From the NCBI GenBank assembly GCA_017883135.1, contig JADGOE010000012.1, positions 1 to 59,853 of the forward strand: a stretch of 59,853 nt of DNA, read 5' to 3'. This DNA comes from Acidimicrobiales bacterium (GTDB taxonomy: Bacteria > Actinomycetota > Acidimicrobiia > Acidimicrobiales > RAAP-2). The notes under the pieces were generated by a model that did no database searches, was not told the DNA's origin, and saw only the letters and a list, made by a program, of their open reading frames with translations. The position numbers and the translations under genes are program-made. Shown here in pieces: positions 1-59,853 of this stretch; the first letter of the stretch is position 1, and each line of letters begins with the position of its first letter.

Positions 1-831
<831 letters not shown>

Positions 832-849
832 CCGGGACGGTACCGAGTC

Positions 850-1365
850 ATGGCTGACGACAATCTGTTTCTCATCGACCTGGTCACCCCGGAGCGAATC
901 CTGCTGACCGGGTCGGCCTCCGAGGTGATCCTCCGCACCGGCGAGGGCGACGTGACCTTCCTGGCCGGCCACACCCCACTGGTGGGAACGGTCGAGCCCG
1001 GCGTGGTGCGGGTGGCCCTTCCGGAGGGGGGGGAGGCCCGGGTGGCGGTCCACGGGGGGTTCGTACAGGTCGAACAAGGTGTCAGCATCGAGCCCGATGC
1101 AGCCGACGGCACCGGCCCGGCCACGTCCGGCACCCGGGTCACCTTGCTTGCCGGGGTGGCCGAACTGGCCGAGGAGATCGACACCGACCGGGCTCGTCTC
1201 GCCCTCGAAGGGGCCGAGTCTCGAGTGGCGGAACTCACCGCCGCCGGCGGTCGCGGCAGTGGTGAGGGCGACGAGCCCGACACCGAGCTGGTCGAAGCCG
1301 AGGCCGCACTCCTGCGTGCCCAGGTGCGCCTCGAGGCCACCGAGGCCGCTTCCGCCACCTCCTGA
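850..1365 (+). CDS. atpC: F1Fo ATP synthase subunit epsilon
   Basis: The central-stalk epsilon subunit couples rotation to catalysis and damps ATP hydrolysis. The first 85 residues match the beta-sandwich domain (TPERILLTGSASEVIL, GDVTFLAGHTPLVGTVEPG, VHGGFVQVE). The C-terminal part is rich in Ala, Glu and Arg, as expected for the two regulatory helices. At 171 residues it is longer than the common 130-140; the extra length is an acidic, Gly-rich linker within the helical region (around residue 135). The ATG at 850 follows atpD by 18 bp. It is the last gene of the operon; about 190 bp without a gene separate it from the convergent VOC gene. Confidence 0.93.
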   Translation: MADDNLFLIDLVTPERILLTGSASEVILRTGEGDVTFLAGHTPLVGTVEPGVVRVALPEGGEARVAVHGGFVQVEQGVSIEPDAADGTGPATSGTRVTLLAGVAELAEEIDTDRARLALEGAESRVAELTAAGGRGSGEGDEPDTELVEAEAALLRAQVRLEATEAASATS

Positions 1366-1552
1366 TCCGACCAGCCGACAGTACCGGGCGTCACGCTGCG
1401 GTGTGCGATGGTCGGTTCGTCCGAGACCGCCAGCCAGAACCGGCGCCGGTGTCCGTCGGGGACATGCACCTGAGCGGCCCGGTCAGGGTCGACGTCGATT
1501 GTCACCGGGGTAGGGGAGGTACCCGTCGGCTGCCGCGTCCGCGGCCGCCGGA

Positions 1553-2332
1553 TCAGTCGGGGGACGTGCGGAGCTTGAACTGAGCGCCCGTCGGATCCGT
1601 CGCCGCGGCCAGGCGGCCGTACGGCGTGTCCTCGGCGTCGAGCACCACCGCACCTCCAAGCGCCTTCACCGAGGTCAGCGCGACGTCGACGTCGTCGACC
1701 TCCCAGTAGATCGACCAGTGGGAGCCCACGCCATCGGGAAGGAACGAGGTCGCGTCACCGATGCCGGCCAGGTCGCCCCCGCCACCGGGATCCCGCATCG
1801 TCGTGTACCGGAAGTCGTCGCTGTCCCCGACGACGGTGGTGTCCCAGTGGAACACCGAGCGGTAGAAGTCGACGGCGGCGGCGTGGTCCCGCGTGAGCAG
1901 CTCGCACCAGCTCGGTGCGCCGTGCTCGTTGAGGACGGTGAACCCCGGGAAGGTCCCGGCCTGCCAGGTGCCGAGGTGGGCGCCGGTCGGATCGATCGGC
2001 ACCGCCTGGGTACCGAGGTCGGCGATCGGTATGGCTGCCGACAGGAGCTGGCCGCCGCCCGCCTCGGCCGCCGCGAGCGTCCGGACGATGTCGTCGGTGT
2101 CCAGGTAGATGCTCCACGTGTCGTTGGCCACCATGTCGCCCATGTCCCCCATGCCTCCGGCGACGGGGACGCCTCCACGAGTGAACATGAAGTAGCCGCC
2201 GAACTCCGGGTTTGCCTCCTGGGCCTCCCAGCCGAACAGTTCCGTGTAGAACCTGCGACTGCCGTCGACGTCGGAGGTCCAGAGATCGGCCCAGCAGGGA
2301 GATCCGAGAGGTGCGCTGTCACGGGTGGTCAT
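1553..2332 (-). CDS. Two-domain VOC (glyoxalase/bleomycin resistance fold) protein
   Basis: It encodes 259 residues with two tandem VOC domains (about 10-125 and 135-255). Each opens with the typical pattern, WADLWTSDVDGSRRFYTELFGW and then WCELLTRDHAAAVDFYRSVF, and each ends with the family's DPTGA motif. Such two-domain proteins usually bind a metal and a small electrophilic or hydrophobic ligand; the substrate here is unknown. The ATG at 2332 has a good ribosome site (AAGGAG, 5 nt spacing). It lies downstream of an ECF sigma factor gene on the same strand with a 200 bp gap, and VOC proteins are common neighbours of this sigma class. It may therefore be a regulon member or a stress-response enzyme. 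Confidence 0.85.
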   Translation of the reverse strand: MTTRDSAPLGSPCWADLWTSDVDGSRRFYTELFGWEAQEANPEFGGYFMFTRGGVPVAGGMGDMGDMVANDTWSIYLDTDDIVRTLAAAEAGGGQLLSAAIPIADLGTQAVPIDPTGAHLGTWQAGTFPGFTVLNEHGAPSWCELLTRDHAAAVDFYRSVFHWDTTVVGDSDDFRYTTMRDPGGGGDLAGIGDATSFLPDGVGSHWSIYWEVDDVDVALTSVKALGGAVVLDAEDTPYGRLAAATDPTGAQFKLRTSPD

Positions 2333-2532
2333 GGGTGCTCCTTGGGTTCCGGTGGTTCGGTCGATGGAGGAGACGGACCCGGGGTCCCGGACTCATCGGT
2401 CCATGGACGATTCTCACGGATCCGCGGCCTAGGTGCACGAGGCCCACCACGCCGTCGAGAGGGCTCGGCGACGGCGCCAGCATCCGAACGGGGTCACTCC
2501 TTGCGCATCAGGTCGGGCACGGACCCACCGGA

Positions 2533-3516
2533 CTATCCGTCGAGGCGGAGGGGGAGGTCGAACTCGGGAAAGAGCCGCTCGGGTTCCAGGAAGTCCAAGA
2601 AGAAGTTCATTCCGGTGATCCGCCCGCCGGAGATCTCCAGCACCTGGATTGCCCACGGCGCAAAGCCGCCGTCCGGATCGGGGCGGTACTGGCCGAAGGC
2701 GGGACAGCCATTGGCCGAGGTGGGGAGGAGACGTGATCCGCGGCAGGCGCTCGGACCGGGCTGCACCATCCAGCGTCCGATGTCCTCGGCCCCTCGCAGC
2801 CACATGGCGAATGGCGGCATCGACTGCACCGTGTCCTGGTGCAGCAACGTCACCAAGAGCTCGATGTCGTAGCGCTCGAAGGCGTCGACGTAGTGCCCGA
2901 GCAGCTCGGTGTCGACGATGTCCAGGGGCTGGGCGTGATGTTCGGGCGGGAGAGAGCGCAGGGTGGCCCGAGCGCGTTGCAGCGCACTGTTGATGGCCGG
3001 CACAGTCGAGTCGAGGAGCTCGGCCACTTCGGTCACGTGCCAGCCCAGCACCTCGCAGAGGATGAGGGCGGCGCGCTGGCGGGCCGGCAGGTGCTCGAGC
3101 GCGGTGACGAACGCCAGCCGGATCGACTCCCGGTACTGGGCGACCTCGGCCGGGTCGGTCCCTTCGGGCGCCACGCTGGTATCGGAGACGGGAGTGACCC
3201 ACAGGACCTCGGGCAGCAGTTGCCCGAGGTGGGTCTCGTCGGGCGGTGAGGACGGACCCATGTCCACGGGCCGGGCCCGGCGCTGAACCTGGCGGTGCAT
3301 GTCGATGCACACGTTGGTGGCGATCCGGTAGAGCCACGATCGCAGGCTGGACCGCCCTTCGAATCGCTCGGAGTAGCGCCAGGCCCGCAGCATCGCCTCT
3401 TGGACAGCGTCCTCGGCTTCGAAGCCCGAGCCGAGCATTCGGTAGCAGTAGCCGGTCAACTCCCGGCGGAACGGCTCCAGGTCGGATGGGGCCACGGGTC
3501 CCTCGCGTACTGCCAC
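2533..3516 (-). CDS. ECF RNA polymerase sigma factor with C-terminal SnoaL-like domain (SigG/TIGR02960-like)
   Basis: This 327-residue sigma-70 family regulator has region 2 at about residues 12-75 (GYCYRMLGSGFEAEDAVQEA, then FEGRSSLRSWLYRIATNVC) and region 4 at about 125-185 (LPARQRAALILCEVLGWHVTEVAELL). A C-terminal domain of about 130 residues (YVDAFERYDIELLVTLLHQD) resembles the SnoaL/NTF2 fold that tunes activity in this ECF class. No anti-sigma gene is adjacent, which suits sigma factors controlled by their own C-terminal domain. The GTG at 3516 lies 8 nt after a TAGGAT hexamer, suggesting a leaderless message. It is divergent from a YCII-domain gene and upstream of a VOC gene. Its inducing signal is not visible. 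Confidence 0.88.
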   Translation of the reverse strand: MAVREGPVAPSDLEPFRRELTGYCYRMLGSGFEAEDAVQEAMLRAWRYSERFEGRSSLRSWLYRIATNVCIDMHRQVQRRARPVDMGPSSPPDETHLGQLLPEVLWVTPVSDTSVAPEGTDPAEVAQYRESIRLAFVTALEHLPARQRAALILCEVLGWHVTEVAELLDSTVPAINSALQRARATLRSLPPEHHAQPLDIVDTELLGHYVDAFERYDIELLVTLLHQDTVQSMPPFAMWLRGAEDIGRWMVQPGPSACRGSRLLPTSANGCPAFGQYRPDPDGGFAPWAIQVLEISGGRITGMNFFLDFLEPERLFPEFDLPLRLDG

Positions 3517-3524
3517 GGTACGGC

Positions 3525-3530
3525 ATCCTA
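3525..3530 (-). promoter_or_regulatory. -10 hexamer TAGGAT of the ECF sigma gene
   Basis: Read on the minus strand, TAGGAT ends 8 nt before the GTG start of the sigma gene. This matches the leaderless layout repeated elsewhere in the window. Confidence 0.45.
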
Positions 3531-3691
3531 CCGAGGTGCCGCCGAGGGTTCGTGTTGCGTCCCGTTGGCCTGTCGCTCCGTTCCGGTGTGGCCGCTACCG
3601 TGCCGCGATGAGTCACGGGACCCGGCTCCGTCGTATCGGGTGGCCCCGAACCGGTTCGCCACGATGCCGGATCGATATGAGAGGAGCCGCC

Positions 3692-4036
3692 ATGTCGCAG
3701 TACCTCCTGGCCGTCCACGCGGTGGACGGCGATGCCCCACTCGAACCCGAGGTCATCGAGCAGATGCACGCGGACGTCGCCGCGTTCAATGCCGAGGTGC
3801 GGACCGCGGGCGCCTGGGTGTTCGCCGGCGGCCTGTATCCGCCCGATCAGGCCACGGTCGTGCGTTCCCAGGACGGCCGTGTGACGACCACGGACGGCCT
3901 GTTCGCCCGGTCGAAGCAGCGCCTCAGTGGGATGTGGATCATCGAGGCACCAGACATGGACGCCGCGGTGGCCTGGGCGGCGAAGGGTGCAGCCGCCTGC
4001 AGGGGACCGGTCGAGGTGCGGCCGTTCGGGGAGTAG
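3692..4036 (+). CDS. YCII (DGPF)-domain protein
   Basis: This small cytoplasmic protein of 114 residues carries one YCII domain: it starts MSQYLLAVHAVDG, has a DGLFARSKQRLSG stretch in the middle and ends with a KGAAACRGPVEVRPFGE tail. DGPF/YCII proteins are recurrent partners of ECF sigma factors, and one is transcribed divergently just upstream. The ATG at 3692 was chosen because it has a GAGGAG ribosome site 5 nt upstream and fits the family N-terminus; the frame is open further upstream but shows no similarity. Molecular function is unknown for the family, although a possible enzymatic role has been proposed for some members. Confidence 0.85.
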   Translation: MSQYLLAVHAVDGDAPLEPEVIEQMHADVAAFNAEVRTAGAWVFAGGLYPPDQATVVRSQDGRVTTTDGLFARSKQRLSGMWIIEAPDMDAAVAWAAKGAAACRGPVEVRPFGE

Positions 4037-4217
4037 CGAGTCCGCCGGCTGGCTGCGAAGGGCGAGCCGGAGCCCGCATCCGTCCTCCGTGCGTATGGTT
4101 GGCACGCGCCCGACAACGGATTCGGGGATCCCCCTTAGCGCCTGGCGAGCAGCTAGGAGCGGAGCCGGACGTGTCCCAGCACGTCGACGTCAGTTCCCAC
4201 GGTGACCCCGACACCAG

Positions 4218-4245
4218 CCAACGGACGGGGAGGTCCGTCCGTTGG
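4218..4245. terminator. Perfect 11-bp hairpin after glpX
   Basis: CCAACGGACGG and CCGTCCGTTGG form a perfect 11-bp stem around a 6-nt loop, beginning 1 nt past the glpX stop codon on the minus strand. No T-run follows, as is common for actinobacterial terminators. Confidence 0.75.
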
Positions 4246-4246
4246 C

Positions 4247-5242
4247 TCAGCCGAATTCGATGGCGCTGTACTCGGACAGCTTGTGCAGCGGGTGCCGTGC
4301 ATCGATCAACCGCACCGTGCCCGACTTGGAGCGCATCACCAGCGACTGGGTGTTGGCCCCGAACTCGTCGTAGCGGACTCCTTCGAGCAGCTCCCCGTCG
4401 GTGATCCCGGTGGCGGCGAAGAAGCAGTTGTCGCCGCGGACCAGGTCGTTGGTGGTGAGCACGTCATCCAGGTCGTAGCCGAGGTCGAGGGCGGCCTGGC
4501 GCTCACCCTCGTCGCGGGGCCAGAGCCGGCCCTGGATCTCGCCGCCCATCGACTTGAGTGCGGCTGCGGTGATGACCCCCTCCGGCGTCCCTCCGATCCC
4601 GACCAGGACATCCACACCGGTGTCCGGCCACGAAGTGGCGATGGCCCCGGCGACGTCACCGTCGGTGATCAGGCGGATGCGCGCTCCGGTCCTCCGCACG
4701 GAAGCGATGAGCTCCCCGTGGCGCGGCCGGTCGAGGATGACCACGGTGAGGTCCCGCACCGAGGCCCCTTTGGCTTTGGCCACCGCCAAGAGGTTGTCCT
4801 CGATGGGCAGGGTGATGTCGATGGCCCCCACGCCGGCCGGCCCCACGGCCAGCTTCTCCATGTAGACACAGGGCCCGGGGTCGAACATGGTGCCCCGCTC
4901 GGAGACGGCGATCACCGCCAGCGCGCCGCCCCGCCCGAGGGCGGTGGACGTGGTCCCGTCGATGGGGTCGACGGCGATGTCGGTCTTGGGAGGGGTCCCG
5001 TCTCCGATGCGCTCGCCGTTGAACAGCATGGGCGCGTTGTCCTTCTCGCCCTCGCCGATCACCACCACACCGTCCATGGCGATGGTGGACAACACGATCC
5101 GCATGGCGTTGACGGCGGCGCCGTCGGCACCTTCCTTGTCACCCCGCCCCATCCATCGCGACGCGGCCAGCGCGGAGGCTTCCGTGACGCGGACCAGTTC
5201 CATGGCCAGGTTGCGATCGGGTGCCTGTGCGGAGGGGGTCAC
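4247..5242 (-). CDS. glpX: Class II fructose-1,6-bisphosphatase
   Basis: This gluconeogenic phosphatase converts fructose 1,6-bisphosphate to fructose 6-phosphate. Family signatures include [20 protein letters not shown] at the N-terminus, [33 protein letters not shown] and the metal-binding DPIDGTT motif. The GTG at 5242 gives 331 residues, in line with actinobacterial GlpX. The frame continues upstream to 5302, but that extension is not conserved. A TATCGT hexamer lies 8 nt before this GTG. It stands alone, followed by a strong hairpin, and is divergent from the acyl-CoA mutase gene. In actinobacteria GlpX is usually the main fructose bisphosphatase. Confidence 0.95.
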
Positions 5243-5250
5243 GGGTCCGA

Positions 5251-5256
5251 ACGATA
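5251..5256 (-). promoter_or_regulatory. -10 hexamer TATCGT of glpX
   Basis: On the minus strand TATCGT ends 8 nt before the GTG chosen for glpX. It supports both a near-leaderless message and that start over the longer open frame. Confidence 0.45.
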
Positions 5257-5366
5257 GTGGCTGGCGAGGGCACGAATCGGCCGGAGGGCGGAGCGGGCGC
5301 ACGGAGCGGGCTTGCGCCGGGGGTTCGCCCGGCCCGCCCGGGCCGCCCGGGGTCCACCGACCTCCC

Positions 5367-5372
5367 TATGCT
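5367..5372 (+). promoter_or_regulatory. -10 hexamer TATGCT of the acyl-CoA mutase gene
   Basis: TATGCT is followed by exactly 6 nt and then GTG at 5379. This spacing would place the transcription start on the start codon. Confidence 0.55.
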
Positions 5373-5378
5373 GGCCCG

Positions 5379-7091
5379 GTGGAATCACGTGACGAGCCCC
5401 AGGCCATGTCGGGATTTGCGGAGTGGCAGGAGGCCTTCGCTGCGGCGACCCTCCGGGACGCGGATTTCGAGACGATGTCAGGGGTCCCCCTCGACCCGGT
5501 CTACGGCGCGGGGCCAGAGGCCGGCCAGGGCGTCGGCTACGACGAAGGCAGCGCCGACCAGCGGTCCCCCGGGGAGTGGCCCGGGGTCTTCCCCTACACG
5601 CGGGGTTCGTTTGCCTCCATGTACCGCTCCAAATTGTGGACCATGCGGATGTTCGCCGGGTTCGGGACGGCCGAGGACACCAACGCCCGTTTCCACGACA
5701 TCCTGCGGGCCGGGGGAGACGGCCTGTCGGTGGCCTACGACCTGCCCACCCTGATGGGCCGCGACTCCGACGACCCGGTGTGCGAAGGAGAGGTGGGCCG
5801 GTGCGGTGTGGCCGTGGACACCCTGGCCGACGCCAAGGACCTCTTCGCCGGCATCGACCTCGGGACCACCACCACCTCGATGACCATCAACTCGCCTGCG
5901 GCCATGTGCTTCGCCATGTACGTGTCGGCCGCAGAGGAGGCGGGGACCGAGCGGAAGCAGCTGGGCGGCACCCTCCAGAACGACATCTTGAAGGAGTACC
6001 AGGCCCAGAAGGAGTACATCTTCCCGCCCCGCCCGTCGCTGCGGCTGGTCACCGACATCATCCGCTACAGCGCGGCGGAGATGCCCCGGTTCCACCCGGT
6101 GTCGGTCTCCGGCTACCACATCCGCGAGGCCGGCTCGACGGCCGCCCACGAGCTGGCGTTCACCCTGGCGAACGGGTTCGCCTACGTGGAGGCGGCCAGG
6201 GCGGCCGGTCTCGGGGTCGACGAGTTCGCCCCGCGCCTGTCCTTCTTCTTCAACGCCCACATCGACTTCTTCGAGGAGATCGCCAAGTACCGGGCGGCCC
6301 GTCGCATCTGGGCACAGTGGATGCGGGACCGCTACGGCGCCGAGGATCCGCGTTCGCTGATCTGCCGGTTCCACACCCAGACCGCCGGGGTCTCGCTGAC
6401 GGCCCAACAGCCGGAGCTCAACATCGTGCGGACAGCCATCGAGGCGCTGGCCGGGGTGCTGGGCGGTACCCAGAGCCTCCACACCAACTCGATGGACGAG
6501 GTGTTGGCCCTGCCCACCGACAAGGCGGCCCGCATCGCCCTGCGCACCCAACAGGTCATCGCCAACGAGACCGGCGTGGCCAACGTGGCCGATCCCCTGG
6601 GCGGATCGTGGTTCGTCGAGGCGTTGACCGACCAGATGCAGGCGCAGGCCGAGGCGGTCTTCGCCCACCTCGACGAGCTCGGCGGCGGGTCGATCCTCGA
6701 CGGGGTGATCGCAGGCATCGAGTCCAACTGGTTCCAGGGTGAGATCGCCGATGCCGCCTACCGCTTCCAGCGGAAGGTCTCGGCCGACCGCATGGTCATC
6801 GTCGGCGTGAACGGCTTCACCGGGGGAAACGAGGACGCGGGGTTGCAGACCCTCCAGATCGGCCCCGAGGTGGAAGAGGCCCAGCGCAAGCGGCTGGCCG
6901 AGGTGAAGCGGCACCGGTCAGGGGCCGGGGTCGAGGTGGCGCTCGCCCGCCTGGCCACCGATGCGGGGCACTCGGACCGTAACCTGATGCCGGCCATCTT
7001 CGAGGCCGTGCGGGCCTACGCGACGGTGGGAGAGATGGTGAACGCCCTGGCCGACGTGTTCGGCCGTTGGGAGGAGCACGCGGTCATCTGA
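5379..7091 (+). CDS. icmA: B12-dependent acyl-CoA mutase large subunit, isobutyryl-CoA mutase type
   Basis: This 570-residue TIM-barrel subunit has acyl-CoA mutase landmarks: FPYTRGSFASMYRSKLWTMR, GLSVAYDLPTLMGRDSDDP, PRLSFFFNAHIDFFEEIAKY and GGTQSLHTNSMDEVLALP. No cobalamin-binding domain follows, so a separate small subunit must exist elsewhere. Aligned by eye to Propionibacterium MutB, the positions of Tyr89 and Arg207 are Phe (MRMFAGF) and Gln (EYQAQKEY). In characterised enzymes that pair marks isobutyryl-CoA mutase rather than methylmalonyl-CoA mutase. GTG 5379 fits a leaderless promoter; ATG 5406 is the alternative. murA and the mutase chaperone meaB follow on the same strand. Family assignment is certain; substrate is inference. 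Confidence 0.9.
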   Translation: MESRDEPQAMSGFAEWQEAFAAATLRDADFETMSGVPLDPVYGAGPEAGQGVGYDEGSADQRSPGEWPGVFPYTRGSFASMYRSKLWTMRMFAGFGTAEDTNARFHDILRAGGDGLSVAYDLPTLMGRDSDDPVCEGEVGRCGVAVDTLADAKDLFAGIDLGTTTTSMTINSPAAMCFAMYVSAAEEAGTERKQLGGTLQNDILKEYQAQKEYIFPPRPSLRLVTDIIRYSAAEMPRFHPVSVSGYHIREAGSTAAHELAFTLANGFAYVEAARAAGLGVDEFAPRLSFFFNAHIDFFEEIAKYRAARRIWAQWMRDRYGAEDPRSLICRFHTQTAGVSLTAQQPELNIVRTAIEALAGVLGGTQSLHTNSMDEVLALPTDKAARIALRTQQVIANETGVANVADPLGGSWFVEALTDQMQAQAEAVFAHLDELGGGSILDGVIAGIESNWFQGEIADAAYRFQRKVSADRMVIVGVNGFTGGNEDAGLQTLQIGPEVEEAQRKRLAEVKRHRSGAGVEVALARLATDAGHSDRNLMPAIFEAVRAYATVGEMVNALADVFGRWEEHAVI

Positions 7092-7116
7092 TCACGGGGC
7101 GGTGGGGCGGGCGGGC

Positions 7117-7122
7117 CATACT
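7117..7122 (+). promoter_or_regulatory. -10 hexamer CATACT of murA
   Basis: CATACT is followed by 6 nt and then the GTG of murA at 7129, giving the leaderless spacing. Confidence 0.5.
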
Positions 7123-7128
7123 GGTGGG

Positions 7129-8409
7129 GTGGACCGCCTCGTCGTCAGCCCCACCGGGCCCCTGTCGGGTGCCGTGCGTTCAGGTGGGGCCAAGAACTCG
7201 GTCCTCAAGCTGATGGCGGCCTGCCTGCTGGCGGAGGGCCGCCACGTCCTCACCAACGTTCCCGCGATCACCGACGTGGACATCATGGGCGAGGTGCTCG
7301 GGGCCATGGGGGTGGACGTGAGGCGTGGCCGGACGCCCGACGAGCTGGTGGTGGTCACCCCGGCCGACGTGGTCCCCGAAGCCCCGTACGAACTGGTGGA
7401 GAAGATGCGTGCCTCGGTGGTGGTGCTCGGCCCGCTCCTGGCCCGCCACGGGCGGGCGAAGGTGTCGATGCCCGGGGGCGATGATTTCGGCCCCCGGCCG
7501 ATCGACATGCACCTGCACGCCCTCGAGGCGATGGGTGCGGTGTTCGAGTCGTCCCACGGCAACCTCGAGGGCAGAGTCGAGTCCACGGTGGCCTCGGTGC
7601 CGCGCCTGGTGGGCAACCGGGTCGTCCTCGAGTACCCCAGCCACACCGGGACCGACAACGTGCTGATGGCGGCCACCTTGGCCAAGGGGACCACGGTCAT
7701 CGAGAATGCCGCCCGCGAGCCCGAGGTGCGCGACCTGGCCGAGTTCCTCAACTCGATGGGGGCCCGGGTCAGCGGCGCGGGCACCTCGCGTATCGAGGTC
7801 GAAGGCGTCGACGCCCTGCATCCGGCCACCCACGCCGTCATCCCGGACCGGTTGGTGGTGGCCACCTTTCTGGTGGCGGCCGGTCTGACCGGCGGCGACG
7901 TGGTGGTGGAGGACGGCCGGCCCGATCACATGGACATGCTCATCCGCAAACTGGTGGCAATGGGGATCGAGATCACCCAGACGCCCGAAGGCCTGCGGGC
8001 CTGCCGGGGGGCGTCGGACCCTCTGGCCTCGGTCGACCTGGCCACCCTGCCCTACCCGGGCTTCGCCACCGACTACAAACCGCTGTTGGTCACCTTGCTC
8101 ACCGTGGCCGACGGTGTGGGCATCGTCACCGAAAACCTCTTCTTCGGCCGCTTCCGTTACGTGGAGGAGTTGCGCCGGATGGGAGCCGATATCCGAACCG
8201 AGGGCCACCATGCCGTGGTCCGCGGCGTCGCGCGCCTGTCGGGTGCACCTGTCCGGGCCTTCGACGTGCGCGCTGGGGCCGCGTTGGTGCTGGCCGGCCT
8301 GGTGGCCGACGGCGAGACGGTGATCACCGACGCCCGTCACATCGACCGAGGGTATGAGGACCTCGACGGCAAGCTGACCTCGCTCGGTGCGCACGTGGTC
8401 CGTGCCTGA
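7129..8409 (+). CDS. murA: UDP-N-acetylglucosamine 1-carboxyvinyltransferase
   Basis: The first committed step of peptidoglycan synthesis: MurA transfers enolpyruvate from PEP to UDP-GlcNAc in the cytoplasm. The protein has 426 residues (usual about 420). It keeps the N-terminal GGAKNSVLKLMAA with the substrate-binding Lys-Asn, and the EYPSHTGTDNVLMAATLA and PYPGFATDYKPLLVTLL segments. At the active-site loop, where most enzymes have PGGC, it has PGGD (Asp about residue 118). That Cys-to-Asp exchange is the known basis of intrinsic fosfomycin resistance in mycobacterial MurA. The GTG at 7129 is preferred over the in-frame ATG at 7102 because of the family N-terminus and the leaderless hexamer. 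Confidence 0.96.
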   Translation: MDRLVVSPTGPLSGAVRSGGAKNSVLKLMAACLLAEGRHVLTNVPAITDVDIMGEVLGAMGVDVRRGRTPDELVVVTPADVVPEAPYELVEKMRASVVVLGPLLARHGRAKVSMPGGDDFGPRPIDMHLHALEAMGAVFESSHGNLEGRVESTVASVPRLVGNRVVLEYPSHTGTDNVLMAATLAKGTTVIENAAREPEVRDLAEFLNSMGARVSGAGTSRIEVEGVDALHPATHAVIPDRLVVATFLVAAGLTGGDVVVEDGRPDHMDMLIRKLVAMGIEITQTPEGLRACRGASDPLASVDLATLPYPGFATDYKPLLVTLLTVADGVGIVTENLFFGRFRYVEELRRMGADIRTEGHHAVVRGVARLSGAPVRAFDVRAGAALVLAGLVADGETVITDARHIDRGYEDLDGKLTSLGAHVVRA

Positions 8410-8443
8410 CGGCCCGACTCCCTCCGGATACGCTCTCACCCTC

Positions 8444-9430
8444 ATGGCGAACCCCATCAGCTCGGATCCCTCGACCCTCATCGAAGCGGCTCGCGACGGT
8501 GATCGCGTGGCGCTGGCCCGTCTGCTGTCACTGGTGGAGCGGGGCGGGGACGGATCCCGGGCGGTCGCCGCCCTGGCCTACAAGACGCCCGGTCAGGCCT
8601 ACACGGTGGGCATCACCGGGGCACCGGGCGCCGGCAAGTCGACGCTCACCGACCACCTGATCACCTTGGGGCGCGAACGGGGATTCGACGGAGGGGACCA
8701 GGTGGCGGTGCTGGCCATCGACCCCTCGTCGCCCTTCTCCGGCGGGGCCATCCTCGGCGACCGGGTGCGAATGCAGAGCCACTCCCTCGACGACGGGGTG
8801 TTCATCCGCTCGATGGCCACCCGTGGCCACCTCGGAGGACTGGCGGTGGCGGTGCCCGATGCGGTCAGGCTGCTGTCTGCCGTCGGCATACCCATCGTGC
8901 TCGTCGAGACGGTGGGTGTCGGCCAGCAGGAAGTGGCGGTGGCGTCGGCCACCGACACCACCGTCGTGGTGGTGAACCCCGGTTGGGGGGATGCCATCCA
9001 GGCCAACAAGGCGGGCCTGCTCGAGATCGCCGATCTCTTCGTCATCAACAAGGCCGACCGACCGGGTGCCCGCGAGACCCGACGGGATCTCGAGCTGATG
9101 CTCGACCTCACCGAGTTGGGCCCGTGGCGTCCCCAGATCGTGGAGACGGTGGCCTCGACCGGCGACGGGGTCGAAGCGCTGTGGGTCGCGATCGGTGAGC
9201 ACCGCCGCCATCTCATTGGTGGGGGGACCCTCGACGACCTCCGGCGTCGGCGGCTCACCCGCGAGTTCCACCAGATCCTGCTGGCTCGGGTCGAGCAGCA
9301 GATCGACCAGCTGATGGCGTCCGACCGTTTCGCTGCGATCACCGCGGCCATGGAGGGTGGCGACCTCGACCCCTACGAAGCTGCTGACCGGTTGCTCTCC
9401 GCGTGGGGCCGACCGCCCACCGGCGCCTGA
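8444..9430 (+). CDS. meaB: G-protein chaperone of B12-dependent acyl-CoA mutases (MeaB/ArgK family)
   Basis: This P-loop GTPase guards and reloads the adenosylcobalamin mutase. It has 328 residues with a Walker A motif (GAPGAGKST, about residues 58-66), LAIDPSSPFSGGAILGDRVR, ETVGVGQQEVAVA as the Walker B/G3 region, and NKAD as G4. The C-terminal helices used for dimerisation are present. The gene follows murA by 34 bp and lies 1.4 kb after the mutase large subunit, the usual co-localisation with methylmalonyl- or isobutyryl-CoA mutases. ATG 8444 was chosen because the family starts close to LIEAARDGDRVALARLLSL; the frame is open 57 bp further upstream. Confidence 0.95.
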   Translation: MANPISSDPSTLIEAARDGDRVALARLLSLVERGGDGSRAVAALAYKTPGQAYTVGITGAPGAGKSTLTDHLITLGRERGFDGGDQVAVLAIDPSSPFSGGAILGDRVRMQSHSLDDGVFIRSMATRGHLGGLAVAVPDAVRLLSAVGIPIVLVETVGVGQQEVAVASATDTTVVVVNPGWGDAIQANKAGLLEIADLFVINKADRPGARETRRDLELMLDLTELGPWRPQIVETVASTGDGVEALWVAIGEHRRHLIGGGTLDDLRRRRLTREFHQILLARVEQQIDQLMASDRFAAITAAMEGGDLDPYEAADRLLSAWGRPPTGA

Positions 9431-9459
9431 ACCCGTCCGATCGACCCGGAGCACTCGGG

Positions 9460-9465
9460 TAGCGT
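9460..9465 (+). promoter_or_regulatory. -10 hexamer TAGCGT of treS
   Basis: TAGCGT is followed by 6 nt and then the GTG of treS at 9472, giving the leaderless spacing. Confidence 0.5.
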
Positions 9466-9471
9466 GCGCAC

Positions 9472-11226
9472 GTGACCGGCAATGCTGATCCGGGGCTGCG
9501 ACCCCCGCCCCCATCCGTTGTGCCGTCGGGCGAGCCGGCAGGGCACCTGGCCACGGGTGGTACACCGCTCCCGCCGCCCGGGGACGATCCACTCTGGTTC
9601 CAACGGGCCGTCTTCTACGAGGTCTTCATCCGGGGCTTCTTCGACGCCAACAACGACGGCGTCGGGGACATCCCCGGGCTGATCGCCAAGCTCGACTACC
9701 TCCAGTGGCTGGGCGTCGACTGCCTGTGGTTGCTCCCCTTCTACCCGTCCCCCCTGCGGGACGGCGGCTACGACATCAGTGACTACTACTCGGTCCATCC
9801 CGAGTGCGGCACGGTCGACGACCTGTCGACACTGCTCGACGAGGCGCATGCGCGGGGGATCCGGGTCATCGCCGACCTGGTGATCAATCACACCAGCGAC
9901 CAGCACCCCTGGTTCGTCGAGTCGCGGGAGAGCCGTGACAACCCGAAAGCGGACTGGTACGTCTGGAACGATGACGACCAGCGGTGGCCCGAGGCCCGGG
10001 TGGTCTTCATCGACGTGGAGCGGTCCAACTGGGCCTACGACGCCGAGCGCGACCAGTACTACTGGCACCGCTTCTACACGCACCAGCCCGACCTCAACTA
10101 CGACAATCCCGAGGTGGCCGAAGCCATGCTCGACGTGGTGCGCTTCTGGCTCGACCTCGGTCTCGACGGGTTCCGGCTCGACGCGGTGCCGTTCCTCTTC
10201 CAGCGGGACGGGACTGCGGGGGAGAACCTTCCCGAAACGCATGCCTTCATCCGCCGGGTCCGGGCCGAGCTCGATGCCAACTACCCGGGTCGCATCCTGC
10301 TGGCCGAGGCGAACGGGTGGCCGGCCGATGTCGCCGACTACTTCGGCGACGACGACGAGTGCCACCTCTGTTTCAACTTCCCGCTGATGCCGCGGCTGTT
10401 TATGGCGGTCCGCCGCGAGCAGAGCGTTCCGATCACCGAGATCCTGGCCCAGACACCCGAGGCGCCGGCGGGGGCGCAGTGGGCCATCTTCCTGCGCAAC
10501 CATGACGAGTTGACCCTCGAGATGGTGTCCGAAGAGGAACGCGACTACCTCTTCGCCGAGTACGCCAAGGACCCGCGCATGAAGCGCCACATGGGCATCG
10601 GCCGGCGGCTCGCCCCGTTGCTCGACCGCGACCGCCGCCTGTCGGAGCTGCTCTACTACTTGTTGTTCACCCTGCCTGGCAGCCCGGTCCTCTACTACGG
10701 GGACGAGATCCAGATGGGCGACAACTTGTACCTGGGCGACCGCGATTCGGTGCGTACGCCGATGCAGTGGACCCCTGATCGCAACGGCGGCTTCAGCCGG
10801 GCCGATTTCGCCCAGCTGTACCTGCCTCCGCTGATGGACCCGGTCTACGGGTTTGCTGCCGTCAATGTCGAGGCCCAGCAGCGCAACACCAGCTCCTTCC
10901 TCCACTGGATGAGGCGGATCCTCGCTGTCCGCCGCCAGTTCCCGATCTTGGGCACCGGGATGCTCGAGGTGGTCTCTTCGGCCAATCCCTCGGTGCTCGC
11001 ATTCGTCCGTTCGGCGCACGGGCAGGCCGACTCCGAGGAGGTCAACCCGGTCCTGTGCGTCCACAATGTGAGCCGGTTGGCCCAGCCGGCGGAGATCCAC
11101 ATGACACGGTGGGCCGGTGCACAGCCCATCGAGCTGTTGGGACGGGTGGCCTTCCCGCTGGTGGGCACCGATCCCTATCCGGTCACCCTGGCTCCCTACG
11201 GCTCGCAATGCTTCGAGCTGGCCTGA
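9472..11226 (+). CDS. treS: Maltose alpha-D-glucosyltransferase / trehalose synthase, GH13
   Basis: TreS interconverts maltose and trehalose, linking trehalose to the alpha-glucan pool. The protein has 584 residues and covers the GH13 barrel: FYEVFIRGFFDANNDGVGDI, WLLPFYPSPLRDGGYDISDY, DLVINHTSD, the nucleophile Asp in GFRLDAVPFL, the acid Glu in LLAEANGWP and the third Asp in LRNHDELTLE. The sequence PGSPVLYYGDEIQMGDN is typical of TreS rather than other amylases. No C-terminal maltokinase domain is fused. GTG 9472 sits 6 nt after a TAGCGT hexamer. The next gene, galT, is convergent. The first 38 residues are a Pro-rich tail of unknown role. Confidence 0.95.
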   Translation: MTGNADPGLRPPPPSVVPSGEPAGHLATGGTPLPPPGDDPLWFQRAVFYEVFIRGFFDANNDGVGDIPGLIAKLDYLQWLGVDCLWLLPFYPSPLRDGGYDISDYYSVHPECGTVDDLSTLLDEAHARGIRVIADLVINHTSDQHPWFVESRESRDNPKADWYVWNDDDQRWPEARVVFIDVERSNWAYDAERDQYYWHRFYTHQPDLNYDNPEVAEAMLDVVRFWLDLGLDGFRLDAVPFLFQRDGTAGENLPETHAFIRRVRAELDANYPGRILLAEANGWPADVADYFGDDDECHLCFNFPLMPRLFMAVRREQSVPITEILAQTPEAPAGAQWAIFLRNHDELTLEMVSEEERDYLFAEYAKDPRMKRHMGIGRRLAPLLDRDRRLSELLYYLLFTLPGSPVLYYGDEIQMGDNLYLGDRDSVRTPMQWTPDRNGGFSRADFAQLYLPPLMDPVYGFAAVNVEAQQRNTSSFLHWMRRILAVRRQFPILGTGMLEVVSSANPSVLAFVRSAHGQADSEEVNPVLCVHNVSRLAQPAEIHMTRWAGAQPIELLGRVAFPLVGTDPYPVTLAPYGSQCFELA

Positions 11227-11275
11227 GCCGCCTTCCCCCGCCCGCCGGAGATCCCCTGTGCGCGCGCTGGCTCAG
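11223..11275. terminator. Inverted repeat between treS and galT stops
   Basis: CTGAGCC (11223-11229) and GGCTCAG (11269-11275) overlap the stop codons of two convergent genes and could form a long-looped bidirectional hairpin. The evidence is weak because the loop is about 39 nt. Confidence 0.3.
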
Positions 11276-12264
11276 CCGCCGTGGGCGACCGGCACCTTGA
11301 CGACGAGCTCCTCTGCGGCCTGCTCGGGGTTCACGATGTTGATCAGCACTCCGGTTCCGAGCTCGAAGCCGGCCACCGTGGTGAGCTTGGGCACCACGTG
11401 GACGTGCCAGTGGTACGGCTCCGGCGCGCGGTAGGGCGCGGAGTGGAAGACCAGGTTGTAGGCGATGTCGCCGAGCACCTCCCGCAGGCTGCCCAAGGCG
11501 ACCTTGAGGGCCTTGCCGACAGCCGCCAGGTCGGCCTGGGGGCTGTGGTGGAGATGGGGACCGTGCGCCCGGGGGATGACCAGCATCTCGTAGGGGGCCC
11601 CGCTCCAGAACGGGCAGATCACCAGAACCCGTTCGTCGGCGTGGACGACCCGGTAGTTGACGTTCTCCTCGGCGTCCACCGTCGTGCACAGCAGGCAGCG
11701 GCCGGCAAACCGGGCAAAGCCGGCCTGCTCCTCGACCAGTTCGCGGGGGACGAAGGACATGCCGAGCAGTTGGCCATGGGGATGCTCGATGGAGGCGCCC
11801 GCCTCGCGACCGGCGTTGACGATGGCCTGGCTGTAGCGGAGACCCGGGATCGAGGAGTGCTCCCCGATCCGGTCGCTGATGGCCTGCATGACCACTGCGG
11901 TCTGCTCGTCGCTCAGCATCGACCACGATCGCTGGTGGTCGGGGGAGAGCACCAGTACCTCGTGGATGCCGCCGGCGGTGGCCTGGGTGAACACCGGACC
12001 GCGGTTGGTCACGACGAACGGGGCGTTGCCCTCGAAGGCCGGGTACAGGTTGGGTACCACCCGGACCTGCCACTTGCCGTCCGGCCCGGTGACCTCGAGG
12101 GTGGGGGAGGTGGTCTCCTCGTTGCCCGGGCAGAAGGGGCAGGGCTGTGAGGTGTCGGCCTGGATCGACGCCATCCGGGGAGCGAAGGCCTTGGGGCGGG
12201 TGGCACGGTCGGTACTGACCACCACCCAGCGCCCGGTCAACGGGTCAAGTCGGAGCTGGTTCAT
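11272..12264 (-). CDS. galT: Galactose-1-phosphate uridylyltransferase
   Basis: This Leloir-type HIT-superfamily enzyme swaps UMP between UDP-glucose and galactose 1-phosphate. It has 330 residues, starting MNQLRLDPLTGRWVVVSTDR, which is the family N-terminus. The zinc-site pair is visible as CPFCPGNE near residue 40, and the catalytic loop HPHGQLLG near residue 160 contains the nucleophilic His. Homologues may also act on other sugar 1-phosphates. It is convergent with treS. About 200 bp separate its start from the next plus-strand gene and contain a dyad (TTACTAACGTAGCAA). No galK or galE is present in the window. Confidence 0.93.
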   Translation of the reverse strand: MNQLRLDPLTGRWVVVSTDRATRPKAFAPRMASIQADTSQPCPFCPGNEETTSPTLEVTGPDGKWQVRVVPNLYPAFEGNAPFVVTNRGPVFTQATAGGIHEVLVLSPDHQRSWSMLSDEQTAVVMQAISDRIGEHSSIPGLRYSQAIVNAGREAGASIEHPHGQLLGMSFVPRELVEEQAGFARFAGRCLLCTTVDAEENVNYRVVHADERVLVICPFWSGAPYEMLVIPRAHGPHLHHSPQADLAAVGKALKVALGSLREVLGDIAYNLVFHSAPYRAPEPYHWHVHVVPKLTTVAGFELGTGVLINIVNPEQAAEELVVKVPVAHGG

Positions 12265-12383
12265 CAGGTGTGCGCGCCGGCCCTGTGTGACTGCCCTGTC
12301 TCTCTGCGCACGCTGGTCGCCACCTCAATCCCATCTACGTAGCCCGACCCGGACGCGGGCGCCCGGGCTTGGCAGAATCCCTG

Positions 12384-12398
12384 TTACTAACGTAGCAA
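12384..12398. promoter_or_regulatory. Imperfect palindrome TTACTAACGTAGCAA
   Basis: The site reads TTnCTA-N3-TAGnAA on both strands (10 of 15 positions symmetric). It lies between divergent galT and a small membrane-protein gene and looks like an operator for a dimeric regulator; the regulator is unknown. Confidence 0.35.
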
Positions 12399-12453
12399 TC
12401 GCGGGACCGGGGTAGGTGTCAAAGGGTCCTGTCGCCCCTGCTGCGTAGAGTGC

Positions 12454-12459
12454 CAGAAT
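12454..12459 (+). promoter_or_regulatory. -10 hexamer CAGAAT
   Basis: CAGAAT ends 7 nt before the GTG at 12467, the leaderless spacing seen at other genes here. The hexamer is weaker than TAnnnT. Confidence 0.35.
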
Positions 12460-12466
12460 CGGGCGG

Positions 12467-12853
12467 GTGAACTTCGTGCCCACGGCGACCGCGGTGGCCC
12501 GTCACGCGCGCACCGCCGCGTATGACCTGGTGCTGGTGGCCCATGTGCTCTCCGCCCTGGTCGGCCTGGTGGCGGTGGTGGTGGCCGGCGCCTACGCGGC
12601 GGCCCTCCTCGGATCGGGCCCGCAGTCCGAGGCGGTGCGGCGCTACTACCGATGGGGGGTGAACTGGACAGGTCGGGTGCTGGTGTTGGTACCCGTGTCC
12701 GGGGTGGTGCTGATCGCGCTGAGCCGGGGCGACTGGTCGATCTCCGACGGGTGGATCACCGCCGGCCTGGCCCTCTGGGTGGTGGCCGCGGCGGTGGCCG
12801 GGGTGCTCCTCGTGCTGGTCGCGGCCACCGTTGTGATGGTGGCCAAGCCCTGA
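12467..12853 (+). CDS. Small four-helix membrane protein, DUF2269/CopD-like
   Basis: It encodes 128 residues with four predicted membrane segments (about 18-44, 60-80, 88-103 and 108-126) and almost no loops. An early His sits in the first helix (LVLVAHVLSALVGLVAV), as in DUF2269 and copper-resistance-D-like proteins, where such residues may bind heme or metal. The identification rests on topology and this motif only. It is the only gene between divergent galT and the convergent P450; a strong bidirectional hairpin begins on its stop codon. Function is not established. Confidence 0.6.
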   Translation: MNFVPTATAVARHARTAAYDLVLVAHVLSALVGLVAVVVAGAYAAALLGSGPQSEAVRRYYRWGVNWTGRVLVLVPVSGVVLIALSRGDWSISDGWITAGLALWVVAAAVAGVLLVLVAATVVMVAKP

Positions 12854-12901
12854 ACCCCACCCGGTGCCCGGGGCAGGCGCCCCGATCACCGGGTGGGGTT
12901 C
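12852..12901. terminator. Strong bidirectional terminator hairpin
   Basis: GAACCCCACCCGGTG (12852-12866) pairs perfectly with CACCGGGTGGGGTTC (12887-12901). A second inner stem, CGGGGC with GCCCCG, lies within the loop. It sits exactly between convergent genes and overlaps the stop codon of the upstream one. Confidence 0.8.
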
Positions 12902-12907
12902 AGGCGC

Positions 12908-14185
12908 TCAGACCGCCTGGTACCGGCAGGGGAGGTGCTTGATCCCGTTGATGAAGCCCGACCGGAGCCGGTCGGGCTCCGCAGTGGCCACGATGTCGGG
13001 CAGGCGGACCAGCAGCTTGCGCAGCATGACGTCGATCTCGCGCCGGGCCAGATGCGCCCCGAGGCAGAAGTGGGGGCCGGCGGCCCCGAACCCGACATGG
13101 GGGTTGGGGCTGCGGCGGACATCGAATCGGAAGGGGTCGTCGAAGACCTCTTCGTCCCGGTTGGCCGAGCTGTAGAAGAGGAGCATCTTGTCGCCGGGGT
13201 GGAGCTCCTCGCCGGAAAGCACGGTCTCTTCGGTCACGGTGCGGCGCATCCAGATCACCGGCGAACCCCACCGCACGATCTCGTCCACCCCGGTGGCGGC
13301 GATGGTGGTGGGATCGGCCTGCCACAGGGCCCGCTGGTCGGGATGCTCGGTGAACGCCCACAGCCCGTGGGAGATGGCGGTGCGGGGGGTCTCGTTGCCG
13401 GCGGTCAACAACAAGATGAAGAACGAGGCCAACTCCGCCTGGGTCAGTGCCTCGCCGTCGATGTTGGTGGTGATCAACGCCGTAGTCAGATCGTCGGTGG
13501 GGTGGTCGACCCGATGGGCGCTGAGCTCGAGCATGATGTTGGTGAGCTCCTGGCCGGCCTGGAGGCCGGCCAGGACGGGATCGGTCCCTTCGGGGATGTA
13601 CTCGGGGTCGCCGCTCGACAGAATCACGTTGGAGCAGTGGAACACCGTAGCGTACTCCGAGGGCGGGACGCCCATGATGCCGCAGATGATCTCGAGCGGA
13701 AGTGCTGCGGCGATATCGGTGACGAAGTCGCACTCGCCGAGGCCCGCGGCCCGGTCGATGATCCGGTCGGCCACCTCCTCGATGCTGTCCTCGATGCTGC
13801 GGACCCGACGCGGGTTGAACGCTGCCGACACGATGCGGCGAAGCCGGGCGTGGCGGGGATTGTCGGTCGAGATCATGCCGGCGAAGTACTCGACCATCTC
13901 CTCGGGGAGGTCGAAGATGCTGACCGCGCCCTGGCCTGAGCAGTAGATCTCCGGGTGGCGGCTGATCTCGGTCACGTCGGCATGCCGGGTGACCGCCCGG
14001 TATCCGGGGCCCGGCGCCGGGGCCAGCGGTGAGGCGAGCGCCATGTCGGGCTCTTTGAAGAACGCCAGTGGGCGCTCGCGCCGCAGCAGCGCGAACGCAC
14101 CCTCGCGCTCGGTCCACGGGCGCTCCCAGAAGGCGAGGTCCGACAGGTCGATCTCGTCGACACCGAGTACGGATTCGGGGATCAT
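12908..14185 (-). CDS. Cytochrome P450, CYP125/CYP142-like
   Basis: This soluble heme monooxygenase has 425 residues. It shows the I-helix oxygen-activation motif in LTAGNETPRTAISHGLW, the ExxR of the K-helix (VDEIVRWGSP), and the heme-Cys loop GFGAAGPHFCLGAHLARREI. The wording around these motifs is like actinobacterial CYP125, CYP142 and CYP124 enzymes, which hydroxylate the terminal carbon of steroid or isoprenoid side chains; the exact substrate is inference. ATG 14185 lies 7 nt after a TAGGGT hexamer that overlaps the end of the upstream siroheme gene, so it probably has its own promoter. No ferredoxin gene is adjacent. It could serve the steroid-like degradation cluster at 39-47 kb. Confidence 0.88.
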   Translation of the reverse strand: MIPESVLGVDEIDLSDLAFWERPWTEREGAFALLRRERPLAFFKEPDMALASPLAPAPGPGYRAVTRHADVTEISRHPEIYCSGQGAVSIFDLPEEMVEYFAGMISTDNPRHARLRRIVSAAFNPRRVRSIEDSIEEVADRIIDRAAGLGECDFVTDIAAALPLEIICGIMGVPPSEYATVFHCSNVILSSGDPEYIPEGTDPVLAGLQAGQELTNIMLELSAHRVDHPTDDLTTALITTNIDGEALTQAELASFFILLLTAGNETPRTAISHGLWAFTEHPDQRALWQADPTTIAATGVDEIVRWGSPVIWMRRTVTEETVLSGEELHPGDKMLLFYSSANRDEEVFDDPFRFDVRRSPNPHVGFGAAGPHFCLGAHLARREIDVMLRKLLVRLPDIVATAEPDRLRSGFINGIKHLPCRYQAV

Positions 14186-14190
14186 GCGCC

Positions 14191-14937
14191 TCACCCTAGC
14201 GATTCGGGGCCCATCCGCTCGGCCGAGGGCGCCACGGGGCCACTGAGTCCGAGCAGCACCGCCCGCGCCTCCTCTACCTGTCCGGCCTCGACCATGGGGA
14301 CCACCTGGTGGTCGAGGACTGCCATCCAGTCGATCGACCCGGTGGGCCTGCCGGCGCGTTTCAGGGCCTGGCGGGCCTCGTCGAGCAGGGTAGCGACGGT
14401 TGCCAGGTCCGTCCCCAGTCCGGGGGCGATCCGCAGCCGAACCCACCGGGCCAGGGCCGGGCTGGAGCCACCGGTCGAGACGGCCACGGTCACCGGTCCG
14501 TCGCGATGGACCGAGGGGAGGCGGAAGTCCCCCGGGTTGGCACCGTCGGCGCAGTTCACCAGCACCCCGCCCGCCAGGGCATCGGCGACGACCAGGCGGT
14601 CGACCTCGGGCACGCCGGTGGCGGTGATCACCAACTGGTAGCCGCCTGCCTCTCCGGACCGGTAGGGGCGGTGCTCGAGGTCGAGCGTCGGACCTCGCTC
14701 CACGGGGCTGCCCGAGGTCGGGTGGTGCCCGGCATGCCGGTCGGCCTGGGTGGCGATGGCCCCGTCCATCCGGGGCGCCACCACGGTCACCTTTGCCCCG
14801 GACCGCAGGAGGCCGGCAACTCTGCGGGCGGCCACCGGGCCGCCCCCGACCACCAGGCAGCGGCGGTCGGCCACGGAAAGCACAACCGGGTAGTCGGGAT
14901 ACCCGCCCGAAGGGGGAAGGACAGGGTGGTGGTTCAT
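14191..14937 (-). CDS. Siroheme synthase N-terminal type: precorrin-2 dehydrogenase / sirohydrochlorin ferrochelatase
   Basis: It corresponds to the CysG-B/Met8 type enzyme that oxidises precorrin-2 and inserts iron to give siroheme. A Rossmann motif CLVVGGGPVAARRVAGLLRS follows an N-terminal strand, and LVITATGVPEVDR, LVNCADGANPGDFRLPSVHR and VAVSTGGSSPALARWVR match the family. The protein has 248 residues from ATG 14937, somewhat longer than the usual 200-220, and no methyltransferase domain is fused. The frame is open to 15027, but the extra residues are not family-like. It is divergent from cysH and the siroheme-dependent sulfite reductase, so it plainly supplies their cofactor. It ends 5 bp before the P450 start. 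Confidence 0.9.
   Translation of the reverse strand: MNHHPVLPPSGGYPDYPVVLSVADRRCLVVGGGPVAARRVAGLLRSGAKVTVVAPRMDGAIATQADRHAGHHPTSGSPVERGPTLDLEHRPYRSGEAGGYQLVITATGVPEVDRLVVADALAGGVLVNCADGANPGDFRLPSVHRDGPVTVAVSTGGSSPALARWVRLRIAPGLGTDLATVATLLDEARQALKRAGRPTGSIDWMAVLDHQVVPMVEAGQVEEARAVLLGLSGPVAPSAERMGPESLG
14193..14198 (-). promoter_or_regulatory. -10 hexamer TAGGGT of the P450 gene
   Basis: On the minus strand TAGGGT ends 7 nt before the P450 ATG and overlaps the tail of the siroheme gene. It suggests separate, leaderless expression. Confidence 0.5.
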
Positions 14938-15069
14938 CCGTTCGGGCCGGAGGTCATGGTCGAAACGGCGCCGGGTGGGGCATGGTCCATTCTTGCCCGA
15001 TCCCGATCCGGGGTGGGCCGGAGCCACCTCCCACCGGTATTCATATAAAACTTGATCGGCTTAGTCATG

Positions 15070-15075
15070 TATAGT
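15070..15075 (+). promoter_or_regulatory. -10 hexamer TATAGT of the cysH operon
   Basis: TATAGT lies in the A/T-rich patch upstream of cysH. A start near 15082 would give a 140-205 nt leader. The preceding ACTTGATCGGCTTAGT has ACT/AGT ends and might hold a regulator site; no standard -35 is clear. Confidence 0.5.
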
Positions 15076-15080
15076 CCCGG

Positions 15081-15147
15081 TACGGCGTTCCGAGGCCCGT
15101 CAGCCGAAGGGCGCCGTAGGCCGGCGGCCGGTCACCGGGCGACCCGG
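15081..15147 (+). ncRNA. Structured 5' leader of the cysH operon (candidate cis-RNA)
   Basis: TACGGCG (15081-15087) pairs with CGCCGTA (15112-15118), and CCGGG (15135-15139) with CCCGG (15143-15147). These two stems lie directly after the predicted transcription start. I do not recognise a known riboswitch class. It could equally be ordinary G/C-rich structure. Confidence 0.3.
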
Positions 15148-15287
15148 AAGGCGGGCCTGGGCTGCAGCGATGGATCGGGAAGTGCGTGGAACTTCACCAC
15201 CCGGGGCTCCCGGGCGAAATGGAGAGAGTTGTGAAACTGAGTATCGTGGACAACAGGACGAGACCGGCCCAGTCAGAGGAGGAAGTC

Positions 15288-15947
15288 GTGGTGGCCCAGC
15301 TGCGACAAGAGATGGACGAGCGGTCGGCTGCCTTCGAGTCCACGCCCACGGAGCAGATCGTGGCGTGGGCCGTCGAACGGTTCGCCTCCAGGCTGGCCCT
15401 GTCGTGCTCCTTCCAAGAGGCGGTCCTCATCGACATTGCCGTCAAGGTCGACCCCCGCATCGAAGTGGTCTTCCTCGACACCGGCTCCCACTTCCCCGAG
15501 ACGCTCGAGTTCGTGGAGACGATCCGCTCCCGTTACGACCTGAACCTCACCGTCACCAAGCCGGTGGTCGGGGCCGAGGGCCATCCGTGCGGCACGGCCC
15601 AGTGCTGCGAGTTCCGCAAGGTGCGCCCCCTCAAGCGGGCCCTGGTCGGCAAGGACGCCTGGCTGACCGGCCTCAAGCGGGTCGACGCGCCGACCCGCCG
15701 CTCGGCACCCATCGTCGCCTACGACGACAGCTGGGCCAGGGTCAAGATCAACCCGATGGCCGCGTGGACCGACGAGGACATCGCCCGCTACGCGTCCGAG
15801 CACGGGCTCCCGCAGCATCCGCTGCTGTCCAAGGGCTACCTCTCCATCGGCTGCGCACCGACCACCCGCCCGGTGATCGAAGGGGAAGACCCCCGCGCCG
15901 GTCGCTGGTTCGACTCCGACAAGGTCGAGTGCGGGCTGCATCTCTAG
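15288..15947 (+). CDS. cysH: APS/PAPS reductase (adenylylsulfate reductase family)
   Basis: It reduces (phospho)adenylylsulfate to sulfite in assimilatory sulfate reduction. Visible are the nucleotide-binding SCSFQEAVLIDIAVKVD, LDTGSHFPETLEF, TGLKRVDAPTR and the C-terminal catalytic ECGLHL. The double cysteine of [4Fe-4S] APS reductases is present (QCCEFRKVRPL, Cys106-107), and the third cluster cysteine sits in SIGCAPTTRPV (Cys189). The fourth is Thr192 instead of Cys, an unusual intermediate between iron-sulfur and cluster-free forms. GTG 15288 has an excellent AGAGGAGG site 5 nt upstream and gives 219 residues; ATG 15219 and GTG 15186 are in-frame alternatives. The sulfite reductase starts 1 bp after its stop. 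Confidence 0.92.
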   Translation: MVAQLRQEMDERSAAFESTPTEQIVAWAVERFASRLALSCSFQEAVLIDIAVKVDPRIEVVFLDTGSHFPETLEFVETIRSRYDLNLTVTKPVVGAEGHPCGTAQCCEFRKVRPLKRALVGKDAWLTGLKRVDAPTRRSAPIVAYDDSWARVKINPMAAWTDEDIARYASEHGLPQHPLLSKGYLSIGCAPTTRPVIEGEDPRAGRWFDSDKVECGLHL

Positions 15948-15948
15948 C

Positions 15949-17742
15949 ATGGCGAAGGACAGGGACGAGCTCTACGGGATCTCCATCCGTGGGACCGACC
16001 GACCGATGCCGTTCGTCGATCCCTACCGGACCAAGGGCGAGCTCAACGAGATCGAGCGGTGGAAGCTCGAGAAGCACCCCTTGGAGATCGTCGATGCCAT
16101 CATCGACGTCTACTCCAAGGAAGGCCCCGCCGGCATCGCAGCGGTGCCGGGCGAGGTGGAGCGGCTGAAGTGGGCCGGGATCTACCCCCAAAAGCAGGGG
16201 GGCGACGCCTTCATGATGCGGGTGAAGGTCCCCGGCGGGCTCCTCACCGCACCCCAGATCCGCGAGATCGGCGTGGTCGCCGATGCCTTCGGGGAGGGTC
16301 CCGACGGGACCGAGAGCCGGATCTTCGGGTCGCGCTACGCCGACCTGACCACCCGCCAGACCGTGCAGATCCACTGGCTGCGCATCGAGGACATCCCCCG
16401 CATCTGGCGGCGGTTCGCGGCGGTCGGGCTGACTACCCTGCAGGCCTGCGGGGACTCTGCCCGCAACGTGCTGTGCTGCCCGGTGTCCGGCGTCGACGCC
16501 GGCGAGGCCTTCGACGCCCTGCCCATCGCCAGGGCCGTCTCTGAGTTCTTCACCGGCAACCGCGAGTACGCGAACCTGCCCCGGAAGTTCAAGATCTCGG
16601 TGACCGGGTGCGTGGAGGACTGCGCCCAGGCGGATATCAACGACATCGGCTTGTGGCCCGCCCGTGCCGACGACGGCGAGCTGGGCTTCAACTTGCTGGT
16701 CGGCGGCGGGCTCTCCGACGGCGAGCGGATGGCCTCGGACATCGACGTGTTCGTGCGCCAGAGCCAGGCCGTTGAGGTCACCCGGGCCGTCGCCCAGCTC
16801 TTCGGTGAGCTCGGCAACCGCGAGAACCGCGGTCTTGCCCGCATGCGCTACCTGGTCCAGGAGCTTGGCCCCGAACGGTTCCGCGAGGAGCTGGCCGCCC
16901 GGGCGCACTTCGATCTCCACCCCGCCTGCGAGCAGCTGACCCGCCGGTACCGGGGCGACCATGTCGGCGTGCACCCCCAGAAGGAGGACGGGCTGTTCTA
17001 CGTGGGCTGCTCGGTTCCGGTCGGCCGGATGAACGGGCTCGAGCTGGTGGAGGCGGCCCGCCTGGCCGAAACCTACGGGGACGGCACGGTGCGTCTCGGC
17101 ACCGATCAGAACATCACGTTCACCGGTGTGTCGGGGGACCGAGTCGACTCCATGGTCTCCGAGGATCTGCTGGTGAAGTACTCGCCCTCCCCGGGTCCGT
17201 TCACCCGCGGGGTCGTGGCCTGCACCGGGTCCGAGTTCTGCCGGTACGCCATCGTGGAGACCAAGGAGCGGGCGGTGAAGTGGGCTCGGTTCCTCGACGA
17301 GCAGTTGGCCGGCGAGCCGGTGGGCGCGGCTCCGGGCCCCGGTGGGCACTCGGGCCCCGGCGACGATGTCGGGATCATCCGAATGCACTTCTCGGGCTGC
17401 TCGGCCAGCTGCGCCCAGCCCCAGATCGCCGATATCGGCTTCCGGGGCGAGGTGGCCCATGTGGGGCACCACCTGGCGGAGGCGGTCGACATCGGCATGG
17501 GCGGGTCGCTCGGCATCGACGCCGGCTTCATCGACTGGATCGAGCGCGCACGACCGGTCAACGACGTGCCCGACGCCCTGTTGCGGGTGGTCCGCCGCTA
17601 TCAGGCGGAGCGACGTGAGGGGGAGCCGTTCTACAGCTGGGCACGGCGGGTGCCCAACGATGACCTGCGCCGCACCCTGGCCGAGGAGGGAACCGGCACG
17701 CCGGTCGCGCTGACGTCGAAGCCGAGGGAGCGGGTCGGATGA
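15949..17742 (+). CDS. Siroheme [4Fe-4S] sulfite reductase (NirA/SirA family)
   Basis: This catalytic enzyme of 597 residues carries out the six-electron reduction of sulfite to sulfide (the family also contains nitrite reductases). Two pseudo-symmetric ferredoxin-like halves are visible, with QTVQIHWLRIEDIP and GDSARNVLCCPVSG in the first. The coupled siroheme/iron-sulfur motif is CTGSEFC near residue 425 and CSASC near residue 484, followed by AQPQIADIGFRG. Its place between cysH and an FrhB-like gene, opposite siroheme synthase, argues for sulfite over nitrite. Such reductases normally take electrons from ferredoxin; here the coupled downstream gene suggests another donor. A Gly/Pro-rich insert lies near residue 465. 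Confidence 0.92.
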   Translation: MAKDRDELYGISIRGTDRPMPFVDPYRTKGELNEIERWKLEKHPLEIVDAIIDVYSKEGPAGIAAVPGEVERLKWAGIYPQKQGGDAFMMRVKVPGGLLTAPQIREIGVVADAFGEGPDGTESRIFGSRYADLTTRQTVQIHWLRIEDIPRIWRRFAAVGLTTLQACGDSARNVLCCPVSGVDAGEAFDALPIARAVSEFFTGNREYANLPRKFKISVTGCVEDCAQADINDIGLWPARADDGELGFNLLVGGGLSDGERMASDIDVFVRQSQAVEVTRAVAQLFGELGNRENRGLARMRYLVQELGPERFREELAARAHFDLHPACEQLTRRYRGDHVGVHPQKEDGLFYVGCSVPVGRMNGLELVEAARLAETYGDGTVRLGTDQNITFTGVSGDRVDSMVSEDLLVKYSPSPGPFTRGVVACTGSEFCRYAIVETKERAVKWARFLDEQLAGEPVGAAPGPGGHSGPGDDVGIIRMHFSGCSASCAQPQIADIGFRGEVAHVGHHLAEAVDIGMGGSLGIDAGFIDWIERARPVNDVPDALLRVVRRYQAERREGEPFYSWARRVPNDDLRRTLAEEGTGTPVALTSKPRERVG

Positions 17743-19019
17743 AGGCCTACCGGCTACGACGGGAGCTCAACGGCATCGAGGAGCCGCCGGGCAAGACCTG
17801 GTTCTGGGAGCTGCAGGCCGGGGTCATCGACGCCGACCGGTGCATCCGGTGCGGGACCTGCATCGCTGCCTGTCCGTCCAACTCGATCGGCATCGGAGAG
17901 GACACCGACCTGCCCGAGCTGGTCAAGATGTGCACCGGCTGCTCGCTGTGCTGGGACTTCTGTCCCCGAGGCGGGTTGCGCTACGAGGCCCTGTGGCCAC
18001 CGTCCACCGTAGGGGGCGAGACCGCCGAAGGTGGACCGAGCGTGGAGGGGGCCGTCGTGCGGTCCGACGCCTCGGACAGCTACTGGAAGATCACCGGCGG
18101 CCCCCCAGGCGACGGCCTGGGCGCGGTGATGGACTCGTACGCCGTCCGGGCGGGATCGCGTCCCGGGTGCGCGCAGGACGGCGGGGTGGTGACCGCGCTG
18201 CTGATCGCGGCCTTGGCCGGGGGCGAGATCGACGGTGCCTTGGTGACCAGGCCGAGCGAGGTTCCCGACGAGCCGTGGAAGGGTGTGGCCCACCTTGCCA
18301 CCACCGCCGAGGAGATCACCGACGCGGCCGGCAGCTACTACAACCAGACCATGGCCCTGGCCGAGTTGGACCTGTCCGGGTATGACCTGCCGGACAAGCC
18401 ACGGATCGCCGTGGTGGGCACACCCTGCGAGATCCAGGGCATCCGGGCGATGCAGTCCAGGCGTTGGCCGACCGGTGCCCACCGGATCGACTCGGTGGTG
18501 CTGACCATCGCCCTGCTCTGCACCAAGAGCTTCGACTACAAGGGCCTGATGCTCCAACTCCTGGCGGAGGACCGGTCGATCGACATCGCGCGGGTGAGCA
18601 AGGTCGATGTCATCCGGGGTCGGATGATCGTCGAGTACCGCGATGGCGAGGTGGCGGTCGACGAGGCCATCAAGAACTTCCACGGCGCCGCCCTCAAGGG
18701 CTGCGACGAGTGTGCGGACTTCCTCGGAAGGAGCGCAGACCTGTCGGTGGGGAGCGTGGGCTCCATGGACGGGTGGAGCAGTGTGCTGGTGCGTTCCGAG
18801 CGGGGCCGCCGGGCCCTCGACAACGCACGGGGCAGGCTCGACCTCCGTGAGCTCGACGACCCCGAGGCACTGGTCAGGTTGGACACGTTCGACAAGCGGA
18901 TCGCGTTGGACAGCCTGCACCGTGCGTTCGATCCGGATGCGCCTTTGTTCATCGAGTACGCCGAGCACCTGGCGGGCTACGAGGGCACCGACCGCGCCCC
19001 GGTGGTGCCCGACCGTTGA
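17739..19019 (+). CDS. FrhB/FpoF-like iron-sulfur F420 oxidoreductase subunit
   Basis: It has 426 residues: an N-terminal double [4Fe-4S] ferredoxin domain (CIRCGTCIAACP near 36-47 and CTGCSLCWDFCP near 66-77), then the FrhB N-terminal domain (GCAQDGGVVTALLIAALAGG) and FrhB C-terminal domain (VVGTPCEIQGIRAMQ, LLCTKSFDYKGL, KGCDECADFLGRSADLSVGS). The order equals that of FpoF and of the N-terminal half of archaeal F420-dependent sulfite reductase, where this module oxidises F420H2 with a flavin. Its ATG overlaps the sulfite reductase stop by 4 nt, so the two are probably translated together and may form a complex. Family assignment is firm; F420 use and electron transfer to the reductase are inference. 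Confidence 0.88.
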   Translation: MKAYRLRRELNGIEEPPGKTWFWELQAGVIDADRCIRCGTCIAACPSNSIGIGEDTDLPELVKMCTGCSLCWDFCPRGGLRYEALWPPSTVGGETAEGGPSVEGAVVRSDASDSYWKITGGPPGDGLGAVMDSYAVRAGSRPGCAQDGGVVTALLIAALAGGEIDGALVTRPSEVPDEPWKGVAHLATTAEEITDAAGSYYNQTMALAELDLSGYDLPDKPRIAVVGTPCEIQGIRAMQSRRWPTGAHRIDSVVLTIALLCTKSFDYKGLMLQLLAEDRSIDIARVSKVDVIRGRMIVEYRDGEVAVDEAIKNFHGAALKGCDECADFLGRSADLSVGSVGSMDGWSSVLVRSERGRRALDNARGRLDLRELDDPEALVRLDTFDKRIALDSLHRAFDPDAPLFIEYAEHLAGYEGTDRAPVVPDR

Positions 19020-19082
19020 CCCCGGGCACCGTTGGCCCCGGGCACGGGACGAGGGACCCCGACATGGGACGAACGATGTGGA

Positions 19083-19088
19083 TAGGGT
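19083..19088 (+). promoter_or_regulatory. -10 hexamer TAGGGT
   Basis: TAGGGT ends 7 nt before the ATG at 19096. It suggests a new, leaderless transcription unit after the sulfur operon. Confidence 0.5.
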
Positions 19089-19095
19089 GGATTCC

Positions 19096-19425
19096 ATGAC
19101 AGTCTTCGAGGTGGCCGGCGGGCCCCGATTGGAGCTCCCCGAAGAGCCGTTGGACATCAAGGCCGGGCTCCGCGGTGCGCTGTTCGACGGGCGGAACCTG
19201 CAGAACGGATCCAGCGACGACCTCTGCATCGGCCTGTGGTTGTGGGGGCGGTGGCAGCCGGCACTCGAGCCCAGCGGGTTCAGCCGCGAGGAGTTCGTCG
19301 ATGTGGTGCTGGGTTACCAGCGCGAGCTGTGGCTGTGGTTGGGCGGCGACCGGCAGTGGTCCCAGTTCGTCACCGGCCTGGCCGGAAGGGTGGTCCGGCG
19401 AATTCCGCTCGCCGCCGGTTCATGA
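19096..19425 (+). CDS. Conserved-looking hypothetical protein, 109 aa
   Basis: A soluble protein that I do not recognise. It begins MTVFEVAGGPRLELPEEPLD and has a Trp-rich middle (LCIGLWLWGRWQPALEPSGF, LWLWLGGDRQWSQF). It has no signal peptide, membrane segment or cysteine cluster. Codon use matches its neighbours, and the start is supported by a TAGGGT hexamer 7 nt upstream of the ATG. It lies 76 bp after the FrhB-like gene and 63 bp before a CMD-family gene on the same strand, so it could belong to either unit. The Trp content hints at ligand or protein binding, but no function can be assigned. Confidence 0.75.
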   Translation: MTVFEVAGGPRLELPEEPLDIKAGLRGALFDGRNLQNGSSDDLCIGLWLWGRWQPALEPSGFSREEFVDVVLGYQRELWLWLGGDRQWSQFVTGLAGRVVRRIPLAAGS

Positions 19426-19488
19426 GGGGCGCAGGCTTCCCAGCCCCCTCCAGGTCGGACATGCCGGATTCGAACGGGGGGGTGATCG

Positions 19489-20001
19489 ATGGCACGTGTC
19501 ACCGTCCCGGCTGACAAGGATCCGTTGATCTACGTCTGGACCGAGCTGGCCTCGCCGCTCACCGCTGCGGCAGGTGGGTACAGCAGCGCCGTCTACGAGA
19601 AGTCGACCCTCTCGCTGCGCGAGTTCGAGGCGGCCCGCATCACCATGGCCCGCATCAACCAGTGGGCCATCTGCATCGAGTGGCGCACCGCCCGCGACGT
19701 GCCAGGTCGCTCGGCCGACCCCGGGGAGATCCCCGAGTCCTTCTACGACGAGGTGGGCGTGCAACGGAACTGGGACGGACTCAGCCCGCGGGAGCAGCTG
19801 GCCGCCGAGTTCGCCGAGCGCTATGCCACCGACCATCTGGGCATGGACGACAGTTTCTGGGACCGGCTCCACCACCGGTTCACCGATGGCGAGCTGGTCG
19901 ACCTGGCGCTGTGCGTGGCGTCGTGGTTGGCACTTGGCAGGTTCAACCAGGTGTTCGACATCGACGGTGCGTGCCGGGTCCCCGCCGCGGCGCCGAACTG
20001 A
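19489..20001 (+). CDS. Carboxymuconolactone decarboxylase (CMD/AhpD)-family protein
   Basis: It has 170 residues and an all-helical CMD-like layout: the region FEAARITMARINQWAICIEWRTARDV corresponds to the family's central helix, and a C-terminal GELVDLALCVASWLALGRFNQVF follows. AhpD-type peroxidase activity needs a CxxC in the central helix; here only one cysteine (AICIEW) is present, so a disulfide-reductase role is unlikely. The downstream EthD-like gene is 18 bp away on the same strand and probably co-transcribed. Related CMD proteins occur next to oxidative-catabolism genes. The substrate is unknown. Confidence 0.75.
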   Translation: MARVTVPADKDPLIYVWTELASPLTAAAGGYSSAVYEKSTLSLREFEAARITMARINQWAICIEWRTARDVPGRSADPGEIPESFYDEVGVQRNWDGLSPREQLAAEFAERYATDHLGMDDSFWDRLHHRFTDGELVDLALCVASWLALGRFNQVFDIDGACRVPAAAPN

Positions 20002-20019
20002 ATCGCGGGGTTCGAACCG

Positions 20020-20754
20020 ATGGAGAAGGTGATCTACCTGGTGTGGGGTGACGGGGCCGCCGAATCGGGCGACGCGCTGCGCACCCGATTGCTGGAGGAG
20101 ACCGCCCCCCGGCTGGTGGGCACCGGCGCCCGGGGGTTGGGGATCAACGTCCACGACAGTGACGCCTCCCCGGCACCCTCTCCGGCTCCTGGGCCCGACG
20201 GCGAGGAGCCCCATGTGGCCCAGGTGTCGGTGTGGCTGGACAGCTATGAGCGACGGGGTGAGGCGGAGGTGGCCATCGCCGACCTCGACCTCCGGTACGC
20301 GGGCTACCTGGTGGTCGAGACCCTCTACGACGACTACGGGACCACACCGCACGCATCACCGAGGGACTGGGCGGACGGCACCCGGTCACCCGGCGTCTTG
20401 ACGGTGGCCCTGATCCACCGACCCGAGGGGCTCGGGTACCGCGAGTGGATCACCCGTTGGCACGGCACCCAGTCGCCGGTCTCGGCAGAGCTGCAGCCCC
20501 GCACCCGTTATGTGCGCAACGAGGTCGTGCGGTCGCTCACCGAGGACGCACCGGAGGTCGACGGGATCGTCGAAGAGGGGTGGCCGTCGACCGGGCACGT
20601 CGCCGACCCGATGCTCTTCTTCAACGCCACCTCCGCCGAGCAGCTCAACGCCAACGTGGGCCGGATGCTCACCAGCGTGGAGGCCTGCCTCGATCTGGCC
20701 CGCCTTCGCAGCGCCACCATGAGCGAGTACCTGATGACGCCGGTGGGGGGCTGA
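20020..20754 (+). CDS. EthD-like ferredoxin-fold (dimeric alpha/beta barrel) protein
   Basis: This soluble protein of 244 residues resembles the EthD family. It has an N-terminal strand (MEKVIYLVWGDG) and a second half with the typical GVLTVALIHRPEGLGYREWITRWHGTQSPVSAELQPRTRYVRNEV pattern, given here as consecutive motifs, with a His in WHGTQSP where EthD proteins place a conserved His. A Pro/Ala-rich linker near residue 50 separates the two parts. EthD-like proteins accompany P450 or dehydrogenase systems, and some are lyases or isomerases. The upstream CMD-family gene is 18 bp away, so the two likely act in one pathway. The assignment is by pattern only. Confidence 0.6.
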   Translation: MEKVIYLVWGDGAAESGDALRTRLLEETAPRLVGTGARGLGINVHDSDASPAPSPAPGPDGEEPHVAQVSVWLDSYERRGEAEVAIADLDLRYAGYLVVETLYDDYGTTPHASPRDWADGTRSPGVLTVALIHRPEGLGYREWITRWHGTQSPVSAELQPRTRYVRNEVVRSLTEDAPEVDGIVEEGWPSTGHVADPMLFFNATSAEQLNANVGRMLTSVEACLDLARLRSATMSEYLMTPVGG

Positions 20755-20887
20755 CACAAGGCGGTCCGTCGGTGGGACACGGTGTGGGCTGCCACCGCTG
20801 GGGTGTCCCGTGCCACCCGGGGATCACCTACGCTCTTCCGTTGGCCCACCGCTGGCCCGGGCCGCAGCGACATCGGAGGAAGCACCC

Positions 20888-21976
20888 GTGGGACTGTCCA
20901 TCGGCATCGTCGGTCTCCCCAACGTGGGGAAGTCCACCCTGTTCAACGCCCTGACCCGCAACGAGGTGCTGGCGGCCAACTATCCGTTCGCCACCATCGA
21001 GCCCAATGTGGGGGTGGTGGCCGTTCCCGATGCCCGCCTCGACCGGCTCGCCGAGCTGTTCGAGAGCAAGGAGATCGTGCCGGCCCTGGTCACCTTCGTG
21101 GACATCGCCGGAATCGTCAGGGGAGCATCGGAGGGTGAGGGCCTGGGCAACAAGTTTCTGGCCGCCATTCGCGAGAGCGATGCCATCTGCCAGGTGGTGC
21201 GGGTGTTCACCGACCCCGACGTGATCCACGTCCAAGGGAGGATCGCCCCCGGCGACGACATCGAGACCATCAACACCGAGCTCATCCTGGCCGACCTCCA
21301 GACCGTGGAGAACCGACTGGTGAAGCTGGCCAAGGAGTCGCGCAAGCAACCCGACCTGCTGCCGGCCCTGCGTGAAGCGGAGCGGGCACTGGCCATCCTC
21401 GACAGCGGGCGGACCATCGCGGCGGCGGCGACGGCAGGCGAGGTCGACCTGGGCCTGCTCGCCGACCTCCACCTGCTGAGCGCCAAGCCCTTCGTCTACG
21501 TGTTCAACGTCGACGAGAGCGCGCTCGGCGACGATGCGGTGAGGGCGGATCTCGGGGCCCTGGTGGCGCCGGCGAAGGCGGTGGTGGTGTGCGCGCAGAT
21601 CGAGGCCGAGGTGGCCGCACTCGATCCCAAGGACGCCGCCGAGCTGCTGGCCGGCTACGGCCAAGACGAGTCCGGGCTGGTCCAGCTGGTGCACGTGGGC
21701 TTCGCGACGTTGGGACTGCAGACCTTCCTCACCGCCGGCCCGAAGGAGTCCCGGGCGTGGACCATCCACATCGGGGACACCGCGCCCCAGGCGGCGGGGA
21801 CCATCCACACCGACTTCGAGCGCGGCTTCATCAAAGCGGAGATCGTCGGCTACGACGACCTGATCGAGGCCGGCTCGCTCGGCGCGGTCCGTGCGGCGGG
21901 CAAAGCCCGGGTGGAAGGCAAGGAGTACGTGATGCAGGACGGTGACGTGGTCGAATTCCGCTTCAACGTGCAGTAG
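20888..21976 (+). CDS. ychF: Ribosome-binding ATPase YchF (Obg family)
   Basis: A universally conserved P-loop ATPase of 362 residues associated with ribosomes and stress adaptation. [15 protein letters not shown] is the Walker A motif, and [21 protein letters not shown] is the switch region with the hydrophobic residue replacing Gln, typical of YchF. The nucleotide-specificity motif is NVDE ([13 protein letters not shown]) in place of NKxD, and the C-terminal TGS domain ends [16 protein letters not shown]. The GTG at 20888 has a strong GGAGGA site 7 nt upstream. It is a single gene with no close functional partner here. Confidence 0.96.
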
Positions 21977-22076
21977 CCTCGCCACCATCTCGATGGCCGC
22001 GAGGCCGCACGAGTGTGCCGGTCAGTGCCCCGAGACCGCTTGGGTCCCGGACCACTTGCTCAGGAGACCACGTCCG

Positions 22077-23282
22077 ATGCTGGTTGTACGCATCCGCCAG
22101 ATCCCGACCCGGTGGATCGCCGCCGGCGCACTCCTCATCTGGGCGGTATCCGCCGCCGTCATGTTCCACTCCGGCTCGTCATGGCACCTCGACCTCCGGG
22201 TCTACCGGGACGCCGCTCACGCCCTCTACCACGGCGGATCGCCGTTCACCGAGGACTTCACCACCAACCGGCTTCCCTTCACCTACACCCCGTTCGCCCT
22301 CCTGGTGCTCAGTCCGCTGGCATTCGGGCCCCTCGGCCTGGTCGAAGGCCTCTGGTGGCTGATCAGCGCCGCCTCCTTGGTCGGAGCGACCTTCTTGATG
22401 GTCAGGTCCGCGATGCCGGTCGCCGCCGGGCGGGCGTGGGCGGTGGCCGGACTGCTCTGCGGAGCCGCGTCACTCGCCCTCGAGCCGGCACGTAGCAACT
22501 TCGACTACGGCCAGATCAACCTCCTCTTGATGGTGATGATCGTCGCCGACCTGACCCGGATGCGGGCCCCCTGGCGGGGCGTGCTGATCGGGTTGGCGGC
22601 CGCAGTCAAACTCACACCCCTGGTCTTCCTCTCCTACTTCCTCGTGGCCCGGGACTGGCGGTCGCTGTGGCGCAGCATCGGGACGTTCTTCGCCGCCACC
22701 GCGGTCAGCTGGGCAATCCTTCCGTCCGACTCCACCAGGTACTGGTTCCACCAGGTTGCGGACGCCGGGCGCACCGGGGCGTTGGGCGTGGTGAGCAATC
22801 AGTCGTGGAACGGCATGGTCCACCGCGCCCCTTTCCACGGCGGCCACCTCGGGACGGCGGTGTGGTTGGTCCTGTCGGTCGCCACCTTGGCCTGCGGGGT
22901 GGTCCTCACCCGGTGGTTGGTCGAGCGGGGCCGGACTGCAGACGCGGTGATGGTGCTGGCCCTGACCGAGCTGTTGGTGAGCCCGGTGTCGTGGACCCAC
23001 CACTGGTCGTGGCTGGTGATGGCGCCCGTCGTGGCCACCGCTCTGTGGGCCACCCGCCGGACGGTGGCGGTCGCCCTGGTGGCGCTGCTCGGCCTGGCAG
23101 TCGCCGCGCCGTACCTGTGGCTCCGTGTCGTCCCGCTGAGCTACTTGGCGAGCAACGCACTGGTGCTCGGCGGGGCGGTGGTCCTCGTGATCTGGCTGGT
23201 GGCCGAAGCCCGCGACCGATCTCGGGGCGTTCCGGGTCGGGCCGACTCAGGCGTACCGGTGGAGGCGCCACTTCCGGGCTGA
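22077..23282 (+). CDS. GT87 (DUF2029) polyprenol-dependent membrane mannosyltransferase
   Basis: An integral membrane GT-C enzyme of 401 residues with about ten helices. The extracytoplasmic loop after the first helix contains the family's acidic motif (WHLDLRVYRDAAHALYHGGS) followed by NRLPFTYTPFALLVLSP. Relatives such as PimE add alpha-1,2-mannose to phosphatidylinositol mannosides from polyprenyl-phosphomannose; the acceptor here is unknown. ATG 22077 has a CAGGAG site about 10 nt upstream. It is the first of four consecutive GT-C genes on the plus strand, and a similar gene lies beyond the island on the minus strand. Confidence 0.85.
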   Translation: MLVVRIRQIPTRWIAAGALLIWAVSAAVMFHSGSSWHLDLRVYRDAAHALYHGGSPFTEDFTTNRLPFTYTPFALLVLSPLAFGPLGLVEGLWWLISAASLVGATFLMVRSAMPVAAGRAWAVAGLLCGAASLALEPARSNFDYGQINLLLMVMIVADLTRMRAPWRGVLIGLAAAVKLTPLVFLSYFLVARDWRSLWRSIGTFFAATAVSWAILPSDSTRYWFHQVADAGRTGALGVVSNQSWNGMVHRAPFHGGHLGTAVWLVLSVATLACGVVLTRWLVERGRTADAVMVLALTELLVSPVSWTHHWSWLVMAPVVATALWATRRTVAVALVALLGLAVAAPYLWLRVVPLSYLASNALVLGGAVVLVIWLVAEARDRSRGVPGRADSGVPVEAPLPG

Positions 23283-23411
23283 GCCTCGTCCATCCTGGAG
23301 CGACGAGTCCGGGGACATGTGATCGAATGGCTGGGGCTCCGCGGGATAACGTCTCCAGCGACATCGTTCCTCGGAACCCGTCGTGGGGTGGGGTCGAGAA
23401 GAAGGAGCAAC

Positions 23412-24869
23412 GTGGGAGCGCCCACCGCCGTGCACGGATCTCGTCTGCACCAGCTGATCCGGTCGATGAACCTCTGGATCGCGGTGGGTACCTGCGGCTC
23501 GATCGGCCTGGCGGTGCTCGGCACCAGGTTGGGCGCGATCCCACGGCCGGGCGACGACCGTTGGTGGTTCCATCTGCCCGGGGGAGTCTCCACGCCGGCG
23601 AGTCTGGGGTTCTACGCCTCGGTGGCGCTCCTCGTCGCCGGTTGGGTCGGCGTGGGCTACCACGCACGAGCCGGCCGCCTGAGCGTCTCGCGGTCGTGGG
23701 TGATCCTGGTGTTGTGGGGACTGCCGCTGTTGGTGGGGCCACCCGTCTTCAGCCGGGACATCTACAGCTACATCGGCCAGGGCCTGTTGGCCCACCACGG
23801 TCTCGACCCGTACTCGGTGCCACCGTCCGCGCTCGGGAACGGCCCGCTGCTCGCCTCCATCGCCAGTGTCTGGCGCGACACCGCATCTCCGTACGGCCCG
23901 CTGTTCGTGACGGTGAGCCGGGCGGCGGCAAGTGTCTCCGGAGGGTCACTGGTGGTGCAGGTCCTGGTGTTCCGGCTGGTGGAGCTGGTCGGTGTGGTGA
24001 TGATCATGGTGTCGCTGCCGCGGCTCTCCCGTCGCCTGGGCAACGACCCGGGCCTCGCCCTGTGGCTCGGCGCCCTGAGCCCACTGGCCCTGTTCAGCTT
24101 CATCGCGTCCGGGCACAACGATGCGCTGATGGTCGGGCTGCTGCTGGCCGGCGTCACGTTGGCGATGGAGGGGCGGTTGGCCATCGGGGTGGCGCTGTGC
24201 GCGTTGGCGGCCACGATCAAGCTCCCGGCCGCGGCGGCCATCGTGTTCCTCGCCGTCGACCAGTTCCGAGCCGCTCGAGGCAACGGGCGTTGGCGCGTCG
24301 TACTCGAGGCGATCGTGCTCCCCGCTCTGGTCATCGTCGGGGTGACGGTCGCCGCCGGGCTGGGTTGGACCTGGCTCGGGCCCACCGCGCTCCATGTCCC
24401 GACCGAGCTGCGGGTGCTATCGACCCCTGCGGTGTCCTTGGGTGCCTTCTTCCACGCGATCCTCCACGCGGTGGGGATCCCTGTCGCCCTGAGCGCCACG
24501 GTGACGGGGACCCAGCTGGTCTGTGGCCTGCTGGCAGTGGCCGGGGCGGTGTGGCTGGTGTGCAACGCGCACCGGCTCGACGTCGTGAGGGTGATGGGGC
24601 TGGCCCTGATGCTCATCGTCGTTGGCAGCCCCACCGTGTGGCCCTGGTATCTCATGTGGGGACTGGCCCTACTGGCCGCCACCGATGCCCAGCGGTCGAA
24701 GGCGTTGGCCGCGGTGGCCGGCCTGGCCATGCTGGTGGCGGGCCCGGGCGGGGCACCGATGTTGAGCGGAGTCGCCTACTTCGTCGTCGCCCCCCTGGTG
24801 CTGGCCGGCTGCGTCTGGCTCGTCTGGGACCGACACTGGCGAACGGTGGTCATGGGCCATGCAGCCTGA
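23412..24869 (+). CDS. MptA/MptB-like polyprenol-phosphomannose alpha-1,6-mannosyltransferase
   Basis: A 485-residue membrane protein with about 12 helices. The signature VFSRDIYSYIGQGLLAHHGL followed by DPYSVPPSALG matches the MptA/MptB family that builds the alpha-1,6-mannan backbone of lipomannan and lipoarabinomannan in actinobacteria; the SRD carries the catalytic acidic residue. GTG 23412 was chosen because an AAGGAG site precedes it by 4 nt; the frame is open 93 bp further. It overlaps the start of the next glycosyltransferase by 11 bp, so the two are translationally linked. The mannose donor and acceptor are inferred from the family. Confidence 0.8.
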   Translation: MGAPTAVHGSRLHQLIRSMNLWIAVGTCGSIGLAVLGTRLGAIPRPGDDRWWFHLPGGVSTPASLGFYASVALLVAGWVGVGYHARAGRLSVSRSWVILVLWGLPLLVGPPVFSRDIYSYIGQGLLAHHGLDPYSVPPSALGNGPLLASIASVWRDTASPYGPLFVTVSRAAASVSGGSLVVQVLVFRLVELVGVVMIMVSLPRLSRRLGNDPGLALWLGALSPLALFSFIASGHNDALMVGLLLAGVTLAMEGRLAIGVALCALAATIKLPAAAAIVFLAVDQFRAARGNGRWRVVLEAIVLPALVIVGVTVAAGLGWTWLGPTALHVPTELRVLSTPAVSLGAFFHAILHAVGIPVALSATVTGTQLVCGLLAVAGAVWLVCNAHRLDVVRVMGLALMLIVVGSPTVWPWYLMWGLALLAATDAQRSKALAAVAGLAMLVAGPGGAPMLSGVAYFVVAPLVLAGCVWLVWDRHWRTVVMGHAA

Positions 24870-26088
24870 GTCCGTGTCGCCGACCGTGCCCGATGCCGCG
24901 CCGGATGCCGCGCCGGATGCCCCGCCGGATGCCGCGCCGGACCCAGTCGGCGAGACCTCGGTCGACCCAACCGTAGGCCGAGGCCCAGCGCAGCGCATCC
25001 GGCAGTGGTTCCTGTTCTGGCCGGTCCTCGTCTACCTGATCGCCAGGGCCGCCACGCTGGCCGCACTGGCCGTGGCCAACCTCTTCACCCGACACGGGTT
25101 GACCGGCGAGCTCAACACCTGGGACGGGACGTGGTTCGTCCGGGCCGCCGAACATGGGTGGCCGAGCCATCTGCCCATGGTGCACGGCCACGTGGCCGGC
25201 AACACCACCGCCTTCTTTCCGCTCTTCCCACTCACCATCCGGTGGCTGTCGGTCGCCACCGCCGTGCCACCGCTCGCGGTTGCCCTGGTGATCAGTGGCG
25301 TGACCGGCATGACCGCCGTGGTCGCCGTCGGAATGCTGGTCCGTCAGTACGCCGACAGTCACCGGGCCACCCGCGCCGCCCTGCTCTTCGTCGTCTTTCC
25401 GGGCACGTTCGCCTTCAGCCTTGCGTACTCGGAGGGCATCGTCATCACCTGCGTCGCCTTCGGACTCCTCGCCCTGCTCCGCCGCAGGTGGTGGCTGGCC
25501 GGCGTCTTCGGGCTGGTGGCTACCGCCACCTCGCCCATCGCCTTGGCCTTCGTGCTGAGCTGCGCCTGGTGCTCCGTGTGGGCGGTGCGGCGCGACCGGA
25601 ACTGGAGCGCGTTGGTCGCCCCGGTGCTGGCGCCGATCGGCTTCCTCGCCTACATGGCCTGGCTGTGGCAGCACACCGGGATGCTCTCCGCCTGGCGGCT
25701 CACCGAACGGGGAGGGTGGAAGAGCTACCCGTCGCTGGCCTACCCGGTCCATATCGTCACCACGTTCCTCTTCGATCCCATCGCCCCCACCGAGACGGGT
25801 CAGCTCCTCGTGGTCGGCACCGTGGTCACCGTGGTCGGTGCCATCCTGGCCATCCGACAGCGCCAGCCTGCTCCGGTCCTCATCTACGGCCTTGCCGCAG
25901 CCCTGATGGCGGCCGTCGCCGCACCGGTGGGGCTCCGTCCCCGGTTCATCATGCTGGCCTTCCCCCTGGTCGTCGCCTACGGGACCCGGTTGCGGGGCCG
26001 CGCCTATGCGGGAGCGGTGATCGTCTCCACGCTCCTGCTCATCGCGATGAGCGCCCTCGAACTGGCCTCGACGGCCGTGTTCCCGTGA
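24859..26088 (+). CDS. PIG-V-like GT-C membrane mannosyltransferase
   Basis: It has 409 residues with about ten membrane helices. After the first helix comes an extracytoplasmic loop with NTWDGTWFVRAAEHGWPSH, the WDG/WYxxxAxxGY-like signature of PIG-V-type and related bacterial mannosyltransferases, then NTTAFFPLFPLTIRWLS. The cytoplasmic N-terminus is unusual: four near-identical 12-bp units encode an Asp-Ala-Pro-Pro-type repeat at residues 12-27. The ATG overlaps the upstream gene by 11 bp, and the stop overlaps the next start (GTGA), so it sits inside one tightly packed operon. Donor and acceptor are unknown. Confidence 0.8.
   Translation: MQPESVSPTVPDAAPDAAPDAPPDAAPDPVGETSVDPTVGRGPAQRIRQWFLFWPVLVYLIARAATLAALAVANLFTRHGLTGELNTWDGTWFVRAAEHGWPSHLPMVHGHVAGNTTAFFPLFPLTIRWLSVATAVPPLAVALVISGVTGMTAVVAVGMLVRQYADSHRATRAALLFVVFPGTFAFSLAYSEGIVITCVAFGLLALLRRRWWLAGVFGLVATATSPIALAFVLSCAWCSVWAVRRDRNWSALVAPVLAPIGFLAYMAWLWQHTGMLSAWRLTERGGWKSYPSLAYPVHIVTTFLFDPIAPTETGQLLVVGTVVTVVGAILAIRQRQPAPVLIYGLAAALMAAVAAPVGLRPRFIMLAFPLVVAYGTRLRGRAYAGAVIVSTLLLIAMSALELASTAVFP
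24892..24939 (+). repeat. Four tandem 12-bp units within a glycosyltransferase gene
   Basis: GATGCCGCGCCG occurs four times in tandem, with one G-to-C change in the third copy, coding a Pro/Asp/Ala repeat. A 12-bp period keeps frame, so copy number could vary between strains without breaking the gene. Confidence 0.85.
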
Positions 26089-27818
26089 CGGGGCAGCGCC
26101 CGCGCGAGGCGGATCCACGGGCACCGACCCCGGCCGACACGGCCAGCGCCGAGTCGGGCACCGTCATCCAGAGGTGCGGATGGAGCCTGGTCTGGTTCGG
26201 GATCCTGACCGCGGGGCTCGGCCTGTGGAGCGAATGGTCCTCGTGGCCCGGGGCCGCCGTGGTCGCTCCGCTACTCGTCTGCAGCGGGATCGCCGGCACG
26301 GTAGCGGTCTGGTTGGTGCGCGACCCCACTGCGCGGGTCATCCAGTGGGCCGGCCTCGGGGCCGGGCTGCTCGCCGTGGGGGTGCCCCAAGGGGTGGGCA
26401 TCCATGTCCGCCAGTACTACACGACCGATTCTGCGTCTTTCAACCAAGTGGCGGCCCGGATACTTCTCCACGGTGGGAACCCCTACGCGACGTCGATGGC
26501 GTCGGCGGCAAACCTCCTCAAGCCACCTTCGCACTTTTGGACGTACACCGTCGACGGTGGCCACGTGACCCAGGTGTCCTATCCGGCCGGTTCCTTCCTG
26601 TTGCAGATCCCGGCAATGGCCCTCGGCTTCCATCACGAGATCGCCGACTGGATGGACCTGGGCGCGTGGCTCGTCACCGGTGTGCTGCTCTTCGTGCTGT
26701 TGCCCGCCACCCTCCGGTGGCTGTCCGTGCTCGTCTTGTTGATCTCCGTGCTGGTGGCCACGTTCTCCAACGGCGGCACCGACGCGCTCTTCCTGCCGTT
26801 TCTGGTGGTGGCGGTCTGGAGGTGGGACCGGTTCGCCACGGGGCAGGCCGCCGGCATGGCTCGATGGATCGGGCCGTTGGCACTGGGCATGGCCTGCGCC
26901 ATCAAGCAGTCGCCGTGGTTCTGCGTTCCGTTCTTGGTGGTGGGCCTCGGTCTGGAGGCGCGCCGCCGCGGGCAGGGCCCGTGGCGAGTGCCCGCCCGCT
27001 ATCTGGCCATCGTGGTGGCGGTGTTCATGGCGTGCAATCTGCCGTTCATCATTTGGGGGCCTCGGACCTGGCTGCACGGAACGTTCCTCCCCTTGACCCA
27101 GCCGCTGGTCGCCGATGGCCAGGGGCTGGTGACCCTGGCCCTCCACGGGCTGACCGGAGGGGTGGTCTTCGTCCTGCTGTCGGTGGCCGGCGCACTTACC
27201 TATCTGGCGCTGATGGCAGGGTTCGCCCTCTGGTACCCGCGGATGAAGGCCATCTGGCTCTTCCTGCTGCCTGCTGTGCTGTTCGTGCCCGGTCGCAGCC
27301 TTTCGAGCTACCTGATCGACTTCTTCCCCGCAGCCCTGGTCGCAGCGCTCACCGTCGGCGCGCCTGCGAGGGTCGCTCCGGCCACCGCCACGTCGGTTCG
27401 ACGTTGGTCGGCCCGTGCGGCAGTCGCCGTGCCGGCCGCGGCCGCCGCGGCTGTGTGCGCAGCCGCGTTCACCTCTGCGCCGTTGCAACTGTCGGTGGTC
27501 GGGGTGCGCACTTCAGATGCGACCCAGCACCTCGAGGCGGTGACGGTGACCGTGCACAACCTGACCGGTCACTCCGTGACCCCGCACTTCATGGTGTCCA
27601 TCGACAGCGGCCATCCGTCCGGCTTCTGGCTACCGGCATCGGGGAACAGACCGGTGGTGCTCGGCCCGCTGGCGACGGCCACCGTCACCCTGCACCCCAC
27701 CTCCTACACCTGGTCTCCCTCCCACGGCGGCTACTGGTTGGTGACCGCGTACTCCTCGGGGCCCAACGCGCTCAGCACGTCGCCTCTCCAGTATTGGGTC
27801 CTCGGCTCGCCCCGGTGA
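26085..27818 (+). CDS. Large GT-C-like membrane protein with C-terminal soluble domain
   Basis: A 577-residue protein with about 12 membrane helices up to residue 465. It has an extracytoplasmic loop near residue 110 (DSASFNQVAARILLHGGNPY) that resembles the sugar-donor loop of GT-C enzymes, and a GTDALFLPFLVVAVWRWDRF segment typical of DUF2029-like proteins. The last 110 residues (LQLSVVGVRTSDATQHLEAV onward) have no membrane helix and look like an exported beta-sandwich. The GTG start overlaps the upstream stop as GTGA. It is the last gene of the operon and borders the gene-poor island. The glycosyltransferase role is likely but not proven. Confidence 0.7.
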   Translation: MTGQRPREADPRAPTPADTASAESGTVIQRCGWSLVWFGILTAGLGLWSEWSSWPGAAVVAPLLVCSGIAGTVAVWLVRDPTARVIQWAGLGAGLLAVGVPQGVGIHVRQYYTTDSASFNQVAARILLHGGNPYATSMASAANLLKPPSHFWTYTVDGGHVTQVSYPAGSFLLQIPAMALGFHHEIADWMDLGAWLVTGVLLFVLLPATLRWLSVLVLLISVLVATFSNGGTDALFLPFLVVAVWRWDRFATGQAAGMARWIGPLALGMACAIKQSPWFCVPFLVVGLGLEARRRGQGPWRVPARYLAIVVAVFMACNLPFIIWGPRTWLHGTFLPLTQPLVADGQGLVTLALHGLTGGVVFVLLSVAGALTYLALMAGFALWYPRMKAIWLFLLPAVLFVPGRSLSSYLIDFFPAALVAALTVGAPARVAPATATSVRRWSARAAVAVPAAAAAAVCAAAFTSAPLQLSVVGVRTSDATQHLEAVTVTVHNLTGHSVTPHFMVSIDSGHPSGFWLPASGNRPVVLGPLATATVTLHPTSYTWSPSHGGYWLVTAYSSGPNALSTSPLQYWVLGSPR

Positions 27819-28014
27819 CCGGTGCGGTCTGCAGTCTGACCCTCGGTGCACGCGAGGACCACTGCACCGCATGGGCGACACCTGCGCCGCTCCGGACTGA
27901 CGGGATGTCCCGCGCTCTGGCCGACATTGTCGGCTCATCCGACTCTTGCGCGCTCGTCGGCGGGTACTCACCGTGCACTATGTAGTGCGCGCCGGACTCA
28001 GTCACGTCGGCACG
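27819..28014. other. Non-coding left edge of the island
   Basis: No coding sequence is convincing here. GCACTATGTAGTGC (27975-27988) is a 6-bp inverted repeat, and its core CTATGTAGTG recurs at 28184-28193, so the two copies flank a small minus-strand frame. Confidence 0.5.
27975..27988. repeat. Short palindrome, copy 1 of CTATGTAGTG
   Basis: GCACTA-TG-TAGTGC; the 10-mer CTATGTAGTG within it is repeated at 28184-28193. It is possibly a regulator site. Confidence 0.4.
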
Positions 28015-28200
28015 CTAGATTCCTCCCTTCTTCGAGATGGTCGCCAACCGTCGGTTCTGTAGTGTCACGGCGGTCACCTTGCAGGCGTGTCCCTCCATGA
28101 TGCCGTCGGGACTCCCGTCGGCGATCCACTGAAGGACCTCCCCTGGCGTGCGTTCAATTGTGAGTTGGGGTGCGGCACGGCTCCTATGTAGTGGCCACAT
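28015..28200 (-). CDS. Small hypothetical protein, 61 aa
   Basis: A minus-strand frame read from ATG 28200. From about residue 13 it reads like a folded protein (LTIERTPGEVLQWIADGSPD, then ACKVTAVTLQNRRLATISKK), with the Lys-rich end frequent in phage or island-encoded small proteins. I do not recognise a family. The start is uncertain because no ribosome site precedes it, and a repeated 10-mer (CTATGTAGTG) overlaps the first codons. It lies downstream, on the same strand, of the MNT-HEPN pair, so it could be a third island gene or a remnant. Confidence 0.35.
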   Translation of the reverse strand: MWPLHRSRAAPQLTIERTPGEVLQWIADGSPDGIMEGHACKVTAVTLQNRRLATISKKGGI

Positions 28201-28254
28201 CGACGCAAGGCAGAATCGAGTTCCGACTAGCGATTCGCCGCGGGCGCCTATCGC

Positions 28255-28665
28255 TTACGTCCGTGATGCAAGTACCCTCCGCGCGATGTGAACGCAGGGA
28301 CTTGCCCACTCCACCGCTTGTCGGGCTGTTCCCGGAGTGATGTCGGATGGGTCGTACTGCGCCTTTGGTTTGAGAGCTACCAATCGGGCAAGGCCCTTGG
28401 CGAGAGCCACGCCGTCGGTGCCAGATGCCTTCAGCAATTCCATGGCCTGGGCGTGGGCTTCGCCGGCAGATCGCTGACCCGAACGAACACCAGTCACGAC
28501 GTCGCTCGCGTTGAGGGCTGCGTGAACAGCGGAGCTCGTTGCGGCGATCATCCGGTTCTGCGTCAGATCGTCCTTTGCCGATGCCAAGAACTCCTCAGCC
28601 TTGCCGAGGTACTGCTTTGCCTGAGCAATCGTGACAGGCTTAGTCCGTGGTGGCTGCCTAGGCAA
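28255..28665 (-). CDS. HEPN-domain protein of an MNT-HEPN pair
   Basis: A 136-residue helical protein. The segment QYLGKAEEFLASAKDDLTQN followed by AATSSAVHAALNASDVVTG matches actinobacterial HEPN proteins that pair with a minimal nucleotidyltransferase. In such pairs the HEPN protein is often an RNase toxin (catalytic RxxxxH) and the partner modifies it. I cannot place a clear RxxxxH, so it may be inactive or of another HEPN subtype. The only good start is TTG 28665, which overlaps the upstream MNT stop by 8 nt; longer readings run through the MNT gene and are not HEPN-like. Confidence 0.72.
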   Translation of the reverse strand: MPRQPPRTKPVTIAQAKQYLGKAEEFLASAKDDLTQNRMIAATSSAVHAALNASDVVTGVRSGQRSAGEAHAQAMELLKASGTDGVALAKGLARLVALKPKAQYDPSDITPGTARQAVEWASPCVHIARRVLASRT

Positions 28666-29293
28666 CGTGGTGTGCCTTTGGCCCGCTGGATTGCATCTCT
28701 TCGAGGGTCTTTCCGAAGACGACGACTCCGTCTCGGCGAATGTCCTGCCAAACGGGACGACGGGACCGGAGTCGCGAACTGACGTCACGCTCATCGATTA
28801 CCATCACCTCGACCTCGTTTCCAGAAAGCCGTCGTGCGCGTCGACGCCACTCGTCGATTTCCTCGGACCACTCAGAACTGGCATCGGTTTGACTTCCTCG
28901 GACCACGACAATGTCGACGTCACTCTCCGGCCTCGCTTCACCTCGGGCGAACGATCCGAAGACAATGATGCTGATCGGCGGTATCACCATCGACTTCGCC
29001 AATTCCCCCAACTCTGCAAGTACTTGGTCGCGCGACCGTGCCAGTAATCGAATGGCACGCGACGCTACGTGTTCCTCGACAATCCGGTACACCATCGACG
29101 GTGGAATCTCGGTCCGATCGAGAATTCCCAGAGTGGCCAACTCCGGGAGGATCCGCGATGTCTGGGCCAGGCTCACACCCGAGAGCCGGGCGGCCGTGCG
29201 AACGCTTAGTCCAGCAGTTGTCTCGGCGAAGACAGCCAGAAGCTTGCCTTGGGCGCCAGGGATAACGGCTTCGACGGGTCGGAGGAAGTCCAC
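28658..29293 (-). CDS. Winged-helix nucleotidyltransferase (MNT antitoxin type)
   Basis: A 211-residue protein. An N-terminal winged helix (KLLAVFAETTAGLSVRTAAR, then LSGVSLAQTSRILPELATLG) is followed by a minimal nucleotidyltransferase domain with the diagnostic GSFARGEARPESDVDI (Gly113-Ser114 and Asp125-x-Asp127). In MNT-HEPN systems this enzyme AMPylates the HEPN partner, and the helix-turn-helix probably controls the operon. GTG 29293 gives the family N-terminus (DFLRPVEAVIPGAQG); a TAGATA hexamer lies about 8 nt upstream. The frame stays open far upstream through degraded sequence. It is translationally coupled to the HEPN gene. Confidence 0.82.
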   Translation of the reverse strand: MDFLRPVEAVIPGAQGKLLAVFAETTAGLSVRTAARLSGVSLAQTSRILPELATLGILDRTEIPPSMVYRIVEEHVASRAIRLLARSRDQVLAELGELAKSMVIPPISIIVFGSFARGEARPESDVDIVVVRGSQTDASSEWSEEIDEWRRRARRLSGNEVEVMVIDERDVSSRLRSRRPVWQDIRRDGVVVFGKTLEEMQSSGPKAHHVA

Positions 29294-29641
29294 GGGGTCT
29301 ATATCTACCCCATGACACTCATAAATGAAACGACTGTTCGGTATGTGAGCACTCAAGATCATGAGCGCTTGCCGGGACCTCCATCCGATTCCGGGTGCCG
29401 AGAGACCTATTGGCCGCCGGTGTAGGTCCATCGACACTGGTTCCCGCGCCGATTCACTGTCCAGCCAGCGACCTGCGTCCCATCGGCGCCAGCACCAGTC
29501 CGGCTGCCAGCGAGTTCCCGAGGACACAAGCTGCCGTTCTACAACGGGTCCAGTCTGCTGCACCGCACAGATCACCGCCCCGAATGTCGAGCCACCAGCG
29601 TAGGGTGCACGCGCCAGAGTGGTGATGGGCGCCAGTCGGGT
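29294..29641. other. Degraded non-coding stretch
   Basis: Several frames are open but none resembles a protein. It separates the MNT start from a VOC-like remnant. Confidence 0.5.
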
Positions 29642-29683
29642 GAGCGGTTCCATCAGCTCGATCCGGTTACCGAACGGATCGCC
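29642..29683 (-). pseudogene. Remnant of a VOC/glyoxalase C-terminus
   Basis: On the minus strand this reads GDPFGNRIELMEPL, the near-universal ending of single-domain VOC proteins. No preceding VOC domain and no stop follow in frame, so it is a fragment left by deletion or rearrangement. Confidence 0.55.
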
Positions 29684-29703
29684 GAATCAGGCATCATGGG
29701 CGC

Positions 29704-29970
29704 ATGGCTGATCAGATCGCCGTCCCCGTGGAAACACTGCTTGCCCTTCGTTGATTGCTCTGGGATATCGGGGCGACCGGCACAACTCAGCACGACCAGA
29801 AGGTGGAGTGTTTCCACTGGGGCACGGTCCTGGGCCACCTCGCTGGTATGCCGCCATGGCCAACTGAGGGTCGAGGCAACGCCGAGTGCATTGCCTTCTA
29901 CGAGAGGGTGCGGGACCACGCTGACGTCACGATTGAATCGATCCGGCGCTCGAACGGCACCAATCGGTAG
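29704..29970 (+). pseudogene. Short reading frame broken by one in-frame TGA
   Basis: From ATG 29704 the frame codes MADQIAVPVETLLALR, meets TGA at 29752-29754, and continues in the same frame to 29970 (LWDIGATGTTQHDQKVECFH and onward). A TTG follows the stop directly and could restart translation. The ATG has a CATCAT hexamer 6 nt upstream. I recognise no family. It is either a gene with a recent nonsense mutation or chance. Confidence 0.3.
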
Positions 29971-29999
29971 CTTGCCGATCCAGTTCACTCTCGGCGAAC

Positions 30000-30314
30000 G
30001 TGGGCCCGTCCAGTATCGAACGCCAGGGGTACTTGGATAGCGGGGTGTCGCTCCCGAGGATGGTGACCGCCTACCTCCGGGCCGGTGCGCCGGCCAAACA
30101 CAGGAGCTGTCGTCCCTTCCGCCACACCGCGGGCACCCTCATGATCGACGCCGGAGCCGACGTTCGTTACGTGGCCGAGATGCTCGGTCATCAGGAGCTC
30201 GAGACGACGATGACCTACACCCGGGTGTCGATGGCCAAGCTGTGCGAGGTGCACGCCGCTACCCATCCGGTCGAGCGGGCCGTCCGCACGCAGGTAGTCC
30301 GGCGTTACACTTGA
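30000..30314 (+). pseudogene. C-terminal fragment of a tyrosine recombinase/integrase
   Basis: About 100 residues remain of a protein normally near 300. It contains the catalytic-domain end CRPFRHTAGTLMIDAGADVR, then YVAEMLGHQELETTMTYTRV with the nucleophilic Tyr, and a KLCEVHAATHP tail seen in XerD-like integrases of mobile elements. The Arg of the R-H pair is present, but the His that normally precedes it in HxLRH is Arg here. The N-terminal core-binding domain and first catalytic Arg are absent. It marks this region as the remains of an integrated element. The vapB promoter lies in its last codons. Confidence 0.75.
30306..30311 (+). promoter_or_regulatory. -10 hexamer TACACT of vapBC
   Basis: TACACT ends 7 nt before the antitoxin GTG at 30319, the leaderless spacing. 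Confidence 0.5.
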
Positions 30315-30318
30315 ACCC

Positions 30319-30558
30319 GTGACCGACCTGCACGTGCAGATCCCCGACGACGTTGCCACTCGCCTCGCCGCAGTGGCTGCCGAGCGCGGGACATCGGCGG
30401 AGGAGGTTGCTGCCGAGGTGCTCGCATCGCATGCTCCGAGGCCACACGGCCGTTCGTTGCCATTCGTCGGCATGTTTGACGCGCCGTCGGGGGCGATCAG
30501 CGTTGCCGAGGCGGAACGCCGTCTTGAGGACGGGAATGACGAGAGGTTCGCCCGATAG
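30319..30558 (+). CDS. vapB: VapB-type antitoxin (ribbon-helix-helix-like)
   Basis: A 79-residue protein. The N-terminal LHVQIPDDVATRLAAVAAER looks like a ribbon-helix-helix DNA-binding region, followed by a toxin-wrapping tail (GAISVAEAERRLEDGNDERF). It lies directly upstream of a PIN-domain toxin with overlapping ends, the standard type II layout, and should neutralise VapC and autoregulate the pair. GTG 30319 is supported by a TACACT hexamer 7 nt upstream. The pair sits behind an integrase fragment, consistent with acquisition on a mobile element. Confidence 0.8.
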   Translation: MTDLHVQIPDDVATRLAAVAAERGTSAEEVAAEVLASHAPRPHGRSLPFVGMFDAPSGAISVAEAERRLEDGNDERFAR

Positions 30559-30965
30559 TCGTCGTCGATACCGGCCCTCTGGTGGCCGCTGCCATCCGGA
30601 CCGATCCAGACCATGAGCGATGCGTGACGTTGCTCACCGAGTCCTCCGAGCCGCTCCTGGTTCCTCAGCTGGTCGTAACGGAAGCCGCCTATCTGGTCGG
30701 CAGGATCCTCGATCCAATTGCCGAAGCGAGCTTCATCCGCCATCTGGCTGACGCACCGATCACGTTCATCAGTCTTGAACCCGACGATCTCCGGCGGATG
30801 GCCGATCTCATGGACACCTACGCCGACCTACCACTCGGCACCGTCGATGCTGCGGTGATCGCCACCGCCGAACGCCTCGGCATCACCACCATCGCCACCC
30901 TCGATCACCGCCACTTCCACGTCGTCAGGCCCCGCCACACTGCAGCCTTCACACTCCTCCCCTGA
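30555..30965 (+). CDS. vapC: VapC-type PIN-domain toxin with apparent ATA start
   Basis: A PIN RNase of about 136 residues. The four acidic residues are visible: Asp5 in VVVDTGPLVAAA, Glu43 in LVVTEAAYL, Asp near 98 in GTVDAAVIATAERLGI and Asp near 116 in TLDHRHF. Such toxins cleave tRNA or rRNA. The first Asp lies upstream of every ATG, GTG or TTG in this frame (first is GTG 30582), and a stop codon closes the frame at 30537-30539. The only codon that preserves it is ATA 30555, which overlaps the vapB stop as ATAG in the usual coupled position. Either ATA is used, or the toxin is translated from GTG 30582 without Asp5 and is dead. Confidence 0.8.
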   Translation: MVVVDTGPLVAAAIRTDPDHERCVTLLTESSEPLLVPQLVVTEAAYLVGRILDPIAEASFIRHLADAPITFISLEPDDLRRMADLMDTYADLPLGTVDAAVIATAERLGITTIATLDHRHFHVVRPRHTAAFTLLP

Positions 30966-31337
30966 TTCAAGCGCTACGGCAGGTCGGATCGACCACCCGA
31001 TTCGATTCACGACGGCGAAGGCAAATGAAGGTCCCTTCGACATTCAGTCGCCATCACGTGCGTGGAGAACCACGACGAAGAGGCGCAGGCGGCCAGGATG
31101 ATGGCCGTGACGGCGGAGATCGACAGGAGGGTGTCGCAGCTCAAGGAGCCGGCACCTGCCGACCCGGCCACGGCCTGTCGACCGGACCCCGTTCATTGAC
31201 CCATGGTGATGAGAGTTCTGGCCTGGTGGTCTCCCAATGGTCGCGCTCGGACCGATTGAACACGTCCGCCCCATCAGCGACAGCTGTGCCGCTGATCCCT
31301 GATCTCACGCACATCCGTGCCGGCAAGCCGATCGGAA
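30966..31337. other. Right edge of the island, mostly non-coding
   Basis: It holds no convincing gene apart from a possible 45-codon frame (31062-31199). It ends where the minus-strand GT87 gene terminates. Confidence 0.45.
31062..31199 (+). CDS. Possible 45-aa protein
   Basis: From GTG 31062 the frame reads VENHDEEAQAARMMAVTAEI and continues to a TGA at 31199, with an amphipathic pattern and balanced charge. There is no ribosome site and no recognisable family; it may be the tail of a lost gene. Confidence 0.2.
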   Translation: MENHDEEAQAARMMAVTAEIDRRVSQLKEPAPADPATACRPDPVH

Positions 31338-32657
31338 TCAGGGAAATGCCGGTCCGGACGATGACCGGGAACCCAGGTCGGGGGTCGGGCCGACGGCGTC
31401 GGTGACCGGTGCGGTTCGACCGACCGAGGCGGCAGGCGCACGCCGGCTGCGGACCCACAACATGAGCGCCACGCCGATCTCGAAGGTCACCACGGCGAAG
31501 AAGAACGAGTTCCCCCACAGGAGCTGCCACCCGTGTTCGGCGAGCTCCTTGTCGCCACCGTTCGGCACCGTCCAGATGGGCGCCCACCAGAACAGGGCTG
31601 CCCCTGCCGCGGCCCACCACCGCCCACCTGCGGGGCGGTCCGCGCCCCAGACCAGCCAGATGAGCACCGGAACGGCCCACACCAAGTGGTGCGCCCAGGT
31701 GATCGGGGAGGCCAACAGACCGCCGGCAGCGCACACGAGCACTCCGAGGAAGCTCGAGGACGATCGGTAGGCCCAGGCTGCGAGCACGATGCCAGCGACC
31801 AGAACCAGCCCACTGAGCACGGTGATCAGCCCAGTGGACACCACCTGGTGATCGAACCGGTCCACCACTGCTCGCAGGCTCTGGTTGCTGATGTAGAACA
31901 CGCCACCGACCCGTTTGGCATCCGTCGCGTACTTGGTCCAGTAGGACCACGAGGCGCTCGGGTTGACGGCCGCCGCCAGTGCAGAACACCCGACGAACGT
32001 GCCCAGGGCAACCCACGCGGCCCGTGTCTGACGGGTGAGGAAGAGATAGGGCACGAACACCAGGGGGACCAGTTTGATCGCGGCCGCCAATCCGACCAGC
32101 AGACCGCGTGGCATCGTCCGTCGACCGACCCGGGGACGGCCGGTGAGATCGGCCAGCACCAATGCGGCCAACACGATGTTGATCTGGCCGAAGCCCATCG
32201 TCAGGTGCACCGGTTCGATCCACAGGGCCGGTGTCATCAGGACGAGGGACCACGCGATCCGCCGGTCCCGTTCCCAAGCGGGACGCGCTGCCCGCAGGGA
32301 CAGCCACACCAGCGCGAACAGGGCGACGACGTTGACCAGGCTCCACAGCACCTGTGCCGCCCTCTCGGGCAGCACGGTCAGCGGCGCGAACACCAGTGCG
32401 GCGAAGGGCGGGTAGGTGAAGGGCAGGTGGGGAGGACTCGGAAGCGACGCCTGGTAGAGGCTGCCGTCGACGAGGTGGCGGCCGCCCATCAGGTAGACGG
32501 CCATATCCAGCTGGAGACGGTTCGTCGCCTGATGCACCGCCTCGAGTGTGGCGAGCCCGGCCGACAGGAGCCCGACCGCCCACAGGGCCGGGGTCCGCGC
32601 GGACGTAGTGCTGCCTGCCGGCGTCGTCGCAGGACCTACCATGCGGCTCGTCACCAC
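31338..32657 (-). CDS. GT87 (DUF2029) membrane mannosyltransferase
   Basis: A 439-residue integral membrane protein with about ten helices. The first extracytoplasmic loop reads LQLDMAVYLMGGRHLVDGSL with the family Asp, then LPFTYPPFAALVFAP and WIEPVHLTMGFGQINIVLAA, and IKLVPLVFVPYL follows; all are GT87 hallmarks. It is a close relative in layout of the GT87 gene at 22077, but on the opposite strand and beyond the island. The start may be GTG 32657 or ATG 32642. The acceptor is unknown; a lipomannan-like glycolipid is plausible. A Gly/Ser/Pro tail of about 30 residues ends the protein. Confidence 0.83.
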   Translation of the reverse strand: MVTSRMVGPATTPAGSTTSARTPALWAVGLLSAGLATLEAVHQATNRLQLDMAVYLMGGRHLVDGSLYQASLPSPPHLPFTYPPFAALVFAPLTVLPERAAQVLWSLVNVVALFALVWLSLRAARPAWERDRRIAWSLVLMTPALWIEPVHLTMGFGQINIVLAALVLADLTGRPRVGRRTMPRGLLVGLAAAIKLVPLVFVPYLFLTRQTRAAWVALGTFVGCSALAAAVNPSASWSYWTKYATDAKRVGGVFYISNQSLRAVVDRFDHQVVSTGLITVLSGLVLVAGIVLAAWAYRSSSSFLGVLVCAAGGLLASPITWAHHLVWAVPVLIWLVWGADRPAGGRWWAAAGAALFWWAPIWTVPNGGDKELAEHGWQLLWGNSFFFAVVTFEIGVALMLWVRSRRAPAASVGRTAPVTDAVGPTPDLGSRSSSGPAFP

Positions 32658-32774
32658 CGAGGCTTGCGAACTGTTCGGACGGCCCTGGACACCAGGTCCC
32701 CGATGTTACGACAGCAGGTGCCAGAGGTCGCGCGAAGAGGCACGCGTGTGGCGGGTCCCGTCCCTCCTTCCGGA

Positions 32775-32780
32775 TAGGGT
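32775..32780 (+). promoter_or_regulatory. Candidate -10 hexamer TAGGGT
   Basis: TAGGGT in the divergent region upstream of the ABC ATPase gene; it would give a leader of about 120 nt. Confidence 0.3.
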
Positions 32781-32905
32781 GCGGGACCGAACGGCGATGG
32801 TTCGCACCAGTCGAGGACAGCCGAACAGGGGAGGCCAGATTCCTACCGATCGATGCCGACGGCCATCCATGCTTGCGACGAACAGCGCCGACGGGTGAGC
32901 CCGCG

Positions 32906-33739
32906 ATGGTGACCGTCCGCAGTGAACCAGTGGCAGGCCTGGTCGTCCGGCTCGAGGGTGTCGCGGTGGTGCGCAACGGGAGGGCGCTCCTCGACGACAT
33001 CTGGTGGGAGGTGGGTGCCGGGCAACGGTGGGCACTGCTGGGGCCGAACGGTTCGGGGAAGACCACGCTGTTGAGGGTGGTCGGATCCTCCCTGTGGCCG
33101 ACCCGCGGGGTGGTAGAGCTGCTGGGCGAACGCCTGGGCCGGGTGGACATGCGCGAGCTCCGCCGGCGAATTGCCGTGGTCAGTGCCTCGGTCAGCCGCT
33201 CGCTGCGCCCGGAGCTCCCCGCTCTCGAGGTGGTGCTCACCGGGCGGCACGCCGCTCTCGAGACGTGGTGGCACGAGTACAGCGAAGACGATCGAACCCA
33301 GGCCGCCACGCTGCTGGCCGACGCCGGATTCGGCGATCCCGGGTTTGCCGAGCGACCGTTCGGTCTGCTGTCCGAGGGTGAGCGCCAGCAGGTCCTGCTG
33401 GCCCGGGCACTGATGGGCAGCCCCGAGCTGGTGTTGATGGACGAGCCGGCCGCCGGGCTCGACCTCGGCGCCCGCGAGCGATTGCTGACCCGGCTGGCCT
33501 CTTTGGCCGGCGACCCGTCGGTGCCCCCGCTGGTGCTGGTGACCCACCACCTCGAGGAGATCCCTCCGGGGGTGACCCACGCCGCACTGTTGCGGAGAGG
33601 CTCGATGGTGGCAGCGGGCCCTGTCGGAGAGGTCCTCACCGGTCCGGCCGTCTCCGCTGCCTTCGGCGTGGACGTCGTAGTTGAGAGGCGGGACGGCCGC
33701 TGGACCGCCCGCTCCGTCGCCACGACCCCAGGTTCCTGA
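32906..33739 (+). CDS. Stand-alone ABC ATPase (YlmA/ModF-like)
   Basis: A 277-residue ATP-binding protein. Walker A is LGPNGSGKTTLLRVVG, the signature motif reads LLSEGERQQVLLARAL, Walker B is LVLMDEPAAGLDL, and the switch His is in LVLVTHHLEEIP. No permease or binding protein is adjacent, and the variant signature (LSEGE) is typical of YlmA/ModF-like stand-alone ABC proteins. Its role, whether transport partner or other ATPase, is open. ATG 32906 fits the family N-terminus better than the longer frame from 32873. It ends 29 bp before the convergent propeller gene. Confidence 0.85.
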   Translation: MVTVRSEPVAGLVVRLEGVAVVRNGRALLDDIWWEVGAGQRWALLGPNGSGKTTLLRVVGSSLWPTRGVVELLGERLGRVDMRELRRRIAVVSASVSRSLRPELPALEVVLTGRHAALETWWHEYSEDDRTQAATLLADAGFGDPGFAERPFGLLSEGERQQVLLARALMGSPELVLMDEPAAGLDLGARERLLTRLASLAGDPSVPPLVLVTHHLEEIPPGVTHAALLRRGSMVAAGPVGEVLTGPAVSAAFGVDVVVERRDGRWTARSVATTPGS

Positions 33740-33768
33740 GACGACTACCGCGGACGCGGACGGGTTCC

Positions 33769-35238
33769 TCAGCTCGGGGACTGGCAGCACGACCCGCCGC
33801 CGGGCAGCCCCTGGAGAAGGTGGGCGAGCTGGAAGAGTTGGGCTGCCAACAGCGAGACGGCGTCGAGCTCCTCGGGCGGAAGGGCGACGTGGTCCAGGTT
33901 GATCGAGGTGGCCTGCTCCGGCCGGGGCGGCGTGTGGTCGCCGTGGACGGGCGCGTCGATCCACTCGGCATCGGGACGGATCCGCCGCGGGGTCATCCGG
34001 ACCGGTGTGGGGGAGAAGGTCCCGATGTAGGTGTGGCTGTGATCGCCGGTCGTCCAGATCAGCCTGGTGCCGGAGGGGTCGAAGTAGAACTCGGGCACCA
34101 CCTGGTGCAGGTCGGTCAGCTGCCGGACCGCATGGGTGCCGAGGTCGAGCTCGTAGAGGTCCGTGCGGAACTTGGGGTCGAGGACGGCCAAGACGAAGAA
34201 CGGCCCGAACGCCTGGTTCTCCAAGGGTGGGTCGTAGCCGGCCCCTTGGGCCGCGGTGACCACCGTCTGGTACCAGGTGGAGGTCCCCCGGCTCGACATC
34301 CAGATCACGTCCTTCATGTCGGGCGTGAACACCGCCTGCTCGTCCCAGCCGGGGTTCCCGTCGGTCAGGTGGGTGCGCTGCGGATGGGCCGGCGAGGCGC
34401 CGTCGCCGAAGAGCCGAAGGAAGTAGAGCTCCGAATTGAGCCAGCCGATGCGCTTGTCGCCGTCCGAACTGAACGACGTGTAGAGCACGCCACTGCCGTC
34501 CGGTGCCCATACCTGGGTCTCGTAGGCGTTGTCGCCGCCGGGCGCGACGACGGTCACATCGCTCAGGTGGGGGGACCCGACCTTGTCGACCACGAGGGTG
34601 GACAGCAGGATCGTCCACAGGGTTCCACCCTGTGCCGTCGTCCGGTAGGAGACGTGCGTCCAGATCAGGTGCCGGCCGTCCGGCGACCAGTAGGGGTGGT
34701 AGTTGTCGTAGGGGAGCCCCCCCGATTCGAAGGAGGAGCCCGGACCGGTCAACCGCGCGAGGTGACTTCCGTCCGGGCGCATCGCGTAGAGATCGCTGCC
34801 GATGCCGCCGAGGCACGGGGCGCCGAACGTGGCCGTCTGGCCGCGGAACGAACAGAAGAGGATCCAGTCCCCTTCGGGACGCTCCTCGGGGAACCCGTTG
34901 GGACCCGGCTGGCCACAGGTCAGGCATGACATCCGTGCGCCGTCCAGGCGCGACACGTAGATCTGGGAGACCCCGGACCGGTCGCGCTCGTTGGAGAGGA
35001 CCCGTCCGTCTGCCGTCCACGTCGGGTCCTGCCCGAACGTGTGGGGATTGACGGTGGCGGTGAACCGTGCGGCGGAAAACGATCCGACGGGGGCCGCGGG
35101 CGAGGTCGACACAGGCGAGCTCGAGCATCCGGCGAGCACGACCACCAACGCCGACACGATGGTCAGGGCGAATCGGCCGGGTCCGGAGGGACCACGCCGG
35201 CAAGGGCGCTCGTCCACGTCGACCCCGGGCGCGTACAT
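33769..35238 (-). CDS. Lipoprotein with TolB/WD40-like beta-propeller
   Basis: A 489-residue exported protein. The N-terminus has a basic stretch, a hydrophobic core and a lipobox (ALVVVLAGCSSSP, Cys about residue 39), so it should be membrane-anchored outside. The body has repeated blades with the PDG pattern (MRPDGSHLARL, WSPDGRHLIWTHV, WAPDGSGVLYTSF and DPSGTRLIWTT), like TolB or PD40 propellers. Extra cysteines (CLTCGQPG, LFCSFRG) may form disulfides. The tail ends with GGGSCCQSP. ATG 35238 has GAGGAT upstream. Propellers of this sort bind proteins or glycans; the target is unknown. Confidence 0.75.
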   Translation of the reverse strand: MYAPGVDVDERPCRRGPSGPGRFALTIVSALVVVLAGCSSSPVSTSPAAPVGSFSAARFTATVNPHTFGQDPTWTADGRVLSNERDRSGVSQIYVSRLDGARMSCLTCGQPGPNGFPEERPEGDWILFCSFRGQTATFGAPCLGGIGSDLYAMRPDGSHLARLTGPGSSFESGGLPYDNYHPYWSPDGRHLIWTHVSYRTTAQGGTLWTILLSTLVVDKVGSPHLSDVTVVAPGGDNAYETQVWAPDGSGVLYTSFSSDGDKRIGWLNSELYFLRLFGDGASPAHPQRTHLTDGNPGWDEQAVFTPDMKDVIWMSSRGTSTWYQTVVTAAQGAGYDPPLENQAFGPFFVLAVLDPKFRTDLYELDLGTHAVRQLTDLHQVVPEFYFDPSGTRLIWTTGDHSHTYIGTFSPTPVRMTPRRIRPDAEWIDAPVHGDHTPPRPEQATSINLDHVALPPEELDAVSLLAAQLFQLAHLLQGLPGGGSCCQSPS

Positions 35239-35411
35239 ATCGCAATCCTCGCATCCGGGCGGCGGCGCGACCCGCAGACCGGGGCCAGGCAGCCGGGCAG
35301 GCACCCGGGCCCAGGCGGTTCGGGCAGGCACCCATGACCAGGCGTGTCGAGGAGCCCGTCCGAGGACCTTGGCCTCTAGTGCCGCACGGGCCCGCGGGTG
35401 ACCATTGGAGC

Positions 35412-36341
35412 ATGGCAACAGGTTCCAAAGCGTTCCGTCCGCGGACCGTTCGGATACACGGCCACGAAGTCAGCTACCGGACGGCCGGCGAGGGGCCGAC
35501 GATCCTGCTGATCCACGGGATTGCCGGCAGCTCGACGACGTGGCGGGCGGTGATGCCCGCCCTGGCCGAGCACTACACGGTGATCGCCCCCGACCTCATG
35601 GGCCACGGGCAGTCGGCCAAGCCGCGCGGCGACTACTCGCTGGGGGCCTATGCGAGCGGTATCCGCGACCTGTTGACCGTGTTGGACAAGGAGCGGGTCA
35701 CCCTGGTCGGTCACTCCCTCGGCGGCGGTGTAGCCATGCAGTTCGCGTACCAGTTCCCCGAGTGGGCCGAGCGGCTGGTGCTGGTGGCTTCCGGCGGGCT
35801 CGGCAGAGAGGTAAGCCCACTGCTCAAGGCGGTGACCCTGCCCGGCGCCGAGTACGTGCTGCCGCTCCTGCTCCACCCGCGGATACGCGAAACAGCCGAA
35901 TGGCCCGGCGCCCTGGCACGCCGGGTGGGCTGGCGCCCGAGTGTCAACCTGTCCGAGGTGTGGCGCAGCTACACCTCGCTGACCGATCGACACGGCCAGA
36001 TGGCCTTCGTGCAGACGATCCGGTCGGTGATCGACGTCGGCGGTCAGCGGGTCAGCGCCCACGACCGGCTCTACCTGGCTTCGGCGGTCCCGACCATGAT
36101 CGTCTGGGGCGACCGCGACCGCATCATCCCCGTGGCCCACGCGTACCGGGCCGCGGAGGCCATTCCCACTGCCCGCCTCGAGATCCTCGAAGGCGCCGGG
36201 CACTTTTTGCCATGGCGGGACGCCGACCGGTTTCTGGCCGTCCTCGAGGACTTCTTGAAGTCGACCACCCCCGCCCATGTGCCCGAGGAGCGTTGGCGGA
36301 AGCTTCTGACCGATGCACCGCCCGATGACGAGTTGGAGTAG
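35412..36341 (+). CDS. Alpha/beta-fold hydrolase
   Basis: A 309-residue serine hydrolase. The oxyanion motif is HGIAGSSTTW, the nucleophile elbow GHSLGGGVAMQF, the acid WGDRDRIIPV and the catalytic His GAGHFLPW, all in the right order; a cap domain lies around residues 135-215. It resembles esterases, epoxide hydrolases and C-C hydrolases of actinobacteria. The substrate cannot be read from sequence. ATG 35412 follows a TTGGAG site. It is divergent from the propeller lipoprotein, with about 170 bp between them. Confidence 0.88.
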   Translation: MATGSKAFRPRTVRIHGHEVSYRTAGEGPTILLIHGIAGSSTTWRAVMPALAEHYTVIAPDLMGHGQSAKPRGDYSLGAYASGIRDLLTVLDKERVTLVGHSLGGGVAMQFAYQFPEWAERLVLVASGGLGREVSPLLKAVTLPGAEYVLPLLLHPRIRETAEWPGALARRVGWRPSVNLSEVWRSYTSLTDRHGQMAFVQTIRSVIDVGGQRVSAHDRLYLASAVPTMIVWGDRDRIIPVAHAYRAAEAIPTARLEILEGAGHFLPWRDADRFLAVLEDFLKSTTPAHVPEERWRKLLTDAPPDDELE

Positions 36342-36420
36342 CCGGCTCGAGGCTCCTTCGCATCCGGCAATGCCGTCGGCTGGCGTGCTCCCCTGCGATC
36401 GCCGGCTCGACCGACCCCGC

Positions 36421-36789
36421 TCAATACCCCTGATGTCGCCATTCGTCAATCGTACGGAGCAGTAGTTCGTCGAAGACCTCGCTGGTCATGGATGCACGCC
36501 GGGAGAACAGCGGCTCGTAGGTGTCGAGCCACGCGGTGAGTGCCTCCGTGTCCTCGAGGGTGATCTCCTGGTCGTTGTCGATCAGGTAGGCGCAGACAGT
36601 GCCACCGTCCACGCTCACCGAAAGTTCGCTTTCCCCGCCGGAGCCGAAGCACCAGGTGGGCGGGGCTCCCGGGGTGGTCTGCGGCTCGAGGCTCCAGCCA
36701 CGGCGCGACTGCAAGAGCCGGCTCACCTGATCCCAGAGCTCATCATCGCGTGACGCCACATGCCCTCTTCTCTTCCGGCCATCGGCCAT
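36421..36789 (-). CDS. Hypothetical protein, 122 aa
   Basis: A soluble, acidic protein that I do not recognise. It has a Trp-containing middle (GAPPTWCFGSGGESELSVSV) and a helical, acidic end (LTAWLDTYEPLFSRRASM, LRTIDEWRHQGY), with no signal peptide or metal motif. Codon use is as in its neighbours. The start may be ATG 36789 or a GTG about 30 bp inside (VASRDDELWDQV). It is convergent with the hydrolase gene and lies downstream of the lysoplasmalogenase gene on the same strand with a 78 bp gap. Confidence 0.65.
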   Translation of the reverse strand: MADGRKRRGHVASRDDELWDQVSRLLQSRRGWSLEPQTTPGAPPTWCFGSGGESELSVSVDGGTVCAYLIDNDQEITLEDTEALTAWLDTYEPLFSRRASMTSEVFDELLLRTIDEWRHQGY

Positions 36790-36867
36790 CGGGCGGACCC
36801 AACGTAGGCCGACCGGTGCGGAGGGACCGACCCGAGCGCGATCGGCGTCCCGCCGCGCGGGCGGACC

Positions 36868-37539
36868 TCACCGCAGCAGGGAGAGCACGAGCAGCCCCTG
36901 GGCGAGGTGGTAGGTGACGTGGACGGCGAGCGGTCCTCGCCGGATCGGCCGGACGAAGCGGTTGAGGGCCAACAAGGTGTCCGACAACAAGAAGAGCCCG
37001 GCCCCGACGGCAGCCAGAACGATCCCGACGTTGGCGGCGAGGACGAACATGGTGGCGATGGCGACCATGTAGAGGCAGACCGGCGCGATCAGGGCACGTT
37101 GTCCGCTGGTGGCCAGCGACCGGATCAAGATGGTGCACGGTCCGGCCTCGACGGCGACGACCAATGCGGCCGCCACCGCCAGCCCGACCGGCGAGAAGGA
37201 GAACGGCGGGGTACCGGCCGGAGACGGTGGCTGCAGCAACCCCACGATGAAGAGGACGTGGCCGGCGAGGAACGCGGCCAGTCCGGGGATGAACAGGTTG
37301 CGGGGGAGCATCAACAGCACGTCGCCCACCAGGCAGAAGCCGAGCGCCGCCACGAACCACCACCGTCGATCGACCAGGTGGATCTGGTCCGCCGGCAGGA
37401 TCGCGGCAGCCGCGGTCAGCGCGGCGAGGACTGCCGGCTTGGCGGCGTATTCGAGTCGCTCGTTGGAGGTGGCGACCGCGAACCAATCGGCCGCCGCCGC
37501 CGCTGCTGCAAGCACCACGAGGACCCAGAATGCCGTCAC
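36868..37539 (-). CDS. YhhN/TMEM86-family lysoplasmalogenase
   Basis: A 223-residue membrane protein with about eight helices. YhhN signatures are visible: EYAAKPAVLAALTAAA, FCLVGDVLLMLPRNLFIPGL, AAFLAGHVLFIVGLL and GAGLFLLSDTLLALNRFV; the conserved Asp pairs lie within the membrane core. Family enzymes cleave the vinyl-ether bond of lysoplasmalogens. GTG 37539 lies 7 nt after a TAGGGT hexamer. The upstream intergenic region holds two perfect palindromes. Whether this organism makes plasmalogens is not visible here. Confidence 0.87.
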   Translation of the reverse strand: MTAFWVLVVLAAAAAAADWFAVATSNERLEYAAKPAVLAALTAAAAILPADQIHLVDRRWWFVAALGFCLVGDVLLMLPRNLFIPGLAAFLAGHVLFIVGLLQPPSPAGTPPFSFSPVGLAVAAALVVAVEAGPCTILIRSLATSGQRALIAPVCLYMVAIATMFVLAANVGIVLAAVGAGLFLLSDTLLALNRFVRPIRRGPLAVHVTYHLAQGLLVLSLLR

Positions 37540-37546
37540 ATGCCAG

Positions 37547-37552
37547 ACCCTA
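37547..37552 (-). promoter_or_regulatory. -10 hexamer TAGGGT of the lysoplasmalogenase gene
   Basis: On the minus strand TAGGGT ends 7 nt before the GTG start, the leaderless spacing. Confidence 0.5.
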
Positions 37553-37612
37553 CCGGCCGGCCAACGGTGTCACCTGGGCCGATGGAAAGCAGTTGAGATC
37601 CGCTCGCGGACC

Positions 37613-37633
37613 GTGTACCAATTGGAGGTACAC
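37613..37633. promoter_or_regulatory. Perfect palindrome GTGTACC-N7-GGTACAC
   Basis: A 7-bp inverted repeat with a 7-nt spacer between the divergent lysoplasmalogenase and sepX-like genes. The spacing suits a dimeric regulator; it could also be a hairpin. Confidence 0.4.
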
Positions 37634-37652
37634 AGCCGGGGAGGGCCGTTGG

Positions 37653-37669
37653 GACCACGTCACGTGGTC
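37653..37669. promoter_or_regulatory. Perfect palindrome GACCACG-TCA-CGTGGTC
   Basis: A second 7-bp inverted repeat, starting 20 bp after the end of the first, in the same divergent intergenic region. Confidence 0.4.
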
Positions 37670-37722
37670 GATGTCGGCACTGTCATTCCCTGACCATCCA
37701 CCACTGCGGAATTGCCCGTCGT

Positions 37723-37728
37723 TAGGCT
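37723..37728 (+). promoter_or_regulatory. -10 hexamer TAGGCT of the sepX-like gene
   Basis: TAGGCT would start transcription near 37735. The short leader contains purine-rich AAGGAAGG and GAGGAG sites before ATG 37760. Confidence 0.4.
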
Positions 37729-37759
37729 TTTTCTGCAAGGAAGGTAGGTCGAGGAGTTG

Positions 37760-38530
37760 ATGCCCGTGGTCCTTGTCATGATCATTGCGGTGGCATGGGT
37801 TGTCGCGCTCGGCCCGAGCTTGTTGAAGCGACGTGCCCACGGCGGTGCCGGAATCAGTTCCATCTCGCACTTCCACCACCAACTTCGAGTGCTCGAGCAC
37901 TCCGGCCCGACGCCGATCGTGGCGCCCGCCTACCGGCTCCACGCCGTGGACGGCGCCGGCGGGCGGAGGAGCGTTCCCTACTACCCCGAGGCCAATACCG
38001 CCCCCGTCCTGACCGTGGTGGGGGCCAAGCAGCTTCCGCGACCTGCCCTGGCCTTCCTGGGCGAGCACCCCGTCGATCCGAGCGTCGACCGAGCGTCGAC
38101 CGGGTCGCCCTCTACCGGTTCGGGAGTGGTGACGGCCGGTGCGATCGACGACTGGATCCTGGGACCCGGACGGCGAGATGGCGAGGCCGCGACCCGGCTG
38201 CACGACTCCCACGCGCGCCAACTCGCCCGTCGTCGGCGGCGCGACACCCTGGGCATTCTGGCGCTCGTCTTCTCCCTGAGCCTGCTGATCGGCTTCGTAC
38301 CCGGTGCCGCCTTCGTGTGGGCGGTGACGGCACTGTCCGGGCTTGGACTGCTTGCCTACGTTGCCCTGCTGGTGCAGATGCGGAGGCTGGCCGAGGAACG
38401 CGAACGCAAGCTCCACTACCTGAATCCCCCTTCAACGGAAGGGTCGGACCCGGATCGATCGGCCAGGCTGCCCGGCTACATCAGCGGGCGGTACGCCCAC
38501 CCGTCCAACGGAGCGGCTGCCGCATACTGA
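37760..38530 (+). CDS. sepX: GlpR/SepX-like membrane protein of the actinobacterial divisome
   Basis: A 256-residue protein with one N-terminal membrane helix (VVLVMIIAVAWVVALGPSLL) followed by a basic patch, a long disordered cytoplasmic middle, and two C-terminal helices (about 172-192 and 196-214) ending in LVQMRRLAEERERKLHYL. This three-helix layout and the closing motif match the protein called GlpR or SepX, which binds a gephyrin-like protein and supports division in Streptomyces and relatives. The middle carries a short DNA duplication encoding VDPSVDRAS. ATG 37760 is chosen; an in-frame TTG precedes it directly. No glp or moeA gene is adjacent. The assignment is by architecture. Confidence 0.6.
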   Translation: MPVVLVMIIAVAWVVALGPSLLKRRAHGGAGISSISHFHHQLRVLEHSGPTPIVAPAYRLHAVDGAGGRRSVPYYPEANTAPVLTVVGAKQLPRPALAFLGEHPVDPSVDRASTGSPSTGSGVVTAGAIDDWILGPGRRDGEAATRLHDSHARQLARRRRRDTLGILALVFSLSLLIGFVPGAAFVWAVTALSGLGLLAYVALLVQMRRLAEERERKLHYLNPPSTEGSDPDRSARLPGYISGRYAHPSNGAAAAY

Positions 38531-38551
38531 GCTCGAGCATCCGCCCCTCGA

Positions 38552-38557
38552 TAGGAT
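38552..38557 (+). promoter_or_regulatory. -10 hexamer TAGGAT of the CADD-like gene
   Basis: TAGGAT ends 5 nt before the ATG at 38563, suggesting a near-leaderless message. Confidence 0.4.
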
Positions 38558-38562
38558 GCGGC

Positions 38563-39321
38563 ATGACTTCCGACTGCAGCATCACGCCGATGGCCCCTGC
38601 CGGTACGGCCGGCCCCGAGGACCACGGCACCACCCGACCCGACCACGCCGTCTTCGCTGCGGCCGTGGCCCGTTCACTCGAGGGCAGGGCACTCCTCACC
38701 CACCCCTTCTACCGGCGATGGGAAGCCGGCCAGTTGAGCCAGGGCGAGCTGGCCGAGTACGCGGTGCAGTACCGGGCCTTTGAGGCCGCCCTGCCGGCCG
38801 TGCTCACTTCGGTGGTCGAGCGACTGCAGGCCGAGGGGCATGCCAAGGCGGCCGAGCTGGTGGAGCGCAACCTGACTGACGAGCTTGGCCGGCCGGAGCC
38901 CCACCTCGACCTGTTCGACCGTTTCGCGGAGGCACTTCCCGGCGACGCGGTGACGTCACGCCCGGGTCCGGCAGCCACCGCCCTGGTGGACACCTACCTC
39001 GAGCTGGCGCACGAGGGCCCGATCGCCGCCCTGGCCGGGCTGGCCGCCTATGAGGCCCAGGCGTCGGCGATCGCCGCGTCCAAGGCCGACGGCCTGCGCC
39101 GTTGGTACGGGATGGACGCCGCGGGCACCGCGTTCTGGGACGTGCACGCCACGATGGATGCCGACCACGGTGATTGGACCGTCGGTGCCCTGGCACTGCT
39201 CGGAGCCGAACCTGCGTCGGTGGGCGTCAGCGCGCGCCGCGGCGCCGATGCATGGTGGGCGCTCCTCGATGAGCGCGAGGCCGAGGCGCCGGTTTCAGCC
39301 GAGCTCGGTGCCCACCACTGA
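38563..39321 (+). CDS. CADD-type heme-oxygenase-like diiron protein, candidate p-aminobenzoate synthase
   Basis: A 252-residue helical-bundle protein. Compared from memory with Chlamydia CADD, all six metal ligands are kept: Glu107 and His114 (TDELGRPEPH), Glu164 (AAYEAQ), and His195, Asp199 and His202 (DVHATMDADH). The tyrosine that CADD consumes to make p-aminobenzoate (Tyr27 in HTFY) corresponds to Tyr50 in HPFY, and the essential Lys152 to Lys174 (EAQASAIAASK). Such proteins give a chorismate-independent folate precursor route. The first 35 residues are a family-foreign tail. Its 3' end overlaps the convergent thiolase gene by 27 bp. Fold and ligands are seen; the reaction is inference. 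Confidence 0.82.
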   Translation: MTSDCSITPMAPAGTAGPEDHGTTRPDHAVFAAAVARSLEGRALLTHPFYRRWEAGQLSQGELAEYAVQYRAFEAALPAVLTSVVERLQAEGHAKAAELVERNLTDELGRPEPHLDLFDRFAEALPGDAVTSRPGPAATALVDTYLELAHEGPIAALAGLAAYEAQASAIAASKADGLRRWYGMDAAGTAFWDVHATMDADHGDWTVGALALLGAEPASVGVSARRGADAWWALLDEREAEAPVSAELGAHH

Positions 39322-40485
39322 CACGAAGGAGACCATCTCCCCGGGGTAGCCGCCCAGGTTGTGGGTGAGGGCAAGGGTCAAGTCGGTATCGATCTGCCGC
39401 TCTGGAGTTGCTTCCCCCCGGAGCTGCAGCCAGGTCTCGAAGAACATCCGGAGCCCTGAGGCCCCCACCGGGTGGCCGAAGCTCTTGAGGCCCCCGTCGG
39501 GATTGACCGGGAGCTCGCCGGTGCGGTCGAAGGTGCCGGCCAGCACCTCCTTCCACGCGGTACCGCGCTCGGCGAACCCGAGGTCCTCCATCAGCACCAG
39601 CTCGGTGGGAGTGAAGCAGTCGTGCACCTCGGCCATGGCCAGTTCGTGGAGCGGATCGGTGATGCCGGCCTGGCGGTAAGCGTCCTCGGCGGCATGGGCG
39701 CACTCTGGGAACCACGTGTAGTCGTAGTCGGGATCGATGAGGCCGGCACCGCTTCCGGCGGCAAACGACAGCGCCTTGATGTAGAGCGGCTTGTCGGTGT
39801 AGCGGTGTGCATCCTCTGCCCGGACCACGATGGCCGCGGCGGCGCCGTCGGCCACACCCGCGCAGTCGAACACCCCGAGGCGGCCGGCGACCCTCGGAGA
39901 GGCGCAGATGGTCTCGGTGGACACCTCCTTGCGGAACTGGGCGCGTGGGTTGAGGGCTCCGTTCTGGTGGTTCTTCCACGAGATGCGGGCCAGCACCTCG
40001 GTCAGTTCGTCCTCACCGACGCCGTACTTCTTGCCATAGGCCGGGGCCACCATCGAGAACATCGCCGCCGCGGTGAGGGTGCGGGCAGTGCCGTCGTTGG
40101 GGACGGGGAAGGCGTTGAGCCCTTGGTACCCGGAGTCCTTGACCTTCTCCGCGCCCACCGCCATGGCCACGTCGTAGGCACCGGACGCCACCGCGTAGGC
40201 GGCAGCCCGCAACGCCTCGGAGCCGGTGGTGCAGTAGTTCTCCACCCGGGTGACCGGCTTGCCCTCCAGCTGCAGGGGCCCGGCCAGGGTGATCCCGCTC
40301 ATGCCCGACTGGGCGGTGCCGAACCAGTAGGCGTCGACGTCGTCCTTGGTCACCCCGGCAGAGGCGAAGGTGTCCTGGGACGCCTCGATGATCAGGTCAT
40401 CGAGGCCCTTGTCCCAGTGCTCGGCGAATCGGGTGCACCCCATCCCGACGATCGCCACCCGGTCCTTGATCCCATGCGATGCCAT
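39295..40485 (-). CDS. Thiolase, SCP-x/Ltp2-like
   Basis: A 396-residue thiolase-fold enzyme. The nucleophilic Cys is in ENYCTTGSEALRAA (about residue 84), the catalytic His in EVHDCFTPTELV, and the GHPVGASGLR loop closes the site; no second Cys appears in the usual CxG position, as in SCP-x/lipid-transfer-protein thiolases. These enzymes perform retro-aldol or thiolytic cleavage of branched acyl-CoAs and normally need a DUF35 partner, which is fused in the upstream gene 54 bp away. The ATG has an AGGAGAG site. It is probably co-transcribed with that gene and divergent from the acyl-CoA dehydrogenase operon. Confidence 0.88.
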   Translation of the reverse strand: MASHGIKDRVAIVGMGCTRFAEHWDKGLDDLIIEASQDTFASAGVTKDDVDAYWFGTAQSGMSGITLAGPLQLEGKPVTRVENYCTTGSEALRAAAYAVASGAYDVAMAVGAEKVKDSGYQGLNAFPVPNDGTARTLTAAAMFSMVAPAYGKKYGVGEDELTEVLARISWKNHQNGALNPRAQFRKEVSTETICASPRVAGRLGVFDCAGVADGAAAAIVVRAEDAHRYTDKPLYIKALSFAAGSGAGLIDPDYDYTWFPECAHAAEDAYRQAGITDPLHELAMAEVHDCFTPTELVLMEDLGFAERGTAWKEVLAGTFDRTGELPVNPDGGLKSFGHPVGASGLRMFFETWLQLRGEATPERQIDTDLTLALTHNLGGYPGEMVSFVSVVGTELG

Positions 40486-40539
40486 CGTCTCTCTCCTCTG
40501 TCCTCGATGCGATCCGTTGCAGCCCGGCCCGGGTGCGGC

Positions 40540-41988
40540 TCACCCGCCGGCCGGCGTGGTTCCGGCCGCGCCCGCGGCATGGGACGGCTTGGCCTTCCAG
40601 AAATAGTCGTGGATGCCGTCGGCGGTGAACAGCTTCCGGAACGTCATGGTCACACGGTCGCCGATGTCGACCGTGTCGGGATCGACATCGGTCAGCTCCA
40701 CCGGAAAGCGACCACCGCCGTCGAAGTCGAGGACGGCGAAGACGACGGGGGGGCTCGGCGAGTAGGCCAGACGGTCGATGGTGTAGGTGGCGATGGTGGC
40801 CTCTGTGTCGGCCCGGCCGGCCGGCTCCATGTCGTCGACAGCCCCGCCCTTCATCGACACCCGGGCCGGGGGCAGGTGGACAGCCCCCGAGGCGCGGTCG
40901 CGCGTCCCGACGAAGCCGAACTTCCACCCCTCGTTGCGCCATGCCGCGGACGAGGAGACCCGCTGGGGCTCGGGGCGCCGGGGCGGCTCGGTGGCGACCA
41001 TGCCCCGCCAGCTCAGGAACTTGCCGTAGCTGAGGTCGGCGCCATCGGCGATCTGGTCGGCAACGGATCGGGCCGGGGACCACGACGCAATGGCGTCGGT
41101 GGTCCGGAACACCAGGACGTCGGCGCCGTCAGCCAGGGCCACCACGGCCACGACCTCTCCGGGCCGGGCCCGTTCGAGCATGGCTGCCAGCACCAGCCCC
41201 GGATGGGCGGCCCCGGTCTGGCCCACCGTGGCCGACAGGTCGTCGGACAGCACCCCGTCCGCCACCCCGAGCTTGCGACCCAGAGCCTTGGCCGCCCGAC
41301 CGTGCATGCCGGTCACCACGACGTGGTCGACCTGCTCCGCGGCGATACCGGCGGACTTCAGCGCGGACTCCCAGGCTTGGGTGCCGAGGGGGACATAGCG
41401 GGTCTCGCCGAACCGCTCCTCCCATACCCTGGACCGACGATCGCCGACGGTCCGCCACCGATCGAGGAACTCGTCGGTCACCGACGCACCTCCCAGGTAC
41501 TCGGCGATCACCGGAGTGCCCGGAGCGTCGTCCCCGATGAGCACCGCCGCAGCTCCGTCCCCCCCTGCTGACTCGTCGGCCGAGGTGGGTAGGCCGTCGC
41601 GTAGATCGGCCAGCACCACCAGGGTCGTCCCCGAGCCGGTGGACGCAAGGCCGGTCTGCAACGCGCCCGTCCCCGAGCGGAGTGCACCACCGAAGTCGAA
41701 GGCAGCCACGCGGGCGGGCTGGCCCAGTGCGGCGTGGATGGCGGTGGCATTGGTCTTGTCCAGATAGGCGGGAGTCGCCGTGGCCAACCAGATCGCGCTC
41801 GGTGCCGCACCCGGGACCGGGTGCAGGGCCAGCCGGGCCGCCTCCACCCCCATGGTCGTGGTGTCCTCGTCGTGGGAGGCCACCGCCCGGGTGCCTTTGC
41901 CACCGCCGGTGCCGAAGAACTTGGCCACCTCGGAGCGCTGGAGGCGCCGGTACGGCACGTAGCCGGCGATGCTGACGATGCCTCTCAT
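40540..41988 (-). CDS. HMG-CoA synthase-like protein fused to a DUF35 (OB-fold) domain
   Basis: A 482-residue fusion. Residues 1-330 are thiolase-fold, like archaeal-type HMG-CoA synthase (MRGIVSIAGYVPYRRL, TTMGVEAARLAL, FLDRWRTVGDRRSRVWEERF). Residues 340-475 are DUF35-like (LSYGKFLSWRGMVATEPPRR, then AVLDFDGGGRFPVELTDVDP). Two key features are missing: at the active-site Cys position (FDFGGALRSGTGALQ) there is no cysteine, and the DUF35 zinc ribbon has lost its cysteines (FVGTRDRASGAVHLPPARV). It is therefore probably a scaffold or substrate-channelling subunit for the downstream thiolase rather than a synthase. ATG 41988 fits the family start. Confidence 0.82.
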   Translation of the reverse strand: MRGIVSIAGYVPYRRLQRSEVAKFFGTGGGKGTRAVASHDEDTTTMGVEAARLALHPVPGAAPSAIWLATATPAYLDKTNATAIHAALGQPARVAAFDFGGALRSGTGALQTGLASTGSGTTLVVLADLRDGLPTSADESAGGDGAAAVLIGDDAPGTPVIAEYLGGASVTDEFLDRWRTVGDRRSRVWEERFGETRYVPLGTQAWESALKSAGIAAEQVDHVVVTGMHGRAAKALGRKLGVADGVLSDDLSATVGQTGAAHPGLVLAAMLERARPGEVVAVVALADGADVLVFRTTDAIASWSPARSVADQIADGADLSYGKFLSWRGMVATEPPRRPEPQRVSSSAAWRNEGWKFGFVGTRDRASGAVHLPPARVSMKGGAVDDMEPAGRADTEATIATYTIDRLAYSPSPPVVFAVLDFDGGGRFPVELTDVDPDTVDIGDRVTMTFRKLFTADGIHDYFWKAKPSHAAGAAGTTPAGG

Positions 41989-42153
41989 GGTGCTGGTGTT
42001 CCCTTCATCTAGACGGCACGAGCAGCCCGTTGGCTCGTCGACCCGGCCGCCTGCGGGCACCCCTTGTCGATCCTCGCCACCCGGATCCGACCGAGGACGT
42101 ACCCGGATGGCTCGGCCGGACGACCGGCGCTGGCCTCGACTGTCTCCTCATCC

Positions 42154-42159
42154 TATGAT
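42154..42159 (+). promoter_or_regulatory. -10 hexamer TATGAT of the acyl-CoA dehydrogenase operon
   Basis: TATGAT lies 11 bp upstream of the CTGAC palindrome; transcription would start near 42166, placing the operator at the start site. Confidence 0.5.
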
Positions 42160-42170
42160 GCACACAGTAT

Positions 42171-42185
42171 CTGACGGTCAGTCAG
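42171..42185. promoter_or_regulatory. Operator-like palindrome CTGACGGTCAGTCAG
   Basis: CTGAC-N5-GTCAG, with an overlapping CTGAC-G-GTCAG, just after the -10 hexamer and between two divergent CoA-ester gene sets. The form suits a TetR-family repressor; no regulator gene is adjacent. Confidence 0.55.
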
Positions 42186-42231
42186 GTAACCACTGCGGCA
42201 TCCGCCGCGCGCCGACGATGGAGGCCCGACC

Positions 42232-43413
42232 ATGGACTTCGAGTTCACCCCCGAGCAGCTCGAGTTCGTCAAGGACGTCGAACGGTTCCTCGAAGAGAAC
42301 GACGACCCCGAGGTCTTCGACGTCACTCGCGAGAACATGGCACAGATCGTCGACACGCCGCCGCGGCGCAAGTTCATGGCCAAAGTGGGCGAGCAGGGGT
42401 GGCTCGGCATCACCTGGCCCGAGGAGTACGGGGGGTCCGACGGTGAGGGTATCTACGAGTACCTGCTGAACGAGGCGCTCGCCGCCCGCGGCGGTCCGCA
42501 GATCGGCAAGGGCGTCGGCATCATCGGCAAGACGATCATCAGCCATGGGAGCGACAGGCTGAAGAAGGAGTTCCTTCCCAAGATCCTGCGCAACGAGGTG
42601 GAGTTCGCGGTGGGCTACTCCGAGCCCAATGCCGGCTCGGACGCCGCCTCCATGCAGCTGAAGGCCACACGCGACGGGGACGGGTGGCGCCTCAACGGAC
42701 AGAAGACGTGGACCACGTCCGCCCATTTCGCGGACTGGTACTGGGTGGGTGCCCGCACCGATCCCGACGCGCCCAAGCACCACGGGATCAGCCTGTTCCT
42801 GGTGCCGATGGACCATCCGGGGATCACGGTGAAGGGCATCTGGACCATGGGCGACGAGCGGACCAACGAGGTCTACCTCGACGACGTGTGGGTGTCCGAC
42901 GACTACGTGGTCGGCGATCTCAACAGGGGGTTCCAGTACATCTCCGAAGCGCTGGACCTCGAGCGCTTCACCCTGTTCACCTACTCACCGACCGCGCAGC
43001 GCCTCGACCTCCTGACCGAGTACGTGAGGACCGCCACCCGGGACGGCGAGCCGCTCAAGGACGACGCGGTGGTGCGGTCGCGGATCGCCGGGCTCCACAC
43101 CGAGGCCGAGGTGGCCAGGGTGCTCGGGCTCAAGTTCGTGTTCACCTCGTCCGAGGGTGGCGCTCCGCCGACCTCGGAGGCGTCGGAGTACAAGCTGTTC
43201 ACCACCGAGTACTCACGCCGGCTGGCCAACGCCTCGATGGACATCGCCGGTCCGGGCTCCCAACTCCGGGTCCGCGACGAGGATGCACCGATGAAGGGGC
43301 GCTCGGAGTCGACCTACCGCTATACGGTGATCGACACGATCGGCGGTGGGTCCTCGGAGATCCAAAAGAACATCATCGCCCGCCGCAAGCTCGGCCTCCC
43401 GAAGAACTTCTGA
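42232..43413 (+). CDS. Acyl-CoA dehydrogenase, steroid-type (alpha subunit candidate)
   Basis: A 393-residue FAD enzyme. It shows the N-terminal helical domain (GEQGWLGITWPEEYGGSDGE), the FAD/substrate strand region (FAVGYSEPNAGSDAASMQLK, GWRLNGQKTWTTSAHFADWY) and the C-terminal IGGGSSEIQKNIIARRKLGLP. The usual Glu of YEGT is Gly here, as in some steroid and heteromeric dehydrogenases where the base lies elsewhere. A second, divergent dehydrogenase at 45838 lacks this C-terminal FAD motif, so the two may form an alpha2beta2 enzyme like ChsE1-ChsE2. ATG 42232 follows GGAGG. It is the first gene of the plus-strand operon. Confidence 0.88.
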   Translation: MDFEFTPEQLEFVKDVERFLEENDDPEVFDVTRENMAQIVDTPPRRKFMAKVGEQGWLGITWPEEYGGSDGEGIYEYLLNEALAARGGPQIGKGVGIIGKTIISHGSDRLKKEFLPKILRNEVEFAVGYSEPNAGSDAASMQLKATRDGDGWRLNGQKTWTTSAHFADWYWVGARTDPDAPKHHGISLFLVPMDHPGITVKGIWTMGDERTNEVYLDDVWVSDDYVVGDLNRGFQYISEALDLERFTLFTYSPTAQRLDLLTEYVRTATRDGEPLKDDAVVRSRIAGLHTEAEVARVLGLKFVFTSSEGGAPPTSEASEYKLFTTEYSRRLANASMDIAGPGSQLRVRDEDAPMKGRSESTYRYTVIDTIGGGSSEIQKNIIARRKLGLPKNF

Positions 43414-43426
43414 ACCCCCGACCCCG

Positions 43427-44713
43427 GTGACCGAACTGCCTGCAACCACTTCCGCTCGTGCCGTCGCGCCGCCGGTGTCGGTGACCGACGCCGGCCCGGT
43501 GCCGAGCGGTCCGCTGCGGGGCATCACCATCCTCGACCTGTCCAGTGTGGGTCCGGCGGCCCGCTGCACGCGGCTGCTGGCCGACTACGGGGCAACGGTG
43601 GTCAAGGTCGGGGCGGTGCCCGGTCGAGGTGCCGAACCGATCCGGCCCCCGTTCTACGCCTACAGCGCCTCCCGGTATCTGTCGCGCACGGCGATCGACC
43701 TGAAAGACCCCGACGGTCGTGAGGCCTTCCTGTCCCTGGTGCGGACGGCTGATGTGGTGGTGGAGAGCTTCCGGCCCGGGGTCGTCGACCGCCTGCGCCT
43801 CGGCTTCGACGACCTCCGTGCCGTCAACCCGCGGATCATCCTGTGCTCCACCACCGGATACGGCCAGACCGGCCCCCGGTCGGCCTGGGCAGGCCACGAC
43901 ATCAACTACCTGGCGGTTGGGGGGTACCTGGCCACCACCGAGCCTTGCGCCGACGGTGGTCCACCGGTGGCGGGTGCCACCATCGCCGACGCCGCAGGCG
44001 GCGGCATGCACGCCGCCATGGCGGTGATGGCCGCTCTGATCGGACGCGGGGAGGACGGGCCGGGCGTCCACCTCGACGTGTCCGTTGCGGACGGCGTGCT
44101 GTGGCTCACCTCGCTGGCCGTCGACGAGCACCTGGCCACCGGTGAACCGGTCGGCCCGGGCCACAACATCATCACCGGGCGGTACGCCTGCTACGACACC
44201 TACCGGGCAGCGGACGGCGGGTGGTTGGCGGTGGGCGCCATCGAGCCCAAGTTCTACGCCAACCTGTGTCGGCTCATCGGGTGCGAGCAGTGGTCGGGTC
44301 ACCAGCTCGACGACCGCCACCAAGATGAGATCCGGGCCGACTTCGCCACGGCCTTCGCCGCCAAGGACCGGGACGCCTGGGTCGCCGAACTGGCCGGATC
44401 CGACGCGTGCGTGACCCCGGTGCTGTCGGTGGCCGAACTGGTCGGAGACGAGCAGTTCGAGGCGCGCGGTGCCATCGTGGAGGCGGAGATCGCGTTCTCG
44501 GGCGGCCCGGACGGCCCGGGCGGCTCGGGCGGCACGGGCGGTGAGCCCAACCGATTCCGGCAGGTGGGACCGGTGTTGGCCGGCATGGAGCCGGCAGGTG
44601 CAACGGTGACGATCGGCGACCCACTCCGGTCCGACACCGACCGGCTGCTCGCTGCCGCGGGCCTGGGCACAGAGCGCATCGCAGAGTTGCGGGCGAAAGG
44701 GGCGGTGGCATGA
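43427..44713 (+). CDS. Class III CoA transferase (CaiB/BaiF family)
   Basis: A 428-residue enzyme that moves CoA between carboxylic acids. The family start GPLRGITILDLSSVGPAAR, VVKVGAVPGRGAEPIRPP, VVVESFRPGVVDRLRLGFDD and the catalytic Asp in AWAGHDINYLAVGGYL are all visible. A low-complexity Gly/Pro tract (GGPDGPGGSGGTGG) interrupts the second half near residue 370. The GTG at 43427 lies 13 bp after the dehydrogenase stop, and its own stop overlaps the next ATG (ATGA). In this context it would activate or recycle acids as CoA esters; alpha-methylacyl-CoA racemases share the fold, so racemisation is possible. Confidence 0.88.
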   Translation: MTELPATTSARAVAPPVSVTDAGPVPSGPLRGITILDLSSVGPAARCTRLLADYGATVVKVGAVPGRGAEPIRPPFYAYSASRYLSRTAIDLKDPDGREAFLSLVRTADVVVESFRPGVVDRLRLGFDDLRAVNPRIILCSTTGYGQTGPRSAWAGHDINYLAVGGYLATTEPCADGGPPVAGATIADAAGGGMHAAMAVMAALIGRGEDGPGVHLDVSVADGVLWLTSLAVDEHLATGEPVGPGHNIITGRYACYDTYRAADGGWLAVGAIEPKFYANLCRLIGCEQWSGHQLDDRHQDEIRADFATAFAAKDRDAWVAELAGSDACVTPVLSVAELVGDEQFEARGAIVEAEIAFSGGPDGPGGSGGTGGEPNRFRQVGPVLAGMEPAGATVTIGDPLRSDTDRLLAAAGLGTERIAELRAKGAVA

Positions 44714-45249
44714 GCGCTATCGGCGTTGCCGACATCGAAGGTCTCATCGGGGTGGAGCAGTACGAGGAGGAAGGGGAGTTCCCGGTCGAGCAGGGCTATG
44801 TGTGGACCACCTGCTCCTCGGTGGAGAACGGCAACCCCCTGTTCTGGGACGAGGAGGTGGCCGACGCGGTGACCGGAGGGCCGATCGCTCCGCCGACCAT
44901 GGTCTCGGTGTGGTTCCGCCCCCACCACTGGGCACCCGGCCGCACCACCCAGGCCCTTCCCCTGCAGGTCCACTTCGACCTGAAGGAGGGGCTCGGGCTG
45001 CCCGAGGCGGTCATGAGCGACAACACCATCGTCTTCTACGAGCCGGTGCGGCCCGGCGACCGGCTGCGGACCCGTCAGATCCTGCGTTCGGTCAGTGACG
45101 AGAAGACCACCAAGCTCGGCACCGGGCGATTCTGGGTGATCGACGTGGAGTACCACAACCAGCGCGGGGACCTGGTGGCCGTCGAGAGCTATACCGGCTT
45201 TGGCTACCGGCGTGACGAGCGGTCCGGTCCGGAGGAGGAGCGATCATGA
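44710..45249 (+). CDS. MaoC-like hot-dog dehydratase, N-terminal (FAS1-like) type
   Basis: A 179-residue single hot-dog domain (QYEEEGEFPVEQGYVWTTCS, GGPIAPPTMVSVWFRPHHW, IVFYEPVRPGDRLRTRQILR). The pattern is that of the MaoC-dehydratase N-terminal-like group, which usually lacks the catalytic Asp/His and pairs with an active MaoC partner. The next gene encodes such a partner, and the two overlap by 4 nt, so a heteromeric enoyl-CoA hydratase (as in steroid ChsH1-ChsH2) is likely. The start overlaps the CoA transferase stop by 4 nt. Confidence 0.83.
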   Translation: MSAIGVADIEGLIGVEQYEEEGEFPVEQGYVWTTCSSVENGNPLFWDEEVADAVTGGPIAPPTMVSVWFRPHHWAPGRTTQALPLQVHFDLKEGLGLPEAVMSDNTIVFYEPVRPGDRLRTRQILRSVSDEKTTKLGTGRFWVIDVEYHNQRGDLVAVESYTGFGYRRDERSGPEEERS

Positions 45250-45731
45250 GCACCACGACTAACCGGCTGCTGTGTGGCGACGTCGTCGTCGGGAACCATC
45301 TTCCCGAATTGGCCTATCCGGTCACCGCCACCACCGTGGTGCTGGGCGCACTGGCCGCGCGCGACTGGCGGCCGATGCACCACGACAAGGACTTCGCCGT
45401 CAACCGCAACGGCACCCGCGACATATTCCTCAACACGCCCAATCAGGCGGCGTGGTTCGAGCGGTTCGTCACCGACTGGACCGGACCGTACGGCCGCTTG
45501 CAGCGGATGACCTTCCGGATGCTGGGGTCGGTCTTTCCGGGCGACACGATGGTGTTCAGGGGCGTGGTGACCGAAACCGGCGTGGATGACACCGGCTGTG
45601 GCTGGGCGGCCGTCGACATCTCGGTATCGGTCAACGACGACCCCAAGACCACCTGCAAGGCCCGCGTGGCCTTGCCGATGACCGACGACGACAATCCGTG
45701 GGAGCGCACTGGCGATCGGTGGCGCCCCTAG
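45246..45731 (+). CDS. MaoC-like enoyl-CoA hydratase, catalytic subunit
   Basis: A 161-residue hot-dog protein. The hydratase-2 motif is visible as RDWRPMHHDKDFA (Asp-x4-His), followed by DIFLNTPNQAAWFERFVTDW and GSVFPGDTMVFRGVV. It should add water to a trans-enoyl-CoA. The start overlaps the preceding hot-dog gene by 4 nt, which implies equimolar production and a heteromer. A gap of 106 bp with a fresh AAGAGGAG ribosome site separates it from the second acyl-CoA dehydrogenase. Confidence 0.87.
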   Translation: MSTTTNRLLCGDVVVGNHLPELAYPVTATTVVLGALAARDWRPMHHDKDFAVNRNGTRDIFLNTPNQAAWFERFVTDWTGPYGRLQRMTFRMLGSVFPGDTMVFRGVVTETGVDDTGCGWAAVDISVSVNDDPKTTCKARVALPMTDDDNPWERTGDRWRP

Positions 45732-45837
45732 TGGATCCCACCGACACCTGCGGTGCTCCTTCCCCCATCACCTGTGCCGCTGGCCCACCACACCCTGCCC
45801 CACCGGACGACGCATCACCTCAAGAGGAGAGCCGACC

Positions 45838-46968
45838 ATGTTGGACCTGAGATTCAATGCCGAACAGGAGATGCTGCGCGAGACGGTGCGGGGGGTGTGC
45901 GCCACCAACAGCCCGCTGAGCGTGGTCCGCGAGCTCGAGGACGACCCGATCGGGTACTCGCCCGATCTGTGGAAGCACCTTGGCGATCTCGACCTGATCG
46001 GCCTGCAGCTGCCCACGGAGTACGGCGGCTCGGGGATGACCGCGCTGGAGGGCGTGGTGGTCTACGAGGAGTTCGGCCGCTCGCTCGCCCCGTCCCCCCA
46101 CTTCGTCAGTTCGATCCTGTCCGGAGGCGCACTGGCCCGGGCGGGCGACGAGGCCCAGAAGCAAGAGTGGCTGCCCCGGATCGTCACCGGTGAGGCCATC
46201 CTCACCCCGGCCTGGCTCGAGCCCGAGAACGGCTTCGGTCCCAAGGGCGTACAGGTCCGAGCGGTGCCCGACGGCGACGGATTCGTGATCTCGGGCACCA
46301 AGCGCCACGTGGCCTTCGCCCGCGCCTCCACCCGCCTGTTGGTGCTGGCCCGTACCGGTGAGGCCCCGACCGACGTCGACCTGTTCCTCGTCGATCCGTC
46401 GGCTGATGGCGTGACCCTCACCCAGCAGCTGACGGTCGCCTCGGACACCCAGTACCGGGTGGACTTCGACCACGTCCGTGTCGGTCCCGCCGATCGCCTG
46501 GGGGATGCGGGCACCGGCTGGCGGACGTGGGACGTGATCATGCACGACGGGATCATCCTGGCCGCCGCCCAGGCGGTCGGCGGCGCCCAGTACGCGATGG
46601 AGATCACCGTGCAGTACGCCAAGGACCGCCAGCAGTTCGACAAGCCGCTGGGTGCCTTCCAGGCCCTTGCCCACTACCTGGCCGATGGAACGACCAACGT
46701 CGACGGCGCCGAGGTACTCGTCCACGAAGCCGCATGGGCACGGTCGGAGGGTCGCAGCGTGGCCAAGCTGGCCCCCATGGCCAAGCTGTACGCGTGCCGG
46801 ACCTTCCGAGACGTGACCGCCACCGCGCAGCAGATCTTCGGAGGGATCGGCTTCACGGTCGAGTTCGATATCCAGCTGTACTTCCGCCGGGCCAAGCAGC
46901 TCCAGATCTCGTGGTGGGACACCCGGTACCTCGAGGAGCTGGTCGCCGCCGCGGTGCTCGACGTCTGA
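45838..46968 (+). CDS. Acyl-CoA dehydrogenase, divergent (beta subunit candidate)
   Basis: A 376-residue member: NAEQEMLRETVRGVCATNS, LGDLDLIGLQLPTEYGGSGM, the middle strand domain GEAILTPAWLEPENGFGPKG, and QYAKDRQQFDKPLGAFQALA with QIFGGIGFTVEFDIQLYFRR. The C-terminus lacks the GTSEIQ-type FAD motif that the first dehydrogenase keeps. This complementary loss is typical of the two chains of actinobacterial alpha2beta2 steroid dehydrogenases. The ATG has an AAGAGGAG site 9 nt upstream. It closes the catabolic operon; the next gene is a transporter. Confidence 0.88.
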   Translation: MLDLRFNAEQEMLRETVRGVCATNSPLSVVRELEDDPIGYSPDLWKHLGDLDLIGLQLPTEYGGSGMTALEGVVVYEEFGRSLAPSPHFVSSILSGGALARAGDEAQKQEWLPRIVTGEAILTPAWLEPENGFGPKGVQVRAVPDGDGFVISGTKRHVAFARASTRLLVLARTGEAPTDVDLFLVDPSADGVTLTQQLTVASDTQYRVDFDHVRVGPADRLGDAGTGWRTWDVIMHDGIILAAAQAVGGAQYAMEITVQYAKDRQQFDKPLGAFQALAHYLADGTTNVDGAEVLVHEAAWARSEGRSVAKLAPMAKLYACRTFRDVTATAQQIFGGIGFTVEFDIQLYFRRAKQLQISWWDTRYLEELVAAAVLDV

Positions 46969-47095
46969 CGGCGCCTCAGCCGCAAGTGATGGGCGGCGCG
47001 GGTTCGACGCCGACGGGACAAGGGGCGGCCCCACGAGGTTGAGCGGGTGGCTTGACCCGGGACTCAATAACTCCACATGGCACCGTCCGTTGCGC

Positions 47096-47101
47096 TACGG
47101 T
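47096..47101 (+). promoter_or_regulatory. Candidate -10 hexamer TACGGT of the MFS gene
   Basis: TACGGT would start transcription near 47108, leaving a leader of about 45 nt with a GGGGGAGA site before ATG 47152. Confidence 0.35.
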
Positions 47102-47151
47102 CACATCCGGGGCCGGGGCGAGTCGCAGTCGAGACCCAGGGGGAGATTGGC

Positions 47152-48963
47152 ATGGCAACGGAATTGTCTGACCCGAGCGCCGGTACGACGTCCGGACACG
47201 GAGCATTGTTCCGGTTCCTGTTCGTCCACGAGATAGACGAGTACCCGAACAACGCGAAGAGGACCGCCTACCTCGCGCTGGCCGTGGTGGCCACCATCGT
47301 CCTCTACTACACGTACTTCACCCAGACCGGGGTGACCCCCGAGATCTTGCAGTACTTCCACATGTCCTTCGCGTTCTACGTGGGCATCGTGGTCGTCTCC
47401 AACCTCATCGGGGCCTTCGCCTCGCTGCCGGCCAGCAAGACCGACCAGCTGGGCCGGTCAAACGTGGTCATCTACGGGCTGCTCGTCATCGGGCTCCTGG
47501 TGGCGGTGGGCGTCCCCAGTTGCAAGACCCAGATGCAGTTCGCCATCGTCATCTGCGTCCTCGGGCTGGTCGAGGGCGCCATTCTGGTGGCCACGCCGGC
47601 CCTGGTCCGTGACTTCAGCCCGCAGCTCGGCCGTGCCTCGGCGATGGGCTTCTGGACCGTCGGACCGGTGGCCGGCAGCCTCATCACCAGCATCGTCGCC
47701 ACCAACACCCTCAGCCACCTGACGGCGTGGCAGGACCAGTTCCTGATCTCCGGTGTGACCTCGCTGGTCGTCTTCGTCCTCGCCCTGTTCTGGATGAAGG
47801 ACCTCTCCTCGAGGCTGCGCGACCAGCTGATGGTCTCCGAACAGGACCGAGCACTCATCGAGGCCAAGGCCCGGGGCCTCTCCGAGGAGGACGTGGTCGC
47901 CGCCACCACCCACCCGTGGCGCCAGATCCTGAAGTGGGACCTGGTGGGATCGGCCATCGGGATCTCGCTCTTCCTGCTCGTGTACTACGCGGCGTCGGCG
48001 TTCTTCACCATCTACTGGGCAACGGTGTTCAAGACCTCGGATGGGCTCAACCTCACCACGTCCGACGCCAACTATCTGAACACCTGGTTCTGGACTGCGG
48101 ACGCGGTCGCCCTGGTGGTCTTCGGCGTGCTCTCCGACAAGTTCAGGGTCCGCAAGCCGTTCATGCTGATCGGTGCCTTCGGCTCGATCGTCATGCTCAT
48201 CTTCTTCCTGCACCAGGCGAACAAGCCCTACTCCAGCTTCGGCAGCATCATCGTCCTCGAGGTCCTGTTGGCCTCGTTCATCTCGCTGACCTACGCACCG
48301 TGGATGGCGGCCTACACCGAGATGGTCGAGGCCAAGAACCCGGCCCTGGTCGGCACCGGCCTGGCCCTGTGGGGGTGGATCCTGCGGTTGACCGTGGGCT
48401 TCTCCTTCATCTTCTTGCCCATGGTGATCACCTCGGTGAACCCGGTGGTGGACAACCTCCAGTACGCCCAGCCCCCGTACGCCCCGTTCAACGTGCAGAA
48501 GTTCCAACTGCAGAATCCCCAGGGCGTGGCGTTCGCGGTGAAGAACTCCGCCTGGCTGAAGGTCCTCAACGAGCCCAAGGTCGCCCCGCTCGCAGCTGCG
48601 GTCGACAAGAATCTGACGCCTGCGAACCTCAAGGCATTCCAAGATGCGGTGCCGGCTTCGGTCTTCACTGCTGCCGTCGCCAACAAGACTCTGCTGGACA
48701 AGTACATCGTCCCGAACCAGGCGAAGTACGTCTATCTCTCAAAGCACCAGAACCAGCTCAACGCGCTGCTCGACGGCGTGGCCAAGTCGCCCAAGCAGTG
48801 GCAGAACTGGTTCTGGGTCTGCATCGGGGGCATGGTCGTGTTCATCCCGACGATCTTCTTGGGCCGTGGTCGCTGGAGCCCGGCGAAGGCCCGCGAGGAC
48901 GAGGAGAAGCATGAGGCGGACGTGGCCGAGGAGCTGCGGGAGTTGGTGGGAACCAACGCCTGA
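47152..48963 (+). CDS. MFS transporter with large extracytoplasmic insert
   Basis: A 603-residue major-facilitator protein, longer than the usual 400-450. Helices start near residue 36 (YLALAVVATIVLYYTYF), and the A-motif region is LPASKTDQLGRSNVVIYGLL. In the second half, FGVLSDKFRVRKPFMLIGAF repeats it. An insert of about 120 residues (about 430-553) without membrane segments, with repeated helical pieces (FQDAVPASVFTAAVANK, LLDKYIVPNQAKYVYLSK), precedes the last helix (WFWVCIGGMVVFIPTIFLG). The C-terminal tail is highly charged. It follows the acyl-CoA catabolic operon by 183 bp and may import its substrate; specificity is unknown. Confidence 0.85.
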   Translation: MATELSDPSAGTTSGHGALFRFLFVHEIDEYPNNAKRTAYLALAVVATIVLYYTYFTQTGVTPEILQYFHMSFAFYVGIVVVSNLIGAFASLPASKTDQLGRSNVVIYGLLVIGLLVAVGVPSCKTQMQFAIVICVLGLVEGAILVATPALVRDFSPQLGRASAMGFWTVGPVAGSLITSIVATNTLSHLTAWQDQFLISGVTSLVVFVLALFWMKDLSSRLRDQLMVSEQDRALIEAKARGLSEEDVVAATTHPWRQILKWDLVGSAIGISLFLLVYYAASAFFTIYWATVFKTSDGLNLTTSDANYLNTWFWTADAVALVVFGVLSDKFRVRKPFMLIGAFGSIVMLIFFLHQANKPYSSFGSIIVLEVLLASFISLTYAPWMAAYTEMVEAKNPALVGTGLALWGWILRLTVGFSFIFLPMVITSVNPVVDNLQYAQPPYAPFNVQKFQLQNPQGVAFAVKNSAWLKVLNEPKVAPLAAAVDKNLTPANLKAFQDAVPASVFTAAVANKTLLDKYIVPNQAKYVYLSKHQNQLNALLDGVAKSPKQWQNWFWVCIGGMVVFIPTIFLGRGRWSPAKAREDEEKHEADVAEELRELVGTNA

Positions 48964-48974
48964 GCTGGCTCAGG
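48959..48974. terminator. Short hairpin between convergent genes
   Basis: CCTGAGC-TG-GCTCAGG, a 7-bp stem overlapping the MFS stop codon and ending 2 nt before the end of the LLM gene. The 2-nt loop means the top pair would open. Confidence 0.45.
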
Positions 48975-48976
48975 AT

Positions 48977-49948
48977 TCAGGCCAGTGTCGGCACCACCTG
49001 GTCGACGAACAGCTCGAGTGAGCGCCAGCCGATGTCGGGGTCGAGCCCCGCGACCAGCGGCTTGAGCTGGAGCGCGGCGCGGGGATCGATCTGTCGTGCG
49101 AGGGCCACACACTCATCAGGCGTGACGACGGCGTAGAGGCCTGAGCTCCTCAGCTCGTCGACGGTCTCGACCGGTGTCCACGGGTTCGAACCCGGAGCTG
49201 CGGCCGCCCACCGGGCATAGCTGTTGGCCTCGTGGAGCGCGTGGGGCCCGAGCTGGGCCCACGACCGATCCGGGTCGTCGGTGACGAAGACCCACATGGG
49301 ACCGTCGGGCCAGAGCAGGATGCCGTCCCCCTTGCCGAGGCGGCGGCACTCGGCCACGTAGGCGTCTCCGAGCTGGATGTCCGGCACGGCCGGCAGGTAG
49401 GCGTCCCCCAGGCGGGCCGCCCGCTTCGGTGCGGAACCACCCACCACGAGGAACGGCCGGGGGTGCTGGACCGGCGAGGGCGTGACGACGATCTCGCGTC
49501 CCCCGTGGATGAACGGTCTCCCCGAGAGTGCTGCCACCAGGGTGGCCAGCTTCTCCTCGAAGAGGGCGCCTCGACCTTCGAAGGGGATGTCGAACATGGC
49601 GAACTCATCGGGTACGTAGCCGGGCACGACGGTCAGCTCCACCCTGCCGTTGCTGATGATGTCGAGTACCGCCACGTCCTCGGCGGTGGACAGGGGGTCG
49701 CGGAGGGTGAGGACCAAGGCCGACAGCATGATCCTGATCTGTCGCGTACGGCCGGCGACGGCTGCTGCGAACACGAACGGCGAGGGAAGGTAGCCGTCCG
49801 GCGAACCGTGGTGTTCGGAGATGACCACCCGCGGGCAGCCCTTGCCGTCGGCCCACTCGGTCATGGCCAGCGCCTCGGCGTAGAGTTCGACCTGGGGTGT
49901 GGCGAAGGCCGGTGCTCTCAGGTCGTGGTGCAGCAGCCAGTTGCTCAC
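48977..49948 (-). CDS. LLM-class (luciferase-like) flavin or F420-dependent oxidoreductase
   Basis: A 323-residue TIM-barrel enzyme. Family marks are CPRVVISEHHGSPDGYLPSP, RTRQIRIMLSALVLTLRDPL, DIISNGRVELTVVPGYVPDE and PFLVVGGSAPKRAARLGDAY. In actinobacteria most proteins of this type use F420H2, but FMN members exist; no decisive residue can be read here. GTG 49948 has a good AGGAGG site 7 nt upstream. It is convergent with the MFS gene and divergent from the exonuclease gene. The substrate is unknown. Confidence 0.87.
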   Translation of the reverse strand: MSNWLLHHDLRAPAFATPQVELYAEALAMTEWADGKGCPRVVISEHHGSPDGYLPSPFVFAAAVAGRTRQIRIMLSALVLTLRDPLSTAEDVAVLDIISNGRVELTVVPGYVPDEFAMFDIPFEGRGALFEEKLATLVAALSGRPFIHGGREIVVTPSPVQHPRPFLVVGGSAPKRAARLGDAYLPAVPDIQLGDAYVAECRRLGKGDGILLWPDGPMWVFVTDDPDRSWAQLGPHALHEANSYARWAAAAPGSNPWTPVETVDELRSSGLYAVVTPDECVALARQIDPRAALQLKPLVAGLDPDIGWRSLELFVDQVVPTLA

Positions 49949-50032
49949 GCGGTGACCTCCTGGTCAGCGGGTTGTCCACGCGGGGGTGGGCCCGGTTCGC
50001 CGAGCGTACGACACCGTGATGCACCGGCGATC

Positions 50033-50038
50033 TACGGT
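50033..50038 (+). promoter_or_regulatory. -10 hexamer TACGGT of the exonuclease gene
   Basis: TACGGT ends 7 nt before the chosen GTG at 50046, supporting that start over the in-frame ATG at 50022. Confidence 0.45.
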
Positions 50039-50045
50039 GGGAACT

Positions 50046-50693
50046 GTGGACGTCGCAGCAGGACACCAGCCGGGGTTCGCCGTCGTCGACGTGGAGACGA
50101 CCGGCTTCTCTCCCGAGGAGCAGCGGATCGTCGAGGTGGCCGTGGTGATCCTGTCGTCCACCGGCGACGAGGTCGACTCCTTCTGCACGCTGGTCGACCC
50201 CGGGTGCGACCCCGGACCGACCCACGTCCACGGCATCTCCGAAGAGATGCTGGTCGGGGCGCCGACCTTCGTTGAGATCCACCCCTGCCTGGCCGACCGG
50301 CTGTCCGGCCGGGTCATCGTGGGCCACAACGTCGATCGATTCGACATGGCCTTCCTCCGGGCCGAGTGCCGGCGGGCCGGAGGCGAAGCCCTCGTCCCTG
50401 ACAGCGTGGCGACCGTGGACACCTTGCGGGTGGCCCAGCTCCACCTGGGGTTGCAGGGCCGGGCCCGGCTGATCGACTGCTGCGATCACTTCGATCTCAC
50501 CTGGGACGACCACCACAATGCGCTGGGCGATGCCCGGGTGACCGCGTCGCTGTTCCGGTCGATGCGCGCGGAGTTGGGCGACGACCACCTCGGGATCGCC
50601 GGGCTGCTGCTCACCGCACGGGGGTGCGTCTGGCCCGGGGCCTCCGACCTCCGGGCGGCGACCCGCGTGCGGGCCGAGTCCCTGACCGGCTGA
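50046..50693 (+). CDS. DEDDh 3'-5' exonuclease (DnaQ-like)
   Basis: A 215-residue exonuclease domain. Exo I is AVVDVETTGFSPEEQRIVEV with the Asp-x-Glu pair, Exo II VGHNVDRFDMAFLRAE with Asp, and Exo III HNALGDARVTASLFR with the His and Asp of the DEDDh class. It is DnaQ/polymerase III epsilon-like but stand-alone, so it may act in DNA repair or RNA turnover rather than replication proofreading. GTG 50046 is preferred on leaderless spacing. The region downstream is followed by a convergent transporter gene. Confidence 0.87.
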   Translation: MDVAAGHQPGFAVVDVETTGFSPEEQRIVEVAVVILSSTGDEVDSFCTLVDPGCDPGPTHVHGISEEMLVGAPTFVEIHPCLADRLSGRVIVGHNVDRFDMAFLRAECRRAGGEALVPDSVATVDTLRVAQLHLGLQGRARLIDCCDHFDLTWDDHHNALGDARVTASLFRSMRAELGDDHLGIAGLLLTARGCVWPGASDLRAATRVRAESLTG

Positions 50694-50765
50694 CCGCCGG
50701 CCCGGCATGCCCGGCGTCCGAACGGCTGTGCCCCGGGTGCCGGAAGTGGCGGGGGTCGCGTCTGT

Positions 50766-51689
50766 CTACGGCATCGCCTCGACCGGAGGCGCCATCACCT
50801 CGCGGTGGCGGGCACCGGCCAACATCTCGCCGGGGTCACCGGCTCCTTGGGTCCCCGCCACCAGTGGCGAGCGGGCCAGTACGACCACGCCGGTGGCCAG
50901 CACCGCCAGGGCGACGAGCTCCAAGGTGATCCACAGAGGCCCCCCGCGCAGCCGATCGGCGAAGAGGGTGATGCCGAGCACGATGCTGACCAGAGGATTG
51001 ACCGTCACCAAGGTCGTGCGGGACGCGGTGATCGGCCCCGCGTGCAGTGCGTTCTGCAAGAGGAAGATGGTGCCCAGGCCGGTGACTGCCAGCATGTAGG
51101 GCTGGGCGTGGGTGAGTACATGCCCCCACCCTTGGGTGATGTAGATGGTGGTGGCTTTGGTCAGCGCCGCGCTGAACGCAGCCGTGACCGCGGTGGCAGC
51201 TCCGAATGCCGCCGCTCTCCACCACCTCGGGCCGCGCATGGCGGCGACGATGAACCCGGTGATGACTGCGGCGAGCAGGCACGAGGCCAGTACCCACGCA
51301 CCGGTGCCGGGGATGGCGTTGCCCCCACTCGGTGCCGCGGCGAGGAAGAACCCTCCGAGGCCGACCACGATGACGACCGAGCCCAGCCACTCCTGGGCCC
51401 CCAGGCGGTAGCGGAACCAGACGCCGAGGATGAGCATGAGGAAGAGCAACTCCGTGGTGAGCACGGGTTGGACCACGCTGAGCTCGCCGAATCGCAGTGC
51501 GGTGGCCTGCAGGCCGAACTCCACCAGCATCAGGGCGAACCCGATGAGCCAGATGCCCCGCCGGATGGCATGGGTTATGAGGCTCAGCCGCAAGGTGGTC
51601 GAGGCAGGTGCTGACTCCACCCCGATCCGCTGGAGGACCGAGGTCAGGGCGTTGACGAAGGCGGCAAGGGTTGCGAGGAGGTAGGCCAC
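50766..51689 (-). CDS. DMT/EamA-like ten-helix membrane transporter
   Basis: A 307-residue membrane protein with about ten helices. It contains SLITHAIRRGIWLIGFALML, FGELSVVQPVLTTELLFLML, GSVVIVVGLGGFFLAA and ITASRTTLVTVNPLVSIVLG, the last being the EamA-like second-repeat pattern. Some relatives are annotated DUF6 or NIPA-like magnesium transporters, so the substrate is open. GTG 51689 is the best start for a protein that begins with a helix; the longer frame up to 51920 adds a Pro/Arg-rich stretch without similarity. A TACAAC sequence lies 7 nt upstream. Confidence 0.78.
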   Translation of the reverse strand: MAYLLATLAAFVNALTSVLQRIGVESAPASTTLRLSLITHAIRRGIWLIGFALMLVEFGLQATALRFGELSVVQPVLTTELLFLMLILGVWFRYRLGAQEWLGSVVIVVGLGGFFLAAAPSGGNAIPGTGAWVLASCLLAAVITGFIVAAMRGPRWWRAAAFGAATAVTAAFSAALTKATTIYITQGWGHVLTHAQPYMLAVTGLGTIFLLQNALHAGPITASRTTLVTVNPLVSIVLGITLFADRLRGGPLWITLELVALAVLATGVVVLARSPLVAGTQGAGDPGEMLAGARHREVMAPPVEAMP

Positions 51690-51861
51690 GGCCCCTGTTG
51701 TACTCGCAAATGCCGGTCCACGCCGACCAGGCGGTGGGGCCCATAGGCGCCGAGGTGTCTGCGAAGGATCGGGGTCGGCGGTGGGGTCGAACGGCCCGAA
51801 CGGCCCGATCCTTGCAGTGCGTACAGCTCCGAGCCGGACCGCGCCCGGGCAGGAGCCCTGC

Positions 51862-52473
51862 TCACACGGGCACAGCATCCTCGACGGGCGCACCATCGGC
51901 GTCGCCATCGAACCCTTCACCGGATGCCGGGTCGCACGGCTGGACCGCCGGCATGTGCAGTCCGAGGCTGTAGCCCTCCAAGAAGACGTCGGCCTCCCGG
52001 CGCCGGGGGTACCGGCTCTCCAGCTCCTTGAACCGCGCGGAGTGGTTGGGTTCGATGAGGTGGGCCAGCTCGTGGACGATCACTGCGTCGAGCACCCAGG
52101 GGGGTGCGACCCGGAGCCGCTCCGAGATCCGGACCTCCCGGGTTTCGATGGTGCACGAGCCCCACCGTTTGTTCTGCGTGGTGGACCAGCGGATCGACGC
52201 CGGCTCGACCCCGTCGAGGTGGCGTCGGCCGAGTGCCCGGGCCCGCTCCTCGAGGTGCGCATCCGATGTGTGCAGGTTCGGCCGGTGCCGGGTAAGGCGA
52301 CGGGCCAGGCTCTCCACCATCCGGTCGCGTTCGGATCCACGCAGATGGGTCGGAACCACCACCACGATGCGGTCGCCTTCCCAGTGGGCACCGGCGGTCT
52401 TCTTCCGGCGCTTGCTCGACCGCACCTCGATCTGGGGGCCAGCCGGTGAGGGGTCTCGGGTCGTGTAGCTCAT
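51862..52473 (-). CDS. YgjP/WLM-type metallopeptidase-like protein (DUF45)
   Basis: A 203-residue protein with the zinc-metallopeptidase motif VIVHELAHLIEPNHSARF (HExxH with a third His) and the preceding KRWGSCTIETREVRISERL that is typical of the YgjP family. The family is linked to a DNA/protein repair fold but its substrate is unsettled. A short acidic tail ends the chain. ATG 52473 is preferred because a TACCGT hexamer lies 7 nt before it; an in-frame ATG at about 52515 and a longer frame exist. Confidence 0.82.
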   Translation of the reverse strand: MSYTTRDPSPAGPQIEVRSSKRRKKTAGAHWEGDRIVVVVPTHLRGSERDRMVESLARRLTRHRPNLHTSDAHLEERARALGRRHLDGVEPASIRWSTTQNKRWGSCTIETREVRISERLRVAPPWVLDAVIVHELAHLIEPNHSARFKELESRYPRRREADVFLEGYSLGLHMPAVQPCDPASGEGFDGDADGAPVEDAVPV

Positions 52474-52480
52474 GGTCGGA

Positions 52481-52486
52481 ACGGTA
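52481..52486 (-). promoter_or_regulatory. -10 hexamer TACCGT of the metallopeptidase gene
   Basis: On the minus strand TACCGT ends 7 nt before ATG 52473. Confidence 0.45.
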
Positions 52487-52624
52487 GGGACGGGGTGTGA
52501 CTGGTCCGGCGACATGGTCACGTTCCCTTCGTTGTCGGTGCCGGGTCGGGCCCGGCGTACAGCGCTGCCTGCGCTGCGGGCCTGCATGGCCGAGCGCCCG
52601 TGTCGAGAGCCGCCGACGCCCAGG

Positions 52625-53404
52625 CTATTCGGGTTGGGGGCGTCGGCCGTAGGGGGCGGGGGCTCCCGCTTCGGAGGCGTCCTCGGTCAACTCGTCCGAT
52701 GCCGGTCGGAGGGCACGCCACAGGGAACCTCCGAGGATGCCGCCGACGATCGGGAAGACGATGAACACCCAGAGCTGGTTGAGGGCCCAGCTCCCTTGGA
52801 AGACCGCGGTTGCCAGGCTTCGGGCCGGGTTTACCGACGTGTTGTCGATGGGGATGGAGACCAGGTGGATGACGGTGAGGGTGAGCCCGATGGTGACCCC
52901 GGTGAGGCCCACCGGCATCGACATTCGGCTGGTCGAGGCGATGATGAAGACGAAGACCGCGGTGAAGAAGACCTCCGCGAGCATCACGGCCCCGAGTTTG
53001 AAGCCGCCCGGCGAGTGGATCCCGTAGCCATTGGAGGCGAATCCCGAGGCCTTGGCACTGAAGGGGATCAGGCTGCCCCTGGCGATGATGTAGATGACCA
53101 GTGCCCCGAAGAGACCGCCGACGATCTGGCCGGCGATGTAGAAGGGAAGCTCCTTGGTCTTGGTCTTGCCGATGACCCACAGGCCGAGGGTCACCGCCGG
53201 GTTGATGTGGCAGCCCGAGATGGAGCCGATGGCGTAGGCGGCAACCAGCAGGGAGAGGCCGAAGGCCAGGGCGACCCCGAGGATTCCGACCGTCCCCTTG
53301 GGGAAGAAGCTGCCGGTGGCCAGAATGGCGGTGCCCGGGCCTCCGACGACGAGGATCATCGTCCCGACGGCCTCGGCGATCCCGATTCTCAAGCGAGTGT
53401 CCAC
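52625..53404 (-). CDS. MIP-family aquaporin (AqpZ-like)
   Basis: A 259-residue channel with six membrane helices and two half-helices carrying the NPA boxes, SGCHINPAVTLGLWVIG near residue 65 and DNTSVNPARSLATAVFQG near 185. The Arg after the second NPA is kept, and the lack of a glycerol-facilitator-type Asp (NPARD in GlpF) favours water over glycerol. The C-terminal tail is Pro/Glu-rich. GTG 53404 has an AGAGGA site 6 nt upstream; the longer frame to 53500 lacks similarity. It stands between the metallopeptidase (same strand) and a divergent small membrane protein. Confidence 0.93.
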   Translation of the reverse strand: MDTRLRIGIAEAVGTMILVVGGPGTAILATGSFFPKGTVGILGVALAFGLSLLVAAYAIGSISGCHINPAVTLGLWVIGKTKTKELPFYIAGQIVGGLFGALVIYIIARGSLIPFSAKASGFASNGYGIHSPGGFKLGAVMLAEVFFTAVFVFIIASTSRMSMPVGLTGVTIGLTLTVIHLVSIPIDNTSVNPARSLATAVFQGSWALNQLWVFIVFPIVGGILGGSLWRALRPASDELTEDASEAGAPAPYGRRPQPE

Positions 53405-53562
53405 GGGGCGTCCTCTCGATCGACGGTGGCAGGCGGACCGATCGGTCAGATCGATTCCAGGGCACCACCGACTCTGCTGCTCGTCGAAAATACTAGGCAC
53501 CCCGGCGGGGATCGACGGGGATCGTGTGCAGTTCCCGAATGGGAGATCGACGGCTCCGACGG

Positions 53563-53568
53563 TACGAT
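53563..53568 (+). promoter_or_regulatory. -10 hexamer TACGAT
   Basis: TACGAT is followed by 6 nt and then the GTG at 53575, the leaderless spacing. Confidence 0.5.
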
Positions 53569-53574
53569 GGCCGG

Positions 53575-54036
53575 GTGCGTCGCTACTTCACGCCCCGGTG
53601 CATCGGGATGCACGTGACGCTCCTCGTCCTGCTTCCCGTGTTCGCCTGGCTGACCTGGTGGCAGCTGGGCCGTGCCCTCAATGGCAACACGTTGAGCTGG
53701 GCATACACCTTCCTGTGGCCGTTCTTCGCAGGGTATGCCGTCTACATGTGGTGGCAGCTGGTCCACGATGAGCGGACTGCGCTGCCGGGCGGGGCCACCC
53801 CGGGCAGCGGCTCCCAGGGCGGCTCCACCGGTGACAGCAGGCAGCCCGGCTGGGCGCTGACCGGCGGTCGCCGCAAGAGTGTGGCCATCGCCGCCGGCTC
53901 GCCGATCGATGAGGAGACCGGCGGCCGGGGTGAGCGCTACGCGTCCCAGACTCCCGAAGAGGCGGCAGAGTTGGTCGAGTACAACCGCTATCTGGCCCGA
54001 TTGAACGCGGCCGATTCTGGTCCTACCCGCCGGTGA
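53575..54036 (+). CDS. Actinobacterial two-helix membrane protein of unknown function
   Basis: A 153-residue protein. It opens RRYFTPRCIGMHVTLLVLLP, has a second helix (YTFLWPFFAGYAVYMWWQLV), then a disordered cytoplasmic tail with Gly/Ser-rich sequence and an acidic helix near the end (EEAAELVEYNRYLARLNAAD). Similar proteins with a YFTPRWxxxHL opening occur in many actinomycetes, typically beside a DUF3817 gene, as here (70 bp downstream). GTG 53575 is supported by leaderless spacing. No enzymatic motif is visible. Confidence 0.75.
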   Translation: MRRYFTPRCIGMHVTLLVLLPVFAWLTWWQLGRALNGNTLSWAYTFLWPFFAGYAVYMWWQLVHDERTALPGGATPGSGSQGGSTGDSRQPGWALTGGRRKSVAIAAGSPIDEETGGRGERYASQTPEEAAELVEYNRYLARLNAADSGPTRR

Positions 54037-54106
54037 GAGACCGCCCGGACCACGCCGACTTGGTCGCTCGACCGCCCCGGTCGTTCCCCGCGCGGGAGGA
54101 GACGAG

Positions 54107-54481
54107 ATGCACGGTGCGCTGAACCGCTATCGAGTGATGTCCTTCATCGTGGGGACCGCGTTGATCCTCTTGGTCTTCGTGGCCATGCCGTTGCAGTACG
54201 GGGCAGGCGTGAAGTCGGTCGCCCAGGTGGTGGCGCCGTTGCACGGCTTCCTCTACATCGTCTACCTGGTGGCGGCGGCCGACCTCGCCCGACGTGCCCA
54301 CTGGCAGCTGGGCCGGATCCTCGTAGTGGTTGCCGCCGGATTCGTGCCGTTCGTGGCGTTCATCGTCGAGCACCGCATCAATCAGCAGATGCAGGCGGAG
54401 TGGGCGACCGAGGCAGCCGAACAGGCCCAGGCCATTGACTCGGGTGTCGAGGCCCGACAGAGCGGCCCGGGTGGGGTCTGA
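54107..54481 (+). CDS. DUF3817 membrane protein
   Basis: A 124-residue protein with three membrane helices (about 9-27, 42-62 and 70-88). The opening MHGALNRYRVMSFIVGTALI and VAMPLQYGAGVKSVAQVVAP followed by LHGFLYIVYLVAAADLA are characteristic of DUF3817. The cytoplasmic C-terminus is rich in Glu and Gln. GGAGGAG lies 5 nt upstream of the ATG. It is probably co-expressed with the preceding small membrane protein. The function of the family is unknown. Confidence 0.8.
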   Translation: MHGALNRYRVMSFIVGTALILLVFVAMPLQYGAGVKSVAQVVAPLHGFLYIVYLVAAADLARRAHWQLGRILVVVAAGFVPFVAFIVEHRINQQMQAEWATEAAEQAQAIDSGVEARQSGPGGV

Positions 54482-54537
54482 GGCGCCCGCCATGCTCACG
54501 TCGGCGCGCCAGCCCGGCCGATTGATCAGCGGGCGCC
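54482..54537. terminator. Inverted repeat between convergent genes
   Basis: GGCGCCCGC (54482-54490) and GCGGGCGCC (54529-54537), a 9-bp stem with a long loop, starting 1 nt after the DUF3817 stop and running into the last codons of the convergent amidohydrolase. It may act in both directions. Confidence 0.4.
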
Positions 54538-56250
54538 CCGCAACAGTGCCCCGGGACGCGCACTGGTGTCGTTGCCGTCGGCGAAGGTGGTCATGCCGGC
54601 CTTGATGGTCTCGACGTAGCCCGAGGCACCCTGCACCAGACGCTTGCCACCGGCGGGCAGGTCGGCCACCACCGTCGGGTTGCCCAACTGCAGTCGCTCG
54701 TAGTCGATCAGGTTGATGTCGGCCAACGCGCCGACCTCGAGGGTGCCCCGGTCACCGAGGCCGTAGAGGCGCGCGGTGTCGTGGGTCTGCTTCTTGACCA
54801 TCCACTCCAGAGGGAGCCGCTCTCCACGTGTCCGGTCGCGGGTCCAGTGGGTGAGCATGAAGGTGGGCTGCCCTGCATCGCAGATGACCCCGCAGTGGGC
54901 ACCTCCGTCTGCCAGCCCGGCGGCGGCCCGCGGGTGGAGCAGCATCTGGCGGGCGGGTTCGAGATCCCCGTCGGAGTAGTTGAGGATGGGAACGTAGAGC
55001 AGGCCCTGCCCGTCGCTCTCGAGCATCGCGTCGTAGGCCACGGACAGGGGCGTGCGACCGGTGGTGGCAGCGATCCCGACCAGCGAACGCTCGGGGCCCG
55101 GCTCGTACTCGGGGGGGCTGCCCAGCGCGAAGGTGGTGCGGTAGGCCTGTTCCATCCGCTCGACCGAGGCCGGGCCGGGCTCCCACTGCTCGATGGACCG
55201 CCGGACCTCAGGAGTGCGCAGGGCAGCCAGCAGGTCTTCAGCAGGCAGATCCTTGGCCTTCAGGTTCTGGTACTCGGGGATCAGGTCGAACAGGCAGTAG
55301 GTGGTGAAGTGGCCGGACAGGAGCCCGGTGGCGCGTCCCGCGACCTGTGGCCACAGGTCTGCTCCGTCGGCCACGGCGCGAAGCGATTCATCCATGATCT
55401 CGCGCCACAGCCCGGGTGCGCTGTCCACCTGCAGCAGCGCGAAGGTCACCGGGCGACGGATGGCAGCCGACAGGCGTCGCATCCAGTCCACCTCCTTCTT
55501 CGGCGCGACGGTGTCCTCACCGGCGGTTCCGGCGGGAGCGAGCTCGAAGACACCGGTGCCCAACTCCCCGAGCGCGCTGCCGATGCCGAAGAGCTCGTCC
55601 TCGGCGGCGAAGGTGCCGGGCACCGGCTCACCGTCGATGGCCACATGGGCCAAGGTGCGCGAGGTGGAAAAGCCGAGTGCCCCGGCGACGATGGCCTCCT
55701 TCACCACCTGCTTCATGGCACGGATGTCCTCGGGCGTGGCCGGCTCGTTGCGAGCCCCGCGCTCACCCATCACGTAGGCGCGCACCGCTCCGTGGGCGAT
55801 CTGGGTGCCGATGTCGACCGTCCAGTGCCGCTGGTCGAGGCTGTCGAGATACTCGGGAAATGTCTCCCACTCCCACTCGATACCTTCGGCGAGGGCGGTT
55901 CCGGGGATGTCCTCCACGCCTTCCATCAGGCCGATCAGCCAGTCGTGGCGGTCCGGCTTGGCCGGGGCGAACCCGACGCCGCAGTTTCCGGTGACGATGG
56001 TGGTGACGCCGTGCCAGCTGCTGGGGGCGAGGACCTCGTCCCATGTCGCCTGGCCGTCGTAGTGAGTGTGGATGTCCACCCACCCCGGCGTGACGAGGAG
56101 ACCGTCGGCATCGACGGTGCGGGTGGCCGAGTCAGCAGCGAAGGATCCGACGCCGCTGATGCGCCCGTCGTCCACCGCTACATCGGCGGTGCGGGCTGGT
56201 GTCCCCGTACCGTCGACGACCGTTCCCCCTCGGATCACGAGGTCGTGCAT
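54526..56250 (-). CDS. N-acyl-D-amino-acid deacylase family amidohydrolase
   Basis: A 574-residue TIM-barrel amidohydrolase. The opening HDLVIRGGTVVDGTGTPART is the family's small domain, and the metal site starts with DIHTHYDGQATWDEVL. VTTIVTGNCGVGFAP is the D-aminoacylase-type segment in which Cys bridges the metals, and VHG-type ends (GERLPLEWMVKKQTHDTARL, GLGDRGTLEVGALADINLI) follow. ATG 56250 has a purine-rich site (GGGGGGAACAG). Proteins of this length in actinobacteria are often annotated as D-aminoacylases, but several act on other N-acyl or cyclic amides. It is convergent with the DUF3817 gene. Confidence 0.87.
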   Translation of the reverse strand: MHDLVIRGGTVVDGTGTPARTADVAVDDGRISGVGSFAADSATRTVDADGLLVTPGWVDIHTHYDGQATWDEVLAPSSWHGVTTIVTGNCGVGFAPAKPDRHDWLIGLMEGVEDIPGTALAEGIEWEWETFPEYLDSLDQRHWTVDIGTQIAHGAVRAYVMGERGARNEPATPEDIRAMKQVVKEAIVAGALGFSTSRTLAHVAIDGEPVPGTFAAEDELFGIGSALGELGTGVFELAPAGTAGEDTVAPKKEVDWMRRLSAAIRRPVTFALLQVDSAPGLWREIMDESLRAVADGADLWPQVAGRATGLLSGHFTTYCLFDLIPEYQNLKAKDLPAEDLLAALRTPEVRRSIEQWEPGPASVERMEQAYRTTFALGSPPEYEPGPERSLVGIAATTGRTPLSVAYDAMLESDGQGLLYVPILNYSDGDLEPARQMLLHPRAAAGLADGGAHCGVICDAGQPTFMLTHWTRDRTRGERLPLEWMVKKQTHDTARLYGLGDRGTLEVGALADINLIDYERLQLGNPTVVADLPAGGKRLVQGASGYVETIKAGMTTFADGNDTSARPGALLRGAR

Positions 56251-56342
56251 GATCTGTTCCCCCCTTGGACGACTGTCCCGCGATGGTGGCACGGGCGGGG
56301 TGCCAACGCAATGACGGGCATCGGCGTGCCGCAGCCGGTCGG

Positions 56343-56765
56343 CTATCGGGGCGGGATCGAGTAGGTGACCTGAGCCTTGGCCACCACGTCGCCGCCACCG
56401 GCCGAGTGCATGGCCACCTCGACCACGCCGAGCCTCTTGCCCAGTTTGAGAATTGTGCCGATCGCGACGACGTCGACCAGGGCAGGCTTGCGGAGGAAGT
56501 CGATGTGCAGGCTGGTAGTCACCGCCAGTGCCACCGGCCCGATCTGCCCGACGATGGCCAACCAGGCCACGGAGTCGGCCAGGGCCATGAGCGACGGTCC
56601 GGAAACGGTGCCGCCGGGACGGCTGTCCGTCGGTCCGATCGGCAGGCGCATCCGGATGCCCGTGCCGGTGATCTCCTCGACGATGTAGGGCACCTTCGAG
56701 TTGGGGAAGGAGTCTGCCAGAAACTGCTGCAACTGGTCGGTGGACATCACGGGTGGATTGGCCAT
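56343..56765 (-). CDS. PaaI-family hot-dog thioesterase
   Basis: A 140-residue protein. The core GTVSGPSLMALADSVAWLAIVG contains the active-site acidic residue, and TTSLHIDFLRKPALVDVVAI and VVAKAQVTYSIPPR complete the hot-dog fold typical of PaaI/YdiI-like acyl-CoA thioesterases. ATG 56765 gives the usual length; further in-frame starts lie at the MSTDQ Met (shorter) and upstream. It is divergent from cysQ and 93 bp upstream of the amidohydrolase gene on the same strand. The acyl-CoA substrate cannot be read. Confidence 0.85.
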   Translation of the reverse strand: MANPPVMSTDQLQQFLADSFPNSKVPYIVEEITGTGIRMRLPIGPTDSRPGGTVSGPSLMALADSVAWLAIVGQIGPVALAVTTSLHIDFLRKPALVDVVAIGTILKLGKRLGVVEVAMHSAGGGDVVAKAQVTYSIPPR

Positions 56766-56969
56766 GTCGTGGGGAGCGTAGCGAGTTCGCTCCGCCATAG
56801 CTTCAGGGAGCCGTCGGACCGCCCACAGCGACCAGCCGAGCGTCTTCCACCGGCGGCCGGCAGGAGTGGCGCAAAGGTCCGGGCAGGCCGTGAGGGAGGG
56901 CCATGAGGGCGACACCGTGCCGGCCATCGTGCAGACTGTCGGTCTGACGGGTTCGAGGTGAGGAGCGCA

Positions 56970-57776
56970 ATGGCAGTCGAAGGATCGGTCGGGGGGAGCG
57001 AGGAGCAGCGGGTGGGCGACGGCGAATTGGGTGAAGAGCACCGGGCCGCAGCTGAGTTCGGCGGCGAAGCCGGCAGGGGGTTGCAGCAGCTCCGTGCCCG
57101 ATCGGCGGGGGGAAAGGCGCTCGGCAAGAGAGGCGATCAGTGGGCGCACCACCTGCTGATGCGGCGCATCGCCGGCCGGTTCCCCGATGATCGAATCCGA
57201 TCCGAAGAGGCCGACCAGGCGCAGGCCCTGGACACAGACCGCGGAAGGGTCTGGATCATCGATCCCCTGGACGGCACCCGCGAGTACTCCGAGGGCAGGG
57301 AGGACTGGGCAGTCCACGTGGCCCTGGCCATCGATGGATCACCGCTGGTCGGGGCAGTGGCGCTTCCGGCATTGGGACTCGTGCTTTCGACAGGAGCACC
57401 GCCGGCGCTTGCCACTCCGGACCCGACACTCCGCATGGTCGTCAGTCGTAGCCGCCCGCCCGAGTTCGTTCCGCAGATGGCCGAGCTGCTGGGGGCGGTC
57501 ACCGTCTTGATGGGGTCCGCGGGGGCAAAGATCGCCGCGGTCATCCGCGGGGAAGCAGAAATCTATGTCCACGCCGGCGGCCAGTACGAGTGGGATTCGG
57601 CCGCTCCGGCGGCGGTGGCTTTGGCAAGCGGGCTCCATGCCAGCCGGCTCGACGGAACACCTCTGCGCTATGCCCAGCCAGATCCGTGGCTCCCCGACCT
57701 GGTGGTCTGCCATCCGTCGTTGGCCGAAGCCGTGCTCCGAGCGGTCGGTGAATGCGGTGCGTCGACCGCTCAATGA
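56970..57776 (+). CDS. cysQ: CysQ-like 3'-phosphoadenosine 5'-phosphate phosphatase (inositol monophosphatase fold)
   Basis: A 268-residue phosphatase. The metal motif is VWIIDPLDGTREYSEGREDW with the IDPLDGT signature, an upstream Glu (RIRSEEADQ) is the second metal ligand, and the last metal Asp is in GGQYEWDSAAPAAVALASG. The DGTREY(x)G variant is typical of CysQ, which recycles PAP formed in sulfate assimilation. It thus ties in with the cysH operon 40 kb upstream. ATG 56970 follows AGGAG. The first 45 residues are loosely conserved. It lies 27 bp ahead of the flavin oxidoreductase gene on the same strand. Confidence 0.85.
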   Translation: MAVEGSVGGSEEQRVGDGELGEEHRAAAEFGGEAGRGLQQLRARSAGGKALGKRGDQWAHHLLMRRIAGRFPDDRIRSEEADQAQALDTDRGRVWIIDPLDGTREYSEGREDWAVHVALAIDGSPLVGAVALPALGLVLSTGAPPALATPDPTLRMVVSRSRPPEFVPQMAELLGAVTVLMGSAGAKIAAVIRGEAEIYVHAGGQYEWDSAAPAAVALASGLHASRLDGTPLRYAQPDPWLPDLVVCHPSLAEAVLRAVGECGASTAQ

Positions 57777-57803
57777 CGTGGTGACGACCGCGGGAGGTGC
57801 CCG

Positions 57804-59009
57804 ATGACGGCAAAGTCGAATGAGGGAAGCGCCCCGGTGCGGACGCTCTTCGAGCCGGTGCGGCTCGGGCCGATCACCCTGAAGAACCGGATCATCAAGG
57901 CGGCAACGTTCGAGGGGGCGTCTCCCAAGGGTGCGGTCAGCGACGAGCTGATCGCGTTTCATCAGCGGGTGGCGGCCGGCGGTGCCGCCATGACCACGGT
58001 GGCCTACCTGGCTGTTTCGCCCGACGGGCGGACCGATCGGCACTGTGTCGTATTGGGGGACGAGGCAGTGCCGGGCCTGCGCCGTCTCACCGACGCGGTG
58101 CACGCGGCGGGGGCGGCTGCATCGGCACAGATCGGACACGCGGGCCCGGTGGCCAACGCCCGTTCGAATCGCGCCGCCTCGCTCGCACCATCGCGCCGGT
58201 TCAGCCCCAGTGGGACGTTGACCCGGGCCGTCTCCGATGACGACATCGGCAGGATCACCGAGGAGTATCGCCGTGGGGCGGCGAACGCGGTGGAGGCGGG
58301 GTTCGACTGCATCGAGATCCACCTCGGTCACAACTATCTGCTGAGTGCGTTCCTGAGTCCCAAGCTCAACCGGCGAACCGATCAGTGGGGAGGGAGTCTG
58401 GCCAATCGCGCCCGCTTCCCTCGCCAGGTGGTGAGCGCAGTGCGGGACGTGGTCGGCGACAAGGTTGCGGTGACCGCCAAGCTCAACATGGCTGATGGGG
58501 TCGCTGGTGGGTTCTGGATGGACGAGAGCGTCGAGTTCGCCCGGCTGCTCGAGTCCGACGGTGCGCTGGACGCCCTCGAGCTGACCGGGGGAAGCTCGCT
58601 GTCGAACCCGATGTACCTGTTTCGGGGTGAGGCACCACGGCGCGAGTTCGCGGCAACCCTGCCCGCCCCCCTCCGGGCGGGGTTTCGGGTGGTGGGGTCG
58701 AGCTTCTTGCGGGAGTACCCCTTCGAGGAGGCCTACTTCCTTCCGTATGCCCGGCAGTTTCTGGCCGCCCTCACCATGCCCCTGATCCTGCTCGGCGGGG
58801 TCAACCGGTTGGATACGGTCGAGAGCGCGGTGGGTGAGGGCTTCTCGTTCGTGGCCATGGCCAGGGCCCTCTTGCGGGAGCCGGACCTGGTCTCTCGTTG
58901 GGAGAGGGGTGTGTCCGATGCCGGCCTGTGCATCCACTGCAACAAGTGCATGCCGACCATCTACAGTGGTACCCGGTGCGTTCTCGTCGGAGGTAACGCC
59001 TCCCACTGA
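57804..59009 (+). CDS. Old-yellow-enzyme-family NADH:flavin oxidoreductase
   Basis: A 401-residue FMN TIM barrel. It begins LFEPVRLGPITLKNRIIKAA, and QIGHAGPVANARSN, GFDCIEIHLGHNYLLSAFLS and RRTDQWGGSLANRARFPRQV follow in family order, with GFSFVAMARALLREPDLV near the end. A cysteine-rich tail (CIHCNKCMPTIYSGTRC) recalls the [4Fe-4S] site of 2,4-dienoyl-CoA reductases, but the long C-terminal NAD-binding domains are absent. It reduces an activated double bond; the substrate is unknown. ATG 57804 is preceded by GGGAGG. It is probably co-transcribed with cysQ. Confidence 0.88.
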   Translation: MTAKSNEGSAPVRTLFEPVRLGPITLKNRIIKAATFEGASPKGAVSDELIAFHQRVAAGGAAMTTVAYLAVSPDGRTDRHCVVLGDEAVPGLRRLTDAVHAAGAAASAQIGHAGPVANARSNRAASLAPSRRFSPSGTLTRAVSDDDIGRITEEYRRGAANAVEAGFDCIEIHLGHNYLLSAFLSPKLNRRTDQWGGSLANRARFPRQVVSAVRDVVGDKVAVTAKLNMADGVAGGFWMDESVEFARLLESDGALDALELTGGSSLSNPMYLFRGEAPRREFAATLPAPLRAGFRVVGSSFLREYPFEEAYFLPYARQFLAALTMPLILLGGVNRLDTVESAVGEGFSFVAMARALLREPDLVSRWERGVSDAGLCIHCNKCMPTIYSGTRCVLVGGNASH

Positions 59010-59045
59010 GGACGTGTGAGTCGGTTGGGCCGGGCGGGCGATCCT

Positions 59046-59405
59046 TCAGTCGATGGGGTCCGGGTTCGTATCGGGTTGCTCCGCGCCGGCGATCGGCTCG
59101 TCGAGGTCCCAGCCTTCCTCGTCCTTCCGTCGGGCAACGGCGCGATTGGTCGGTCCGCCGAGGCCATCGGGATCATCGATGCCACCATCGAGAACTGCCA
59201 GATCCTCGGGATCGTCGAGCTCCGCCCCGGCCTCCTCGAGTTCCCGCTCGTCGACCTGCAGCGTGGGGTCGAGGGAGGGGTCCTGCTCGATCTCCTCGAC
59301 GAAATCGGGATCGAGCCGGGCCTCTTCGGCGATGGCATCGTCGCCCTGCTCGAACGTCTCGGTTCCCAAAGGTTCGTCGGGTGACCAGTCGTCGTTCTGG
59401 CTCAT
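59046..59405 (-). CDS. Acidic hypothetical protein, 119 aa
   Basis: A very acidic, low-complexity soluble protein with no cysteine or membrane segment. It starts MSQNDDWSPDEPLGTETFEQ, continues with DPDFVEEIEQDPSLDP, and ends DEEGWDLDEPIAGAEQPD. The WSPDEPLGTE opening and GWDLDEP ending look like two versions of one short motif. It is probably disordered and may bind a basic partner or metal. ATG 59405 has GGGAGA upstream. It is convergent with the OYE-family gene. I do not recognise a named family. Confidence 0.65.
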   Translation of the reverse strand: MSQNDDWSPDEPLGTETFEQGDDAIAEEARLDPDFVEEIEQDPSLDPTLQVDERELEEAGAELDDPEDLAVLDGGIDDPDGLGGPTNRAVARRKDEEGWDLDEPIAGAEQPDTNPDPID

Positions 59406-59602
59406 GGTGTCGTCTCCCGCCTGTAGGTGGTGTGATCCGATCGTAGGGCCATTGCGATGACCCGTCACCCGTGTCTCTCGCTGAGAGGTAGTTCGGGGAG
59501 CAGCATGGGATACGGACCGGAGCGGGGGACCGCTGCCGCCATGGCCAGAGCGAAGCTGCTGGCGCGTGGCCGAGGAGACGTAGAATCCCGTGGTCGGGTT
59601 CG

Positions 59603-59640
59603 GCCCACGTAGCTCAGGGGATAGAGCACTCGTTTCCTAA
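59603..59640 (+). tRNA. tRNA-Arg (CCU), 5' half only, broken at the anticodon loop
   Basis: Acceptor strand GCCCACG, T8-A9, D arm GCTC-loop-GAGC, and anticodon loop TTCCTAA with anticodon CCT are all present. The following bases (CCCTG) do not pair with the 5' anticodon strand CTCGT, and neither a T arm nor the partner acceptor strand CGTGGGC occurs before the window ends. The gene is interrupted right after the anticodon loop, by an insertion, an intron or an assembly join. Confidence 0.7.
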
Positions 59641-59650
59641 CCCTGTTCTA

Positions 59651-59709
59651 GTGTCCTGAGTCGGAGATTCGCATTAGATATCCGCTGAGGGATTCGAGGT
59701 GTAGGACAC
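59651..59709. repeat. Inverted repeat GTGTCCT ... AGGACAC after the broken tRNA
   Basis: GTGTCCT (59651-59657), preceded by CTA, and AGGACAC (59703-59709) enclose 45 bp that also hold two similar GATTCG-containing stretches. This may be the end of an insertion sequence. No transposase can be read in the remaining 144 bp. Confidence 0.35.
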
Positions 59710-59853
59710 CAAAATCTCGATCGTGACGCACGAGCACGACTGGAAGTCCATCTTCGCTATCGCTCCGCGCCAGTCTCGGCCCGCGCCTGCCTCCGGCCGC
59801 ACGTTCAGCGGCCACGAGTCATGGTCTTTCGGTCATGCGCCGTTGCGGCGGCG

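What the first reader, a model, noticed from the sequence alone, without database searches (positions are those of the whole stretch)
15288..19019. Sulfite reductase translationally coupled to an FrhB/FpoF-like protein: a possible split F420-dependent assimilatory sulfite reductase
Seen: cysH, then a siroheme sulfite reductase 1 bp after its stop, then a protein with two [4Fe-4S] motifs and FrhB N- and C-domains whose ATG overlaps the reductase stop by 4 nt. A siroheme synthase is divergent. Known: methanogen Fsr is a single chain with an F420H2-oxidising FpoF/FrhB-like half and a siroheme sulfite reductase half, while bacterial assimilatory enzymes of the NirA/SirA type use ferredoxin. Inference: this operon encodes the same two halves as separate coupled subunits, giving F420H2-driven sulfite reduction for cysteine synthesis in an actinobacterium, with the protein's own ferredoxin domain as the wire. 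I know of no description of this arrangement.
Basis: partly seen in the sequence, partly recalled or inferred. Interest (0 to 1): 0.82.

Follow-up and report, generated by a model that had tools for sequence, protein, structure and literature searches.

The report
Probable F420-dependent assimilatory sulfite reductase operon
An actinobacterium appears to make sulfide for cysteine with a two-protein enzyme driven by the unusual cofactor F420; this two-part design was proposed for salt-loving archaea in 2012 but apparently never tested, and here it is found in many bacteria, with an unknown third gene next to it.

Summary
In detail: cysH, a siroheme sulfite reductase (SIR) and an FrhB/Fsr-N-type flavoprotein with two N-terminal [4Fe-4S] motifs form one operon, SIR and FrhB overlapping by ATGA. 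In 78 of 80 loci from named genomes the SIR lies directly upstream (the other two are contig ends). In 395 class genomes, 12 carry FrhB orthologs; 11 are demonstrably paired. In Rubrobacter-type loci the pair lies between F420 biosynthesis genes (cof genes in all 7 loci with enough upstream DNA) and sulfate activation genes. Best reading: an F420H2-dependent assimilatory sulfite reductase. It is not undescribed: a 2012 paper proposed this two-subunit 'aFsr' in haloarchaea and listed a Rubrobacter xylanophilus ORF among its homologs; haloarchaeal pairs proved homologous here. Nor is it a split Fsr: the SIR is NirA/aSir-type, not the Dsr-like half of Fsr. New here, as far as my searches went: wide occurrence in Acidimicrobiia, F420-gene linkage in Rubrobacter, and a third gene (window 19096-19425) adjacent in 73 of 80 loci and, in 395 genomes, found in 9, all pair-bearing. 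No activity has been shown.

The parts
14191..15027 (-). precorrin-2 dehydrogenase (CysG N-terminal type), divergent; siroheme supply
   Evidence: TIGR01470 99 bits over cut-off 62.3; NAD_binding_7 + Sirohm_synth_M
15288..15947 (+). cysH, (P)APS reductase
   Evidence: PF01507 144 bits; NF002537 242 bits over cut-off; directly upstream of the SIR in 62 of the 78 named loci with a SIR and in 8 of 11 class pairs
15949..17742 (+). siroheme assimilatory sulfite reductase, NirA/aSir type (aFsr-alpha)
   Evidence: NIR_SIR domains; CX5C (425/431) and CX3C (484/488) in 85 of 85 rows, K213 and K215 in all 84 rows with a letter; one branch with the haloarchaeal SIRs, support 100/100
17739..19019 (+). Fsr-N/FpoF-type F420H2 dehydrogenase with N-terminal two-cluster ferredoxin domain (aFsr-beta)
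   Evidence: FrhB N and C domains; profile 145-179 bits to Fsr, FrhB, CODH-zeta and FwdI chains, 39.7 to HCAR
17739..17742 (+). 4-nt ATGA overlap of SIR stop and FrhB start
   Evidence: a start codon at the same 4-nt overlap in 65 of 78 relatives, in 57 at the aligned start
19096..19425 (+). unknown 109-aa protein, conserved third gene of the operon
   Evidence: adjacent downstream of FrhB in 73 of 80 loci; 9 of 395 class genomes, all 9 pair-bearing; no Pfam or NCBIfam match and no significant PDB match

Best explanation
The SIR and FrhB-like proteins are the two subunits of a bacterial F420H2-dependent assimilatory sulfite reductase (aFsr). CysH makes sulfite; [quoted passage not shown] Shown: gene order, conservation, apparent replacement of the usual SIR, invariant cofactor residues, F420 biosynthesis genes in the genome and beside the pair in Rubrobacter. 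Inferred: complex formation, F420 as donor, sulfite as substrate, the electron path, and any role of the third small protein.
For: Linkage: 78 of 80 named loci, other two at contig ends; 11 of 12 class genomes, the 12th unprovable. Replacement: 157 class genomes without the pair have another SIR-family match at E 1e-20; of the 12 with FrhB orthologs only G332 has a second one. None of 18 usual-SIR loci (about 3-4 kb each) holds an FrhB, while 10 of the 18 hold cysH. F420: FbiC and CofD over cut-off in the window's genome; FbiC over cut-off in 40 of 49 pair genomes examined (38 of the 80 named loci plus 11 class genomes, one genome twice); of the 9 misses 7 have CofD and an eighth CofE. cof genes upstream of cysH-SIR-FrhB in 7 of 12 Rubrobacter-type loci, which are all 7 with over 3 kb upstream of cysH (families verified on examples). 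Sulfur context: cysH directly upstream in 62 of 78; CysD in 33, CysN in 31, Sat in 11, CysC in 10 of 80 loci (each verified in one locus). The donor module scores 145-179 bits to Fsr, FrhB, 8RIU and 8RJA chains against 39.7 for HCAR. Lys at the position where plant nitrite reductase has Asn226 (PDB title of 3vlx).
Against: No biochemistry. G404 has a pair but none of FbiC, CofD, CofE over cut-off (a 2.3-Mb MAG of unstated completeness). FbiC is over cut-off in 336 of 395 class genomes, so co-occurrence there says little. Cof-gene linkage was seen only in one lineage; the window's own operon has none. The best family model for the SIR is 'ferredoxin--nitrite reductase' (404 bits, below its cut-off of 594). 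F420-using FdhB chains score only 57-64.5 bits with the same profile, so a lower score does not by itself exclude or prove F420 use. One haloarchaeal FrhB relative of 7 (L163) has no SIR in its locus, and one pair is beside nosZ. The FrhB model's ferredoxin domain was mostly under pLDDT 50, so docking to the SIR could not be judged.
Confidence: 0.78

Rival explanations
1. The SIR takes electrons from ordinary ferredoxin; the FrhB-like protein is an F420H2:ferredoxin oxidoreductase that merely recharges the ferredoxin pool for it.
For: The SIR fold and sequence are of the ferredoxin-dependent NirA/NiR type; the class also has a widespread paralogous FrhB, and 18 such loci have no SIR beside them.
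Against: Tight pairing and overlap, joint presence in the same genomes and a separate SIR branch that includes the haloarchaeal pairs point to a dedicated partner. The FrhB protein carries its own two-cluster domain.
Confidence: 0.12
2. The pair is an F420H2-dependent nitrite reductase, as FsrII of ANME-2c proved to be (PMC9295563, abstract and passages).
For: Best annotation is ferredoxin--nitrite reductase; group I Fsr reduces nitrite too (PMC10229431, Table 1); one haloarchaeal pair is beside nosZ.
Against: cysH directly upstream in 62 of 78; CysD in 33, CysN in 31, Sat in 11 and CysC in 10 of 80 loci; rhodanese fused to the SIR in two haloarchaea; Lys, not Asn, at the NiR position 226 in 84 of 84 rows with a letter.
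Confidence: 0.06
3. The FrhB-like protein does not use F420 at all; it is a ferredoxin-dependent flavoprotein like BciB or (by recall) HCAR.
For: BciB is in the FrhB family and uses ferredoxin (PMC4836224, passages); HCAR is also a fold match of the FrhB model.
Against: Profile scores 145-179 bits for nine F420-linked chains against 39.7 for HCAR, though F420-using FdhB chains score only 57-64.5; QDGG in 87 of 88 rows and a basic residue at 295 in 83 of 88; cof genes beside the pair in Rubrobacter.
Confidence: 0.04

Closest known systems
putative aFsr (aFsr-alpha + aFsr-beta) of haloarchaea, Susanti and Mukhopadhyay 2012 (PMC3448663)
   Same: Separate aSir-type siroheme SIR and Fsr-N-type F420H2 dehydrogenase; haloarchaeal plasmid pairs found here are 47-53% (SIR) and 43-54% (FrhB) identical to the window's.
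   Different: Bacterial host; cysH in the same operon; a third small gene not found in the 7 haloarchaeal loci; no rhodanese fusion (two haloarchaeal SIRs have one).
Fsr group I of Methanococcales (PDB 7NP8, 7NPA; PMC10229431)
   Same: F420H2-oxidising FrhB domain with N-terminal two-cluster ferredoxin domain feeding a siroheme SIR with CX5C-Xn-CX3C.
   Different: Fsr is one chain; its SIR half is Dsr-like in architecture with an inserted ferredoxin domain; TM-score of this SIR model to Fsr is 0.32.
F420-reducing CODH zeta subunit and FwdI of Ca. Ethanoperedens (PDB 8RIU, 8RJA; PMC11493965, passages)
   Same: FrhB-type F420 module with N-terminal ferredoxin domain as a separate subunit on another metalloenzyme; among the best matches in sequence and fold.
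   Different: Partner enzymes are CO and formylmethanofuran dehydrogenases, and electrons run towards F420.
NirA/SirA-type ferredoxin-dependent sulfite reductases, the usual SIR of the class
   Same: Same SIR superfamily, about 600 aa, two pseudo-symmetric halves.
   Different: 27-38% identical over the aligned part, separate in the tree, no FrhB in 18 loci of about 3-4 kb.

Membership tests
aFsr (PMC3448663) | aSir-type siroheme sulfite reductase subunit | tested here: met
   domains; fold NiR/NirA; CX5C and CX3C invariant
aFsr (PMC3448663) | Fsr-N homolog: FrhB plus two N-terminal ferredoxin-type [4Fe-4S] motifs | tested here: met
   eight cysteines present in every row with a letter there, 86 or 88 of 88
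aFsr (PMC3448663) | homologous to haloarchaeal pairs | tested here: met
   SIR in 6 of 7 haloarchaeal FrhB loci fetched; SIR branch 100/100. These plasmid loci are my own examples; the 2012 authors' ORFs were not fetched
aFsr (PMC3448663) | host makes F420 | tested here: met
   FbiC and CofD over cut-off in G000; genes only, cofactor not measured
aFsr (PMC3448663) | F420H2:sulfite oxidoreductase activity | not testable with these tools
   needs an enzyme assay; called putative in the two papers found that use the name
Fsr (group I/II) | single fused chain | tested here: not met
   two ORFs in the window; separate SIR stop and FrhB start in the 78 relatives with a SIR
Fsr (group I/II) | Fsr-C: Dsr-like SIR with inserted ferredoxin domain | tested here: not met
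   TM 0.32 to Fsr, 0.79 to tobacco NiR; no Fer4 domain in the SIR
Ferredoxin-dependent NirA/SirA | takes electrons from free ferredoxin | not testable with these tools
   needs an assay
HCAR/BciB branch of the FrhB family | sequence closer to HCAR than to F420 enzymes | tested here: not met
   39.7 bits to 5dqr; 145-179 bits to Fsr, FrhB, 8RIU and 8RJA chains; 57-64.5 to F420-using FdhB. BciB itself was not compared

The most novel reading that the evidence does not exclude
Actinobacteria possess a three-protein F420H2-dependent assimilatory sulfite reductase: an aSir-type SIR, an FpoF-like donor subunit and an uncharacterised ~110-aa protein (conserved LW..G.R.W.....GL.GR..RR) that is a structural or assembly part of the complex. 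In Rubrobacter the cofactor is made from the same gene cluster, so that sulfur assimilation would be a main use of F420 there, giving these bacteria an F420 enzyme of central metabolism.
Probability: 0.5. Interest if true: 0.68.

Novelty: new variant of a known kind. Interest (0 to 1): 0.55.

Why it matters
The 2021 review of F420 (PMC8498797, passages) lists F420-dependent sulfite reductase only from Methanobacteriales and Methanococcales. An F420-driven step in cysteine synthesis across Acidimicrobiia and Rubrobacteria would add a core-metabolic use of F420 in bacteria. An isolate, Rubrobacter taiwanensis, and Haloferax mediterranei carry the pair, so the 2012 prediction can be tested directly. 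It also warns that genes annotated 'ferredoxin--nitrite reductase' may be neither.

Tried and rejected
Split Fsr in the strict sense was rejected: the SIR half is not Fsr-C. F420 co-occurrence within the class was set aside as evidence because FbiC is over cut-off in 336 of 395 genomes. Extra cysteines in the SIR N-terminal half (C167, C177, C221, C225, present in all 84 rows with a letter) were considered as a relay cluster special to the pair; similar cysteines appear in the usual SIRs, so they are not special to it. An IMG/VR scan with the FrhB protein gave no relative. AlphaFold of the FrhB protein gave pLDDT 67 with a poor ferredoxin domain, so no distances or docking were attempted, and the tool takes one protein at a time. 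The PDB gave nothing significant for the third protein. My own errors: (protein 5) and the 'win' query read the third gene in the wrong frame; redone. On checking the draft I found that the absence of FrhB beside the usual SIRs had not been tested; one search tested it (0 of 18).
Full report
What is there. The coordinates are right. cysH (15288-15947) is followed after one base by a 597-aa NIR_SIR protein (15949-17742), whose stop overlaps the start of a 426-aa protein (17739-19019) with two ferredoxin-type [4Fe-4S] motifs and FrhB N- and C-terminal domains. A precorrin-2 dehydrogenase is divergent at 14191-15027.

Conservation in the class. A search of 395 class genomes with the FrhB protein matched 184 at E 1e-20. 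Twelve hold full-length orthologs (42-100% identity); the rest match over the FrhB part at about 32-38%. The same search with the SIR gave orthologs of 61-100% in 11 of the 12, adjacent to FrhB in all 11. In the twelfth, G364, a divergent FrhB lies at the start of one contig and a divergent SIR ends 97 bases from the end of another, so adjacency is possible but unproven. cysH is directly upstream in 8 of the 11. In all, 169 of 395 genomes have a SIR-family match at E 1e-20; 157 of these are without the pair, about 140 of them at 1e-37 or better by my count of the listing, the rest weaker and perhaps other enzymes. Of the 12 only G332 has a second match. Of 18 such other loci examined (about 3-4 kb each) none holds an FrhB and 10 hold cysH. 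The pair therefore seems to replace the usual SIR. The class is not named by the tool; contigs of five genomes of its pair set recur by length in the named collection under Acidimicrobiales, Acidimicrobiaceae or actinobacterium titles.

Conservation in named genomes. A scan of 84,980 species genomes with the alignment of the 12 orthologs confirmed 238 relatives, of which the tool kept 80: Acidimicrobiia and other actinobacterial MAGs, Rubrobacter and Rubrobacteraceae MAGs, and the isolate Rubrobacter taiwanensis; L093 is titled Acidobacteriota and L134 Saccharibacteria. SIR is directly upstream in 78 of 80; the other two lack the DNA. A start codon lies in a 4-nt overlap in 65 of 78, in 57 of them at the aligned start; the 12 Rubrobacter-type loci have a 1-nt overlap (8) or a gap of 0-3 bases (4) instead, and L100 a 1-nt overlap. 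cysH is directly upstream in 62 of 78, elsewhere in one (L130, other strand), and not found in 15, of which five have under 400 bases upstream.

Cofactor residues. Across 88 FrhB-like rows (80 loci, 7 haloarchaeal, window) the eight ferredoxin cysteines are invariant in rows with a letter, QDGG is kept in 87 of 88, and C230, C261, C322, C325 in 88 of 88. Their order and spacing resemble the FrhB cluster ligands C104, C134, C192, C195 given in PMC3591093 (passages), and QDGG is the FAD loop of PMC3930138 (passages). A basic residue at 295, which by my reading of the alignments falls in the IGKGK turn placed near F420 in PMC3591093, is kept in 83 of 88. In 85 SIR rows the CX5C and CX3C motifs are invariant; K213 and K215 are in all 84 rows with a letter. 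K215 aligns with the plant nitrite reductase Asn that is Lys in PDB 3vlx ('N226K'); that this position separates nitrite from sulfite enzymes is recalled, not from a call.

Which FrhB family. The 12-row profile scores 145-179 bits against nine F420-linked chains (8RIU, Fsr, 9TN7, 8RJA, FrhB), 57-64.5 against F420-using FdhB chains, and 39.7 against HCAR 5DQR. The predicted fold, whose N-terminal domain is unreliable, matches FrhB 4CI0 with TM 0.83 normalised to the target and HCAR with 0.49-0.53.

Which SIR family. The SIR model (pLDDT 85.5) matches tobacco nitrite reductase Nii3 (TM 0.79) and NirA (0.81) and scarcely Fsr (0.32). In a 50-row tree the 27 pair SIRs, 6 haloarchaeal SIRs and the divergent SIR of G364 form one side of a branch with support 100/100, apart from 16 other rows (L070 and L078 were dropped beforehand, and every third of the 78 named SIRs was used).

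F420. The window's genome has FbiC and CofD over cut-off. I examined 49 pair genomes (38 of the 80 named loci and 11 class genomes, one genome twice): 40 have FbiC over cut-off; of the nine misses seven have CofD, G403 has CofE, and G404 has none of the three. In the class FbiC is over cut-off in 336 of 395 anyway, so this is necessary but not telling. Gene order is more telling. Twelve loci are of Rubrobacter type (11 titled Rubrobacter or Rubrobacteraceae; L155 is titled only uncultured actinobacterium but groups with them in the SIR tree). cof genes lie upstream of cysH-SIR-FrhB in 7 of the 12: CofD in 5, CofC in 6, CofE in 7. In L141, L144, L148 and L155 they are next to cysH; in L147, L151 and L158 one or two genes lie between, including an MFS-type gene. 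These 7 are all those with more than 3 kb upstream of cysH; the other five contigs stop within 1.2 kb of cysH or do not reach it. Downstream come Sat (11 of 12), CysC (10) and a TauE-type gene (9). Assignments were checked on examples with NCBIfam. The loci are related, so seven is not seven independent events. Elsewhere CysD and CysN are in 33 and 31 loci, mostly divergent.

Third gene. The 109-aa protein of 19096-19425 has relatives directly downstream of FrhB in 73 of 80 loci; none was found in 7 haloarchaeal loci, 18 usual-SIR loci or 18 FrhB-paralog loci (the last two sets reach only about 1.5 kb beyond the match). In 395 class genomes it occurs in 9, all pair-bearing. It has no Pfam or NCBIfam match and no significant PDB match. 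It was not found beside the pairs of G063, G099 and G364 nor in L117, L122, L132-L134, L146 and L157 (L117 and L134 are G063 and G099 again), so it is not indispensable.

What was known. PMC3448663 (sections 11 and 13 read; passages elsewhere; figures not seen) proposed in 2012 a putative 'aFsr' of haloarchaea with an aSir-type subunit and an Fsr-N-type subunit; a supplementary legend names Rxyl_0964 of Rubrobacter xylanophilus and Thermobaculum terrenum among the homologs. PMC9295563 (passages) repeats aFsr-beta as putative. A search for aFsr with sulfite reductase and F420 returned only these two papers; phrase variants the same two. Rubrobacter with F420 gave ten papers, of which I opened these two and PMC12060686 (the last holds F420 only in a reference). 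Acidimicrobi- with F420 and sulfite reductase gave five; I opened passages of PMC12008989 only, with nothing on this. The held library lacks most subscription journals, and I made no search for the third gene. A search of the plasmid collection gave 8 records, 7 haloarchaeal and one weak bacterial match not fetched. Of the 7, SIR is adjacent in 6: annotated 'ferredoxin--nitrite reductase' in four and rhodanese-like (SIR with rhodanese domains) in two; L163 has none.

Verdict. An aFsr-type F420H2-dependent assimilatory sulfite reductase is the best reading (0.78). It is a bacterial variant of a proposed but, as far as I could see, untested kind, with new support from F420 gene linkage and a new associated gene.

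Noticed in passing
window 19096-19425: Unknown small protein family found downstream of the SIR-FrhB pair (9 occurrences in 395 class genomes, all pair-bearing; 73 of 80 named loci). No Pfam or NCBIfam match.
   Followed up: partly
L048 8136-9266 (-), own genome G000:C110:38219-38914: A second FrhB-type protein (376 aa, N-terminal ferredoxin-type motifs, best PDB match 8RIU) next to a ThiC-like ORF (by eye); relatives at about 32-38% identity are widespread in the class, and 18 such loci hold no SIR. Candidate F420:ferredoxin oxidoreductase.
   Followed up: partly
L164 2302-4842 and L165 2544-4943: Two haloarchaeal plasmid SIRs of the pair are fused to rhodanese domains; L165 lies beside nosZ.
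   Followed up: partly
window SIR residues C167, C177, C221, C225: Four cysteines in the N-terminal half of the SIR are present in all 84 rows with a letter, and similar ones occur in the class's usual SIRs; they might bind a second cluster.
   Followed up: no
L134 (CAJCJA010000043.1): A contig titled Candidatus Saccharibacteria carries the pair and has the same length and coordinates as a contig of G099, in the window's own family: probably a mislabelled record.
   Followed up: partly
own genome G000:C7:71042-71950: A second CofD-like gene (221 bits, below the family cut-off of 257.45) besides the CofD over cut-off.
   Followed up: no
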